64,000 nucleotides of DNA from Saturnia japonica. Its lineage: Eukaryota > Arthropoda > Insecta > Lepidoptera > Saturniidae. The notes under the pieces are model-generated. The model did no database searches and had not been told where the DNA came from. It saw only the letters and a program-made list of their open reading frames with translations. This document shows positions 1-64,000 of this stretch, piece after piece. The DNA lies in NCBI GenBank assembly GCA_033032175.1, contig CM065319.1:13861018-13925017 (forward strand), given 5' to 3'. Numbering within the stretch: the first letter of the stretch is position 1; the number at the start of each line of letters is the position of its first letter. Made by a program: the position numbers and the translations under genes.

Positions 1-155
1 TACAAAAAAGTCCGAGAAAGTATACATCTATCTTCTAAGGAATAACCACAATAAGCATTTTTGTCTTTAAAATAGCCAGGTGCGGGGAAGTAAGATTCGC
101 GCGGGCATTCTGTAGTCCACGTGAGCGAAACCACGGGCACAGCTAGTAAATACAT
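1..155 (+). mobile_element. 3' part of the ACAGACAGACAG repeat, cut by window start
   Basis: AAAAAGTCCGAGAAAGTATAC, TTGTCTTTAAAATAGCCAGG and the end ACCACGGGCACAGCTAGTAA match 56890-57005 plus the CTAGT end. It sits immediately before the first visible USP5 exon. Confidence 0.6.
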
Positions 156-172
156 AAACTTTAACTTTCTAG

Positions 173-3100
173 ATAGAAGAACCGGAGCAGACTGGCGATG
201 GCCCGGAGAAGAAAATAACCAGGTTGGCGATCGGCGTTGAGGGCGGGTTCGATCCTGAGTGTGCAAAACAAAAATTCACATACACGGACCACTATAGTAT
301 TGTTGTTCTGCCTGGATTTCACACATATCCGTGGCCTAATAGGGACTTACCTGAAGTGGTAATTTTATTTCATATTGATATTGAATTAGTGATGGGCATT
401 TGGTCACAACCTCACTTCATGATAAGTAACTACTAACTGATTCGTGCAAATATTACGCATATTAACAATCTAGAACGTAAATGAATGTAAACAATGTTAC
501 AACAGCTGTCACAGCAATAGATGCCGTTACTCATATGCTGGTTGAATGTAATCTCATTAGAAATTATTAAAAAAAAAATTTTTTTAGCCATTTGTATATT
601 TTTTATCAATAGCGGGTAACATAGTAAGATGTTTGTATCATTATTTTTGTTGTAAAATTTAGGGACATAATAATATGGCGTTGCCACAAAAAATTTCTTT
701 GATAAATGTTACGAGAGATGTATCTATCTGATAACCTAATAGGCATAAAAGAAAGCTGGAATTTAGTTTAAATGCCGTAATATTTTAATAGGCCCATGGG
801 AACGCGTAAGACCGTGTTGAGCACCTACATAGTGGCGGATTTTTGATTTGTACGCTATAGCCTAGTTATGTGATCGGTGGTAAATATCTTGTCATTGTGC
901 TATAGATATATCACAATGTTTTCTTTCTCTAAAACTTGGGCACATAGAATTTGAATTTCCATACTTAGGCGAAGAGCACGTCATCGAATAAAAATATGAT
1001 CTATACAGCATAGCGATGGGTGATTTAGAAAAAAATCGATTTTCTTTGAATATCGAATTTAAAACATCCATATTTTGTGCTAATTTGACGACCTTTCTTT
1101 GGGCTACCTCTAGCTAAAGCTAGAGTTAAAACATGGGCTAGCCTTTTTAGGAGAAATTGCTTTTTTTTTTATTTTGCTTATGTATGGCTCGAACAATCTA
1201 CAATAGATACATGTAGAAAAATTAACTTCCGATGTTTCATGAGAATCTAATATTGTTTGTTAAAACATCAATAAATATTGATCATCCCTAATTCATTTCC
1301 CCTTTAGAATATTGACTATCAAGTATAACCATCTTTAGTTAATTGATTTTTCTCAATTTTGCAGTTAAACAAGGCAGTACAAGCTTTGATTGATGCCGAG
1401 TCACCATTCAAGATTGCTGAAATGGCAGCTTTGCAAGGCACGTGGGATGGTGAGCAACGGGAAGTGTCTGTGTAAGTAATCAAGCGGGGTTGCACAGATA
1501 TGTACCTAACTGGGTCACAACAATGATGCGGTGTCAATGAACCTGGAACAGTTGCTCTCTTTTGGTTTGTGGCGTTTCGGGATCGACAAGGTTTTCGATT
1601 TCGATCGTGTTTGGTTGTCTCTTCGTCTCCCATGCACGCTCGGCACAGGAGGCTTTTAGAAACACCTGAATTTTAAAGGTGTGCTAGCTATTCTTTGCTC
1701 ATGTCCTGTTAAGGCTCCATGTGTGGTGATCCTTCGTGCTTGATGTTTTTTAAAGTGTAAAATGTCTTTGGAGATCTTGAGGATAGCAAGAGGCAGTAGT
1801 TCAGCAACAAGCTAGTTGTTGACAGTCTATCAGACTGATCCACTATATATCTCTGAGTCGTGTCGTTCTCCAAAGTATTTCTGTTTTGATTCAGAAACAT
1901 AGAAAAGTATCTGAATAAATCCCTAATATTCATAGGAATGAGAGTAATTTAAGCAATGAAAAAATAGGATGTTGTTGCTTGGATATTTTAATATTTGTTA
2001 TAAATATCGGATTTTTACGAACCATGGTATGTACTACCCTGTTCCAAAACCTTTTGAATGTGCTACCCAGACATGCAGTTAATTTGAAACAATTGGACAA
2101 CGGCGTTCGCATACCACCTTCAGGATGGAAATGCTCCAAGTGTGACCTCACGAATAACCTGTGGTTGAATTTGACGGATGGCTCTATACTTTGCGGGAGG
2201 CGGTTTTTCGACGGTTCCGGCGGCAATGATCACGCTGTATGTATTCATTTTAATAATCATTATTGAACAACTTGCTGTACCCGCGGCATCGATCGCTTGG
2301 ACGACAAGAACGTGTAATTCTTATAAAAATCGAAGTTTCTTAAAACTCTAATAACATTCTATTGAATGAAGATATCGTGTTTTTTTTTTTTAAAGCGGAT
2401 TAAGTGTATGGAGTGAACGAAACAAAAAAGGTCAAAATTAGTCCAATAGTTTTTGCATGATGCACGCACAACGGGAAACCTCTATCATTTTATTTATATA
2501 AATAACACCGGCTTCTTCACGCCACGTAACATTATTTTTATGTGTGGCATATTAATCCTTATGAGTGAAAGTTATTTCATCTTCAAGACAATTTTATTGA
2601 AATAAATTTAGCCCTTATTATCATGTTCTTTGGATGCATAGTTCGGAAGATAATGGACAATTAAAATAATTCAACACGAACAACTACGAACAGAAAGTGG
2701 CATGAACGAGCTTTATGAGCGTGATGCATGACCCTGACCATAGTAGCCCTATAAAAAATATTGTCTAATTATGACACGTGTGAAACCGCGTGGAACAGCT
2801 AGTTTAAAATAAATAAATATGTAAGGGACACAATTTTACACATGGAGGTTTGATTCTAAACAACTGATAATTGTGTTCACCAGTTACCACCTAAAAGTCA
2901 TTTACGGTGATCGAATCCGCGACCTCTCGGCTAAATAATAGTGCTTACTACCACTGCGCCACGAATCTTTAACATTATATTTGTATCTAGACTCCCAAAA
3001 AGTAAATTAAAGTAAAGTAGTTAATGTTCACTGCAATGGAATTTTGATGTTATTTAAATGAAATGTTGACATCGGTAGATTTTTCACAGGTAGAGCATTA

Positions 3101-6100
3101 CCGAAATACGGGTTATCCCCTGGCGGTGAAGCTTGGCACTATAACAGCTGACGGCAAGGGAGACGTGTTCTCGTACGCCGAGGACGACATGGTTGAGGAT
3201 CCGTTCCTCGCGGACCATCTGAAACACTTCGGCATTAACGTACAGCAATTGCAAAAGGTAAATATACTATTATCCTACTATACACTAATGAAATATCTAG
3301 AATTGTCTAGAGTCAATAAGCTCTGTATAAATTTGTGTGTGAATTTATAAAGAGCGTTCGCCGCCGCCGCGCGTCAATTCTCGGAACGCACACATTGAAA
3401 CTATCGGTTAAAGTATCCTAAGCGAACACAAGTGCGTCGAAGCAATGATGGCTCAGTGGTGGTGTGTAAAGATGAACGTCAGTTCGCATCCCTGCAAAGA
3501 GCCTGAGCTTTCGGTGAAGGAAAATATTCTGATGAAACCATAACATGGTAGTAGGGATTTTTTCTCCCTCAACTTGGAAATCTGTCGTCGAGCACCAATA
3601 GGTGTCTTCCGGCAGTTACACTTGAGAGCCAGTCTTCCACTAAGCGTATCGTGCTACCAACTTGGTTCACATCGTCAATTAAGATTTGGTGAAAATGTGA
3701 TCATAACACTGTACCTATGACGATTAAAAAAGTCTTGAAATATCCACCCTTCGTTTATCAGTTGGGAGAGTGTCAGTAAAGAAACAAATTCCATTAAATT
3801 ACTCTCGGTATTTCGACCCCTCTTTTTAAACAGATATCCGTGTCACATCCTGAACGTGTTATATTGATTATATTTATATTTTTTCTATTCTATTTATTAC
3901 GTTTTGACATTTAAATTTAATAAAATCCAGAGAGTGTAATCGATTTGGCAAGTGAAGCATTCATATAATATTTCCACAGACAGAGAAATCTATGGTAGAA
4001 TTGGAACTAGAGCTGAACCAGCGTACTGGCGAATGGAACACCCTGCAGGAGTCTGGAAGCGATCTGCGACCATTACACGGACCTGCACTAACCGGGTTGA
4101 ACAACCTCGGCAACTCTTGCTACATTAATAGTGTTGTTCAGGTATGTATCTTTTTTAGATAATAGCACAGCATAATGACGTCACTTTGCCTGAAGGTAAA
4201 GTACAACCAAAAACACTGGCAAACACCGAGAGATTGACAAGAAATGTTATGTAAAGAAATAGTGTGAGTGTATTTCCAATAAGATAGACCACAAACACAA
4301 TAGTCTAAATCCAATGGACTTCATAAATGATAACTTTCAACAAAAATCGATTTTTACAAATAAAGTTACCAGATTTAACTTACACTACATTATTTATTGT
4401 GTGGTTATGTTAAAACTGAAAGTTTCTAAAATCATGACACCTTAAAGGTCTATAACAGCAGATATAAAGATCATTTTAAAACAAAATCACCCATTAAAAA
4501 TACTAAAAATACAAAACTGTTAACTAAAAGAGTTTTTTACTAATTGTATCCAAAAAAATGACTGTTATTAAGAACATTTGAAATCTAATAATTAAATTCA
4601 GCGTTTTATTTTAAATTTTAGACACGGGGTTCCTAGCAATATTTATTCCTTCCAACCTACATTATCAATTATCGTAATAAAATAACATAAGTTTTTATTT
4701 GACAAAATGATTAGGGTTTGATTCCCAACTCGTGTATCTTATACTAATTCTTGTATTATATGAGTAATTCCATTACTTTTCGAATGATTTCTCAGGAGGG
4801 GTCGTGTCGATTTTGCTTTAAGTTTTTTGATGTACTTTATAAAAATGCAATCTTATTAAAAAAAATTAGCAAAAAATATTAAGTAAAAAAATTATATTTA
4901 TTATGGATTTTAACAAAGTAGAAAGTAATAGAAATTGGGCCAAGAAAATGCTTGACAGTTATAGTTGTAGTCCAATTGTTAAATTGTGATAAGATTTCGG
5001 GTTGATACAATTCATACTGGAAAGTCAAAATTAGCGATTTTTCAGAAATTCCCAACTTTGAAACGGGATACTAAGATCACTGTACGCACATAATTTTTTA
5101 TAGGTTTCTGACTTGAAGGGAATACATTAACGAAAAAAATGAGCGATATAGAAAGAAAATCGGTTGGAAATTGAATTTTTGGTGGGCATTTTACTGAAAT
5201 TTTTATTTTTTCTTAACTCTGACATAAAAAAGGTCAAAATTTTTTTTTTCATGGATTCTGTAGGCTACCATAAAGGAAACCTGATTTGAATCTGACTTGA
5301 AATTTTTGAAAATAGGAGGAAAATCGTGATTTTTGAACATTTGAAAGGCTCATTCTCATCATCTAGGGCCCTTAGAGGTCTGAAATTTGGCATGTGGGGG
5401 GACTCTTTATGAGGTATTTCGAGGTTCTCGACGTAGAGCAAAATCGATAGACCCCTTCCGAGAAATCATTCAAAAACTAATGGATTTATTCATAAACAAT
5501 GTAATTGGTGTCTCGGAAAGTGCTCCACCGTTTTGGGTGAAACTTTGTATTTAAATAATGTTTTGGATTCCAAGTTTACCTAGATAGATGTTTTTCTTTT
5601 TTTTTTCTGTAAGACACCGAGTGTAGCTTGGTCGTCCAGATATTAACTTATTATTTGTTCTTATCTTTTAAATTTATTGTCATGATTCTTTACAACATAT
5701 TTCTCTATCTCTCATAGCTTCAGCGTTCGGAGTAACTGACCCATCTCAATGTTACACTCTGTATATCATTTTGACAATATAATACCTTTTTAGGTTATAT
5801 TCCGGATGCCAGACTTCGTACGAAGATTTGTAGAAGGCGCTCCAGAGATTTTCTCGACTTTCCCTGAAGACCCTGTCAATGATTTTAACGTGCAAACGTA
5901 AGTAAAGTCATAAAGTCACGTTTACGTTTTTAATAATAAAATTGAGTATTAGCTATGTATTTCCAAATGCTTATACTTTGTTTATCGTAAGAAGGCCTGA
6001 ATTAATTATCCACAGAACGTAAATTGTTATATCATGAAAATTACGAAATAAACTATAAAAAACAAACATTTTAACTATAAATTGTCGTTATTCTGATACT

Positions 6101-9100
6101 AATAGACATTATAAAAACATTTTTCAAATAAAAATATATACTTACATCATTCCCTACATTTTTACTGCAGCAACACGCAATGATGAATATTGACTGAAAT
6201 AATTAATTTTGTTGTTTGGCGTCAGGCATTCAGTAATTAAAATGTTCCCGATTGCAATTGTTCTTCTTCTTGTTTTGGCGTCGCAAAAAGCACTTGCCAG
6301 TGTCAATTTGAATCGTGTCTTCGTAAACATAGTGGGGTCTTGTCAGAACTATCCAGGGAGTTTTTGTGACATCACAAAATGAATATTTTCCGCTTTATAT
6401 TTAAAATTAATTTCACTTATGCCCTACAACCAAACTATATCACGCAAAATGTCACCAATATTTCATAATATAGCGTTAAAGAAAATTAGTTAATGACTTT
6501 AAAAAAAAACCACACCAGGACCCACCAAAGAAAAAACAATTGCTATTGTTATAGTTTATTTTTGTTATTTCATTTACACAGCTCACACGCCCCTCTAATG
6601 ATTTGTAGCATAATTGTATTCTCGATTATATTTAGCTGAAAAAAAGAATCGATAATCGAAAAATCAACTACCAGTTTAAGTTGTTCTACATCTCTAAAAT
6701 AAACATTTGACATGTGTCATGCAAGCCTTCTTAGGATGATTCAAGTATAATAAAGAAAGGCTAAATTGCTTAATGATTATTAAATATAACTGAACTATAT
6801 TTCTGTAAAAACCATCCGTCAGCTAGTCTCATTTTATACTTGTTTTGGGTGCGTTATGAAAAAATTACAGAGTATTTTTTTCCTTCGGCCGCTTACCTCT
6901 TAAAAATGATAAGGCATAGGTACACACACTTAACTTTTGTAATTATTTTGTTTCAGGGCAAAGCTAGGCGTGGGTTTGTTATCTGGCAGATATTCGACTC
7001 CAAGCGAAGACGGGTCCCAGTCGGGAGTGTCCCCGCACATGTATCGTAACCTTGTGGGCCGCGATCACCCAGAGTTCATGACCAAGCGGCAGCAGGACGC
7101 GCACGAGTTCTACCTGCATCTGCTTACACTCCTGCAGGTTCTTTTTTATATACATACTAGCGATGCCCTGCGGTTACACACGCGTCTGTTACTAAGCGAT
7201 AGTTATTTACACCCGGTAATTTTATTTTGACGTATAGTATATCAATTGAGGAATTATATACGTTTAAAATTATGTATTATTATTTTTTCTACGATTTCTA
7301 AATGAATTATTGAGTATTCTATTGGATAATAATTATAGATTGATATATACTTCCCTTGTACGAAATTCTTCAAACTTGGTGGGCATTTAAATAAAAACTT
7401 ATTTTTTTAATTTTTAAAAGTATCATCGCTAATTCTTATAGCCTATCAATTGACCAATGACAATCGTTTTCCGTATACAAATTTTTATAAAAAATCGGTC
7501 AAGCCATTTATGAGTTAAATCCAGACAAAAAAAATTTACATGAAGACAGACAAAAATTTCAAAAACCATCGAAATGTGTTCTGTCTATAATTCTAAACAC
7601 CCCATAGTATTTTTAATTTTTTTGATGATCTTCGATGTACAGATTTCGACTCTTGGCTCTTTATTATCAGCATAGATATATTATTTTATTATAAATACAT
7701 ACATATATATTATGATTAAATAAGGGGAAGTTATCGTTGTAATAGAGGCACAGCCGTCACAAGCCGAACCCGGCAGACTGCCTCAAGTTCAGCGTGGAGG
7801 AGCGCATGCAGTGCAGCGAGTCCGGCGGAGTCCGTTACACGACGAGGGCGGAGCACCATCTGCCGCTACCTGTGCCCGTGCACGCGGCGACCAACGCGCA
7901 CCAAGTCCGCGACTACGAGCAGAGGAGAGCGCAGGCCGAGGCCGCGGGGCAGAGATTGTTAGTACTTATCATTTTTTAAGTGAAAACTTCTATAGTACCG
8001 CTTTGATTTGAAAAGCCATTAAAGAGTTTCCTTTTATTTAGTTCTTCTCTTGGTACGTGTGTGCGTCTGCGTATTACGAAGCCTTCGGAAAAGGCGTCAT
8101 AGCCAGCGTTGTGTATTGTTCACGTGTATAGTTTATGTGAATATTTTTATGTTTGCTAAAGGTTTCACATGTTCCACATGTGAACTTCAGGTGTTTTTTT
8201 TTTTATTCATATGAAATCTCTTTGGGAGATTTCTCACTACTTGGAGCAGTTCAACTGGTGCAGATCCTCAAACCTATAGAAGATCGTAGCCGAATATCCT
8301 TGTGTTAGGTTTCTGCGGTGAGTTAGGCTTCCAGAGTTCTTTGGGGCGAAAGGATTCGAGGTCGGCAAGCGCTAGTGATACCTCTGATGTGACAAGCGTC
8401 CAAAGGCTATGGTAATAGCTTACCATCAAGCAAATCGTAAATTAGGACGGGAGTAAAAGCGTTCTGATGGATGGGACGTCGCTAAGTGCCATTGGGCAGC
8501 ATCGCGTCTGGTCGGCTGTTTCAGACTCGGCTTTCCCCTCAATATTAATACTGAACGCTTATGTTACTACACACACTCGTTACTTTACGTGTGTGTTAGT
8601 GTGTCGGCATGCTTTCTTATGCTAACACTAGCTGTGCCTCACGGTTTCACCTGTGTTAATTTTATACGACAAACATCGCCAATGCACTTGTGTATGCAAT
8701 TATTTTTACTTTGTATTAAACTATCGACATTTTTATGATTAATAAATTAATTTTTCTAATTATATTGTAGCCTATGTTACTCGCTGATATTGTAACTTTA
8801 TATTGGCGAAAGAATTTTTAAAATTGGTCCAGTATTTTTTCCTCTTTATAATATTGGTATAGATTAGCATAGCTAGTTTAAGTGTGTGTGTGTGTGTGTG
8901 TGTTTTTTTGTCTTTATGTATTCATATTTCAATATTATTTCAAATTTGCATCACATAACATACCATGACGCCCGTATCCCCAAAGGGGTTAGGTAGAGGT
9001 GTACTAATGTACACCTAAAGTTCGCCGCGTTTTTTTTAAGTCCCATGTAAAGGGGGGCAAGCCTAACACCATTAAACTACGGGCTGCTACTGAGAATTTC

Positions 9101-12100
9101 ATCGAAAAACCTAATAACACTTTTCTCGACCTGGTGATCAAATTGAAGACCTCGAGCACAGTAGGCTAATGAGGTAAATTTTTTTAAATATAAAAATACC
9201 AACTGTCAGTAGTAATCACCTAAATTGTTTAAAAGCAATATCGGTTTATTACAGAGATCCATCCCAGATGGTTCGGCCTCATATTCCGTTCCACGCTTGC
9301 CTCGATAGCTTCATGAAAGAAGAGACCGTCGAGCAGTTCTTTAGTAGCGCACTCAATCGTAAGGTTACAGCTCACAAGTAAGTATATTCTCTCTAATTTA
9401 CTTACAAACGTATTATATATATTAAACTATTCTTATAAAGTGATAAAGTTCCTTTTTTTAATAGTAGCATGCCAGATCGTAATCCATCAACGGACCCCGA
9501 TGTCAAAAAATTATCTTTTCAATTTGGGCCCTAAGAAGGCACTTATGAACGTCAAAATACTACCGCCGGTTCGCAAAACATCCCAGTCATCTAGAAGAAC
9601 AGATAAGAAACTATCTGGTTTATCTTTTTCTTTTTTCAACAATACTAAAATGGGACAATAATACAGTAACATAGAATTCAATGCAATAATTAACAATTTC
9701 GTGAATGCACAGAGAAAGAGGAAGGGTCACCTACAGACATCACTTTCATTCACATACTGATCAACCCTTTGACAGTAGAACCGGCTTGATGTGGTCCTTA
9801 AACTTGTTGTCCGGCAAATCAGTAATATGCTTCAGTATCTTATTATAGAACCTAACACTATTACCTAAACAACTTTTATCGGTCTTACTAAGTCTAAAAC
9901 AGGGTTTAACTAAATATGCACAGGCTATATGCAAAAGCGAGTCACTATGACGGACTTTGCACAACATACACGGTAGTCGTGACCCAGTCGTGCGAAACAG
10001 CCCTACTCAGTGGGGTGCACCGCGTGCAGGTGAGGTGAGCTTGGGAGTCTCAGCTTTATAGATCTAATTTGACACCCTTTAAACTGTCATCCTTCTACAT
10101 TTATAGGAGGAAATATCTGGACCTACTAATCCAATTAAAAAAAAAAAAACTGATAGAAAACTATGTTCTCTGTGGTAAACTTAGGTTATATTAAATTTTA
10201 TTCCTATTACGTTTTATATAGTACACTGCGTTTTTTATTCCCACGGAGTAAAATAGCATGCCATGTGTTGCAAGTTTATTGTCTTTTTAAAATAGTGATA
10301 TTACCAATCGGTACTAATTGTAAACTCATGAGATATTATAGCTATTGATAAGTTAAAAAAAAAACATTGAACCCTTCATGTTTGAAGCCCAAATAAGGGA
10401 GACAAATTCGCATCTCTCGTGGGTCAACCAAAGGGTCTTTTGTTTAGTTTTGTTTTGCAGTTGTTGCATAATTTTTTCAATTATGTAGTGATAATAGTAA
10501 ATTATCGGGTATGTTGAATAATACATAATATTTAAATTAATAAATAAAAACCCTTAATTAAGTATTTAAATTCTTAAGTTTCAAATAATTGTACCATTAA
10601 ATAAACGGCAGCACGACACTAGAAAAATAAATGAGAAAAATTTTTTTTTGAAGTTTGATATTAGTGAATGTCATTTCACTCCGTGGGAATAAAAAACGCG
10701 GTATAGTTAACGCTAATGAAGTCTAGACGGTTGCTATAGTCGTACTCGACCGTCCATTGTGAGACTGGCGTTGGTGTGGCGTAAGTACTTACCCGCGCGA
10801 ATGCGAATTTTATTGCAGAATCACTCGATTGGCTACGTTCCCTGATTACCTGTTGATACAGTTGAAAAAATTCACTATCAAGGAAGATTGGACTCCGGCG
10901 AAATTAGATGTCGCTGTCGACATGCCCTGGGAGGTGAGGGTCATTGAGCATTTTATTATTCCAGACTAGCTGTGCCCGCCGCCTTGCTCGCGTGGACGAC
11001 AAGAAGAACGCATAATGCTTATAAAAGTCTTAGTTTCTTAAAAACTTTAATAACTTTTTATTGTATGAAGATATAGTGAAAATTTTTCGTTTCGATAAGG
11101 ACAAGATATCTAAGAAGTAAAACGAAAAAAAAAATCGTTAAAATCTATTCTGTAGCTTTTAGGTGATGCGCAAATAACGGCAAACCTCAATCATTTTATT
11201 TATATAGATTGAGTTAGCTTTTGACAGCAGTAATGAGATGTGGCCTAAAATAGGATGACAAAGAATTTGAGGCCTCAAATAATTATGAAGATATCAAGAT
11301 CTCAAAATGTTTAAAATATGTGCTTCGTGAATATTATATTTTTTCTCATTTAAAAACATTCCGTTTCTCGTGTAGTGGCCAAAGTCCCTATTGCCCTCTC
11401 CCAATTACGACCCGGCCTTCATTGTTTAATATATGAGGTTATTTATTAAAGTTTAACATTGTGGTAAGTAATAACATATTGACGTACGAAATATAAGAAG
11501 AATACTATAAACAGGTGGATCTAAGTTGTCTACGTGGCCGCGGTCTGCAGCCTGACGAGACCCTTCTACCTGAAGCGGTCACGGAGACACCGCCGCCCAG
11601 GTTCGACGAGACATTGCTGTCACAACTTGTAAGTTCTCCTGTTTAAAAAAAAATTGGTTGCCTGTAAAGTCGGTATACGGGCGAAAGTTTTACGTGACAA
11701 CGACTTTATGTCTGTCTCTCTCGCTCTTACGGCTAACCATGCCCGAGTGAAGGGACGCGGCTCTCACTCGCTCTCAGTGTGAGGCATAACGTGCACTAAC
11801 GCTTTCTTGAAGTGTCACCGACAATTTATAAGACGTTGTCACGTCAAAAATTAATAGCAACTGCATTTATCCACATTTCTGCCAACGTCACCTTCATTCA
11901 TTCGTTTTTCAGTCGCCAAATTATGAAGGGTAAAGTGGAGGAGAATCATCTCTGTGTATGAAAAAGTGTACGTCGAAAAGCGTCAAATTATGATGTCGCT
12001 ATGTTAGCAAGTGCGTAAATTTTAAAGATAGCGCTAAACGTTATTTATTATTATTATTTCATTTTCTTCCCCTTGGACACCATTTCACTCCACGACCTTG

Positions 12101-15100
12101 ACCAATAGATTTTTTATTTACAACTAGTAAGTACAAATAAGTTAACAATTGCGGCGTTATAAATGAGGACTTGTTTCGCCTCCGTGAGCGTAACTCTGTA
12201 TATGAGTATATAAGTCGATTACATACTCATAACTTTTAGTGCCCTAGCTTTGCTCATAAGCTATAATATCAATAGCAAAATTTATTATTAACAGATTTAC
12301 CTACTGAATTATCGCCTCATATTAAGGTCAATTACGTATAAGTTGTTGGCACTATACATATTTTTACACAGGTCAATATGTTTGTAGCTAGTATACTTTT
12401 ATGAATTGAAATACGGTTTGCCTAAATTAAATGAAATAATGATTAAAAACGTTTTATAAAGTTTTTAATAATATTTTTACTTGTATGTATAATTAAATCT
12501 TAAACAATAAATTAAAATATTCGATTTTCGGAACATAATCGATTATGCTTGGTTAAGGAACGGTTACAAATAGTCACAGCACTACGATTACATGGCCGGA
12601 TGGCATAACTTCATTTCAACGCTTGTCTGTGTTGATCGATAAGGGATATATATATATATGTTAGAGAACTTATTAATAGTGTTACACAATTATCTTAGTA
12701 AAGTGAACATTGCAGTTTTTTATCGTCGTAAGGTTTTGCAATAAATTAACTTCAGTGTTTACATATTTTTTTATGTTAGAATGTTTGAACAAAGCTAGTC
12801 CGTGAGGGAAACGTCAAAAGTGATCTATTTTTTTGTGATGGGTATAGTAAAGTTATGTAAAATCATCAATGGAATATTTTTCAAATTATAATCTACAAAT
12901 ATAGCTCTAATAAGATTACAGTTCCTTTGTTAAAAACATCTATATAGTTTTTGTGACAACTTGAATGAACTTGAAATGTTGAATTTGAATTGTTTAAATT
13001 ATGTTTTCCTTCACTGAAAGCTTAGGTTTATTATAAAAAAGGTTAGAACCCAGATCGATCGACACAGTGTCTGTACATGTGATAGATAGAAACATAGTAT
13101 TTTTTTGTTGTTGGAGTGTATATATTAATCTGTTTGAATGTACTTTCAGTTGGATATGGGTTTCCCTCTGGAGGCTTGTAAGAAGGCCCTGTACTATACA
13201 AACAATTCCGGAATGGAAGCTGCCTCCAACTGGCTGATGGAGCATATGACCGATTGGGACTTTGCTAATAAGTTTGAACCTCCGGGAGCTCAATCTTCAG
13301 GTAAATAAGATTTGTTATGCTTATTATAAATTACAGTTTTATATTAGGTAATTAAAATTATGGAATTTATTTATTTATGGATTTTAATCAAAGGCAAGTT
13401 AAATAACGTTCATAAATAAATTATGCATAGAATACTATGCATTTCCAATATGAAGATGATTGTGAAATGACCATTTTGCTTCGCATTTCGCATGCAACTG
13501 CAATAAATAATATATGATCGGAAAAACATTAACATATGCGATTTATGATGTCTGTCACGTGGTTATAGCTGGATATAAGCTAGTAAAATCTACCCCCAGC
13601 AATTTTTAAAAAGCTTTAGGGCACATAGATTTATAATTGATTTTTGAAGTGAGACTTCTTTTGGGATGGTGTGAAATAAATTTTATACGTTTTAGGCAGT
13701 GAGAGAATAAGATAGAATGCGTTTCTATATAGTTTACCTATTTTTAAAATATACAAATAGAAGGAGAGAGAGAGAGAGAGAGAGAGAGTAGTTTCACTTC
13801 TACCGCGTGTGAACTGCGTACATCTTTTTTTTAATTTTCAGAGACAGCAGCGTCAGTGGACGAGGCGAGCGTCGAGCAGATAATGAGCATGGGCTTCACT
13901 CGTGCGCAAGTCGTAAAAGCTCTGAACGCTGTGGGCGGTGACGTCGGCCGCGCTGTAGACTGGATCTTCAGTCACGCTGACGAGCTGGACGCGAGCGCGG
14001 CTCCACCGGCCTCCGCCTCCGCCCCCGTAGTACCGGACCGCACGCTCGGCTGCAGGGACGGGCCTGAGAGTTAGTACCTTTTTGAAGCGAACACACATGT
14101 ATGCCTTTGTGATTTGTAATGCGGTGAAACGATAAACATAACATACCATTATGCCTGTATCCCCGAAGGGTTAGGCAGAGGTGTTCTACACCCATAGTTC
14201 GCCTGGTATGTTTTTATGTCCCATGTACATAGGAGTCGAGCCTATTGCAATTAATCGGGTTCAAAGTCAAACTCCGAGTAGCTACTGAGAATTTCATAGA
14301 AAAAACCAATAACAATTTGCTCGACCTGGGAATCGAACCCACAACTCGAGGATAGTAGTCACGTTTAGGTCTACTAGGCTAATGAGACAAACATACATCT
14401 AACATAGGATCTAAGCTACAAGAGAATGAGATATGATACATTATACGGTGTTTCCTATTAATTCGGTAGCTGTACTTGAGGGCCAGTCCCCCACTAGGCT
14501 TAGCATGTCACCATCTTGGGCCAAATCGTCACTTGTCATCAGGTAAAATTGTGGCCATGATCCTAAAACCTTTTAAAAAAGTCACCAACCCTCTCTTTGT
14601 TATATTATTGAATTATGGTGTTCTTGTATTGTGAATACTGAAACAGGATTCTTAATATGGCCTCAATGATTTTTGAACTTTACTGCATTGAGTAATTATT
14701 GACTGTACGTAGAATACACAAAATACCTCAAAGTGGTGTACTAAATGCATTAGTTAATCGTTGCACTTAATTTCAATCTTAGTATTTTTCTCAATACAGT
14801 TTAATTTGAAAAAATATTTTAGAGATAAATGGCACGTTAAGTGATTACGTTTTGCATCTTGCAGAGTACAAGCTGATTGCGTTCATCTCGCACATGGGCA
14901 CGTCCACGATGGTCGGTCACTATGTGTGTCATGTGCTGCACGAAGGACGTTGGGTCATATTCAATGACAATAAGGTAAATTATACTCTGCTATACTGATT
15001 TATTTAGGCAAATTTCCTGTCTCCTATCTCTATATATTATTTATCACAGGTGTATTTTTTTTTGTGAGATATTGCCCTTAATTTTTCATCATAATTATTG

Positions 15101-15627
15101 TACGTTAATTAATTGCTTCCATAGTGGGAGGAAATTGAAAAAACCGATGACATGGGGATGAACAGTTTGCCATTACAGCTATGTATATCTGTCATCTAAA
15201 TTCAAAATTTAATTACACCACTCGTTAGTTAAAGGATCGACGAATTCGTTACGTAGAGTGAGAACAGTGAAGCATCGCGCGTGAGTGAATGGTATGAGCC
15301 GCATAATTTCCATTTTGGAGAAGGTAAAACGCTCGTTTTAGTTTCATTCGACAGCTCTCGTCAATATTCATTGGTACAAAACGTTAATGTGGTTATCTAA
15401 ATAGTATTAAAGTAAAAAAATCTTTACAATGTCGGTCTATACTCGTCATAAGCTAAATCAAAATATAGAATTCGTATCGGTGCGATCCAGTCAGATACAA
15501 TAAAATTGTTGAGTCGTACAGTCTAGCTATATTTGTTATATGTAAGGATAATGTTTTGTTTCAGGTGGCACTCTCAGAGAATCCACCCAAGGATCTGGGT
15601 TACCTATATCTGTATGAAAGGCTGTGA
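173..15627 (+). CDS. USP5: Ubiquitin carboxyl-terminal hydrolase 5 (isopeptidase T), 5'-partial, 15 exons
   Basis: USP5 disassembles unanchored polyubiquitin chains in cytosol and nucleus. The fifteen visible exons are 173-358, 1365-1471, 2071-2236, 3090-3257, 3980-4141, 5794-5897, 6957-7137, 7746-7957, 9255-9377, 10819-10933, 11515-11628, 13150-13300, 13842-14069, 14865-14974 and 15565-15627. All have AG/GT borders and matching phases, and give 729 codons plus stop. In order: [10 protein letters not shown]; a ZnF-UBP with [23 protein letters not shown]; the Cys box GNSCYINS with the nucleophile codon at 4118-4120; the QQDAHEF box; two UBA domains ([14 protein letters not shown] in exon 12, [15 protein letters not shown] in exon 13); and the His box GHYVCH with WVIFNDNKV in exon 14. 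It ends [10 protein letters not shown]. About 85 N-terminal residues by comparison with the family are encoded before base 173. All catalytic and zinc ligands are intact, so the gene looks functional. Introns carry SINEs and a MITE. Confidence 0.96.
2071..3257 (+). other. USP5: USP5 ZnF-UBP domain exons (2071-2236 and 3090-3257)
   Basis: These two exons encode the zinc-finger ubiquitin-binding domain that recognises the free C-terminal Gly-Gly of ubiquitin. The zinc ligands expected for the family are visible: the CSKC pair, the Cys of LCGRR, and the His of GGNDHA at the exon end. The second exon continues [18 protein letters not shown]. The intron between them contains a 2270-2515 interspersed repeat. 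The join is phase 0 (exon ends CAC GCT, next begins GTA GAG). Confidence 0.9.
2270..2515 (+). mobile_element. Short interspersed repeat (GCTGTACCCGC...TGGACGACAAG type)
   Basis: It begins near CTTGCTGTACCCGCGGC and TTGGACGACAAG and ends near CATTTTATTTATATA. A clearly related copy lies at 10965-11215, in another USP5 intron. CTAGT-type ends are characteristic of many short lepidopteran repeats; the class (SINE, RTE tail or Helitron-like) is not settled from sequence. Confidence 0.5.
3430..3735 (+). mobile_element. tRNA-derived SINE (family D), near complete
   Basis: The head has an A-box-like TGGCTCAGTGG near 3450 and a B-box-like GTTCGCATCCC near 3482. The body GAGCCTGAGCTTTCGGTGAAGG follows. 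Related copies or parts occur at 14450-14585, 48690-48960 and 58260-58420 on the plus strand, and at 28050-28235, 37695-37920 and 43075-43265 on the minus strand. Confidence 0.6.
8190..8490 (+). mobile_element. LINE 3'-end fragment
   Basis: It contains GAGATTTCTCACTACTTGG, AGATCGTAGCCGAATATCC and GGCTATGGTAATAGCTTACC, the last resembling the 3' tails of insect non-LTR elements. A related copy is at 16465-16650. No coding capacity is left. Confidence 0.4.
8626..8870 (-). mobile_element. CTAGT-ending, possibly Helitron-like repeat, reverse copy
   Basis: On the plus strand it starts with GCTGTGCCTCACGGTTTCAC and ends with CTCTTTATAATATTGGTATAG. Its reverse complement matches 43296-43575, which runs from ACCAATATTATAAAGAGG to GGGGCATAGCTAGT. 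The 3' CTAGT is Helitron-like, but no protein is present. Confidence 0.5.
8882..8903. repeat. (GT)n microsatellite
   Basis: An uninterrupted run of about eleven GT units in a USP5 intron, next to the reverse CTAGT-type repeat. Confidence 0.9.
8950..9175 (-). mobile_element. tRNA-derived SINE (family T), minus
   Basis: This shares GCCCGTATCCCCAAAGGGGT, TCCCATGTAAAGGGG, ATTTCATCGAAAAACC and CTCGACCTGG with the copy at 14120-14395. The tRNA-like head is on the high-coordinate side and degraded. It is intronic. Confidence 0.55.
9740..9990 (-). mobile_element. LINE reverse-transcriptase C-terminal fragment
   Basis: The minus strand encodes a short tail with [20 protein letters not shown] followed by [10 protein letters not shown]. 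That pattern (FYNKIP..I..LP.NKFK) is common at the C-terminus of insect LINE polyproteins. Only the end of the ORF survives, inside a USP5 intron. The preceding 9465-9735 looks like decayed sequence of uncertain origin. Confidence 0.5.
10223..10701. mobile_element. MITE-like element with terminal inverted repeats in USP5 intron 9
   Basis: Inverted repeats of about 29 nt bound roughly 480 bp. The left arm at 10226-10254 reads TGCGTTTTTTATTCCCACGG and the right arm at 10671-10700 reads CCGTGGGAATAAAAAACGCG. The hexamer TATAGT occurs directly outside both ends (10217-10222 and 10702-10707), as expected for a target-site duplication. The AT-rich interior has no transposase. A non-autonomous DNA transposon is the best reading; the family is not identified. 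Confidence 0.65.
10965..11215 (+). mobile_element. Second copy of the 2270-2515 repeat
   Basis: It starts ACTAGCTGTGCCCGCCG and CGTGGACGACAAG and ends CATTTTATTTATATAG, with the same internal order as the copy at 2270-2515. It lies in the intron between USP5 exons 10 and 11. Confidence 0.5.
13765..13788. repeat. (AG)n microsatellite
   Basis: A perfect run of about twelve AG dinucleotides shortly before the acceptor of the UBA2 exon of USP5. Confidence 0.95.
14120..14395 (-). mobile_element. tRNA-derived SINE (family T), minus, with B box
   Basis: The reverse complement of 14328-14340 is GGGTTCGATTCCC, a Pol III B box, in a tRNA-like head at the high-coordinate end (ACTAGGCTAATGAGAC on plus). 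The body carries TATCCCCGAAGGGTTAGG. Copies are at 8950-9175 and 53320-53520 and a head-only piece at 21395-21450. Confidence 0.65.
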
Positions 15628-16099
15628 TTGATTCAACTGCTCTGTGAAAATGTACCAAAAATTGCCAACTCGTAGAAGAATAATACGGAAATGAGATTTG
15701 TTTATTATTGCATTGAATATTTTTTGTGTACACGAGAGAGTATTGAAAAGAAATAACAAAATAATATAATTTAGGATATATTTATTTAAAAAACGTATTG
15801 TTGATACGTTTTGAATAGAAGTTAACAAATGTTTGTTTGTTTTTATTTGTCAGTGTTATTCAATATAGCGTATAAGGAGTAAAATACGTAATATGTATGG
15901 TTGCCAACCGTCCCACGTATGTTACGTAAGGGATGTAAATTGTATCATTATATTTGTAAGTAGAAAGATTTAGCGCATTTTTTAATACAAAAATGAAATT
16001 GTTATGTAAGTGCTCCACTTGTAACTATAATAATTTAAAATATAGGCCGTATTTACATTAGTCTGATATGTCATGTCACATCTGTATTAGAGGTGGACA

Positions 16100-16192
16100 A
16101 TTATGAATGATTTACATAATCAAAATATTTGATTATGAATGATTTACATCGAGATATTCGTTTATGATTGATTTACATAATCGAGATATTTC
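16100..16192. repeat. Imperfect tandem repeat, period about 30 bp, three copies
   Basis: Copies beginning near 16100, 16132 and 16161 share TTATGAATGATTTACAT and an AATCGAGATATTTC-like end. Weaker echoes (ATGATCACTCATCATCG, AATTACTAATGGTTATAATC) continue to about 16345. Confidence 0.6.
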
Positions 16193-16464
16193 TATGATAA
16201 GTGATCACATAGATGTAGTATTACTAATTTTATCAAATTAGTAACCTAGCATTAGTAATTACTGATCGTACTTCTATTATGAATGATCACTCATCATCGA
16301 AATATCTACTAATTTTAGTAATTACTAATGGTTATAATCGAATGATTACATTAGTATATCTCATAATCGCCCACCGCTAATATGTATGCCGTGTTGTGAT
16401 GCTTTCTGAAGATATTTTGAATCAATACAGAGAAGAAAGAATAAGAGAGGTAGGATATAGAGAA

Positions 16465-16650
16465 GTTTCTTTAGAGATTTCTCTCCACTTGGGGCAGTCC
16501 CAACTGGTGGAAGAGAACAGAAGATCGTAGCCAAATAACCTTGTATTGTGTAGGGTTTCCAGAGGCCAATGGGATAGGCTGGTTCAAGATCGGCAACGCG
16601 CTAGTGATACATATTTTATAAGCGCCCAAAGGTTATGGTTCGAATGTAGT
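16465..16650 (+). mobile_element. LINE 3'-end fragment, second copy
   Basis: It shares GAGATTTCTCTCCACTTGGGG, AGAAGATCGTAGCC and GCGCCCAAAGGTTATGG with 8190-8490. Non-coding. Confidence 0.4.
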
Positions 16651-18100
16651 ATTAATTTACTTTATGTGGAGGGTAATTAAACTTTGAAATTACCAATCAC
16701 ATTTGGTAAATTATTTTAAGAAGATAATAAAAGGCTTTGAGTGCTGAGTATAAACTGCACTCTTTATATGGAAGTCAATAATTATTATATTCGAGTGAAT
16801 ACAAGTACATGAAGATAATAATATTAACTAGAGTGGACACCATCGTACAGTAGTGTGACGAGGCCTATCCTCCTCTCCCTCCTTCACTATTTAACCGCTC
16901 TGACGCAGATCGGGATCTGCCCTGATACGAAAACACAAGTCAGAAGCAATCAGAACTTTACTTCACAAACTGAAGCGCGGCACTATCTTGCCAGCAACGT
17001 AGAATTATCGTATTTAGACCAGAACTAGGGTCAGTTTAGCTTTTTGATGAACAAAATTATTGTGACAATAATCATGTGGTATCATAGAAGGCATGAAATT
17101 GTCATATAATAAAATTATCATACGGTTGTGAATCCTGACACCATACTAAATTTATGAAGAGGATGTTCTGATGCTTTATGACACTATGTGTCAGCATGAA
17201 TATGAGAATATATAAATAGATTATATTCAGCATATGAATGCAGCCTTATATATAAACACATGCTTTATTCTATTAATTGTACTAAAATATTACATTCTTG
17301 GTAGTTGTTTGGCCAATCCAGTGAAATATTAATCAGTTGATGTTGAAGTTAAACATTATGAGGAAACCTAAATACCTCAAAAGCCAATCATTGTAGTGGG
17401 CGAATGTGTTGATGAAACCGGTACCTTCCTCCAGGAACATGCACATCAGTTGAATTTTTGTAATCCGGTATTAATTAAATTAGTATTTCATTTTTGTTTT
17501 ACTTTTTACTTTCATGTGTCTATATTGGATGAAATATTTTTGATGTCCTGTATTGTTGTGTCTCGTAAATCTGAGTTCCAAGCAGGACATGTCTAGAAAT
17601 GTCATTTGTAATTATTTTTGTTTATATTATAAAGTACATTGTGATTGTAAAATCAATACAATAACATTAGCAATATAGAAATCATATGATTTATTAAGTA
17701 GTAAAATATTTTGTACTATTACTTTCATGGTGTACCTTCTGTCTTTGCCTAATACTGAGATATTGGAGAATATGGCTGAGAACTAAGTAATGATCCTGAG
17801 TCCCTGTTATGTAAACAAACAACGAAATTGAGAATAAACTATTAATAAATGTGCTCTCTTATTTAATGTCTTTACTTTGTACCTATACTACTTATTCACA
17901 AGACCTGGAAAATATAAGTACCATATAAAATAGTATTTATTACATTTAGCATGTAACTTTAAGCACTGATAAGAATAAAGAAATAATGTTATGCCATTAC
18001 TTATTAACTTTGCTTTGGATATGTGGTTTCATAAGTCTTTTCACATCCATAAACTTGCACTTTGATATCTAGAGTGAAGTATTAATCACATTTTTTTCTT

Positions 18101-18106
18101 TTTATT
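18101..18106 (-). terminator. Poly(A) signal of mRpS18A
   Basis: TTTATT on the plus strand reads AATAAA on the minus strand, about 85 nt past the mRpS18A stop codon. Confidence 0.6.
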
Positions 18107-18190
18107 CCAGTAATAAATAAGAATATCAAGTCAAGAACTAAAATACATATAATAACTTCATTCATTTACATTTTTTACTATACAAACTTT

Positions 18191-19206
18191 TTATTTGAAA
18201 CGATCTACCCATTTGGGTATCTTTCTCATAAATATAGTCTTCTCATCAAAATATGTGTTAAACTTCTTATAGTCCCTCCGCTTTGTGGGGTCTTTTTTAC
18301 AATTCTCTGGAGTTAAATTAATCATTAGACCTGAAAAGAAAATGATTTTAAATTTTAAAAATTTAGTAACTATTACTTTATATAATATATATCATACTGT
18401 AGTAAGTCAACCCAGCCATAGTATTACTTGATGCTGTGGCATACATCTCCCATCTAGGCAATACAAATTTGCAATGAAGGTTGTATATGCTTGGGTTGTT
18501 TGTTTGTTGAATTTGACAAGAAGAGGTCTGGCTAGTGTGCATTGACTAGGATTATGTAAAACATTGTAGTAGTTGAATAAACATTGTTGTTATCTGCAAA
18601 CTACCGTTATTTATGTGATTGAGCTAGCTTGACGAAATTACTAGTTTTTCATTGCATATTTCTTACTCATAAGAAATGAGCTGATAAGGTACATTACTAT
18701 TACTTTTATAGGTAAAACGAACCTGCTTTTTGTGCCATTGTTACCATTTTCCCAATCTTCTTCTGTTGCCTACGGCATAAACCTGTTATCCTTCGTGGCA
18801 GCATACATCCATCAGATCTGACGAACTGACTCAGAATGAGTACGTCTGTGTGTTTTACATCTAGCCCTAAAGAACACATGTAGCAGGGCGGTTTTTCAGA
18901 CTTTGGAACATTCAGCAACGACACGTCAACTTCTGCAGGCAAAGAGCTCAAGTTTTCTACTCTAACGAGAAGGTCTGTTCTTGGAGAAGGTACGTTTACC
19001 CCTTCCACTATTAATGTCGTGCCCTCAGTTCGTTCGCGTACTAAAACAAAATTTGATTTATAGGTTATGTGACTATTACTACCTATTTATTTATTTACAG
19101 CCTTACTTTCTTTTATTTTCATCGGGTTTGTCGTTGAAACAGTGCGTATTGATGTAAATAATGCACTTTTTGCAAAAGAACGACTAGCCCTTACAACAAA
19201 CGCCAT
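18191..19206 (-). CDS. mRpS18A: Mitochondrial ribosomal protein S18A (S18/mL66 family), 3 exons
   Basis: Exons 19107-19206, 18723-19040 and 18191-18330 join cleanly (100 + 318 + 140 nt, 185 residues plus stop). The ATG at 19206-19204 opens an Arg/Ser/Thr-rich, acid-poor N-terminus (MAFVVRASRSFAKSALF), as expected for a mitochondrial targeting peptide. The diagnostic core is in exon 2: CYMCSLGLDVKHTDVLILSQ, then FVRSDGCMLPRRITGLCRRQ and KMVTMAQKAG. Exon 3 encodes LMINLTPENCKKDPTKRRDY and ends DEKTIFMRKIPKWVDRFK. The LSQF..GCMLPR.ITGLC block identifies the S18 family, and the exon 2 match to the insect S18A paralogue is strong. In the mitoribosome this paralogue is placed in the large subunit as mL66. 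The donor at 19106-19105 (GTAAGG) is preferred over a GTAAAT four codons later because only it keeps frame. Confidence 0.9.
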
Positions 19207-19590
19207 TTCTACTTTTTCGTTTTGCAGAATGTAGGGATGTGAAAAAAAGCCATTAATAAACATTTATTTTTGCATAAAAGTCGATTTTTAATTATTGTGA
19301 AATCGAGTTTTTCACAGTCGATATTTTTTTTTGATAAAACTAGTGTAAATTTTTTTACCTATTCAATCACCCTTCTTCCAAAATGAATGCTTCAAGTTTA
19401 TATTTACAATCCATTTCACTTTATTTATGCACAATACCCAAGCTATATCACTCAAAACGATACATAATATAGGTTCTAAAATCTAAGTTAATACTACTAT
19501 TATAAAGCTGAAGAGTTGCTTTTTAATTTAATATTGTATTCTTGTGTTGAAAATATTGTAATACAAGTAATGGTAGTCTATCTTATAGTT
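19207..19590. other. Upstream flank of mRpS18A
   Basis: AT-rich sequence that must contain the mRpS18A promoter; no TATA box is evident. Part of a reverse SINE-like copy (CCATTTCACTTTATTTATGC, near 19410) lies here, related to the GAA-tailed family seen at 39045-39385. Confidence 0.4.
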
Positions 19591-20120
19591 CTTCCCACAA
19601 GTACAAATTACTTTAATTTTTCACTATCCCCTAAACTATGTGTCCAAATAACATGCTTTAAACAGAAAAATTTAACTTCATAAAATAGTCTTTTTAAGCC
19701 GTGTCTAAAAGAAAGATCATAAATATTTTTTTAATTTTTAATAATTGTTTATCATAAAATAGCTTATTGTGGCTTATGTATAAGAGATAGATATATTCTA
19801 TCACAAACTATTTTTTAGATATACTAAGGCCCAATATTTCTATACAACATTGTATTTACGTACCACTAAAAATTATTGCAGCGAACGCGGATAAAGCAGT
19901 TTGGGAGAGCTTCGTGTTCTGACTTATTTACCAAAAATCAATATGAAAGGCTAGCCGTGACGTATACCTCGATGCTAGATATCCTGTACTAATCCTCGTG
20001 AATCAAGCTATCGTATACGAAAAGCATTTTTGGAATCCGATTGATATATCTAGAGATTAGCGTGTTTAAACAAACAAAGAAACATAAAAACTTTCCCGCT
20101 TTGTTATATTAGTACCTACT
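19590..20120 (-). mobile_element. Interspersed repeat, Helitron-like, reverse copy
   Basis: It is colinear with 49335-49945. Shared blocks are ATGTGTCCAAATAACATGCT, GCTTATGTATAAGAGATAG, ATATACTAAGGCCCAATAT, AACGCGGATAAAGCAGTT and the end CGCTTTGTTATATTAGTAC. The reverse complement starts TACTAATATAAC, a typical start of CTAGT-ending lepidopteran repeats. No ORF. Confidence 0.5.
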
Positions 20121-21004
20121 ACCTATATACATATTATATATAGTATAGCTAATACTTTTAAAAGTTCAAAGTATATTCCTACTTAGAAAAACAAATTCCG
20201 AGGACAAAAGGTCGTAAAATAATATTAAAAAAAAGATTCTTTACTTACTTTTTAAAAGGCTTATCAAATTCTGATTATTCAACCTTATTATACAACAAAA
20301 TTTGCTACATAATGGGCATTCTCCGTGATTAACAATAATTTTTGTCTGATTATTATAACATGTTTATTTAGATTGATTATTTGATTAAGAAAGTTATTAT
20401 TGTCAATATTTCAGGGGTTTAATACACTTTCTCAAAAAAATATGAAAAAAAATTGAATATTAAATAAATCAATTATTTTCAAAACAAAAATCAATTTTTT
20501 TTTATTTCTTTTTAATATAACCAAAAATTATCGATTTTTAAAAAACTATTTTTTTAGAAAGTCACCCTTAATGTAGTGCTGGGAAAAATTGTACTCTTGG
20601 GAAAAATGATATCAATTATCAAGTACCAAAAGAGTAGTGTTCTAAATGACCAGGCGATCCATAAACCATCAATTAATCGATAGTCATTTAGTACTAACAA
20701 TAATTGATTATTGGGGATAAATCTTTCAATAGCTTATTTCCAATAAAAATTCGGTGTATTTTTGCGATTACAACAAATAACGCGCTGACTGAAATACATT
20801 GCAGAAACAAACAAAATTTTACAACACTAGAAAATAGTCGAGTCTAGTCTACGGCTTTATTAGTCAGTTTATATAACCATCTCTATTCTCAGCCAAATTT
20901 TATTGCCAATTCAATTGAATAATACCACAGAATAATAATACTCTTAGCGGAAAGATACAGTCTGGTTGTTAAGCAGCACAATTGTTATTTATCTCTGAGC
21001 AGCA

Positions 21005-21250
21005 CTATGAGTTTTTGGTAGGATTTTTGGATGACATGTTGTGGGTTTTATTTTTAATTCATTAGGTTTTTTGAACATATATTATGTAATATTGGTGGCA
21101 TTTTGCGTCATATAGTTTGGTTGTTGTGCATAAGTGAAGTGAAATATAAATATAAAGTACGACTTACGAGCATTTTGAGATGTCACAAAAACTCCCTTGA
21201 TAATTCTGACCACAGAACAAGAGAGCCACCATCTTGTCAGAAGATCCCTC
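21005..21250 (+). mobile_element. GAA-tailed SINE family, truncated copy
   Basis: Shared blocks with 23580-23930, 39045-39385 and 51935-52335: GACATGTTGTGGGTTTTATT, TATTATGTAATATTGGTGGC, TTTGCG..ATATAGTTTGG, CACAAAAACTCCC and GAGCCACCATCTTG. This copy lacks the GAA tail. Confidence 0.55.
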
Positions 21251-21394
21251 TTAGTTTTTCAAGTAGAAAATTTTACGAAAGCTCAAACATATTGACACTA
21301 GCAAGCCCTTTTTACGGCGCTAAAACATGAAATGCAGCATCAAACCTTTAGCTTGCGAAAGTTTATTTTAATTTGAATTATTTTTTCTCTCTGC

Positions 21395-21450
21395 CTCGCT
21401 AGCTCAGTGGTCGTAAGCGCGACTGCTATGAGCGAGGCTTGATGGTATAT
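21395..21450 (+). mobile_element. tRNA-like SINE head, fragment
   Basis: GCCTCGCTAGCTCAGTGG with CGCGACTGCTATGAGCGAGGC resembles a tRNA A box and stem. There is no B box or anticodon arm, and the sequence matches the 5' end of the SINE at 53320-53520, so it is not a tRNA gene. Confidence 0.55.
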
Positions 21451-22504
21451 TATTTTTTCTACCATGCGATCTTTCTGCACCTGATTAATTTTCTCGTTTA
21501 CATTGGAATTTAGTTTACTTTATGGATAACAATATAATTTTAGAATGTTTTAATATCTCGTAGCGTCTTTATAGTAGGTGAAGCATTTCCATTTCTTCAT
21601 TTTCTCGTTGATAGCTCCTGTGAAAACTTGAACGAGCGTCTTTTTTACATTATGTATGCATTATTTTATAAAAATATGACGTTTACACACGTACAAGGTT
21701 ATACCAGATTCGGAGAAACTGATAGGGATGAAGCTATATCGATAAACGTAACACGATAACAGATCCGATATTTTTTTTACAAAATGTAAGAAACTAAACT
21801 ACTGCGGATACTTTTGTACAAATTTATTAACTAATATTATATTTCATTACAAGATGTTATATTTATTAATTCTTGATTGATAATGCCAACTTCTTCAATA
21901 TTTCCGAAGCTGTTGTAAAATAAGTAGGTATAGGTAGGTACTCGACAATGAAACGAAATAATTATAATGACAGGTAATCTTTATTTATTTATTTTAATCA
22001 AAAACTTATGAATTGACACTACTTATTTCATATCGATATTCATTCACATCGATATCATTACTTATTTGGTCACAACACTACAACTATCAAATTAGAACCG
22101 TCATCGAGAAAATAAAGAAATGGAAATAGTCAGAAATAGTGTACCTAGTGTACTTAATAAAATTCAATTGACATTGACATTTGACAGCACATGACCCTTT
22201 AAAGTTATTTGCACCAGCACTATATGTTTAACATAATATAAAGTAGTTTTATATTATCCCTGCAGTTCCATTAAACAAGTATTATGTATAAATTTTGTGG
22301 TTATTTTATGTTGTGTCAATATATCCTCTTTAAAGGTTATTCTCAATGATTATTCTACAGTACACGTTTGGCAACTCAATTCTATAACGTGTATTTGTCA
22401 CACTTGACTTCGCAAAGTTTTTTCTATAGGCAGAAAGTAAAAAAAAGCACTAGCACACCAAAGAGAGAATAATATGTTTTACCATGTTGTGTCCGGTAGT
22501 ACTA

Positions 22505-22610
22505 TATTTTCTTTTTTTTTAACTGACTACACTGTTAGCCTTAGGGGCCCTATCCAAAAACAGAGCCGCTGCGGCTTTTACAGCTTCACCGGACTTGTAG
22601 TACTATTGTT
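22505..22610 (-). mobile_element. GGGGCCCT element, complete short copy
   Basis: A run of T followed by TAGCCTTAGGGGCCCTATCC, GCCGCTGCGGCTTTTACAGC and TTCACCGGACTTG. A near-identical core lies at 55505-55600. The oligo(T) at the low end would be a poly(A) tail if the element reads on the minus strand. Confidence 0.5.
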
Positions 22611-23524
22611 GCCACTGTAAAATATAAGCGTTTTATTTTTGCATCAATTTAATGATTGTCAGCACTGTCAGCAGTCAGATTTTATTAGCAGCACCAGCAC
22701 CACAGAGCAGCACAGTGCACTGCACCAAATTCACTGCACACATACCTAGTTTTCCAATTACAGAGCATAATGCGACTCAGTGGCGCACAATGCCGAATTG
22801 TGCTGATGCTTAATTAGAACGTGAATTAGTTTTCAAATGCAAAATAATAATGCAACATTATCAAAATAGTCAATGTTTTCATACCTTCATCCATACTTAT
22901 ATTTATTTATATAACGCAATGTGAATTAACTTTTATTATTTCCAAAAAAGCTACGACGAAACGAAGGCTTAATTTTTTTTTCAACAATAAACAATATTAC
23001 TAACGATAATATTGAAATAAAATTTCGATCAATGCCAACTTAAAGAAAAAACACTAAACTTGTTAGTTTTCTGCCCCTGAGTTGGTATCGATTGCACGCA
23101 TCACGCGAAGCAGTACTTTTGAGATTGCTCGATTGTGCGAAGCGTTGGTGTATTCAACGTTGAGCATGCCGCTTATTGCGCTTTAGTGCTGTAATTGGAA
23201 ACCTACCATATTAGGCTACTGTCTAGCATTTCAACTATTTCAAGTTATTATTTATATACTTTAGTTAACTCCTTTTCAATTTTAAGATGCTCAAATGTTC
23301 AAGTTATATTTGTGATCCAGTTAAGTAATATAATTTTTTAAACGAGAAAATCACATTTTTTAATTAACTTATGATTTACACTCTATGGCGTTTCACCATT
23401 AGTCATCGATGTCATCATTGATCATAGATATAGCCTTTTAAAGCCCTAAAAGCAGAGATAAATAACAATTTGCTAAAAGCGTTATTACACTCAGTATTGT
23501 CATATCTACCAACTTTTTCGTGGA

Positions 23525-23965
23525 TTTACCTTTTTTTTCTGACTGACTATACTTTAGCCTGAGGGGCCCTATTCAAAACAAAGCCACTGTTGGGTTTTTT
23601 GGCGGAATCTTGAAGTGACATGTTGTGGTTTTTATTTTTAATTCATTAACTTAGATTTTGACCCTTTATTATGTAATATTGGTGGCGTTTTGCGTGATAT
23701 AGTTTGGTTTTTAGGCTTAAGTGAAGTGGATTATAAATACAAGCTGAAAGCATTTATTCTGAGGTCCCACAAAAACTTCCTAGAAAATTCTAACAAGGGA
23801 GCCACCATCATGTTAGGATATTGAATCCTCATAACAGTCATAACACATGACACTATAATTCACTCGACAATGGCAGTAATGATCTTCATTAAAGAGGACC
23901 GGTTGCCAAGTTAGGAAGAAGAAGAAGAAGAGCCACAGCTTCACCGAACTTGGCGGCAAGCGCTT
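23525..23965 (-). mobile_element. GGGGCCCT element interrupted by a GAA-tailed SINE
   Basis: The left half (TTTTTTTCTGACTGACTATAC, GGGGCCCTATTCAAAACAAAG) stops near 23580 and the right half (CACAGCTTCACCGAACTTGG) resumes near 23932. Between them lies a SINE of about 350 bp. AGCCAC flanks both sides. Confidence 0.5.
23580..23930 (+). mobile_element. GAA-tailed SINE, full-length copy
   Basis: Starts GGGTTTTTTGGCGGAATCTT and ends CCAAGTTAGGAAGAAGAAG. Same order as 39045-39385 and 51935-52335. The ATTAAAGAGGACCGG block precedes the tail in all three. Confidence 0.6.
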
Positions 23966-24115
23966 AGGGCACTCAGCCGCGAAAGTTTTGGACAACTCAC
24001 GCACAAGCGTGCCAAAGTGGCCGAACCTCGGCTTGGGCGGTTGTCGCGATTGCAATGAATTCGCGATCTGACCAATTCTCTATCCGTAAATTCGAGCTAA
24101 ACTAACATATACTTA

Positions 24116-24163
24116 TATACATGTTCCTTCCTTCTGGGAGGAAGAAAGGAACATGTGTATATA
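24116..24163. repeat. Long hairpin (near-perfect inverted repeat)
   Basis: The arms TATACATGTTCCTTCCTTCT and AGGAAGAAAGGAACATGTG pair almost completely around a very short GGG loop. Confidence 0.6.
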
Positions 24164-24309
24164 TATTTAGTAATCTGAAAAATGGTCTACAGTGACTAGC
24201 GTAAAAAAGAAAAAAAGTTTCCTTACAGAACCTATGTACCTGTGAGGCGTGCACGTATGTACATATGTGTGTAATGTTTGTATGTTGGTAACTAAGTGTT
24301 GCACGTATA

Positions 24310-24844
24310 GTGTCACTTGTATCGCGCGGACGACTGCCTGATTCAAGGGCTTCACACCGGGGAACGGACATAGGCTTGAGTTGCCGCTATAGAGGGCGGA
24401 CGTGGCGGGTGTGCGGGAGCGAAGTTGACCGCCCGCGTCCATTCTCTGCGGAGAGAACGGTGGTTACGCGGGCGTGGGCGTTGGCATGTTTTGTTTGGAT
24501 AGACGGTGGAGTAGAACGCGTTAGCTTTCTCGACTTTATCGTCGGGGTTCAGTGAAAATGTTTCGTGATTGGCGTTTTCTCCATAAGGCAGTTAGAATAC
24601 GGACATAAGTAACGGCTGTTTTAATTAGCGGATTGGCGTGATTCGACGCTGTATCGAAGTAAGATCGTGACAGGAATTTGACGTAAGAGTGAATCGACGG
24701 AAGATCCATATCTCTGTGGAGATCTTCCATTCGCATGTATGGAGGGACACCGGTAAGACGGTAGAGAAATCTATTCTTAACAGTTTGCAACTGTTTGAAA
24801 TTAGATTTTGATATACGTGCGAACGCGGGGCAACTATATGTCAT
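24310..24844 (-). mobile_element. Jockey-like LINE, 3' end of the reverse-transcriptase ORF
   Basis: The minus strand from 24844 reads MTYSCPAFARISKSNFKQLQ, then NRFLYRLTGVPPYMRMEDLH and RDMDLPSIHSYVKF, then SYFDTASNHANPLIKTA. This is the C-terminal RT-downstream region typical of Jockey-clade non-LTR elements (tYa.p....l..LQ..QN..LR..tgaP.y.r..DLh.Dl.lp). The GC-rich 24310-24535 is probably the adjoining tail. It is a 5'-truncated dead copy. Confidence 0.75.
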
Positions 24845-24859
24845 GATCGGACGGAGATC

Positions 24860-27050
24860 TACCTATTTTGCCTCCAGTCTACCTATCTATCACTATGACC
24901 CTTAAATCTACCTACTTTCAGAATATTGAGACACAATAAAGAAAGTGATTTTTTTATTACGTTTGAATTGAGCCATACGTGTACGGTGAAACAGAACAAG
25001 AGTTCTGATTCCAGGCTAGTTTTGACAAATTACTAATTTTATATTTTTACTTTTTATTGTGATTTAATCAATACTTTTTTGGACTATGCTTAAAAACACA
25101 TTACCAAATTGGACCAAAAGTGAAGAAACATGATAAGAAATGTGGACTTTTATAAATGAAGATTTCTGAAAGCATGTTTCACCTGACCAGAACCCAATGT
25201 ATTGCTATGCAAATTTGTGAAAAAATTACTCGCTTAATATAAACATGCATTGACATAGCAACGTTGAGCCTGGAGATACTGTTTTATTCCGATAATAATT
25301 AAAACATCTGTCAGAGAAATAGATTTTGCACAGACACTATACAGAGATTGCTGCATACAGTATTAAAATTTAAAAGATGAATTGCAAAAAACTAGCTCAG
25401 ATAATTAAAAATTTATTTAAATAAATAAGTTCTTTTAAAGGCACTTTTTAGTATACATATTTTTAATCTATGAAATCTATTTAAAAAAGAGCCGTCAAGA
25501 AAACCTAGTCTGGCGCCTGGCAGATGTGAAACATTTTGTACAGATAATATGCATAAAGACCTAGTTTTTGAAAGGAAAATAAATTATTCAGATTTTTTTA
25601 AAAGAAGATGATGTCACTGCATTTCGTTTTATATACCATCAGAGACCAAAATTTATATTATTAGAACCGTCCAGAACATTCAAGTTTATTTAAACGCATG
25701 GCGACGCCTCCCTACACCGTTTTAGATGTTTCATACTATTATTTTTTAGCGTGGCGACTCATGACGTGGGCATTAGATGTTTCACAGCATCTAGGTGCTG
25801 TGGTAAGTAGGTAGATTTACCGATTTTTATTTTAGTCTACCAATTTTCAGCACTTCATCCAGAGATCTACACAGTTGGCAGCACTGATTTACGCTGCTTA
25901 TTTAGTGAAATTCGCAGCCGATTTTTCTTAGTCTGTGCGGTTCTTGTTGCGGCCTGTGTGGGTTATGTCGGCAGGACTAACGATTCTGCGATCATCCCTC
26001 GCAAAAATCGACTGCGATAGATCGGCAGTTTAATAATGCTTTTAAATAACACATAAACCACGATCTCAAACTATTAGACCCGCAGGCAACCAGAGCACTA
26101 CTGTATAGTATAGACTATAGAGTAAAGTGATACATGCACTACTGTCCACAAAATGCAGTTACACAATTATTATTGAAAAGAAAACCATAAAATAAAACAC
26201 TATATTGGATGGCATGTATGTTTTTAATAACATAGTATTACGAGAGATAATATTTAATAATAAGCTTCACATAATTGTCACAATAGGTACATTTAATTTA
26301 AAAACATAATGCATTACAGAATAATTTTATTAATAACTTAAGTAGGTAAATAATTTAAAATGAGTGATTTGAAAATAATCTTATTTTACGTCTAAAGCAA
26401 AATCTGTTAAGAACAGTCATAAACCAGTTTCCGTTTTGCTAAATTTATCATTGTATAAAATACCTTTATGTAATTTTTTTTTTAAATAGACTGCTAAGCA
26501 GTGTATAAATTTTAATAGTTCGTAACAAATTTTAAGCTTTGATTTCTATCACATATATTTCAATTTTTTTATTATCCGCTATTTATTTCAGTTGCAGGAG
26601 CGGACGGTATAAGTAAGCTAAGCATAGTTATCAGATCGTAGAATGTCGATCAAGCCAAATGCATTACAAATGCAAGAAAAAAAAATCTTTAGTATCATAT
26701 TAGCTAGAATAACAAAATACGATTGTTGTAAAGAAATGTAATTTAGTTTTGTGACTTATCATTTTATGGGAATAACATTTATTTCGTCGAGATATTCTGG
26801 AAACTTTTTCATAAAATCAATGTTTTGTAATATAAAATGCTTTTTATTCTTATTAACTAAATAACCTATACAAATTGTACCAGTAGGTAGTAAAACCAAT
26901 CTTATGAGTAAATGTGTACAGAATGTGTATAAACAAATGACAGTAATGATTTTTATCGAAGGAAGAAGTGTTTTTGCAAATTAATAATTATCCATAAGTG
27001 TCACAGAGATATTAAATGGAAAACTAACACAGTCCGATCGCAGTAATCGG
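24860..27050. other. Intergenic DNA without a recognised gene
   Basis: AT-rich with only short open frames, no splice-bounded coding signal and no named repeat that I can align within the window. Confidence 0.5.
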
Positions 27051-27056
27051 TTTATT
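27051..27056 (-). terminator. Candidate distal poly(A) signal of the 33-mer repeat gene
   Basis: TTTATT on plus (AATAAA on minus), about 600 nt beyond the distal stop at 27651-27653. It is the nearest AATAAA I see on that side. Confidence 0.35.
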
Positions 27057-27650
27057 TGAGTAATTAATGTCATAGATACTTTTTAAAAAGTGTACAAAGT
27101 AATTATGAAGAATAAAACTTCTCACAGTTTAATAATTTTTGTTTAGGAATATTATATATTTGTATAGAGTTAAAGAATTCAATTTGTTCATAATAAATAT
27201 ATAAGAAATCACAAAACTTCCCATTAATATTTTTACGAAATATCCTGACATACATATTTCTACTACTATAATATCACATTTATAACAATTTAGGCACAAC
27301 TAATAGCTCTAATGTAACATGGCTCTCTTTTTAGTAATATAGCTTATATATTGTGAGGCTAAAAGCGAAGTGTACATCGAGATAGTAATTACAACGCATT
27401 TGTAATCGTATAACATATTTATGTACAACTTATTCTGGAGAAATATATTATATATACCTATATATTATTATACATTTATATGTGAATTTCACCATGCGGT
27501 CACGATTTTATGGTAGGTATTTATATAGTACATATTATTAAAAACAATTTTATATTTGATAATATCGAGATTCTGTCAGTTTCCCAGAAATACGAGATTA
27601 AATATGGGTTGCGAAGGGGGATGAAATATGGGATGGTTGACTTGTTCGGT

Positions 27651-27740
27651 TTACTTCCCGAAGGGGCTCAAACCTTTGCTGAGCAGACCAGCGGCTCCTT
27701 GAGAAGCGTCGTGCGCCGCTGTCGATAGGTTTGTCACTAA
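27651..27740 (-). CDS. Candidate distal C-terminal exon of the 33-mer repeat gene
   Basis: A pyrimidine-rich acceptor (TTGTTTTGTTCTCAACAG on minus) precedes 29 codons: LVTNLSTAAHDASQGAAGLL, then SKGLSPFGK and TAA at 27653-27651. The small-residue helical composition fits the upstream protein, and the exon is GC-richer than its surroundings. A phase-0 donor that fits is AAT|GTATGA at the end of exon 28661-28854. Alternatively the AG at 27720-27719 gives a phase-1 exon starting at 27718, compatible with any repeat exon. Confidence 0.55.
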   Translation of the reverse strand, partial: LVTNLSTAAHDASQGAAGLLSKGLSPFGK

Positions 27741-30700
27741 CTGTTGAGAACAAAACAATTTTTACCAAAAAAGAAAACGATCATCAATGATTTTGAGGAG
27801 TTCCTTGGTTAATCGTCGGAGTCGAAGGTCCAAGGCTAATAAAATTAAAATGGGACCAACGGATATTCTTTATCATTTAAATCAGTTCACAAACAAAGAA
27901 GTTAAGGCTAAACATCCATAAAAAATACATTCGAATTGAGAACATCGATAAAAAAAATGATCACCACAATCTCACCTGATCTAAGTGCTGATGTAGTCTA
28001 AGATTGTATCACGCTATTTAAGACTGGATCGCAAGTGCTTTGCGAGAGATTTTCAACTTCATGTTGGTCGATAACCAAGAGGACATTAGAAAAAAGTCCA
28101 CCATCACGTTATAGTTTCATCACGAAGTTTTCCTTCACCAAAAGCAAAGGCATCATTGCAAGAGTTTAAACTCACGTCGATAGACGACGGTATTCGTACC
28201 TACACGCTATCACTGAGCCCACTGAACCATCATTGCTTCATTAACTAGACGTTTGTCACGGTTTCACCAACATATTGCTGTTCTCTCTCTTCACGGTTAA
28301 CGTCCACGTACAATCTTTATCTATTATTTCTCTTTTTTTGTGGCAACACCATATTTCCTATAATTCTTCATTAAATTTAATGATTCAATCGTAATTTTAA
28401 AGAGTATGTTAAATAGATTGACAGTTTAAAAATAATGTTTTCGTTAAAAAAATGATCAAAAAACTTTTTCGTTTGGAATGCCATAAACAGATGATGTAGA
28501 TACATACAAAATATATAGAAGTAATATATAGTAACGTAAATGTTTAACTAGCATAAGAGCTGTTAGATTGTTTACATTCTTTATTGTGCAAAATATTCGC
28601 ACGCATTAACTAGTAAATACTCTGGTAAATAGCGATTTAATTAAGTGTTAAATATCATACATTTTCTCTTTTCTCGTTCAAATATTTGTCGGCGTCTTTT
28701 ATCTTCGAGTCGACGACTTGCCCGGCGTTTTTGAGACCCTCGTCGGCTGCGTTCTCGACGCGTTTCAGCGTGTTGTCGACAGTGCTGTGAACCGCATTGC
28801 TGGCATCAGCCGCCGCCTTCTCAGCGGCCTTCTTTGATTCCTCCACAGCGGCGTCTGCGAAAAGGTCACGTTATTTTTATACTCTAACTAGGAAACCCGG
28901 CCACGCCTTGCTTGTAACGTTTTGTAGTCCACAGGGAACATCGATCCGATGGCTACAATACATTCCAGGATCACCCGCTAGGCTAATATGAAGATTGTCT
29001 GAAAATTACATTAAAATCGCTCTTGAAAACTAGAGTCCATAGAGAAAGAAAGAGGAATAAGATAATAAAATTCAATGAAATTTGTCATTAACTAGGTACT
29101 TTGAATGTCAAGCATGAACTTAAGCAAGAGAAAATACAACTTAGCTAAACCTCGTTATATTTAACTTAAAAGTTATAATCAATATATTTAGCAATTGTAT
29201 CTAGTTAATATAAGTATAATTTAATTCGAATTTTAATATCATCCGTGATTCACACGATAATAATAAAATTCAATTGACTCAAAGTGTCTTTGGCTGGCTG
29301 CTCATCCTCACACTTTAAAATCTAGCCGAAACGTGATAACAGTAAGGTTCTCTAGAACCTTCCTGTCACGTACGCTAGACTTGTGGAATGGGTTACCCAG
29401 CACGGTTTTCCCCCAGGGCTATGACATGGGCTCTTCAAAAAGGGATTAAAATACGGTCTCAAAGTTCAGCAACACGGCTGTAATACCCTTGGTATTGCAG
29501 TGGTCTGTACGCGACGGTAACTATTTTCCATCAGGTGGTACGTATGCCTGTTTGCGCACTTTGGCATTAAAAAAAGTGTTTAGATATCTGTCGTATATAA
29601 TCTTCGAAAATCAGCAAATTTCATTCATAGATAATTTCATGGTGATGGTACCTACTATTCAATTTTAAAATAGACTTTTCGACAAACATTATTTAGCGGC
29701 AGTGTCAATTTTGATCCGTTTTACATTGAATGGTATTTATGAATTAAAAGTGTGTACTAAAATGTTATATAGCATTAAAGATTTCTATAATAGAGCTAGA
29801 AATGAAAAAAAAATTACCTTATATATGAAATAAGTTGAAAGTTGTAATTAAGGTGTAGATTCCAAAGTCACTTCAATAATCCTAATAAAATAACGACACC
29901 ACAGAGAAAGAAAACCTTTGTTCAAACTTGACTTCTCTTTGACTTCGAGCAATAAATGGTAGTACCTAATACTTCAAAGTAAACGTGTTGATGTAATACT
30001 ACGACCTTAAAAGATTCCATTCCGATTACGAAATAATCGATATGTAAAGAATTCACATCTTGCACAAGTTTTATGTATTTGTTAACTGTGACTATTCACC
30101 ATGACCACTTTTTTATCATTTGTGCGGTACCATAACTCTTTATCCAAAATACAAGTAGCCTAGTGAAAGTCGCATCAATATCGGTTCAACCGTTTCGGGT
30201 CTTACCCGGAACAAACAGACAGACAGAAATGTAAAATATGAATGAATTTTTTATATAGGTACCTATCGTAGGTGTCATATGCATTTAGTAAAAAGCTGTT
30301 ATTTTGACATTAGTAACAGACACTTTAATTTATTAATTGTATAGATTAGCTTTTTTTATAGTGACTCTGAGAATTAACGACACTGTGCCTGATGGTAAGT
30401 ACAGTAGAACCATAGAATAAAAGCGACCTCCGAGAGATTTGCGATTTATCGCGGCTAGTCACTATGATGCCGGCGTGCAAGGATATACATTAGGCTACCG
30501 TACGTTCCAGTGTAACCGAGATTAACCTGCTTTTTAACACTGTTCCCGGCGTCCCCGCCGATTTGGTAATATATCCTAGTTGTTTATCCGTTTATAGCAG
30601 AGACTCAAAGAGTCGGGTGCGGACCCACTGTTTTATACTTTGTGTACTAATTTCATTTTTGCCATAGGAGTCCTTAACAGTGCATGGTGGTCGCGATATA

Positions 30701-33700
30701 GTTGGTTACAGATCTCGTAAAAGGATACTGCATTTATACTTTGACCTACTTGCAACTCGTTGGGCTTCTGCCTTGGCAGCTTCAGCGGCTAGCCGCGCCT
30801 TTTCCTTAGCTTCCTCAGCCGTTTTCAGCGCTTGGGCTTTCACATCCTCAGCAGCCTTCTTTGTTGTATCCACCGTAGTGTTGATAGTGTCTAAAAAAAC
30901 AATAATTAAACATTAACTTAAGCTATGACTACGTTTATATACTATTAATGCGCCAAACTTTAGACTTTTTTGTTATTTTATAAGGTAAAGCCACGGAAAA
31001 GATAAAACACGTTTTAAATTGATAAGTATAAATTATTGTCAAACACACAACACACTGTAAGTTTGTCATGAATTTAAAGTTCATTTCACAATTCGTTACT
31101 CAACAGAAACAAACTCATTATAATAATGGTGTAGGTACCAGTGGATATTTCAACTGAATTTTCGTGATCTCCAATAATTGACTCGGCAGGATCTCTTGGT
31201 CCATCAAACGTGTGTAAAAATATATTATCTATAAATAATATTATAATTGTAAAACTTATTAAACAAAAGTACTTATGCCATGATTTAAAGCTATGTTACC
31301 TTTTATGTTGAATTTTGTACCGTTGAATGAATTAATAACTTCTTTCGATGTTTCTAGTTTATATTCAATAGTTTCTGTGTTAAGATCGAGAGCATTGTGA
31401 AAGCAGAAAATTAGTAAAGCAGAAAAATTAGATTAACAATTAAATTACCTTTGTCGTTTTGTAACCCATTTTTGCTTTCTTCTATAGTCGATTCACATTC
31501 TTCATGTGTATCTATTATTGTATCTACGGAAAGAGTTAGCAAAAGAACATTAAAAGCTATGGGCCATATACCTCATGCAACCCAGACAATTTTAATATAA
31601 TATTTAAGAGAAAATTGTAGTTACTAGTAAGAGTAATGAAATTAATATTGGTATATTTATGATCTTAGATTGTTATACATGATTACAGATATAGTTCTTA
31701 GATCGTAGGTATATAACCTACCTTTGGCACCACCAACAAAAGCTGCACTCTTATTAAATAGCAATCCAGCTGTAGATTTAGAGGTATCTACAGTGCTTGC
31801 TACTATATCTACAATAGAATACCGATAGGAAATATAAATATTAATGCATAAATAGGACATAAAATCATAATTTGTAAAAGCTTTATACCTTTAGCATTTG
31901 ATACTAGTGATACGCCCTTATCGAAAGTGCACGCGGCTACGTCTTTTGTAACATCTATAGTACCATGAACGGTGTTAGAAACAGTATCTAGAAGATAGAC
32001 AAATATATGAAAAATGAATGATAATTTGATTAATTAACAAACTAACAAAGCACTACCTTTAGCTGTTCCTATTAAAGTTGTGCCTTTTTCGAAAGCACAC
32101 GATGCGACATTCTTAGTTGTATCTACCGTTGCGTTTACAGAATTTGCTACTGTGTCTAAAATGAAAGAGAATAAGCGTTTATATCCATACAATACAACAT
32201 TGAATTGATATAAACTCATTATACGAGTACTTTAAAATGTATGTACCTTTGGCACTACCAATGATAGAAGTTCCTTTTTCTACAGCTGATGCTGCAACAT
32301 TTTTTGTTGTATCTACCGTAGTATGAACAGTGTTTGTCAATGACTCTAAAATTAACAAAAGCCAAATTGTAACTAGTTCGTACCAAAAAAAAAAAAATTA
32401 TAATAATTGCTTAAATCTACCTTTTGCAGCACCGATCATGATAGTACTTTTTTCAACAGCTGAAGCTGCGACATTCTTTGTAGTGTCTACAGTTGAACTA
32501 ACTGTATTAGCCACCGTATCTATGTGTAACGAAAAATAAAAAGATCAGTAGCTTGATTTTATGAGAACTATAAATATAATCGTATGTCGCTACCTTTGGC
32601 AACACCGATCGCCGAGGTACCCTTTTCGACTGCTGCTGCCGCCACATTTTTGGTAGTATCAACTGTTGTATGGACGGTATTCACTACATTATCTATTAAA
32701 AGCCAAAATAATGATTACAAAGTGGTACTTAAAGCTCCAAAAAACTAAAGAAACTATAATTTTACTATGCTACCTTTAGCAGTCCCAATGAGTGACGAAC
32801 CCTTCACGACAGCAGAAGCTGCGACATTCTTTGTAGTATCTACAGTAGAACTAACTGTATCTACGTAAACCAAAAAACAAAAAGCTCAAAAGCTTGATAA
32901 ATTTATAAATTATGAACTATAGATATTATCACATGTCGCTACCTTTAGCAGCACCCATCGCTGAGGTACCCTTTTCAACTGCTGCGGCCGCGACATTCTT
33001 TGTAGTATCAACCGTTGTATGGATGGTATTTACTACAGTATCTAATACAAGCAAGATTAGTGATTACGAAGTGGTGCTAAGAGCTTAAAAAAAACACTAA
33101 AGAAGCTACAACTTTACAGTGCTACCTTTAGCGGTGCCAATTAGCGACGAGCCCTTCTCTACAGCAGAAGCGGCGACATTTTTTGTCGTATCAACTGTTG
33201 TATTTACAGTATTTGCAACGGTATCTAGGTTAAATAGAATAAATTAATTAAAAAAATATATATATAAAGAAAGAAATGAAAAAACAATAATAATGAAATA
33301 ATTTTATGCTACCTCTAGCGGTTCCAATAAGTGTCGTGCCCTTTTCAACAGCGGAAGCTGTGACATTCTTTGTAGTATCTACAGTTGAACTAACTGTATT
33401 AGCTACTGTATCTATGTAGAACAAAAAATAAAAAGATCAATAGCTTGATCAATTTATACATAACAAACTACATATTATATTATAGCATGTCGCTACCTTT
33501 AGCAGCACAGATCATTGAAGTACCCTTTTCGACTGTTGCGGCCGCCACATTTTTAGTAGTATCAACAGTTGTATGTACAGTATTTACTACAGTATTTATT
33601 ACAGGCGAAAATAATGATTACTAAAAAGTACTTAAAGCTCCAAAAAACTAAAGCAACTATAATTTTACAATGCTACCTTTAGCGGTCCCAATGAGCGACG

Positions 33701-36700
33701 AGCCCTTCTCGACAGCAGAAGCTGCGACATTTTTTGTCGTATCAACTGTTGTATTTACTGTATTTGCAACGGTATCTAGTTAAAATAAATTAAGTAAATT
33801 AACAAACAAGAAAAGTAACGAAACTAATGAAAAACATATGATAATTTTAAGCTACCTCTAGCAGTTCCAATAAGTGTAGTGCCTTTTTCAACAGCGGAAG
33901 CTGCAGCATTCTTCGTAGTATCTACAGTATTTGCTACGGTATCTATATACGATAAATATGTATTTAAAAAAATTAAAGAAAAAATGCTACCAAAACTTAT
34001 TTTAAGACACTACCTTTTGCGGTACCAATTAATGTTGTGCTTTTTCTAGCGTTGAAGCTGCTACATTCTTTGATTTATCTACGGTAGTGCTGACTGTGTT
34101 TGCAACGGTGTCTTTATATAATAAAAAAAAACATTGGCATTATATTACTCTAATTGAATATGTATTTTTTATGAAAATGCCGTTATTTTAATAAACAATT
34201 TAAGTTGCTGTACATAATAAATTATGTAATATTGGTATCATATTACATAGAAATTGAATTATTAAGTTAGAAATAAAGGTGTAATTCGAAACTGCTGTTG
34301 CATTATTAAACCTCAGACGTTCCCACATAACATACCTAACTTTCATATGTCTTACGTACAAAGATTTGCAATATTAACATAACACCTACCACATATTCTT
34401 AGACTGATATACTACAACTGTGATATATATGTGATACTATATCTAATATCATATTATCTATACCAGTATCTACATAATATAACTAAAGTTACGTGATAGT
34501 TATATGTAGTAATTATAATTTAATTTTATGCGATACATTTCTTGATATAAAATATCCAATCAGCTTTTTTGTATTAACAACGGCTGATATAATAATCATC
34601 TATATAAATTTACAGCTATAGTCATTTTTAATATAACCATATTAAATAAACAAATAATTTATGTTTTGGTAATGATGCAAATGTTTATTACCTTTAGCTG
34701 AATTAACATAGCTTTTTCCAGTTTCTACTGCAGAATTTGCAACATTTTTTGTGGTGTCTACTGTACTTTGCAGCGTGTTTTGTACCGTATCTACAACGTT
34801 TAGAATGGATATGAAATACATTGAAAGCATATACACAGTAACACCGTTAACTGTATCTCATGTATTTTTTACCTTTAGCAGATTCGACGTAACTTTTTCC
34901 AGTTTCAAAAGTACTCTGAGCAGTTTTCTTTGTATTATCTACTGTGCTCACTACCGTATCTACGAGGTGATAAAATAAAATTAAAAAACAATAATAAAAA
35001 AATAAAAAACAAAATATACATAAACAAAAAACATAAATATACCTTTAGCACTGTCTAAATATGATTTGCCAATGTCTATAGCAGAAAACGCTGCTGCCAA
35101 AGAGGAATCTAGTGCCATTTGCAACGTGTTTTGGGTTGTATCTAAAGCGTTAATTGGCAAAATACACAGGGTTAGTTACGGTTTACACAATCGTACGACA
35201 CAACGATAAAAACATTGTTTGCATAACGTATACCTTTAGCACTATCGACATATGTCTTTGAAGTATCTATAGCTGAACTGGCAGCATTTTTAGTACCTTC
35301 AACTGTACTTTGGACAGTGTTCGATACGGTATCTACAATAATAATAAAACAAACAATTAAATTTTAAATTATATACATACTATATAAATACTATATTTCT
35401 TATTACCTCTAGCAGATGATGCGTATGTTTTGCCTGATTCTAGAGCCGATTGAGTTATTTTTTGTGTGTTGTCTACAGTGCTCTGAATAGTGCTTGCTAC
35501 TGAATCTAAGATAAATAAATTATTTTGCATATATTATTTAGCATAATATAGTTAAATATAATTTGTATCTGGATTATAAGTACCTTTAGCACCACAAGCA
35601 TAGGATTTGCCTGTAGCAAAAGCAGATTGCGTTGTTTTTTGTGTTGTGTCTACAGTATTATAAATACCAGTAGCTACCGTGCCTATAAAAATAATACACA
35701 AATAATAAGAAAATAACAAAAATCCGTATGAATGACATTATTTCCTACACAAGTATGTAACTGACCTTTAGCACTTATGGCGTATCCTTTACTAGTATCT
35801 AATGCAAACTGGGCAGCCGTTTTTGTACTTTCTACAGTGCCATGGATTTTGTCTACGTAAACATAACGACAATTATATTTTAAAAAAATATATTATAAAA
35901 AGCGAAAGAATATAATAATAAATAAGACTTTCTTATACCTGTTCGATGTTAAGAATTAATCTAATAAATTACTTAATATTTGTATTTATTTACCTTTTGC
36001 AGAGTCGACATAAGCTTTGCCAGTATCTACTGCAGATTGTGCAGCTGCTTTTGTACCTTCAACTGTGCTACTAATTGTATCTACAATATGCATAACAAAT
36101 TTATAAGTTTGTGCGAAATTATAACTAAATTGATATTAATGATTATTACCTTTTGCTGTAGTAACTGCTGATTCGGCTGCTTTCTTTGTGTTATCAGCTG
36201 TCGTTGACAGCGTATCTAAAATGAAAAAAATATATGGTCGAAACCACATAAAAGTTTAACACTACATACAACAAGCACTTTCTCTACAGTGTTGTCTAAT
36301 TTTAAGAACAGAGTATTGTGCTGCATTTCTTATAAAACTACAAAAATAGACAATTTCTACAGTAAAAAAGCAAAAATTATTAGCGCAAATATAATGTTTT
36401 ATAACTGCTATTATAATTTTATTTACCCTACCTCAAACCTTTTTAACTACATATGTACACGTGCAATAAATATACTAAAAACTAAAAAAGTGAACTATTT
36501 TATAATCCTTGAATTGAAACAGACCTGACTTCAAAAGAAGAACTAAAGGTTGTCCTAAGAAAATCTGTCGTTACAATGATTCTAATTAATAATAAAATAT
36601 ATACCTTTAGTAGTATCGATAACTTTCTTTCCATCAGCGACGGCTTTGTTTGCAGTATCTACAGCCTCACCCGCCGCAAGTGACACCTTCGAGAGTTCCT

Positions 36701-39700
36701 TGTCGAGAGCGTCTATCGCAGAGTGTTTGGCATTGGCGGCTGATTATATAAAAAAATAATCCTTTATTTTTACTTTCACTTTAATAATTTCTCTAGATAA
36801 TTATATAGTAATCCATCTATATTCTGCACTAATATTTAACAAGTGGTAAAGTTTGTAGGAGGTTATCTCCAGAAGTACTAAAACGACTCCGAAAATTATT
36901 AGTATTAGGAAACTACCCGGGAATATATTATTCGTGAGAACTTATTATAGGCTGTTTTATTCTTTATAAGTTTTGTTGTAATTAAAGTGTACAAAGTCGC
37001 GGGGGGTTGCTAGTGTTATACATAAATAAGCAATCTTACCAGAATATCATGAAATTGGGAAAGTGATCATGATGGTGGAGATGTTTTAACACTATAATCA
37101 TTATTACATATAAAGTATAAAATATAGATGGTCATTGGTTTTATAAATACATTCTTATTTGAAGTGTAAATGTATATCAAAATATCAACATTTTCTTTTT
37201 TATTCTTTACAAACTGTGGACTACAGAATGCCTACGTGAATTTTGCTCCCCGCTCCCGGCTATTTTAAAGACAAAAATGCTTATTGTGGATGTTCCGAAT
37301 ATAAATGTATTCCCTCCTGGACTTTTTTGTAGGTCTTTTTAATGCCTATAATTATTTAGTACATTAATTTGCTATATCTCTTATGGTTTACTCAGCATAA
37401 GCCATTTAAGCGCCCGATTTGATTCACCCTAAATATTTTCTAAAATAAAAGTAGCCTAAGTTATTCTCTATAGCATCAGCTATCTATCAGTGAAAGTCCC
37501 GTCAAAATCAATCGAATCGTTTCGGAGATTACCCGGAACAAACAGACAGACAGAAAGAAAAAAATTTTAAAAATGGGCTTTTTGTTATAGGTGTCGTATA
37601 TACTTTCATATGCATTTAGTAAAGAAACTGTTATTTTGACATTACAAACGGACACTTCAATTTTATTAATTGTATATATATGTTTAGCCTTTGGTGGCCC
37701 AAGTTGGTGGCAACACGCTAAGCCTAGTTGCGATTGTCTCTTTAACGTAGTTGTCACACAACGTACAGGTGTTTGACGACAGATTTTCACCTTGAGGACT
37801 GTGGGTAGCCAGGCGGACTTTAGAAAATGTTCAACCACCATGCTATGGTTTCTTCACGATGTTTTCCTTCACCAAAAGCTTAGGTTCATTGCAAGAGACC
37901 ACGTCGATCGACGAGGTGTGGAAACAAAATATTTAAAAAAAAACGAGGAAATGATGCGTTGAGAAATCTTATTTAATAACACATAAATTTACAGTGCAAT
38001 AAAATTGTTAGTGACTTATGTGAACTCGCAATTATCTATTGCATGCAACTCACGTGTTTCGTCATTTTATTATATTTTAAATATTTAAAGCTTTTTAGTC
38101 CGTTTTTTAAAATGGTACCATATTAAAAATATTTTTTTACTTGTTCTTTTTAATTTTTTTAAATATAATATACAAAATTATATTTATCCGGATCTATTAT
38201 ACCCATTTAATTATTTGTGTTATTTGATGAATAACACTAATTGTTATTATCATAAGAATTTTCTTTAACTAAAGTATGAGTTTCAAGTCACAGGAATAAA
38301 GTGAAGAGACAGTCATCATTTCATCATTAGGTTTATCAGCAAGATTCGTACATTAACAAAGAATGTTGTGTATATAATTGTTGTTCACATTATTTTCGAG
38401 GTTAATTACCCTTTGGTTTAAGTATTAAAACATGCATTAAAAAAGATAAGATTGAATTTTTTACTTGTCCGGTTGAAATTCTTGCAGCTTTTGTCGGCGA
38501 CAGCGATGTTTTGCAAATACATGTTTTCTAAAATAAAAGTGTAATGGTACCTATTTGATTTCAGAAATACGTGTAATGCTTTATCATTGATATATATATT
38601 CAACGTGTCGAAAGCTGTTTGGAGAATTACCCTCTATATTCGGTTAGAGGTGAAAAGAAGGCAATCTGTTCCAAATTGTTTTTACCAGAAGTAATACCGC
38701 CTGCATTGTTTGTGGTGACAGAGACTGAACTATCGGTGCATACAAATGCACATTGCACAATGTAAGTAATTAGTTAATTACACATTTATGATGACGCTAC
38801 ACCTGTATCTAGATCATTATGTATTCTGTAGAATGTAAATCGCATTTTCTTAATAATTTAACTTTTTATATTTTATTTCAAGTAGGTATTTATTTAGTTT
38901 TAGTGTTATTCGCGCTCAATGGCAAACATCTAATCATTTTATTTAAACTTATGATCGCCCTAAGGTCGTAATTCGACCAGCGACTTTTTGATCATAGACT
39001 ATTTTCTGTTTGACATTTACAGTATTCATAAACAATGAGTATTATCTAGGGAGTTTTTAGTGGGATCTTGAAGTGACATGTTATGGTTTTTATTTTTAAT
39101 TCAATAACTTAGGTTTTTGACCCTATATTATGTAATATTAGTGGCGTTTTGCGTGATATAGTTTAGTTTTTGCGCATAAGTGAAGTGGATTCTAAATATA
39201 AGCTGAAAGCATTCATTCTGACGTCTCACAAAATCTTCTTAGAAAGTTCTAACAAGGGAGCCACCATCTTGTTAGGATACTGAAACGTCATAACACAAGA
39301 CATATAATTCACTCGATAATGGCAGTAATGGTCTTCATTAAAGAGGACCGGTTGCCAAGTTAGGAAGAAGAAGAAGAGAAAATTATTAATCTACATCACT
39401 TGCTGTCACTTTTCGTTGAGTGACAATATCAATATTTTAGGGGGTCTAAATTCGAACGGAACTGGTCAGGTGAGAATTCGCAGTATTAATTTATCTAATT
39501 TAATATATTAGTAACAGATATTATAGATAAATTTTAGCTTTCTGCACTCCTTCTCCATATAAACTTTAACTATGCCAAATCTCTGTCTTCCGTGCACGCA
39601 ATACGCTTAAAAAGCGGTAGAAAGCTTTTGCTTCACGTATTAATATATAGATAGATAGATTGAATATAGGTAAACCTGTATCAGCAGCATCTGTTGCAGA

Positions 39701-40297
39701 CTTCTCAGCTCCGCCGATGAGTTCGCCGGCTTTCTTAACCTGATCTTCAACTACATGCGCCGCTTCTTGCACTTTCTCCTGTGCGATTTGTTCAGCGTCT
39801 TTCTTCTTGCGGTCAAAGAGAGACGCAGTCTTCTCGCCGATGCTGCGGAACGCGCCTGCACAAACACATACATATTTTATTTATTTTATATATTCTCTCA
39901 AAGAATTATTTATAATAAATAATAATAAAATTAAACTAAAAATTGTGTTTAAATAATAATTAGCATATAATTAATCTTAATTAGAGATACCACAGAAATT
40001 ATTTAATTATGAATTCATGTTTTTCAATAAGATTTGTCTTTTTTCATTACAATTGGTCTCGATATCTTGAAGGCCGTGAATTTTAAAATAGTGTTTACTT
40101 GCACTGGTGTCTTGCTAGTTTGTCACGGTAGAGTAATTTTCCTAACTGATGGTAAAAAAAAATTGTATATGTGTGGCGTATCACAGCCTAAATATATTAT
40201 TTTATTAATTTAACTAACTCCTTAATTCATTAATATTTATTATAAATAATTGAGTTAAAATACCTATGAGACATACGAGTATATAAGCTTTCAACAT
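27651..40297 (-). CDS. Predicted secreted 33-mer amphipathic-repeat protein, about 30 exons; function unknown
   Basis: I do not recognise the gene. Exon 1 (40264-40297) gives MLKAYILVCLIG, a signal-peptide-like start. Exons 39676-39855 and 36605-36739 give a charged, Ala-rich N-terminal domain. Twenty-five repeat exons follow between 36215 and 31300, then 30750-30890, 28661-28854 and probably 27651-27740. All junctions checked are phase 1 except the last proposed one. Skipping the frameshifted exon 34014-34111 gives about 998 residues with the distal end, or 970 with the stop at 28655. The repeat consensus is DTVANTVNTTVDTTKNV followed by AASAVEKGTSLIGTAK. It is rich in Thr, Val, Ala, Lys and Gly, almost free of Cys, Trp and Pro, with apolar residues every 3-4 positions. 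Perilipin-4 33-mers, exchangeable apolipoproteins and LEA group 3 are structural analogues, not shown homologues. A lipid-surface or protective extracellular role is inference. Confidence 0.8.
28050..28235 (-). mobile_element. tRNA-derived SINE (family D), minus fragment
   Basis: Contains TTTCATCACGAAGTTTTCC, TTCACCAAAAGC and ACTCACGTCGATAGACGACGG, the reverse of the family D head at 3430. It lies in the last proposed intron of the repeat gene. Confidence 0.45.
28580..28585 (-). terminator. Proximal poly(A) signal of the 33-mer repeat gene
   Basis: AATAAA on the minus strand, about 70 nt past the in-frame stop at 28655. It supports an isoform ending there without splicing to 27740. Confidence 0.5.
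28655..28854 (-). CDS. Penultimate/terminal LEA-like exon of the 33-mer repeat gene
   Basis: Acceptor TTTTCGCAG, then AAVEESKKAAEKAAADASNA and VHSTVDNTLKRVENAADEGL, KNAGQVVDSKIKDADKYLNE and KRENV-stop. It is highly charged, Ala/Lys/Glu-rich and predicted helical, and keeps an HSTVDNT echo of the 33-mer. If read through, the protein ends at 28655 with a poly(A) signal at 28580. If the GTATGA at 28660-28655 is used as a donor, coding ends at 28661 and continues at 27740. Confidence 0.85.
29300..29575 (+). mobile_element. LINE 3'-end fragment
   Basis: Contains CGTACGCTAGACTTGTGGAATG, TACCCTTGGTATTGCAGTGG and ACTATTTTCCATCAGGTGG, a tail pattern of insect non-LTR elements. Intronic, non-coding. 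Confidence 0.45.
30175..30350 (-). mobile_element. Partial copy of the ACAGACAGACAG repeat
   Basis: Carries TTTCGGGTCTTACCCGGAAC, AAACAGACAGACAGAAA, ATGCATTTAGTAAAAAGC and TTATTTTGACATTAGTAAC, all seen at 36945-37690. It lies in the intron before exon 28661-28854. Confidence 0.55.
30750..30890 (-). CDS. Repeat-to-tail transition exon of the 33-mer repeat gene
   Basis: Phase 1 in and out (141 nt). It begins with one partial repeat (TINTTVDTTKKAAEDV) and changes into a charged Ala/Glu/Lys helix (KAQALKTAEEAKEKARLAAE, AAKAEAQRVA), an LEA-like 11-mer style. The donor is GTAGGT at 30749-30744. The next exon completes an Asn codon. Confidence 0.85.
33497..33595 (-). CDS. Repeat exon with mutated splice acceptor
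   Basis: The exon body is intact (VVNTVHTTVDTTKNVAAA, TVEKGTSMICAAK), but the acceptor dinucleotide is AA (plus TT at 33596-33597) where sister exons 33041 and 32692 have AG. The next AG, 33588-33587, would start the exon at 33586, 9 nt shorter and still in frame. Confidence 0.75.
34014..34111 (-). pseudogene. Frameshifted repeat exon (98 nt)
   Basis: It starts like its sisters (TVANTVSTTVDKSKNVAAS) with good AG and GT borders. One C is missing from the Gly codon after the Glu-Lys pair: plus GTGCTTTTTC near 34036, against GTGCCTTTTTC in the exon at 33856. The shift gives TAA within a few codons. Because the exon is otherwise phase 1-1, skipping it restores the protein. Confidence 0.75.
36605..36739 (-). 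CDS. Exon 3 of the 33-mer repeat gene (45 codons, non-repeat)
   Basis: Acceptor TTATATAATCAG, then ANAKHSAIDALDKELSKVSL and AAGEAVDTANKAVADGKKVI ending DTTK. It is predicted helical. The last part (VDTANKAVADGKKVIDTTK) already resembles the repeat register, so it may be the ancestral unit from which the array grew (inference). Confidence 0.85.
36945..37690 (-). mobile_element. Long copy of the ACAGACAGACAG repeat, CTAGT-type end
   Basis: On plus it runs from GTCGCGGGGGGTTGCTAGTG through CCCGCTCCCGGCTATTTTAA, GTAGGTCTTTTTAATGCC, CCCGTCAAAATCAATCG and ACCCGGAACAAACAGACAG to TTATTTTGACATTACAAACG. It is colinear in reverse with 56540-57005 and 63690-64000, and in part with 1-155. Helitron-like by its ends; no protein. 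Confidence 0.6.
37695..37920 (-). mobile_element. tRNA-derived SINE (family D), minus
   Basis: Contains ATGGTTTCTTCACGATGTTT, TTCACCAAAAGCTTAGG and the head CACGTCGATCGACGAGGTG. It sits directly beside the 36945-37690 repeat in the intron before exon 3. Confidence 0.5.
38955..39660 (+). mobile_element. Interspersed repeat C, interrupted by a GAA-tailed SINE
   Basis: The left part (AATTCGACCAGCGACTTTTT, CTGTTTGACATTTACAGTAT) stops near 39045 and the right part (CACTTGCTGTCACTTTTCG to TTGCTTCACGTATTAAT) resumes near 39393. Uninterrupted copies lie at 41720-42030 and 53950-54310. It ends just before the donor of exon 2. Confidence 0.65.
39045..39385 (+). mobile_element. GAA-tailed SINE inserted into repeat C
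   Basis: Starts AGGGAGTTTTTAGTGGGATC and ends CCAAGTTAGGAAGAAGAAG. TATTATCTA on the left and TATTAATCTA on the right look like a target-site duplication. Confidence 0.65.
39676..39855 (-). CDS. Exon 2 of the 33-mer repeat gene (60 codons)
   Basis: Acceptor GTGTTTGTGCAG, then AFRSIGEKTASLFDRKKKDA, EQIAQEKVQEAAHVVEDQVK and KAGELIGGAEKSATDAADT, phase 1 in and out. It is charged and helical with an LEA-like pattern and no repeat core. The split Gly codon joins it to the signal-peptide exon. Confidence 0.88.
40264..40297 (-). CDS. Exon 1: start codon and signal-peptide core of the 33-mer repeat gene
   Basis: The ATG at 40297-40295 is the first ATG after the predicted transcription start. It encodes MLKAYILVCLI plus one base, and the donor GTATTT follows. 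Joined to exon 2 it gives MLKAYILVCLIGAFRS: a short Lys n-region, then a hydrophobic core, then a small/polar c-region. That is a plausible secretory signal. The cleavage site cannot be fixed by eye, and a membrane anchor is the alternative. Confidence 0.75.
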
Positions 40298-40441
40298 GAA
40301 ACTCGTATATTCTACAAGGAGTGGCTAATAAAACCTCGCGTTTGCTCTTTCTAACTATTGATTTTCCGAACAAAACAACACGATTCCGATGTATTTATAA
40401 AACAAGCACTATATAAACTTTAGCACGAACCTGTCCCGTAA

Positions 40442-40475
40442 TGAAAACAAGTCTCAACCCAGACCAGTTTTTATA
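40442..40475 (-). promoter_or_regulatory. TATA-box promoter of the 33-mer repeat gene
   Basis: TATAAAA on the minus strand at 40475-40469. An initiator-like TTCATTA has its A at 40442, 33 nt downstream. This gives a 5' UTR of about 145 nt without an upstream ATG. TATA promoters in insects often mark strongly regulated, tissue-specific genes (general knowledge, not shown here). Confidence 0.6.
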
Positions 40476-41719
40476 AGAGGTCTTAGTTCTGGCTCGGGAC
40501 GTGCAAGTTTCGCTTCAAACACCCACACAGATACCGCTATTTATTTGCTACAACGTGGGTTTAGCGTACAAAGACATCTCTCTCGTGAAGACATTTTACA
40601 TATTCGATTAACAATGTATCTATATTTCTCAAAGGGCTTTATTGGCAATGCCATATCTTCCTCATTCTTCATCAAAGTTAATGATTCAAATAACATTTTA
40701 AATCTCATGTCCCCCGTTATTGATAAAATAAATAGCTTTAAACTGTTGATGTCCTTAAAAAATTATTTAAAACCTTTTTATTACAATGTATTCAACTAAC
40801 TACAAAGTGCCATTGTTCATTAACTATTTAGTAGTACCGTTAATAATTCTTGTGAAGTCAGTACATACTTATAGGAAAAAAGGATGAGGTATAATTTTTA
40901 AAATCTTAGGTACAAGGAGCGCGTAACTGTTTTTAGTCTGTCACATTTGATGAGTCAGAAAGGAGTAAAAGTGACTCAATCGAACTCAGCAATCATTATA
41001 CAATACTTTAAGGTAATATTACCATCCAAATACAATTTATTATTCGTACATGAAACAGCTAATGTACCTAAATTCTAACAGTTGCCACATAAAAACGGTA
41101 AGCATGTGAGATAGGTCCCACATAAAATCATTGAAAATCAATTACACAGTTAACTAGTATTGAAATTACATATAAACGAAAGCGTCCAAAGTCCAAATAC
41201 TCTAGGTATTTACCGAATAATAATTGTGCGAACATTTACTTTATTATTAATCAAGTGAGATTGTAAGTAGGTAGATACCTAGATTGTAAACGGACAATAA
41301 ATTTGTAATCTAACGCTTACATTTTCGTAGGTTTGTAAACTAATTGGATTTGTTAGGTTAGGTTGAAAACTACGATCATAATATGCCAGAAACAAATTGG
41401 CCATTAAAAATTAATATTTTGCAAGTCCTAGTGTTATGATTTGGCTTATTTACTAAACATAACCTAAAAATTATTCGGTAGTACCTGTTCAGAATCTTTC
41501 GTCAGTTTACAATCTCACTAGATTAAAAGCTAAGTACTAGCGCGCACCTCCGTACATATCCATAGGACCGGATAAGACAAGAGTAACGAATTAGTCACTG
41601 CGACAAAAATCACGCGTGCGCGCTAGCACTTAAAGGCATCATAACGTTCTACGTTTATAAAAATCAACATTCGTTAGTCAATGATACATCTGTATCGCGC
41701 AATAATAATAACCAGCGGT

Positions 41720-42030
41720 CGCCCAATGACCAAAATTCGACTAGCGACTTTTTAATCATATACTATTTTCTGTTTGACATTTGCAGTATGAACCTAAACA
41801 ATGAATATTATATCACTTGCTGTCACTTTTCATTCAGTGACAACGTCAATATTTTAGGGGGTCTAAGTTCAATGGCACTGGTCGGTTTAGAATTCGCAGT
41901 ATTCATTTATTTAATTTAATATATTAGTAAGATATATTATAGATAAATTTTAGCTTTCTGCACTCCTTCTCCATATAAACTTTAACCAAGCCAAATCTTA
42001 CAGACTTCTTCTCACGTATTAATAATATGA
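41720..42030 (+). mobile_element. Interspersed repeat C, uninterrupted copy
   Basis: Runs from AGCGGTCGCCCAATGACC through CACTTGCTGTCACTTTTCA and TTTCTGCACTCCTTCTCC to TCTCACGTATTAATA. Matches 53950-54310 in order. Confidence 0.6.
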
Positions 42031-43074
42031 TCATATACTTGAAAAACGTGTTCAACTATTTATAAGCACAAAGTAGATATAGCATATTGGTACAAGCTTT
42101 CCGCTACACTACACTTCTCAAGATATGATTCATATAATAGGCTTACTCAACGACTATAATAAGACTATATTCATATGCACCGAACACGTACCTACTCCAG
42201 CTAATCGTTATTATAAGTATTTTTATATACTTATTTCATAAAATATGAAACTGGTCTTCTATCTATAGTATAGATTCTATAGGTACTAATATTGTAAAGA
42301 GACAAAGTTTGTAAAAATATTTATCCGAAACTATTGATTAAATTCTGAAAATTCTATCACCATTAAGATTTTATCCCCAAGTTCTCATAATCTAGACTAT
42401 GTTATATTGTTATTAAGTTTTATATTAATGCTTACGATGTTGCGGGCGGTTGCTAGTAACTTATAAATTTTCCCCTTTTTACGTAGTTGAATGGTTGAAA
42501 TTTATATGTTGAGAGTGTTGGTAATGTAGCTTTAGAATACTTTTCTATGTATTTAAATCCAAAAGTTTTATAAATTACGTACCCATTCTTTCTTCTAAAT
42601 TCAAAGACAATAACAATTCTAGGAGATCATGAAATAATACTCTAAAGTTCTTTAAGGGAATAGCGGTCAGCAAGAAATTTGTAGAATAGGTACTTTTGAA
42701 CAAAAATCTATTGCTGTCTCAGTTTGTCCGAGCAAACGAGACCGAAGGGAGCGCGAGAGAGACAACTGTAACTTGGACTAATTACTTTGGATTATGAATT
42801 AATTGGATTAATTACTTTAATATACAAGTTCGGTAGTTACAAAACTTGGGATAGTCGATGCCCTTCATAAAAGAGATGAGATCTAACGGGTGCCAAGTTT
42901 CATAGCAGGTCCCGTAATTATAGCTGTAGGAATTACAACGGTAAGGTTACTTTATAATTCTACAATTAATTTTCTCTTTCATTCCTTTTATAATATACTA
43001 GCTCGTCATAATACCGGCACTGCATTTGATGCAGTAATAAAGAAGATTTATTTAAATTCTTTATAACGTTTGGC

Positions 43075-43265
43075 CAGTGTCACCTGATGCTAAGAGAAGA
43101 TTTAGCCCGAGGTAACACGTGAAGCTTAGTGGGACTGGCTTTTAAGTATAGCTACCAGAACACACCTATACGTTATGGTTTCATTAAGAAGTTGTCCTTC
43201 ACCGTAAGCTCGGGTTCATCGTATGATTCGAACCCACGTCAATCGACGCGGTGCACAAACACCGT
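43075..43265 (-). mobile_element. tRNA-derived SINE (family D), minus
   Basis: Holds TTTGGCCAGTGTCACCTGATG, TATGGTTTCATTAAGAAGTTG and the head GATTCGAACCCACGTCAATC; its reverse complement carries a B-box-like GGGTTCGAATC. Confidence 0.55.
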
Positions 43266-43295
43266 GGTTCAATAGTGTTATAAAAATATTCTGTA

Positions 43296-43575
43296 ATATA
43301 TACCAATATTATAAAGAGGAAAGATTTGATTTTTTGTTCGTAATGGTTTAACTCAAAAACTGCTGGACCAATTTAAAAAATTCTTTTATCAATATAAACC
43401 TATAGTATCAGCGAGTAACATAGGCTATATAGTATATATTATAATTTGAAAAATTAATTTATAGCTCATAAAAATGTCGATAGTTTTGCACAAAGTATAA
43501 AAAATTGCCTACACTGGAGCCTTGGCGATTTTTGTCGTATAAAATAAACACGAATGAAATCGTGGGGCATAGCTA
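43296..43575 (+). mobile_element. CTAGT-ending, possibly Helitron-like repeat
   Basis: Starts ATATACCAATATTATAAAGAGG and ends ATCGTGGGGCATAGCTAGTT. It is colinear in reverse with 8626-8870. No ORF. Confidence 0.55.
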
Positions 43576-46224
43576 GTTTATAATATATTCGGAAATCCAA
43601 AAACTTACCAATAAGGTGCTAATATTAGGAAAAAAAGATTAATTTGTGTAAGCTAGCCATTAATATTACCAACAATTTAATACATAAAACACATTAGGTG
43701 CTAAACACACTCATATACAAAATACATAACACGAACAAACTGTTGTTTATAATACAATTGTAGAACTCACCAAGGTTCTTGTCTTTCGGTATGCGTGGAA
43801 ATAGATTTTTAAATTATTCATAGACATTAAGAATATTTCTTTAAGTAATTTAAAAATAAAATCTAATTTTAAAATTCATGCTTTTCATTAGCGAGAAATG
43901 TTTAAAAATGTACAGGTAAGGTATTAAAAATGAACAAATACACTAATTACATTATTATTTAATAGAAAATGTGTAGTGATTTGTGAAAATTTTATCTACA
44001 AACATGAGTACTTGGTGTGATATAATGTTTTCGAAGTCACTACATAATTAAAAAAGTATACACACTTTTTGATTTTAACAGCAATTTAGAACAATTTTCT
44101 ACAAAACCAAATTTAATATAGGAAAACCTGTGTAATAATAATAATTTGGAAATATATCAAAACATTCCTGCTACCTACTAGTACTACTATGCAATGTAAT
44201 TTTCGTTTATGAAATACTATAATACAATATGTCGACTTTAACATAATAATTGATAAATGAAAATAAGTAAATTCTAATGAGATTTATCATTTAGGTACTA
44301 GTGACTAAATCAAGCATTACTATTATTCGTAGGTACGTATGTTAAAAGTGAAATGATTTGTCAGAATAAAATAACTTCAGCCATGCAATAGTGAGTAGTA
44401 TTTGTCTTTACGTTGAAATTTCGACTAAAAATAAGAAGTCGAATGTAGGTATGTACCGATAAATGTCGTAAATGAGTATATTGCAAACATATTTAGTACT
44501 AAATTACTTATTTAAAAATAAAAACACGACATAGCAATAAGGATAAATAAATAATTACCAAAACTTACACAGTATCTTCCTTGAAATATATGTATTATTT
44601 CATCTTATGAATAAACATAAATAGGCGATTGAAAATACAATTTTAAGATATATAAACGAATGTAAATATGTCCAAAAAACAACTTTAATCTAAACATTCT
44701 GAAAACGGAGATATTGGAAGAAGCTTTCGAGAAAAGGCTGCTTAGTAGATAACATGTAAATTAACATAAAAGGATTTCTGTTTTTCAAACTATTATTAAA
44801 TTCTTATTAAAAAACTTTAATTGACCGCGCTCAAAGACATCAAAATGATTATTAAATTTGCTTCTAGAATATTCATAAATTTTTATGCTTAACGAAGATT
44901 TAGGAACTTCTTAGACCAACAAAACAACATCTTGGAAACTATTTTCGAAAACAAAATCAAATGGTGAATTTAAAAGTAAGATTTAAAGTGTTCCTGATAA
45001 CCAGGAAGACAATAGCGTTTAAAAGTCGCAAATGTACATGTAGCAGTAAGTGGCCGAACGAAAATAGACAGGATAGTCGGTCAAATTAGAGATCATTGTA
45101 CGTTTGCTGAACCACTCATGTTTCGAAACAAGCAACTGATTGATGATCCGAAATAACACGAGTGTGGGGAACGCATGTTATGTTTTCAACCAATAATATT
45201 ACAGATAAAGCTTATCACGAATGTTAGGTGTTTTAGTGTTAATTATTTCATGAAACACAATGGCATTGTGTATGGCTCATAGGAGCTTAATTTCATGGCA
45301 ATTTTTTACAAAAAGTAAATGAACTATGGCTAGTGGCTGTGGTACATGGTAGAGTCGTAGTTTTAAACTGCAGACGGATCTTTCATACGAATATTTTATC
45401 CCCGTATGGTGTTCTCTTGAAAAATATGCTAAGTTAACTCATTTACCTAAGTATTTGTTTGTAATCTACAGCCTACATGGCATATGTATATAGGTTTAAC
45501 ATACATCTCGGTTACTCCCTTCAAGCTTAAACTCTAGATTCGGGTTTGTTCAGACACTCAGACTCCTGTCCCGGCTTAGAGCTTTAGTATTATGGTAAGC
45601 CTAAGTATGTATTATAATATGTACCTCACCTACTTAATTACCAAAAATGTTTTATTTCTTATGAAAATATCTACTAAAGAACACTGTTTTTATAACAATT
45701 ATATAGGCTCAAAGATTTTTATTATTAATGAGATACGATTTTTTATATAACCCAGAATATGTACACTATTTTTTATTAAATATTAACATGAAAATACTTT
45801 TTATTCCGTATATCATGTTATCAAAATTTGGATTTCTAAAAGCGCTGAAATATTATTTTCTGTATTATATGATTATAATGATATAGCCGAGAATGAAATT
45901 ATATGACTCCCATATAAACTTTTCCAAACCTATATAATTTTTATATTGTCATATATATTTGTTTTTATTGTTCTTAGTTATTTATTATACATTTCGTGAG
46001 TATAAATTAGTGGTTATTTGGTATAAATGAATAAACCAGTTACAATGTAAATAGTATAAAATGTTAGTCTTGACTTTTGACCTTAACTAAAGTGCCTATC
46101 GCTTGCTTCGCTTTATATATTGTGCAAAAGGCCATTAACCTCGAGTGAATTGTTACATTATTATTTTGACATATTACTTAATTATTTTTATTCATTGTTT
46201 GTGTATTTAGAAAAACATGTTTCT

Positions 46225-46450
46225 GAATGTTTTTAACCGACTTCAATTCTTCCGACTTCAAGCACTCTCAATTTGAATGTATATATTTTTTATGGATGTT
46301 CAGCCATAACTTCTTCGTTTGTGAACCGATTTGGATGATTCATTTTTTGTTAAACAGGGGATACCTCAGGGTGGTCCTGTCCCATTTTAATTTCATTGGC
46401 ATTGAACCTTCAACTTGGTTTTCTTTTTTATTAAAAATTGTATTGTTTTA
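46225..46450 (+). mobile_element. Interspersed repeat A (AACCGACTTCAA type)
   Basis: Shares AACCGACTTCAA, GGATGTTCAGCCATAACTTC, GATTTGGATGATTCATTTTT and CCCATTTTAATTTCATTGGC with the split copy at 49250-50100. Confidence 0.5.
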
Positions 46451-46689
46451 CATCCTGAGATTTTGCCCTCATTTTTCTTAGCATAAAATTCACAGGCCAA
46501 TATTTACTATTTTATTTTATTAAATAGGTACAATTACAGATAACAGATTGATAATTGCATAAATAATTAGACAATATTATAACATGACAAATCTGACATC
46601 CAATTACAAATTGTACACGACATTCACATATAAACGTAAAACACAGCTTATCGTAAACATATCAATAAATACATTTTAATAAATTAATA

Positions 46690-47330
46690 CACACATTCCA
46701 GAAGTTACAGCTGGACTAGTGATTTCTTAAATTTATTTACATTATCATGAAATATGTCTTGGTGAACACAACATTCATTATAATATCTGCACATTCGATA
46801 CAGGGGATTATTTTTCGACACATTATTATTATTTGCAGGCGGTATGTGGAATAAAACGAATGGGTATTTTAAAATGAAGTTGTTCAAGTAAGCTGCTGCT
46901 AAATATACCATTTGCAATTTTGTACAGATTGCATAAGTCAACAGCACTCTTTCTGTCTTCAAGACTTTTGAGTTTAAAATTAAGGAGTCTGTCTTTATCT
47001 TCCGGCAATTTAATCCTTAGTCCTAGTCTACTACATGTAGCACACAGTATCCTGAGAAATCGGCGCTGGACTGACTGTCATATCTATATGAGTTTTATAG
47101 ATCGGGGACAATACACTTGAACAATATTCCAGAATGTTACGTAATAAAGAAACACACAGGGTTATCCATGACTTTACCATTTTAAATGGTTTGGCAGTGC
47201 GTGTGACAAACCCGATCATTCTGTTCGCTTTACCAGTAATGCAGTCAAAGTGTGATCTAAATGATAGATTAGACTCAATTATGACACCTAGATCTCGGAC
47301 AGTAACAGTTCGATCAATATCAACTCTCCA
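46690..47330 (-). mobile_element. LINE reverse-transcriptase fragment, degenerate
   Basis: The minus strand encodes, with frame breaks, RTVTVRDLGVIIESNLSF near 47300-47250, then MIGFVTRTAKPFKMVKSW and LRNILEYCSSVLSPIYKTHI (47219-47080). The C-terminal tail RMCRYYNECCVHQDIFHDNV ends at 46705. The order VRDLGV, then LGF, then LEYCSSVW.P is the classical RT tail of Jockey/CR1-type elements. Confidence 0.75.
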
Positions 47331-47339
47331 CTACACATA

Positions 47340-49240
47340 CCTACACTATACATGTCACCGGATAATTTTACGGATTGTACCTACGAACCGTTACTATAAA
47401 ACTAAACTATATTACATAAAATGCAGCCAATATTAAATAATATAGAGATATAATTATACATAATATATAAACCCACAAACATGGCTGATCAAGATGCCGC
47501 TAAACACTCCGTAAATTTCTTTGTGAACAGCTTTTTTCCGATGGCGTGCAACAATGCATTAAAGTATTATTATTATGATTATTAAAAAATGAAAGAGCGT
47601 GACGTAATTATTTTAAATTTTACAAGAGATTAAGTAGGTAGTCTTGGTTCTCTTGCAAACAAGACCGCATTTATATTTACCGAGATTAAAAATATACCGT
47701 GAGATAACAACCTCTCAACGTTTTGCCAACAATGCACTGTGTTATAATCTCGTTAATAATGCACTTGGTCGAAGAGATTTTTATAAGATTCATCTCAATT
47801 GACCGTGATGTATATCAACACAATACGTATGGTGGTTACAAGTAAGTACCAGAAAATAAATTATCCCCTACATATAGACATAGAAGAAAGGATAAATTTT
47901 ACATTATAAATATCCGTTTGTTGTAGACAAATTATGTCGTAAACGTATTGGAAGACTCTAACCTCTGTTTTATTGCCATTTCTGGAGCCATTCAACAATA
48001 AAATATCTGTTAAGAGTTCGCTCAGTTGCGAAATCAGTAACCGAATATCACTATTCCGTATAATTTACACCCATAAACATGAGGATTATGCCGTTCTACC
48101 ATGTAAATAAAGGTCACAATACAAGGTATTGTAAAAGTCATTACTTGTTCCAAAGATAAAATAAATCAATATTGATTACGAATATATAATACTAGCGGTG
48201 TGCCCGCGGTTCCGCACGCGTTTGTTATGCAGTAGGTAAGTAATTATTTTCATCTTACAAATTTGGAAAAAATATTACATTTACAGACATAACTATAGAT
48301 TTATTTACATAGATTTTTGATTCTTATGAAATTTTAATTAAAAATTAAACTAGAAGAAAAAATAATTAAATAAGTACTACGAAACAAACGCGTGCGTCCT
48401 TGCAAATCGTAATAAGAGAAATTGTTTTAATAAAAACTAATCAATACTCCATAACACATGTCTATTCGCTTATAACTAATTCAATTCAGGGAAAACTGTC
48501 TCGGTTCGTAGAGTAACGTAATAAAATAATAACTGTCGGTGTGGCCAGTCTGCGTTGTGGCCTTGCGAGCCTGCAAGTCTAGATGCCTGTATTGATCGCT
48601 CTGCGTCAGACTGTTTTACGAGCACTGCGGCACCGCTGCCCTAGGAATCAGGTGCCGATGTACTTACGTCACCATTATTACATATACGTTATGTAACTTC
48701 ATATGGAACTTGAGGAATGTGAGGACATCGCGTCCATCGCCTGAGCTTTCCGTGAAGGAAAATGTACTGATAAAACCATAGGATGGTGGGACGCTATTTT
48801 CTAATGCTCGCCTATTTAAGCTACCAACTTTAAGTAACCTATAGATAATTTCCGGCAGCTGCACTTGAGTCAGTCCTTCACTAGGCTTAGCGTGTCACCG
48901 CCTTGGTCCACATCGTCACATAACATCAGTTGAGATTGTGAACATAGCGCTAAACGTATAAAAAAAAATATCGGGAATATTTCATAAAGAAAATAACACA
49001 AAATCCCATATGCATTAATATGCTGGATTCATACACCACGTGTAAAACCCGCTATAGTGTGGTCCTAAGCGTCTCACTATACGAGATTAGTATTTATCCA
49101 GCAATCGACCAGGGTGGTAGACTAGGTATTATCTCTTGGTTTGTTGCGTTTCGGGATGTGACTGTGTAAGTTTAACAAGCAGTCGAGGGTCGTGTACGCC
49201 AGCATGACCGCGGCGACCGCCTATGGAATGCCGATCTCAC
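47340..49240. other. Intergenic DNA without a recognised gene
   Basis: Includes a moderately GC-rich patch at 48530-48670 and a SINE family D 3' part at 48690-48960. No splice-bounded coding signal is convincing. Confidence 0.45.
48690..48960 (+). mobile_element. SINE family D, 3' portion
   Basis: GCCTGAGCTTTCCGTGAAGG, TTTCCGGCAGCTGCACTTG and CATCAGTTGAGATTGTG match the 3430-3735 copy. Confidence 0.5.
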
Positions 49241-49249
49241 GATGCTTGT

Positions 49250-50100
49250 CATTTATAACCGGCTTCAAAAAAAAGGAGGTTAAATACTCAATTCGAATGT
49301 TTTTTTATTGGTGTTCAACCATCACTTTTTTATTTATAGATACACCGCGCCGCAAACGCACCCATATAATTACAGTATATCATAATAATTGTTCGTATCG
49401 CAAGCACAAATTATTTTAATTTTTCATTATCTCCTAAACTGTATGTCCAAATAGCATACTCTAAAGAGCAAAATTGAACTTCATAAAATTATCTTTATGA
49501 TGTAATAGCTTTTGGTCGTAAGGATTAATGTACCATGTCTAAAATTATACTTATAAATCACTTTTTAATTTTCAACAAATCTTTGTCACATAATATCTTA
49601 TTGTGGCACATGTATAAGAGATAGGTATATGCTTCGCTGACTGTTTTTTAAATATACTAAGGACCAATATTATTGTAGAATATTGAATTTCCGTATCATT
49701 AACGATTACGCCAGCGCACGCGGATAAAGCAGTTCGGGAGGGCCTCAACTTCCGACTTACGTAACAAAAATCAATATTTAAGGCTATCTGAGAGATGTAG
49801 CCTAATCTTAAATAGCTTTTACTATTCCTCGCGAGTCTGGCTATCATAAACATAAATAATTTTTGGAATTCGACTGGCAGTTCCAGAGTTTAGCGTGTTT
49901 AAACAAACAAAAAACTTTTCGGCTTTATTATATTAGTATAGATGAATAGATTTGGATGATTCTTTTTTTGTTTGACACCTGAAGAGTGGTCCCATTTTTA
50001 TTTCATTGGCATTGGGTCTTAAACTTCGAAGATACACCAGGTATATCCTCAAAATCATTGGTTTTCTTTTTTGTTAAAAATTGTCTTGTTGGGTTGTATT
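49250..50100 (+). mobile_element. Interspersed repeat A split by another element
   Basis: The left half (ATAACCGGCTTCAAAAAAAA, GGTGTTCAACCATCACTTT) ends near 49335 and the right half (GATTTGGATGATTCTTTTTT, TTTATTTCATTGGCATTGGG) resumes near 49945. The unbroken copy is 46225-46450. Confidence 0.55.
49335..49945 (-). mobile_element. Helitron-like repeat inserted in repeat A
   Basis: Colinear with 19590-20120: TGTATGTCCAAATAGCATAC, ATATACTAAGGACCAATAT, CACGCGGATAAAGCAGTTCG and the end GCTTTATTATATTAGTATAG. Confidence 0.5.
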
Positions 50101-50236
50101 GTCTTTATCAACCGGCATAGTGCCGTCACCGTGGGCGTAGTTGAAGTGGTCAATATTAAAAAAAAATGCTTTATATTGTTCAGTCAGCTTATTTTACACG
50201 TGTATTTTTTTCAATCAAAAGTACTTAATATATTAA

Positions 50237-50440
50237 CTAGCTGTACCCCACGGTTTCACCCGTATTAAAATAATTCCGTTCAAATTTTGAATCCCCGTTA
50301 CAACCCCTTAGGGAATGAATTTTCAAAAATCCATTCTCAGCGGGTGTTTACGTCATAATATCTACCAGCGTTCAGTGGTTTCAACTGTGTGTTGATAGAT
50401 CAGACAGTCAGTCACGGTAACTTTTATATATATTTAGATT
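50237..50440 (-). mobile_element. Short repeat with GCTGTACCCCACGG end
   Basis: Starts ACTAGCTGTACCCCACGG on plus and continues TTAGGGAATGAATTTTCAAA, TGTTTACGTCATAATATC and GATAGATCAGACAGTCAGTC, ending TATATATTTAGAT. This order is familiar from lepidopteran interspersed repeats. Confidence 0.5.
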
Positions 50441-50749
50441 CACCGTAACAGTATAACGGATAACAAGAGAGAAAAAATAAATAAAAATATAACTGTACGT
50501 AGGCAGTAGTTAATAAGAAATTCCTTTGCCGATCCAATGTAGAGAGACATGTACACGAGACAGTGCGTTTCAAATTGAAGGAACGTCCGGCCTGCGTGAT
50601 TGCGGTGTTTCGGTGACATCATACGGCCGGCTGTGATGTCATCGACACCATTAAAATGTATAAACAGAATAGATATATCATAATATGTTGTATAAACATT
50701 GAGAAAATATGTGAGTGTTAGCAATTAATTAGCCTTATGCCAGATGGGA

Positions 50750-51930
50750 CAGGCAGACGGGAGGGTTTCATAAATAAAAGTTTCTCGAAGATTCAACAAC
50801 GAACACATTAAAAAAAGTAATAGAAATTTCTACTATAAATGAAAATTATATTGAAATTATTTTCGGACGGAAGGTTGGATATGACGCCTATGACACCACC
50901 TTAGGGATAGTCTGTTAATCACGTGACCCTCGAAAGGGAGGAGTTCGGAAAAGTATGAGACAGTGTGTCGTGTATTTATTTTTTCGTTAAACGCGCGATT
51001 TCTGCCTGCGGTGTGCACTATACTCTACTTCTGCACAAAGAAGAATGTTAAGGAACATGTAAATTCATGTCACAAGCAACCCAATGATCCTAGCAATAAT
51101 GGTCCAGAGATGCACAATGTTCGTCCTTCAGGCAAACTCAGTTCCTCACGCGGGGTTCTTTTGATGTTCGACATGATTACAATTTTCCTTTATTATTTTT
51201 ATGCCGGTCAGAAATTGATATCCAGAATTAAATTAGATTATACCCTGTACTTACAGGTAATATTCTGGAAATTTTAAAGATATGTTAACCAAAAAATACA
51301 TGTTATTTTAGGTAGAGGATGGATTAAAAAGTCTCTAACAACATCACGTAATTAATGGACAACTCTTTAGATTCGCGCTTTATTGTAGGTATAGATAGAT
51401 ACTTAAAATTTTAACAGTAAATTCTTGTACCTAACCTAGTGACTTAATACTGCTGAGTGCTGGCTAGTTATAACTTGTGACGTCATGAACAGTAATAACT
51501 TGTTTTAACATAATATTTAATAATTCGCGTGACACGAACTCGCTTGTTTATTTCTTATGAACGTTATGTAGGCATTTATTTTTATCTGCATGTGATCTAA
51601 GGTTATTACGATTTTTATTTATATTTAAAAATCACGAGTCATGGTTCCAACAATTTTGAATATATAGATATAATACATATAATATATGTAGGTAACATTG
51701 TTGAATTACTATTATCTATACTGACCGCTACTACTAGAAAGAGGGAAAGTTTGTGAATATGTTTGTAAGAGCAAATCTCTGGAACTATTCACCCCATTCT
51801 AAAAATTCTTTCACAGATATAAAATAAAAATGATTATTCGAATTTCGATCGTTTTTCTTTCTAATTTTTAATGATTGTTTTTTATCTATGCGAGTTTTAA
51901 TTCTATGGGAGCTGGTTAAATAATAATTAA
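50750..51930. other. Intergenic DNA with one unexplained open frame
   Basis: A 104-codon plus frame (50963-51277) reads HVNSCHKQPNDPSNNGPEMH in its middle, but ends in AT-rich noise. No domain is recognised, and I leave it as unexplained rather than call a gene. Confidence 0.35.
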
Positions 51931-51934
51931 TGAA

Positions 51935-52335
51935 TGAGTTTTTGGCGGGATCTCAAACTATTAAGTACTTAGTGGGTTTTGTTTTTTATTCTTAAAATTG
52001 TTCTTGTGTGTGTAAATGTGTTCTTTAATATTATATTGTGTAGGCAATGATATTATAAGTAAAGACAATAAATATCATTGTGTGTAGGTAATACAAGTGA
52101 CTTTTTGCATAATAAAGCTTGGTTATTGTGAACAAGTGAAGTGGACAGGAAATAATAACATAGACAATGAATTCTGAGATAACACAGAAACTCCCTAGAA
52201 AGTTCTAACAAGCAACCATATTGTTATAATACTGAAGTTGTCATAAGACTCTATAACCACTCGATAATCGCAGTAATGGTATTTAATAAAGAGGACTAGT
52301 TGCCAAGTTAGGAAGAAGAACAAGAAGAAAAAAGA
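51935..52335 (+). mobile_element. GAA-tailed SINE, diverged full-length copy
   Basis: Starts GAGTTTTTGGCGGGATCTC and ends GTTGCCAAGTTAGGAAGAAG with a (GAA)n-like tail, in the same order as 23580-23930. It carries an extra AT-rich segment in the middle. Confidence 0.55.
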
Positions 52336-52709
52336 AGAATTAATAAAGTTACCAGACACCGAACGTTCGAATGTTTAAGTAATTTTAGTGTTATTGCGTT
52401 GTTATACTTAAGCCGTATCAGTGTGAACGACCCCATTGCAACCGCAAGGCTTTGAGGACAAAGATCACTTACGTCTTTATATAGACCTCCACATATATGT
52501 TACTTCAATACGAGAAACTTACTTATCTTGTGAAATATTCAATTTTTTTCTGACTCAGTCCGTAAAAGTGTCAATGAAATTTATATGGATTTCTCACACA
52601 GCAATCGAGTGTATCCGAACACAACACGAAATATTTTTTATACGGTAGTCGTGTAATTTTTGACTTACAATAAAGCTTTTACGCCTACATACATAATATA
52701 AAATACAAG

Positions 52710-52960
52710 CTGTGCCCGAACGTTTCACCCGTGTTAAAATATTTATTTGACAAACTCTGTCAACGCACCCGTTTAGGCTATCGTTGTTCTAAATTCCCTT
52801 ACTTGCCTAAAACTTGCCAGATTGTAGCGTGAAGTCATATAGCCTATAACGTTACTCAATAAACAGGCTATAAAATGCAAAAAGAATTATTCACATCTCA
52901 CTGATAGTTACAGAGATTAGCGCGTACAAAGAAACACACGAAAAATTATTGATAGACTAG
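52710..52960 (-). mobile_element. CTAGT-type repeat, reverse copy
   Basis: Starts AGCTGTGCCCGAACGTTTCA with CCCGTGTTAAAATA, then CATATAGCCTATAACGTTAC, as in related copies at 8626-8870 and 50237-50440. Confidence 0.4.
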
Positions 52961-53319
52961 CTGTGCCGGCGGTGTAACTCGCGTGGTGTACAAAATGCCA
53001 TCGATCGGTCAAACTTGTGAATCGTACTACAACGCTGCCGGTTATTTTAAAGATAAAAATGCTTATTGTGGGTGATCTTTATAAAGGATAGACATAATAT
53101 GCTCTTGCTGCCTTTTTTGTAGCTCTTTCTTTAAGGCTAAAAAAAATCACCTTGTCTATAGTTAGAAATATCGTTATTAGATATTGCTTTTAGATTACCA
53201 TAGAGTTTAAGAGCGCTCGAACTTTGAAATTAAATAAAACAAACAATTTAAGTGATATTGACACCTTTAAAAAAAAAAAATTAATATGCATTCGATGACA
53301 TTATATGCGAAATATAATT

Positions 53320-53520
53320 AGGGGTCGTAAGCGCTACTGCTATGATCGAGGTCCTGGGTTAGATTCCCAGGTCAAACAAAGTGTTATCGTGTTTTTCTAT
53401 GAAATTTTCAGTAACAGCTCGGAGTTTGGTTTCGTGCCCGATTATTGGCAATAGGCTCGCCCCCTATTACATGGGACCTTCGGGGATGTAGGCGTGATAA
53501 TATGTATGTATGTATAATTT
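53320..53520 (+). mobile_element. tRNA-derived SINE (family T), plus
   Basis: Head GGTCGTAAGCGCTACTGCTA, B-box-like GGGTTAGATTCCC, then TTTCTATGAAATTTTCAG and ATGGGACCTTCGGGGATG with a short ATGTATGTATGTA tail. The reverse of 14120-14395. Confidence 0.65.
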
Positions 53521-53529
53521 CGGTCGAAT

Positions 53530-53945
53530 GGCCGCCGTGGCTCCGGTATAGGTGGCGCAGCCTCGTTGAACAATTATCGATGATATTTTCGCATTAATGG
53601 AGCCCAATTTCATGAGTAACGCGAGTTATGTAGGCCTTCAGGTGGACAATCGTCTGTGCTTTATCAGCATAGACCAGAGATTTCAGGTAGCCCCACAGAA
53701 CATAATAAAGCGGCATTAAGTCAGACGATTTCAGTAGCCAGTGAATATCGCCGCCACGTGAGTGGAAGAAACCCTCCAACTACTCATCTAATAAATTCAA
53801 TGTTTCCTCGTGCAGTATGGTAAGTGGTACCATCCTGTTGGAACCACATCTTTAGGAGATCAACATCATCCATCTTAGATTACAAAAAAGTTTGTTATCA
53901 TTGTCCGATATCGATCGCCATAGTCTGTGAAGTGGCTGATTTTTT
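53530..53945 (-). mobile_element. Mariner/Tc1-like transposase remnant
   Basis: The minus strand encodes MDDVDLLKMWFQQDGTTYHT and ARGNIEFI, then, after a frame break, GGDIHWLLKSSDLMPLYYVL and WGYLKSLVYADKAQT. WFQQDG.T.HTA and the SSDL.PLD.(F/Y)LWGYLKS.VYA motif are hallmarks of IS630-Tc1-mariner DDE/DDD transposases. Both the frame break and a stop show it is dead. Confidence 0.8.
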
Positions 53946-53949
53946 ATTT

Positions 53950-54310
53950 ACTAGCGGTCACCCAATGATCGAAATTCGACCAGCGACTTTTTAATAATAG
54001 ACTATTTTCTGTTTGACATTTGCAGTATGAACCTAAGCAATGAATATTAATATCACTTGCTGTCACTTTTCATTGAGTGACAATGTCAATATATTGGGGG
54101 GTCTAAGTTCAATGGAATTGGTCCGGTTAGGATTCGCAGTATTAATTTATTTTATTTTATTTATTAGTAAGATATATTATAGATAAATTTTAGCTTTCTG
54201 CACTCCTTCTCCATATAAACTTTAACCATGCCAAATCTCAGTATTCCGTGCACGCAATACACTTAAAAAGGGGCACAAAGTTTTTGCTTCACGTATTAAT
54301 TTATTGATTC
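53950..54310 (+). mobile_element. Interspersed repeat C, uninterrupted copy
   Basis: CTAGCGGTCACCCAATGATC through TTTGACATTTGCAGTATG to TTGCTTCACGTATTAAT, flanked directly by the mariner and piggyBac remnants. Confidence 0.6.
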
Positions 54311-54439
54311 ATAATATATTTTAACAATTTTAACGCTTTGTTGAATCGTGTAAAGTTCCAATGATAGATGTCATTATTAAATAAGTATTCCCGCCAAATT
54401 TTACAGTGGTACCTTTACCATACTATATACTGTTAAATT

Positions 54440-54975
54440 TCGAGGGCACCTATTGAAAAACCCTATTTATGGGAAAAATTGGCATTAACTTGTCTAATCA
54501 ATTAAGCAGTTATACCAGCCCGATAAGTAAAACGATGATATGGTATTTAGTAAATGAAACAGATCTGATGTATATTGCGGTAGAAAGTTATTTGCACGGA
54601 ATGGAAATAATCAAAATCGCACAAAGACCCTTTCAGTATTGGTGGTGTATGAAACGGTCATGAGGCGATTGCTTGATGCAAAAAAAAAACAAAATTTTGA
54701 GTGCCCCTCAGTTAGAAACGAAGAGCACTTAATAGGCAAAACTCCTAAGAAAGTTGGCAAAAAAAATGTGTTATGGGTTGTTACCTCAATTTGTATGAAA
54801 AATGTACGAAAGTTGCGGCAGCTGCAGCACCTAGGGTTGTCAACTTTTCATGAGAAAAATAACGTATCAAATTCTTGGAATAGGAAAAAAGTATTTGGAA
54901 GAAAAAGAATATTTCTAAAATCTATGTTATTGTCCCCTGAAACAATTAAAACTTGTATTTTTTTTCATTAAATCT
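54440..54975 (+). mobile_element. piggyBac-like transposase remnant
   Basis: The frame from 54469 reads MGKIGINLSNQLSSYTSPIS then KTMIWYLVNETDLMYIAVES. This corresponds to the piggyBac motif MGGVDLSDQ..SYY.P.RKT.KWY....F. A second frame (54639-54971) carries a Lys/Arg-rich, Cys-poor tail in the place of the C-terminal Cys-rich domain. The Asp of VDLSDQ is Asn here and frames are broken, so it is inactive. Confidence 0.55.
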
Positions 54976-55504
54976 TTCTCGCCACTTCACCTTTGTTACC
55001 GAAAAAACTCTCTTAGTGTAAGCTGAAGTAGCTGCGACAGAGACTAAATAAGAAATATATATTATTATTTTACATTGCTAAGTTATCAGATGCATTTTTA
55101 AGTATATAAATGTTGCCGTTTGCCAACAAAATATTTATCTGACAGTTTTTTACAATTTTTAGTAGATTTTCTTTACTTATAGGTATCGATATACAGTTCA
55201 CTAATTACCCATACGAGTATTTCGTTTACGTATTACAGTAAAGATTGGAAATAAAGTATTTTCGCATACTTTATTCTTATGCAAAAGTATAAAGTATTTA
55301 TACCGAAAATAAATTTGAATACTTTATTAAAAAGTATGGTTGACAACCCTAGCAGCTCCAAAAGTAAAGACTTGGTGTCAGAAGCGCAAGAAACCCTTTT
55401 TTTGACATTTTTAAACACTTATCATTATATTTATTATTTATCTTATTATTATCATTATATTTTGATTATTTTTTTTTGGCGGCCGCTCTTAGTTTATCTC
55501 TTAT

Positions 55505-55600
55505 TAATAATTTTTTTTTTTTTTAGATCTGACTACACTTTTAGCCTTAGGGGCCCTGAAGCCGCTGCGGCTTTTACAGCTTCACCGGACTTGGTTCTCT
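55505..55600 (-). mobile_element. GGGGCCCT element, short copy
   Basis: An oligo(T) run, then TTTTAGCCTTAGGGGCCCTG, GCCGCTGCGGCTTTTACAGC and TTCACCGGACTTGG, almost identical to 22505-22610. Confidence 0.5.
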
Positions 55601-55659
55601 TACTAATAATTTACGAAACTTTATTTATAATAAATATTGGAATTTAAAAAATATAAAAT

Positions 55660-56120
55660 TTAAAAAAATAAAGGTTTCATATACATCAGATGCATCGCGT
55701 CCGTTTGCATGTTTGAACAAGTCACCGACAAGTGTGTATCTCGACACAAAAAAATCAAAAGACGTTGCGCGTTTGTATTGCATGTTTAAAAACGTCGTCG
55801 ACAAGTATTCGCCATAAAAAAGTGATAAGTGATAATGTGGTCCACGATGGAGCACGCTTGCCTAGAAGGTACCTCTATTCACTTAAAACTTGAAGACACC
55901 CAGGTTGTAATTATCGGGAAATACAAAATCCGGCAGTGCTCCACTCGTTAGCCGTGCGCAAAATAAATGTGCTAGCAAAACGCTTTGTGCACACTGGTGG
56001 AATATCCACCATAAATCGATGACGGTTCGCCGTGTCTCTTGTCGTCCGATGGTGGAATTAAGTTGTGCAATTCCAACGCACACTCGCCGAAATGTATCCG
56101 GTACAAAATATTAATATGTT
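55660..56120 (-). mobile_element. Degenerate LINE-like fragment
   Basis: Minus-strand frames contain YTLVGDLFKHANGRDASD near 55700 and DLWWIFHQCAQSVLLAHLF near 55985. They are moderately GC-rich, break up quickly, and look like repeat-derived coding sequence. The family cannot be named with confidence. Confidence 0.35.
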
Positions 56121-56539
56121 TTGAAATTTGAGATAATATGAATTCTAAACACTTGCTAAGTGTATGTATGGTGTTATTATGTCGTCTACAAAGTATGGAG
56201 TTCCAAACAGATATTAAAACTATATACAATGTCTCATAAAACACTGACTATATAGCGACTTTACTGGTACTGAGTTCTCTGAACGGATTGGACCGACATG
56301 AACAATAGGTGTTCGAGATAAAACCTTGTAATGGACCACTTAACTCAGTTGGATTAATTAACTAGACAACGGAGCCTTGTTATACAATGTGATATCTACA
56401 TACCTACTCATAAATATGTGAGTCGTATCAAATCAAAACCAGTAAAGTTTTTTTTTTTAATTATTTATTTAATTGCTGTAGATTCTTGGTCCGCATACTT
56501 TACAAAGATAGTTATGATATTAAATTAATCTATACAATT

Positions 56540-57005
56540 AATAAAATTGAAATGCCTGTTTGTAATGTCCATTAACTGCTTTTTACTAAATGCATATGAA
56601 AGTATATACGATACTTATAACACAAAATCAATAAAAAAAAATTTTGTCTGTCTGTTTGTTCCGGGTAATCTCCGAAACGGTTGGATCAATTTTAACGGGA
56701 CTTTCACTAGTAGATAGCTGATATTATAGGGAGTAACTTACGCTGCTTCTATTTTAGAAAAAGAATTAGAGTTCCGCACAAACAAAAAAAACTGGTCCTG
56801 TTGAATCAATTCGGGTGCTTAAATGGCTTACGATGAGTAAACCATAAGATGTATAGCAAATTAATGTACTACATAATTGTAGGCATTAAAAAAGACCTAT
56901 AAAAAAGTCCGGGAGAGTATACGTCTATCTTCTAAGAAACACCCACAATAATCATTTTTGTCTTTAAAATAGCCGGGAGCGACATATAGCAATTGAATTC
57001 TCGAC
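56540..57005 (+). mobile_element. ACAGACAGACAG repeat, forward copy
   Basis: From CTATACAATTAATAAAATTG through TGTCTGTTTGTTCCGGGTAA and TAGGCATTAAAAAAGACC to TTTAAAATAGCCGGGAGCG. Its tail (GTCGCGGGGCACTGCTAGTT) appears at about 57590-57612, so 57010-57540 may be inserted sequence. Confidence 0.6.
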
Positions 57006-57009
57006 AAGT

Positions 57010-57540
57010 GTTTTCATTGAGTTAATCCAGGCGGACTGTGGAGTGCTGTGGTTGTTTATTTTTCTTTTTTTTTAATATAATAGCTCGGCACATTGACGGT
57101 ACTGTCCCTGATGTCAGTACAATCCAAACACAACGGTGACCACCGAGAGATCTAACCGATCTGTTTTTACATCGACCAAGTCACGGTTCTTGTAATTTAG
57201 GACGGCTTAACTCAGTCGCTCCCGTCACTCGCTTTACAAATCCGCCAATCCCGCCGCGCTGTCCGAGTCGACGATTTAATACACACAGTTGTGTCGTGTT
57301 ATTGCCACAACAGCGTGCGAGACACGGTCGTGGAGCTGCAGCCTTCTGGACTTGGTATTCAGAAGGACCCTGGGCTTCCTGAATAGTTAGGGCCCGAGAA
57401 CCTTCCCCAGTCCCATATCCTTGTCTGACAAGTGATTCCTTTTCCTCCTTGGTTTGAATCAGGAAAAGGGTATTCGGAACGGTTCTGGGTATTTGGGCTC
57501 CTGTAAACCTTTTCAAAGCAAAGTATGTTTGACCGGTAAT
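57010..57540 (-). other. GC-rich segment, probable TE fragment
   Basis: Two overlapping minus frames (57181-57516 and 57359-57547) contain FTGAQIPRTVPNTLFLIQTK and EEKESLVRQGYGTGEGSR. Neither is a domain I know. The higher GC content and position inside a repeat copy suggest mobile-element origin. Confidence 0.35.
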
Positions 57541-58259
57541 TTAGCAATCAAAAAAAGTAATAAATTAAGTATAATAAAGGCGTGCGGAGTCGCGGGGCAC
57601 TGCTAGTTTATTATGAAAATATACTTATCTGTGCAATGAGAATTTACCGAAGTATAAAAACATTATTCAAGCATGCTCTATACGCATGACAATCTGTAAA
57701 TAAAGTTTAAGGCCAAAGAAAGGTCTCGTTCGTCCAACTGATAATACGTTGAGGTTGCAGTATCTTTTCACGTAGACAGTGACTAATGGCACTTACTCTA
57801 CGTTATCTTCGTCCTAATTTTTAGATTAACCTCATCAAGTAAGGTCTGTAAAGTGTGAAGTTATGTAATTACTAATTACGTATTTCAAAATACGCACATC
57901 GTAGTTGCTAATTATACTAAAGCTAAAAAGGTAATTAGAAAACTCATCTTTTGTATAAAATCTTGCCTGCGTCTGAGTCATTCTATAACTTCTGAACGAC
58001 TTGACCGATTAAAATCATATTTATTTTATTACCAGCCGTGACCGCGGCTCCCCTAACGTGGATAACATAATTTTTGTTTGTAAAGATATCGTGATAATTG
58101 TTTTTTAGCTATGGGCAATGTTACTAAGGAGTACTTATAATTGATCAAAATTTATTCAGTCCTCTCTATATGTGTTAGGATAGGATAGGTGACCATTTCT
58201 ACCATTAACTACCGGAAAGGGCAGACGTCTGCCGGCCCAGCTATTAAAACTATAATATT

Positions 58260-58420
58260 TAAGCAATGATGACTCGGTGGTAGCTTGTTCGACGTTGGTT
58301 CAAATCGCTACAATGTGCCTGAGCTTTCGATGAAGAAAAACATCTTATTCAAACTATTTTCTAACGGCTGCCTGGCTGGCTACTAGCTAGTTTACAGCTT
58401 CCTGGGTCAGAGTACCGTCC
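58260..58420 (+). mobile_element. SINE family D, head and body
   Basis: GCAATGATGACTCGGTGG with GTTGGTTCAAATCGC (A- and B-box-like) and GCCTGAGCTTTCGATGAAG match 3430-3735. Confidence 0.5.
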
Positions 58421-58429
58421 GTCATTTTG

Positions 58430-60440
58430 CCGTGGTAGTATAAAAAAATTTAAAGTTGAAAATCGGCCACCAAGTACCTACTCAGCTCTACTTTGAAAGT
58501 CTCTCTCCAGGCTAAGCGTTATTATCTTCGGCCAGTCACATACGGCCGATTTCAATAACCTATCTATGCGTTGTTTCAGTTACTAAAGATAGACAATTAT
58601 AACCTTTTGTTCTTACTTTTTTAAATAACCTATCAATGGATAGTTTTTCGTATCTACATAGCCGATGTTTTTAAGTTAAAAATTAGTACTTATTACAAAT
58701 ATGTACAAATCGGGGATAGTAAGCTCAGATATGTTATTGAAAACGGCCGATAGTTACATATCAGGTGAGATTGTAGTAAAACCGCAAAACAAAGGATTAT
58801 AAAAAACAATGAAAATTCGAGTGAATAAAGATATTTTCATAATAATTAACACAAATTACTCATATCCACGGAATATTCAATGTCGCGTCATCCAGAGATA
58901 TTATGAATAAAGATTATTAAAATATAATACCTAAGTCGAATTTAATTTTAAAGAATGAAGAACACAGTTACAATTATTCATTTTGTTTAAATCTACAAAA
59001 TTTTAGCAAATATATATTATCAGTACCAAAATTATTAGAGTTGTCCCTAAAGAAGAGGGAGAAATGCGAGAGTAGTTAACAGTCCTCGGCATAAATGGTG
59101 CAATGCTCGACATAGAAGACTGGAACTATCGACCCATTCGTACTGTATATAAAACAATGCGTACAAGTCTGGACGTCACACCGCTAGGCCAATTTGACGG
59201 CGATCATAGTCGTGAAAATTATGACTTGCATTATTAGTGTCTAATGTATTTTATCAAGTTCTCTCGCAGGCTAAATCCTATAGATGTATGTGTTTACCAC
59301 TTTTTCGTTTCAAGTTTCAAATCACTGCGGTAGGTACCTACTGAAGAACTTTTCACTTCGAAAAGTCTGGGAACCTCTGATGTATATAATCAAAGGCTTG
59401 TAGACAGAGAAGGTTGTGGAATAACACGCCTTATCTACTCACCTACGTCTATAAATCATAAAACGTAACATAAAGGATCGATCACATTTTTTTATTGAAC
59501 ATGTGTTTTCTTAACACGTAAAAGTTACTAAGGAACATTAAAAAGTAGGTATGAACTTACAAACGTACACTATTTAATAATAATTCAAAATTAATACTTT
59601 AGGCATGATTGTAAAGAATTTTGACTCGGTTTTTTTAATTGAACATTTTTAACATTGACTTATTTAGAGGACGCCATGAATACCTTATTCCAGATATAAA
59701 GATATAATCATTGAGGTAGTTAAAGCGTAGCGCGTATAGACATTTGCTAAAGAATTTAATGTAACTATGTATTTTCTCCGTCCTTATCATTCCTTTTGAT
59801 ATAGATAGAGAGGGAAATAAGGCGGTTACTAATGGTGCTGGACTCCGACACCGGGCGACCTTGATGATGTCATCGCGTAAAGCCATACAGATTTGTTTTC
59901 GTTGTTTGAACGTGATGGGTTCATACTTTATGTTGTTCAAAATGTTTACTAAACTGCTGGTCGCGAGAGACTTATAAACATGCATAGCCCTTATCTTTTA
60001 TTCATTTCAGTCGACCGGTTTGACCTCTCCGCAGAAAACAGCCGTGCAATAGTTGCTTAACCAAATTTAGAAGTCGTCAGTCTACCTGAATACGCCACCG
60101 CGTCAATGGAATAGGACATTTATTTGTCAACAAAATATTAATTTTAACCACATCTAAGCCCTAATATACGTAAGAGTACGTTTCTGACAGCGAAATTTTG
60201 TGATGCATGCAATACAATGATATATTTTTGACTAGGTACGACGTTTTTGTATGAACGTAAAACTTAACAACAACCGAACTAGTACCGTAAGTGCGTATTG
60301 AAGTTTTCATATGATGATAAAAGAAAGTTTATTCTAGAAATAATACATCAATAGTATAGTATCGTATAGTATAAATAATACCATAATACAGAATAGTATC
60401 AGTAGAGAACGTTGTCTCTCAGGAGGGTTCTCAGGTGCAA
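58430..60440. other. Intergenic DNA with one unexplained minus ORF
   Basis: AT-rich. The minus frame 59985-59635 (116 codons) includes FKQRKQICMALRDDIIKVAR and FFSKCLYALRFNYLNDYIF. No family is recognised. Confidence 0.35.
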
Positions 60441-60449
60441 GTAAAACAC

Positions 60450-60640
60450 AAACAGGTACTGTTCGGTGATTTTGGGGATCTCAATCTATTATGTGGTGGT
60501 TTTTATTTTGTAGTTCACTTATTATGCATGCACAAATGTGAAATTGATTATAAATAAACAATAACTAGAAAAATACATTTTGATTTGCCACAAAAACTCC
60601 CATAGCTAGTTCTAACAAGATGGTGGCGCCTTGACTTTTA
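60450..60640 (+). mobile_element. GAA-tailed SINE family, short diverged copy
   Basis: GATTTTGGGGATCTCAATC, TGTGGTGGTTTTTATTTTG, GCCACAAAAACTCCC and TTCTAACAAGATGGTGGC follow the family order. The tail is missing. Confidence 0.4.
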
Positions 60641-60649
60641 GAATGAGAG

Positions 60650-63600
60650 AAATATATTATCCACGTGATATTGGCTTATTTATGTAATATATATACGTTT
60701 CCATTATTTAAGAAAAAGGTTCTGTTCAACAAAATTTTATTTAGGAATGCTGGTCTTTATTCTACATTGTCGTCACATCATATTTCTAAAACTTATATAA
60801 ATATGACGCACACGATATCATTGTGATGTCAGACCAAGCTAACGCGTCAATTTCTTTTTCGGAAGTAGTAAATAAATTTTGGATAAATTATTTACGATGG
60901 ATTTCCGCAAAGTAATGCCTTCGTCAATCAAATAAAACAATAGAAAGTGATCCCTAATCGTGCAATGGTTTCATCACGATGGCGTCCATCATTAAAAATT
61001 CGAAGTCACGTCGACCTACTCGGCATCAGAGCCGAGCCAGTGTCTAATTACGTATTTATCAAAGCGATAGTTGGTATAGCAATATGCAAAATAGCAAATT
61101 CAGTTTATGTTTGTTAAGTATGAATTTTCCATTTTGGAACCGATATTTTGCCATATCTGCTATCGTTTCACTTTACGAAATGCGAGCCGAGGGTCTATCT
61201 GTCTTCACCGATACTCATTGATCGTAGCGAAATTAGCGATTATCGTTTCCTAGTGAGTACATGAATTCACCAGAATCACTCTCGACATTTATTACGTTCT
61301 GGCACAAACACAAAACAGAAATATAAATGAATCGATTTGCGTAGCTTGCCCGGGTGATTCATAATTTATTTAATATTTTGCTGTAACGTCTCAACGCCCG
61401 TGACCTTAACGCTCTCAGTGCTCGTGCACTCGCTGTTCGTGTGTGTTTCATCCATTGTTTGTATCGTTGACAGTTGCGACATACAAGCAGTAATTAATAC
61501 ACACACTCACAAACGTAATAGAAACAACTGACTCAGATGATAGAATTTTTTATAGTGCCATGATAAAATTTTATAAGTCAACATTCTGACAGCCAGTGCG
61601 TGACAAAAAAACTTTTATAGAAAATTACAATGGTATTTGGGTGAAGTCCAAATGTGACAATTCAAAGAATACTTAATGACCCGGGTCATGAAGTGAGTGA
61701 ACTATTGACCTTATTTTTATAGGTCACCAATGTCGCATTTTTATTACGTAATCCAACTTTGCAGATATATTCGCAACGCTTTAAGGATGCCGCCATAATA
61801 TACGTTGTTGCATTAATATTTGTGGGGATATTGTAAAATAGTAGGTACATAGCATTCCCATTAAAATTAAGCTTTTTTAAATAATAATAATAATAATTTT
61901 ACAAAATATATAATATAATATATAGTATAATAAAAAGTCTAAACCACGGACAGCAAAATTGAGTTATAAATTAAAATAAAAACAATATGTACTATTAACT
62001 AAGCATTTTCGTACAATATGTTTTTACAATAACTTAGGTAAGTAGGTACTTTTCCTTTATTATTACAAGCTATTATATTATATTAATTAATTATATTTCA
62101 TTTTGTTTTTATACTTCTGTATTGTTATCGTCTGTTATTGTATCTTTAAAATATAATAAAAATAATCTATACATAATAAAGTCTTCATATTTAAGTCCAT
62201 TTATACCAACACATTTTCTGACAAAAACATAAGATCAATCTTAGGGTTAATCTCAGATCAAAAGAATAATAAGAATTTTGGTCGATAGGGTTAAAAATCT
62301 ACTGCGCAAACGCAAAGCCGCAAACCGACTCGTATTGACCGAGTGCAATATAGTTTCATTTACACTTTATGGTATGCACTTACATTACGATTCATGTAGT
62401 TGCCTTGAATGCCAAATGTGTATTATACGTGACTCGGAACATTAAATTTATTTTAAAAATCATTTAATACATTATGGAATGAATGGGCAATATGTCGCAC
62501 CCGCACGCTACTTTGACTTCAAGATTTTACGTATTTAGATTCCTTCACATAGTATAAAGCTATTAAACTATTAACGAATTGGATAAACAATATAAAATAT
62601 GTAACGTATTTTGAATATAAAAATATATTTAAGTATTAGTTAAAAAAACGAACAACCTTGTCAACCTGTAAGTAATATTTTTGGAATTTAGTTACATATC
62701 CCCCACTTATTTAGTCTTTAGAATTTATGCTATTATTGCTGAATTTTTGCGTTAAATAATATGTTGGGTAACCTATTTAATTTTGCAATTACCAAAACGT
62801 CTAACCACTGACTATAGATGGATTTTACTATATTTACAGTACGGAACAAGAACTTTGTCACGAACTCGAAGGGACTGTGTGTAGTGCGCGTAACAGGTGT
62901 TTTTTTTTTTATTATGTCAGATTAAATTAAAAAGTGGTAAGTTTTTAATAATGGTGTCGATATTTTCTTAACAAAGGTAATCTTTGTTGTCGCGTACCTA
63001 CAGTGTATTTGGCAAGAGGACGTTTTAAGGACGTTTATAAGCCCCCTACTCTTCTTTAAAAGATAGTGTATGATTATTTAAATTCTCATTAATCATCTTA
63101 AAATCTAAAATTAAGTTTAAAGACCAAAATCTTTTTAAGATTAAGTTTTATTTTAATATTTCAAGTCAATACCCATCGTTCTTCGCGGACTTCTTTTTTC
63201 TACTGCAGCACTGAAAAGTGACGTCACTGCTCATCAGGGTAAACACAGCTCAATCCAATAACATTAGCGACCTCCGTGGGATCTACAATCCATCGACAGT
63301 CATTGCTGTCAGACCGGCCTACTCAAATATTCCTTCAAGTTTTGTTTGAAGGAATCTAAGTCATGACGCCATGTTCTAAGGAGGGAGGAACACGGTCGGG
63401 AGATATTCCACAGCTTCACGGTACGGCAAAGATATGACGTAGAGGTAATCGTAGGTATAGTGCCACCTGTATATGCTGGCGGTGATAAAATTGAGGAAAT
63501 AAAGTGGCCTTATTGTATTGTCACAGCAAACTGATTCAGAATACTATAAATTTATACCAAATATTCTTGTGTATCGAACTTAATTCAATTTTAGAGTCAA

Positions 63601-63690
63601 TCATATTGATATTGTCTAAATAGTGAACACACAGTTGCTCCGATATAAACTGGTGGCACAGTAAAACAATTTTTTAACACTGATAAATCT
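60650..63690. other. AT-rich intergenic DNA without a recognised gene
   Basis: Holds a partial SINE D (about 60945-61045), a GC-rich, initiator-like patch at 61385-61490 and a possible mini-exon at 62839-62896. A moderately GC-rich segment at 63190-63500 resembles a decayed LINE. Nothing here reaches gene-level support. Confidence 0.4.
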
Positions 63691-64000
63691 ATACATCTAT
63701 AAAATTAATAAAATTGAAGTGTATGTTTGTAATGTCAAAATAACAGCATTTTACTAAATGCGAAAGTATATGCGACACCTATAACAAAAAATCAATTTTT
63801 AAACTTTTTGTCTGTCTGACTGTTTGTTCCGGATAATCTCCAAAACGGTTAGACCGATTTTGACGGGACTTTCACTGGTAGATAGCTGAATTTATAGGAA
63901 ATAACTTAGGCTTCTTTTATTTTAGAAAAGGAATTAGGGTTCCGCACAAATAAAAAATAACTAGTCATGGTGAATAAATTCGAGCGCTTAAATGGCTTAC
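63690..64000 (+). mobile_element. ACAGACAGACAG repeat, cut by window end
   Basis: CTATAAAATTAATAAAATTG, TTGTCTGTCTGACTGTTTGT, TTGACGGGACTTTCACTGG and CGCTTAAATGGCTTAC match 56540-56840 in order and orientation. Confidence 0.6.

Follow-up and report, generated by a model that had tools for sequence, protein, structure and literature searches.

A one-repeat-per-exon gene encoding a giant protein of weakly amphipathic helix in the moth Saturnia japonica, a probable counterpart of silkworm BmPlin4

Introduction

The amphipathic helix of perilipin-4 has been described as exceptional for its length and repetitiveness (PMC5889406, in part). A split gene on contig CM065319.1 of Saturnia japonica that encodes serial repeats built on 11-mers raises the question of what its product does, whether it is related to the perilipins by descent and whether it leaves the cell. 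The initial annotation of the locus read it as a secreted giant protein of amphipathic 33-mers, perilipin-4-like in design. The present analysis covers a window of 64,000 nucleotides, the whole stretch of DNA analysed, and positions are those of this window. Two neighbours were seen in it. Exons with zf-UBP and UCH domains at 1919-7230 (plus strand) probably belong to a single ubiquitin hydrolase gene, which we take to be probably of the USP5/13 type. A stretch with a ribosomal protein S18 domain at 18706-19086 (minus strand) presumably represents one exon of a gene for a mitochondrial ribosomal protein.

Gene structure

The gene lies on the minus strand from 40297 to 27651, where 31 exons join into an open frame of 1025 amino acids that closes with a stop codon at 27651. 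The joined model has a mass of 105 kDa and a pI of 5.7. The positions first assigned to the ATG (40297), the donor (after 40264), the start of the second exon (39855) and the end of the stop codon (27651) were exact, and the hydrophobic start encoded by exon 1 and the charged flanking helices (E2, E3, E30 and E31) are present as the initial annotation had described them. Exons are numbered E1-E32; the frame-shifted E13 is omitted from the joined model, which leaves 31. The features are as follows.

40442..40475, minus strand: candidate core promoter with TATAAAAA at 40475 and the initiator TCATT (TSS 40442)
40264..40297, minus strand: E1, first coding exon, MLKAYILVCLI and the first base of G, a signal-like hydrophobic start
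39676..39855, minus strand: E2, charged helix exon, 60 aa, without Pfam match
36605..36739, minus strand: E3, charged helix exon, 45 aa, without Pfam match
34692..36215, minus strand: E4-E12, nine "early" repeat exons of 22, 29 or 33 aa apiece, all phase 1-1
34014..34111, minus strand: E13, repeat exon of 98 bases that has lost one base, omitted from the model
31722..33942, minus strand: E14-E26, thirteen "late" repeat exons, consensus DTVANTVNTTVDTTKNVAASAVEKGTSLIGTAK
31139..31523, minus strand: E27-E29, degenerate repeat-like exons of 25, 25 and 30 aa
30750..30890, minus strand: E30, charged helix exon, 47 aa, containing the peptide that corresponds to the BmPlin4-F primer
28661..28854, minus strand: E31, charged helix exon, 65 aa, containing the BmPlin4-R primer site
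27651..27740, minus strand: E32, last exon with the stop codon, C-terminus ...SKGLSPFGK

Phase 1 is used by 29 of the 30 introns of the model and phase 0 by the last. All 28 internal exons from E2 to E30 have a length divisible by three, a tally that is partly by construction because the candidate-exon scan admitted such lengths only. The introns between E4 and E26 (n = 21) measure 69-141 bases in 20 cases and 749 bases in the one around E13. The acidic exons E27 and E29 each have a net charge of -6, and structure prediction for E31 alone gave one continuous helix. Downstream of E32, ATTAAA is found at 27133 and AATAAA at 27056. Dispersed repeats lie inside the long introns, at 37251-37679 and 38937-39652 (E2-E3), at 30093-30348 (E30-E31) and at 28032-28187 and 27749-27941 (E31-E32), and copies about 70-91% identical to them occur in other parts of the window.

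History of the repeats and selection

The array carries one 11-mer-based repeat per exon in 22 in-frame exons (E4-E12 and E14-E26). Fourteen of these repeats are 33 residues long, six are 29, one is 30 and one is 22; the 29-residue repeats lack four residues within or beside the first 11-mer. The repeat consensus first proposed is correct; by way of correction, E13 cannot be read in frame. The original count of about 25 repeats is reached only if the degenerate E27 and E28 are added to the 22 in-frame copies and the frame-shifted E13, which make 23. Outside the exons of the model, E13 apart, the best tblastn match had an E value of 0.042, and Tandem Repeats Finder gave no row spanning the array. 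Between E12 and E13, a stretch following an AG (34480-34441, minus strand) resembles by eye the start of a decayed repeat exon; it was not recovered by tblastn. Multi-repeat blocks compared with their introns included are 64-73% alike, which suggests that they may stem from old multi-exon duplications. Since the repeat exons are of phase 1-1, the frame would survive the gain, loss or skipping of any copy whose length is a multiple of three.

Some copies show damage. E13 (34111-34014) has 98 bases as against 99 in 14 of the 22 other repeat exons, one base having been lost. In E16 (33586-33497) the acceptor is gone from its usual position and an internal AG is required, which scores -0.2, lower than the 29 other acceptors scored. 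Together with the degenerate E27-E29, these lesions are what a decaying or untranscribed array might show, and such an array would be very improbable given that the joined frame is open, that the internal exons are all divisible by three (28/28, with the reservation on construction made above) and that selection acts on the protein. Among the late 33-residue repeats (n = 9, 36 pairs) the mean pS was 0.705 and the mean pN 0.168 (pN/pS 0.24), and among the early ones (n = 5, 10 pairs) the means were 0.626 and 0.347 (pN/pS 0.55). All 36 late and all 10 early pairs, 46 of 46 within-group pairs, had pN below pS; the comparison used the 14 of 22 repeats that are 33 residues long, leaving out eight shorter ones, and its pairs are non-independent. 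Because synonymous sites between repeats are near saturation, the likeness of the repeats in amino acids looks old and maintained.

A probable silkworm counterpart

For a Bombyx mori gene named BmPlin4 ("Perilipin-4", XM_021348604.2), the published oligos comprise a pair of qPCR primers and two guide sites (PMC12025131, in part). All four oligos translate, in one frame each, into peptides of the Saturnia protein. The F primer gives EDAKEK against EEAKEK in E30, IKDADK is found in E31, and the other two give HNTKKAA against DNTKKAA in E4 and GAATVEK against AAATVEK in E16. The peptide scores of the four oligos were 26-30 and were equalled by none of 200 shuffles for each. Control primers from the same table of PMC12025131 scored 22 at most, and none of 16 scored as high as the BmPlin4 oligos. 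At the DNA level, the R primer matched 17 of 20 bases at 28683-28702 in E31, where no such match was expected; R alone of the four oligos beat its shuffles and the other three fell within the shuffle range. On the evidence of these published oligos we conclude that the gene is most probably the counterpart of silkworm BmPlin4. The initial annotation could name no insect gene of this architecture; this was wrong, as BmPlin4 matches through all four oligos.

Knockdown of BmPlin4 has been reported to reduce lipid droplets in BmN cells (PMC12025131, in part). The sites of the published guides are repeat-like motifs where multiple cuts are possible, and the specificity of the phenotype could be lower for that. 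Among the matches listed in a search of the open-licence literature, no title or start of an abstract dealt with the exon architecture or a signal peptide of an insect Plin4. In Nilaparvata lugens, LOC111045917, annotated as "Perilipin-4", has been reported to rise after fungal infection (PMC10232905, in part).

Relation to known protein families

The Pfam perilipin profile (PF03036) matched the whole protein with 16.3 bits and the array alone with 30.2 bits, neither reaching the gathering score of 33. The best stretch covers profile positions 72-154 of 403 and falls in the array. For the array alone, E values were 3.1e-7 for Perilipin and 3.4e-7 for Apolipoprotein; since three of three composition-shuffled arrays gave no profile match, the match to perilipin exceeds composition. 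Central amphipathic repeats of 11-/33-mers, a feature of the PLIN family, are present. No PAT domain, the N-terminal part of PLIN proteins, was found by Pfam, with E2 and E3 free of any match. For the C-terminal cleft/4-helix bundle, E30 and E31 alone gave no perilipin match, nor any Pfam match above cut-off, and the best stretch of the whole protein lay in the array; this comparison was by sequence, with E32 searched as part of longer queries. The protein likely works like perilipin-4. Descent from the perilipins is not shown by a match that is confined to the repeat part and lies below the Pfam cut-off.

The Apolipoprotein profile (PF01442) gave an E value of 2e-5 and 24.8 bits for the whole protein and 30.6 bits for the array, with a gathering score of 90 not reached. 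Exchangeable apolipoproteins are built of proline-punctuated 11/22-mers, and the punctuation expected of such a protein is missing here, the array having no proline in 688 residues.

Several other profiles were touched. The bacterial family Rv1893 matched the array alone (1.2e-7, 31.9 bits), above its own cut-off of 27 and slightly better than perilipin, and was unlisted for the whole protein. In NCBIfam, searched with the first 328 of 1025 residues, lipo_Ag473 gave 7e-8 and 33.3 bits against a cut-off of 100, and a PHA granule protein gave 0.0029. E31 had weak Pfam matches to EutC (0.023) and Phasin (0.054), and the designed repeat protein 7rdr matched E31 with E32 (E value 5.6e-5) without a stretch passing alone. 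All six were taken as probable likeness among Ala/Lys/Val helices and set aside as a group.

Searches for homologues gave no confirmed match. The 1025-residue model had none at E <= 0.001 among the 7987 predicted proteins that shared most words with it, candidates being picked by words taken from residues 1-500. A query of 452 of the 1025 residues gave 111 pattern matches in viral contigs and 85 in GTDB contigs, of which none was confirmed. These results are uninformative on conservation in insects, because the collections presumably hold few or no insects. Rfam gave no match at the gathering score.

Properties of the helix

Over the 22 repeat exons the 3-11 helix moment averages 0.267; the hydrophobic fraction is 0.366, the aromatic fraction 0.025 and the charged fraction 0.193, and Thr makes up 19%. 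Vertebrate Plin4 has been assigned a moment of 0.257 and fractions of 0.35, 0.002 and 0.15 for hydrophobic, aromatic and charged residues (PMC5889406 Table 1, in part), and other lipid binders have higher moments, 0.39 for ApoA-I, 0.35 for Plin3 and 0.30 for synuclein (PMC5889406, in part). The agreement with Plin4 is approximate, as the present moments were taken per exon on the Fauchere-Pliska scale and those of PMC5889406 with Heliquest. Measured against its own shuffles, amphipathicity exceeds z = 2 in 15 of 22 repeat exons; two, E6 (z -0.14) and E10 (z 0.91), are not amphipathic by this measure. The mean profile has a moment of 0.270 against 0.106 +/- 0.054 in 2000 column permutations, whose maximum was 0.338.

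On a helical wheel drawn from 20 of the 22 repeats, without E4 and E16, one flank carries 74% of the 61 basic residues (K/R), and the back of the helix, across from the apolar face, carries 92% of the 61 acidic residues (D/E). In most repeats the net charge is zero. Plin4 repeats have been reported to carry +1 each, and reversal to -1 turned a four-repeat construct cytosolic (PMC5889406, in part). The positive charges of Plin4 are also one-sided, and redistributing them weakens droplet binding (PMC8064757, in part). The perilipin-4-like design that had been proposed at first sight gains quantitative support from the helix moment, the composition and the one-sided lysines.

A group-3 LEA-like stress protectant, filling or shielding instead of coating lipid, would also be made of 11-mer helices and could have charged flanks such as E2, E30 and E31. 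The reading is improbable, as no LEA family appeared among the Pfam matches of the whole protein, the charged flanking exons or the array, the array is just 19% charged and as rich in Thr, and the apolar face is conserved across repeats.

Exon 1 and the destination of the protein

An upstream exon must supply the start, because E2 has no Met. The most hydrophobic eight-residue stretch of the protein is formed by E1 and the first residues of E2. The 64 kb hold 13 TATA-initiator pairs (nine on the minus strand and four on the plus strand), and two of them lie in 46000-40200, the second more than 3 kb farther upstream than that of E1. The E1 leader of 145 bases is free of ATG, as are 8.8% of 2556 windows of equal length. 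On both strands of the 64 kb, 122 open mini-exons (55 + 67) run from an ATG to a phase-1 donor at least as good as that of E1; 94 of them encode at least eight residues and four are as hydrophobic as E1. Among these four, a TATA-initiator pair within 300 bases is found at E1 only, by a limit that was chosen after E1 had been seen.

The hydrophobic stretch of E1 measures about nine residues within a presequence of 12-13 residues, which is short for a signal peptide. At 3.9 the E1 donor is weak (the 29 others range from 2.7 to 12.9), and the ATG stands in a poor context. In 46000-39856 there are 75 open candidates from ATG to phase-1 donor, and three of them, E1 included, have a donor as good as that of E1. 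A hydrophobic alternative at 44244-44175 has a better donor (7.4), and no TATA-initiator pair lies within 300 bases of it. N-glycosylation sequons number eight in the protein against 13.7 +/- 3.2 in shuffles, of which 39 in 1000 were at or below that number, a count that speaks for neither destination. We put the chances that exon 1 directs the protein into the secretory pathway at about even.

Two versions of the lipid-coating function proposed below, each compatible with it, differ in where the coat would act. In the first, the protein would coat cytosolic lipid droplets only, inside fat-storing cells like vertebrate perilipin-4, with exon 1 unused or non-functional as a signal. The droplet loss in silkworm cells (PMC12025131, in part), the short presequence, the poor splice and start signals of E1 and the rival first exon at 44244-44175 favour it; the promoter pair of E1, its leader without upstream ATG, its being alone among four equally hydrophobic mini-exons in having such a pair within 300 bases and the need of the Met-free E2 for an upstream start exon argue against it, and we hold this version to be possible, short of probable. 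In the second, a working signal peptide would lead a giant protein resembling an exchangeable apolipoprotein to extracellular or ER-lumen lipid or wax. Exon 1 with its candidate promoter and the phase-1 intron immediately after the hydrophobic stretch point that way, as may a firebug saliva protein, compared by annotation, that is called "perilipin-4-like" and has a predicted signal peptide (PMC12825922, in part). The same short presequence, weak donor and poor ATG context weigh against export, and the loss of cell lipid droplets after knockdown is most simply explained by a cytosolic protein; this version, too, is possible, short of probable.

Proposed function

Overall, it is fairly probable that this lepidopteran gene is the counterpart of BmPlin4 and encodes a giant protein of weakly amphipathic helix which covers neutral-lipid surfaces much as perilipin-4 does. 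Adsorption to lipid is supported indirectly, by the properties of the helix and by the BmPlin4 knockdown reported for silkworm cells. The proline-free array would be unfolded in water and would fold as a 3-11 helix once many repeats meet a phospholipid-poor lipid surface; neighbouring helices could then lock, one-flank lysines against back-side acids. A bolder reading, which we regard as rather unlikely, is that a giant helix of the perilipin-4 type arose in insects separately from that of vertebrates, through duplication of a symmetric exon with one repeat, and acquired a signal peptide, the protein being exported and replacing phospholipid on extracytosolic lipid or wax.

It is also possible that the silkworm gene called "Plin4" does not descend from the perilipins and that its product begins with a signal-like stretch; both points affect the interpretation of the knockdown. 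A gene in another phylum that pairs the same weak helix and a comparable flank of lysines with a different exon layout would offer a natural second experiment on oil binding.

Comparison with known systems

With BmPlin4 the protein shares the oligo peptides in E4, E16, E30 and E31, the two having been compared at the oligo sites alone; the available parts of PMC12025131 make no mention of repeats, exons or a signal peptide. Group-3 LEA proteins are similar in their 11-mer periodicity and charged flanking helices, whereas the present protein has no LEA profile match and its array is Thr/Val/Ala-rich with a conserved apolar face. The likeness to apolipophorin-III and the exchangeable apolipoproteins is weak (PF01442 below cut-off; 1eq1, E value 0.029). 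Unlike them, the protein has a proline-free and far longer array with a moment of 0.267 versus 0.39 for ApoA-I. Like vertebrate perilipin-4, it has 33-mers made of three 11-mers in some 20-30 copies and very weak amphipathicity (PMC5889406, PMC8064757, PMC7360652 and PMC12809094, each in part), few bulky residues and lysines on one flank. It differs from vertebrate perilipin-4 in its mostly neutral repeats, its higher aromatic fraction (0.025 versus 0.002), its signal-like start and its lack of PAT and C-terminal matches. Human perilipin-4 carries its 33-mers in exon 3 (PMC7360652, in part), and for the mouse gene an intron within the repeat-bearing exon has been left open (PMC12809094, in part); in the moth, in contrast to the human gene, each repeat occupies a phase-1 exon of its own.
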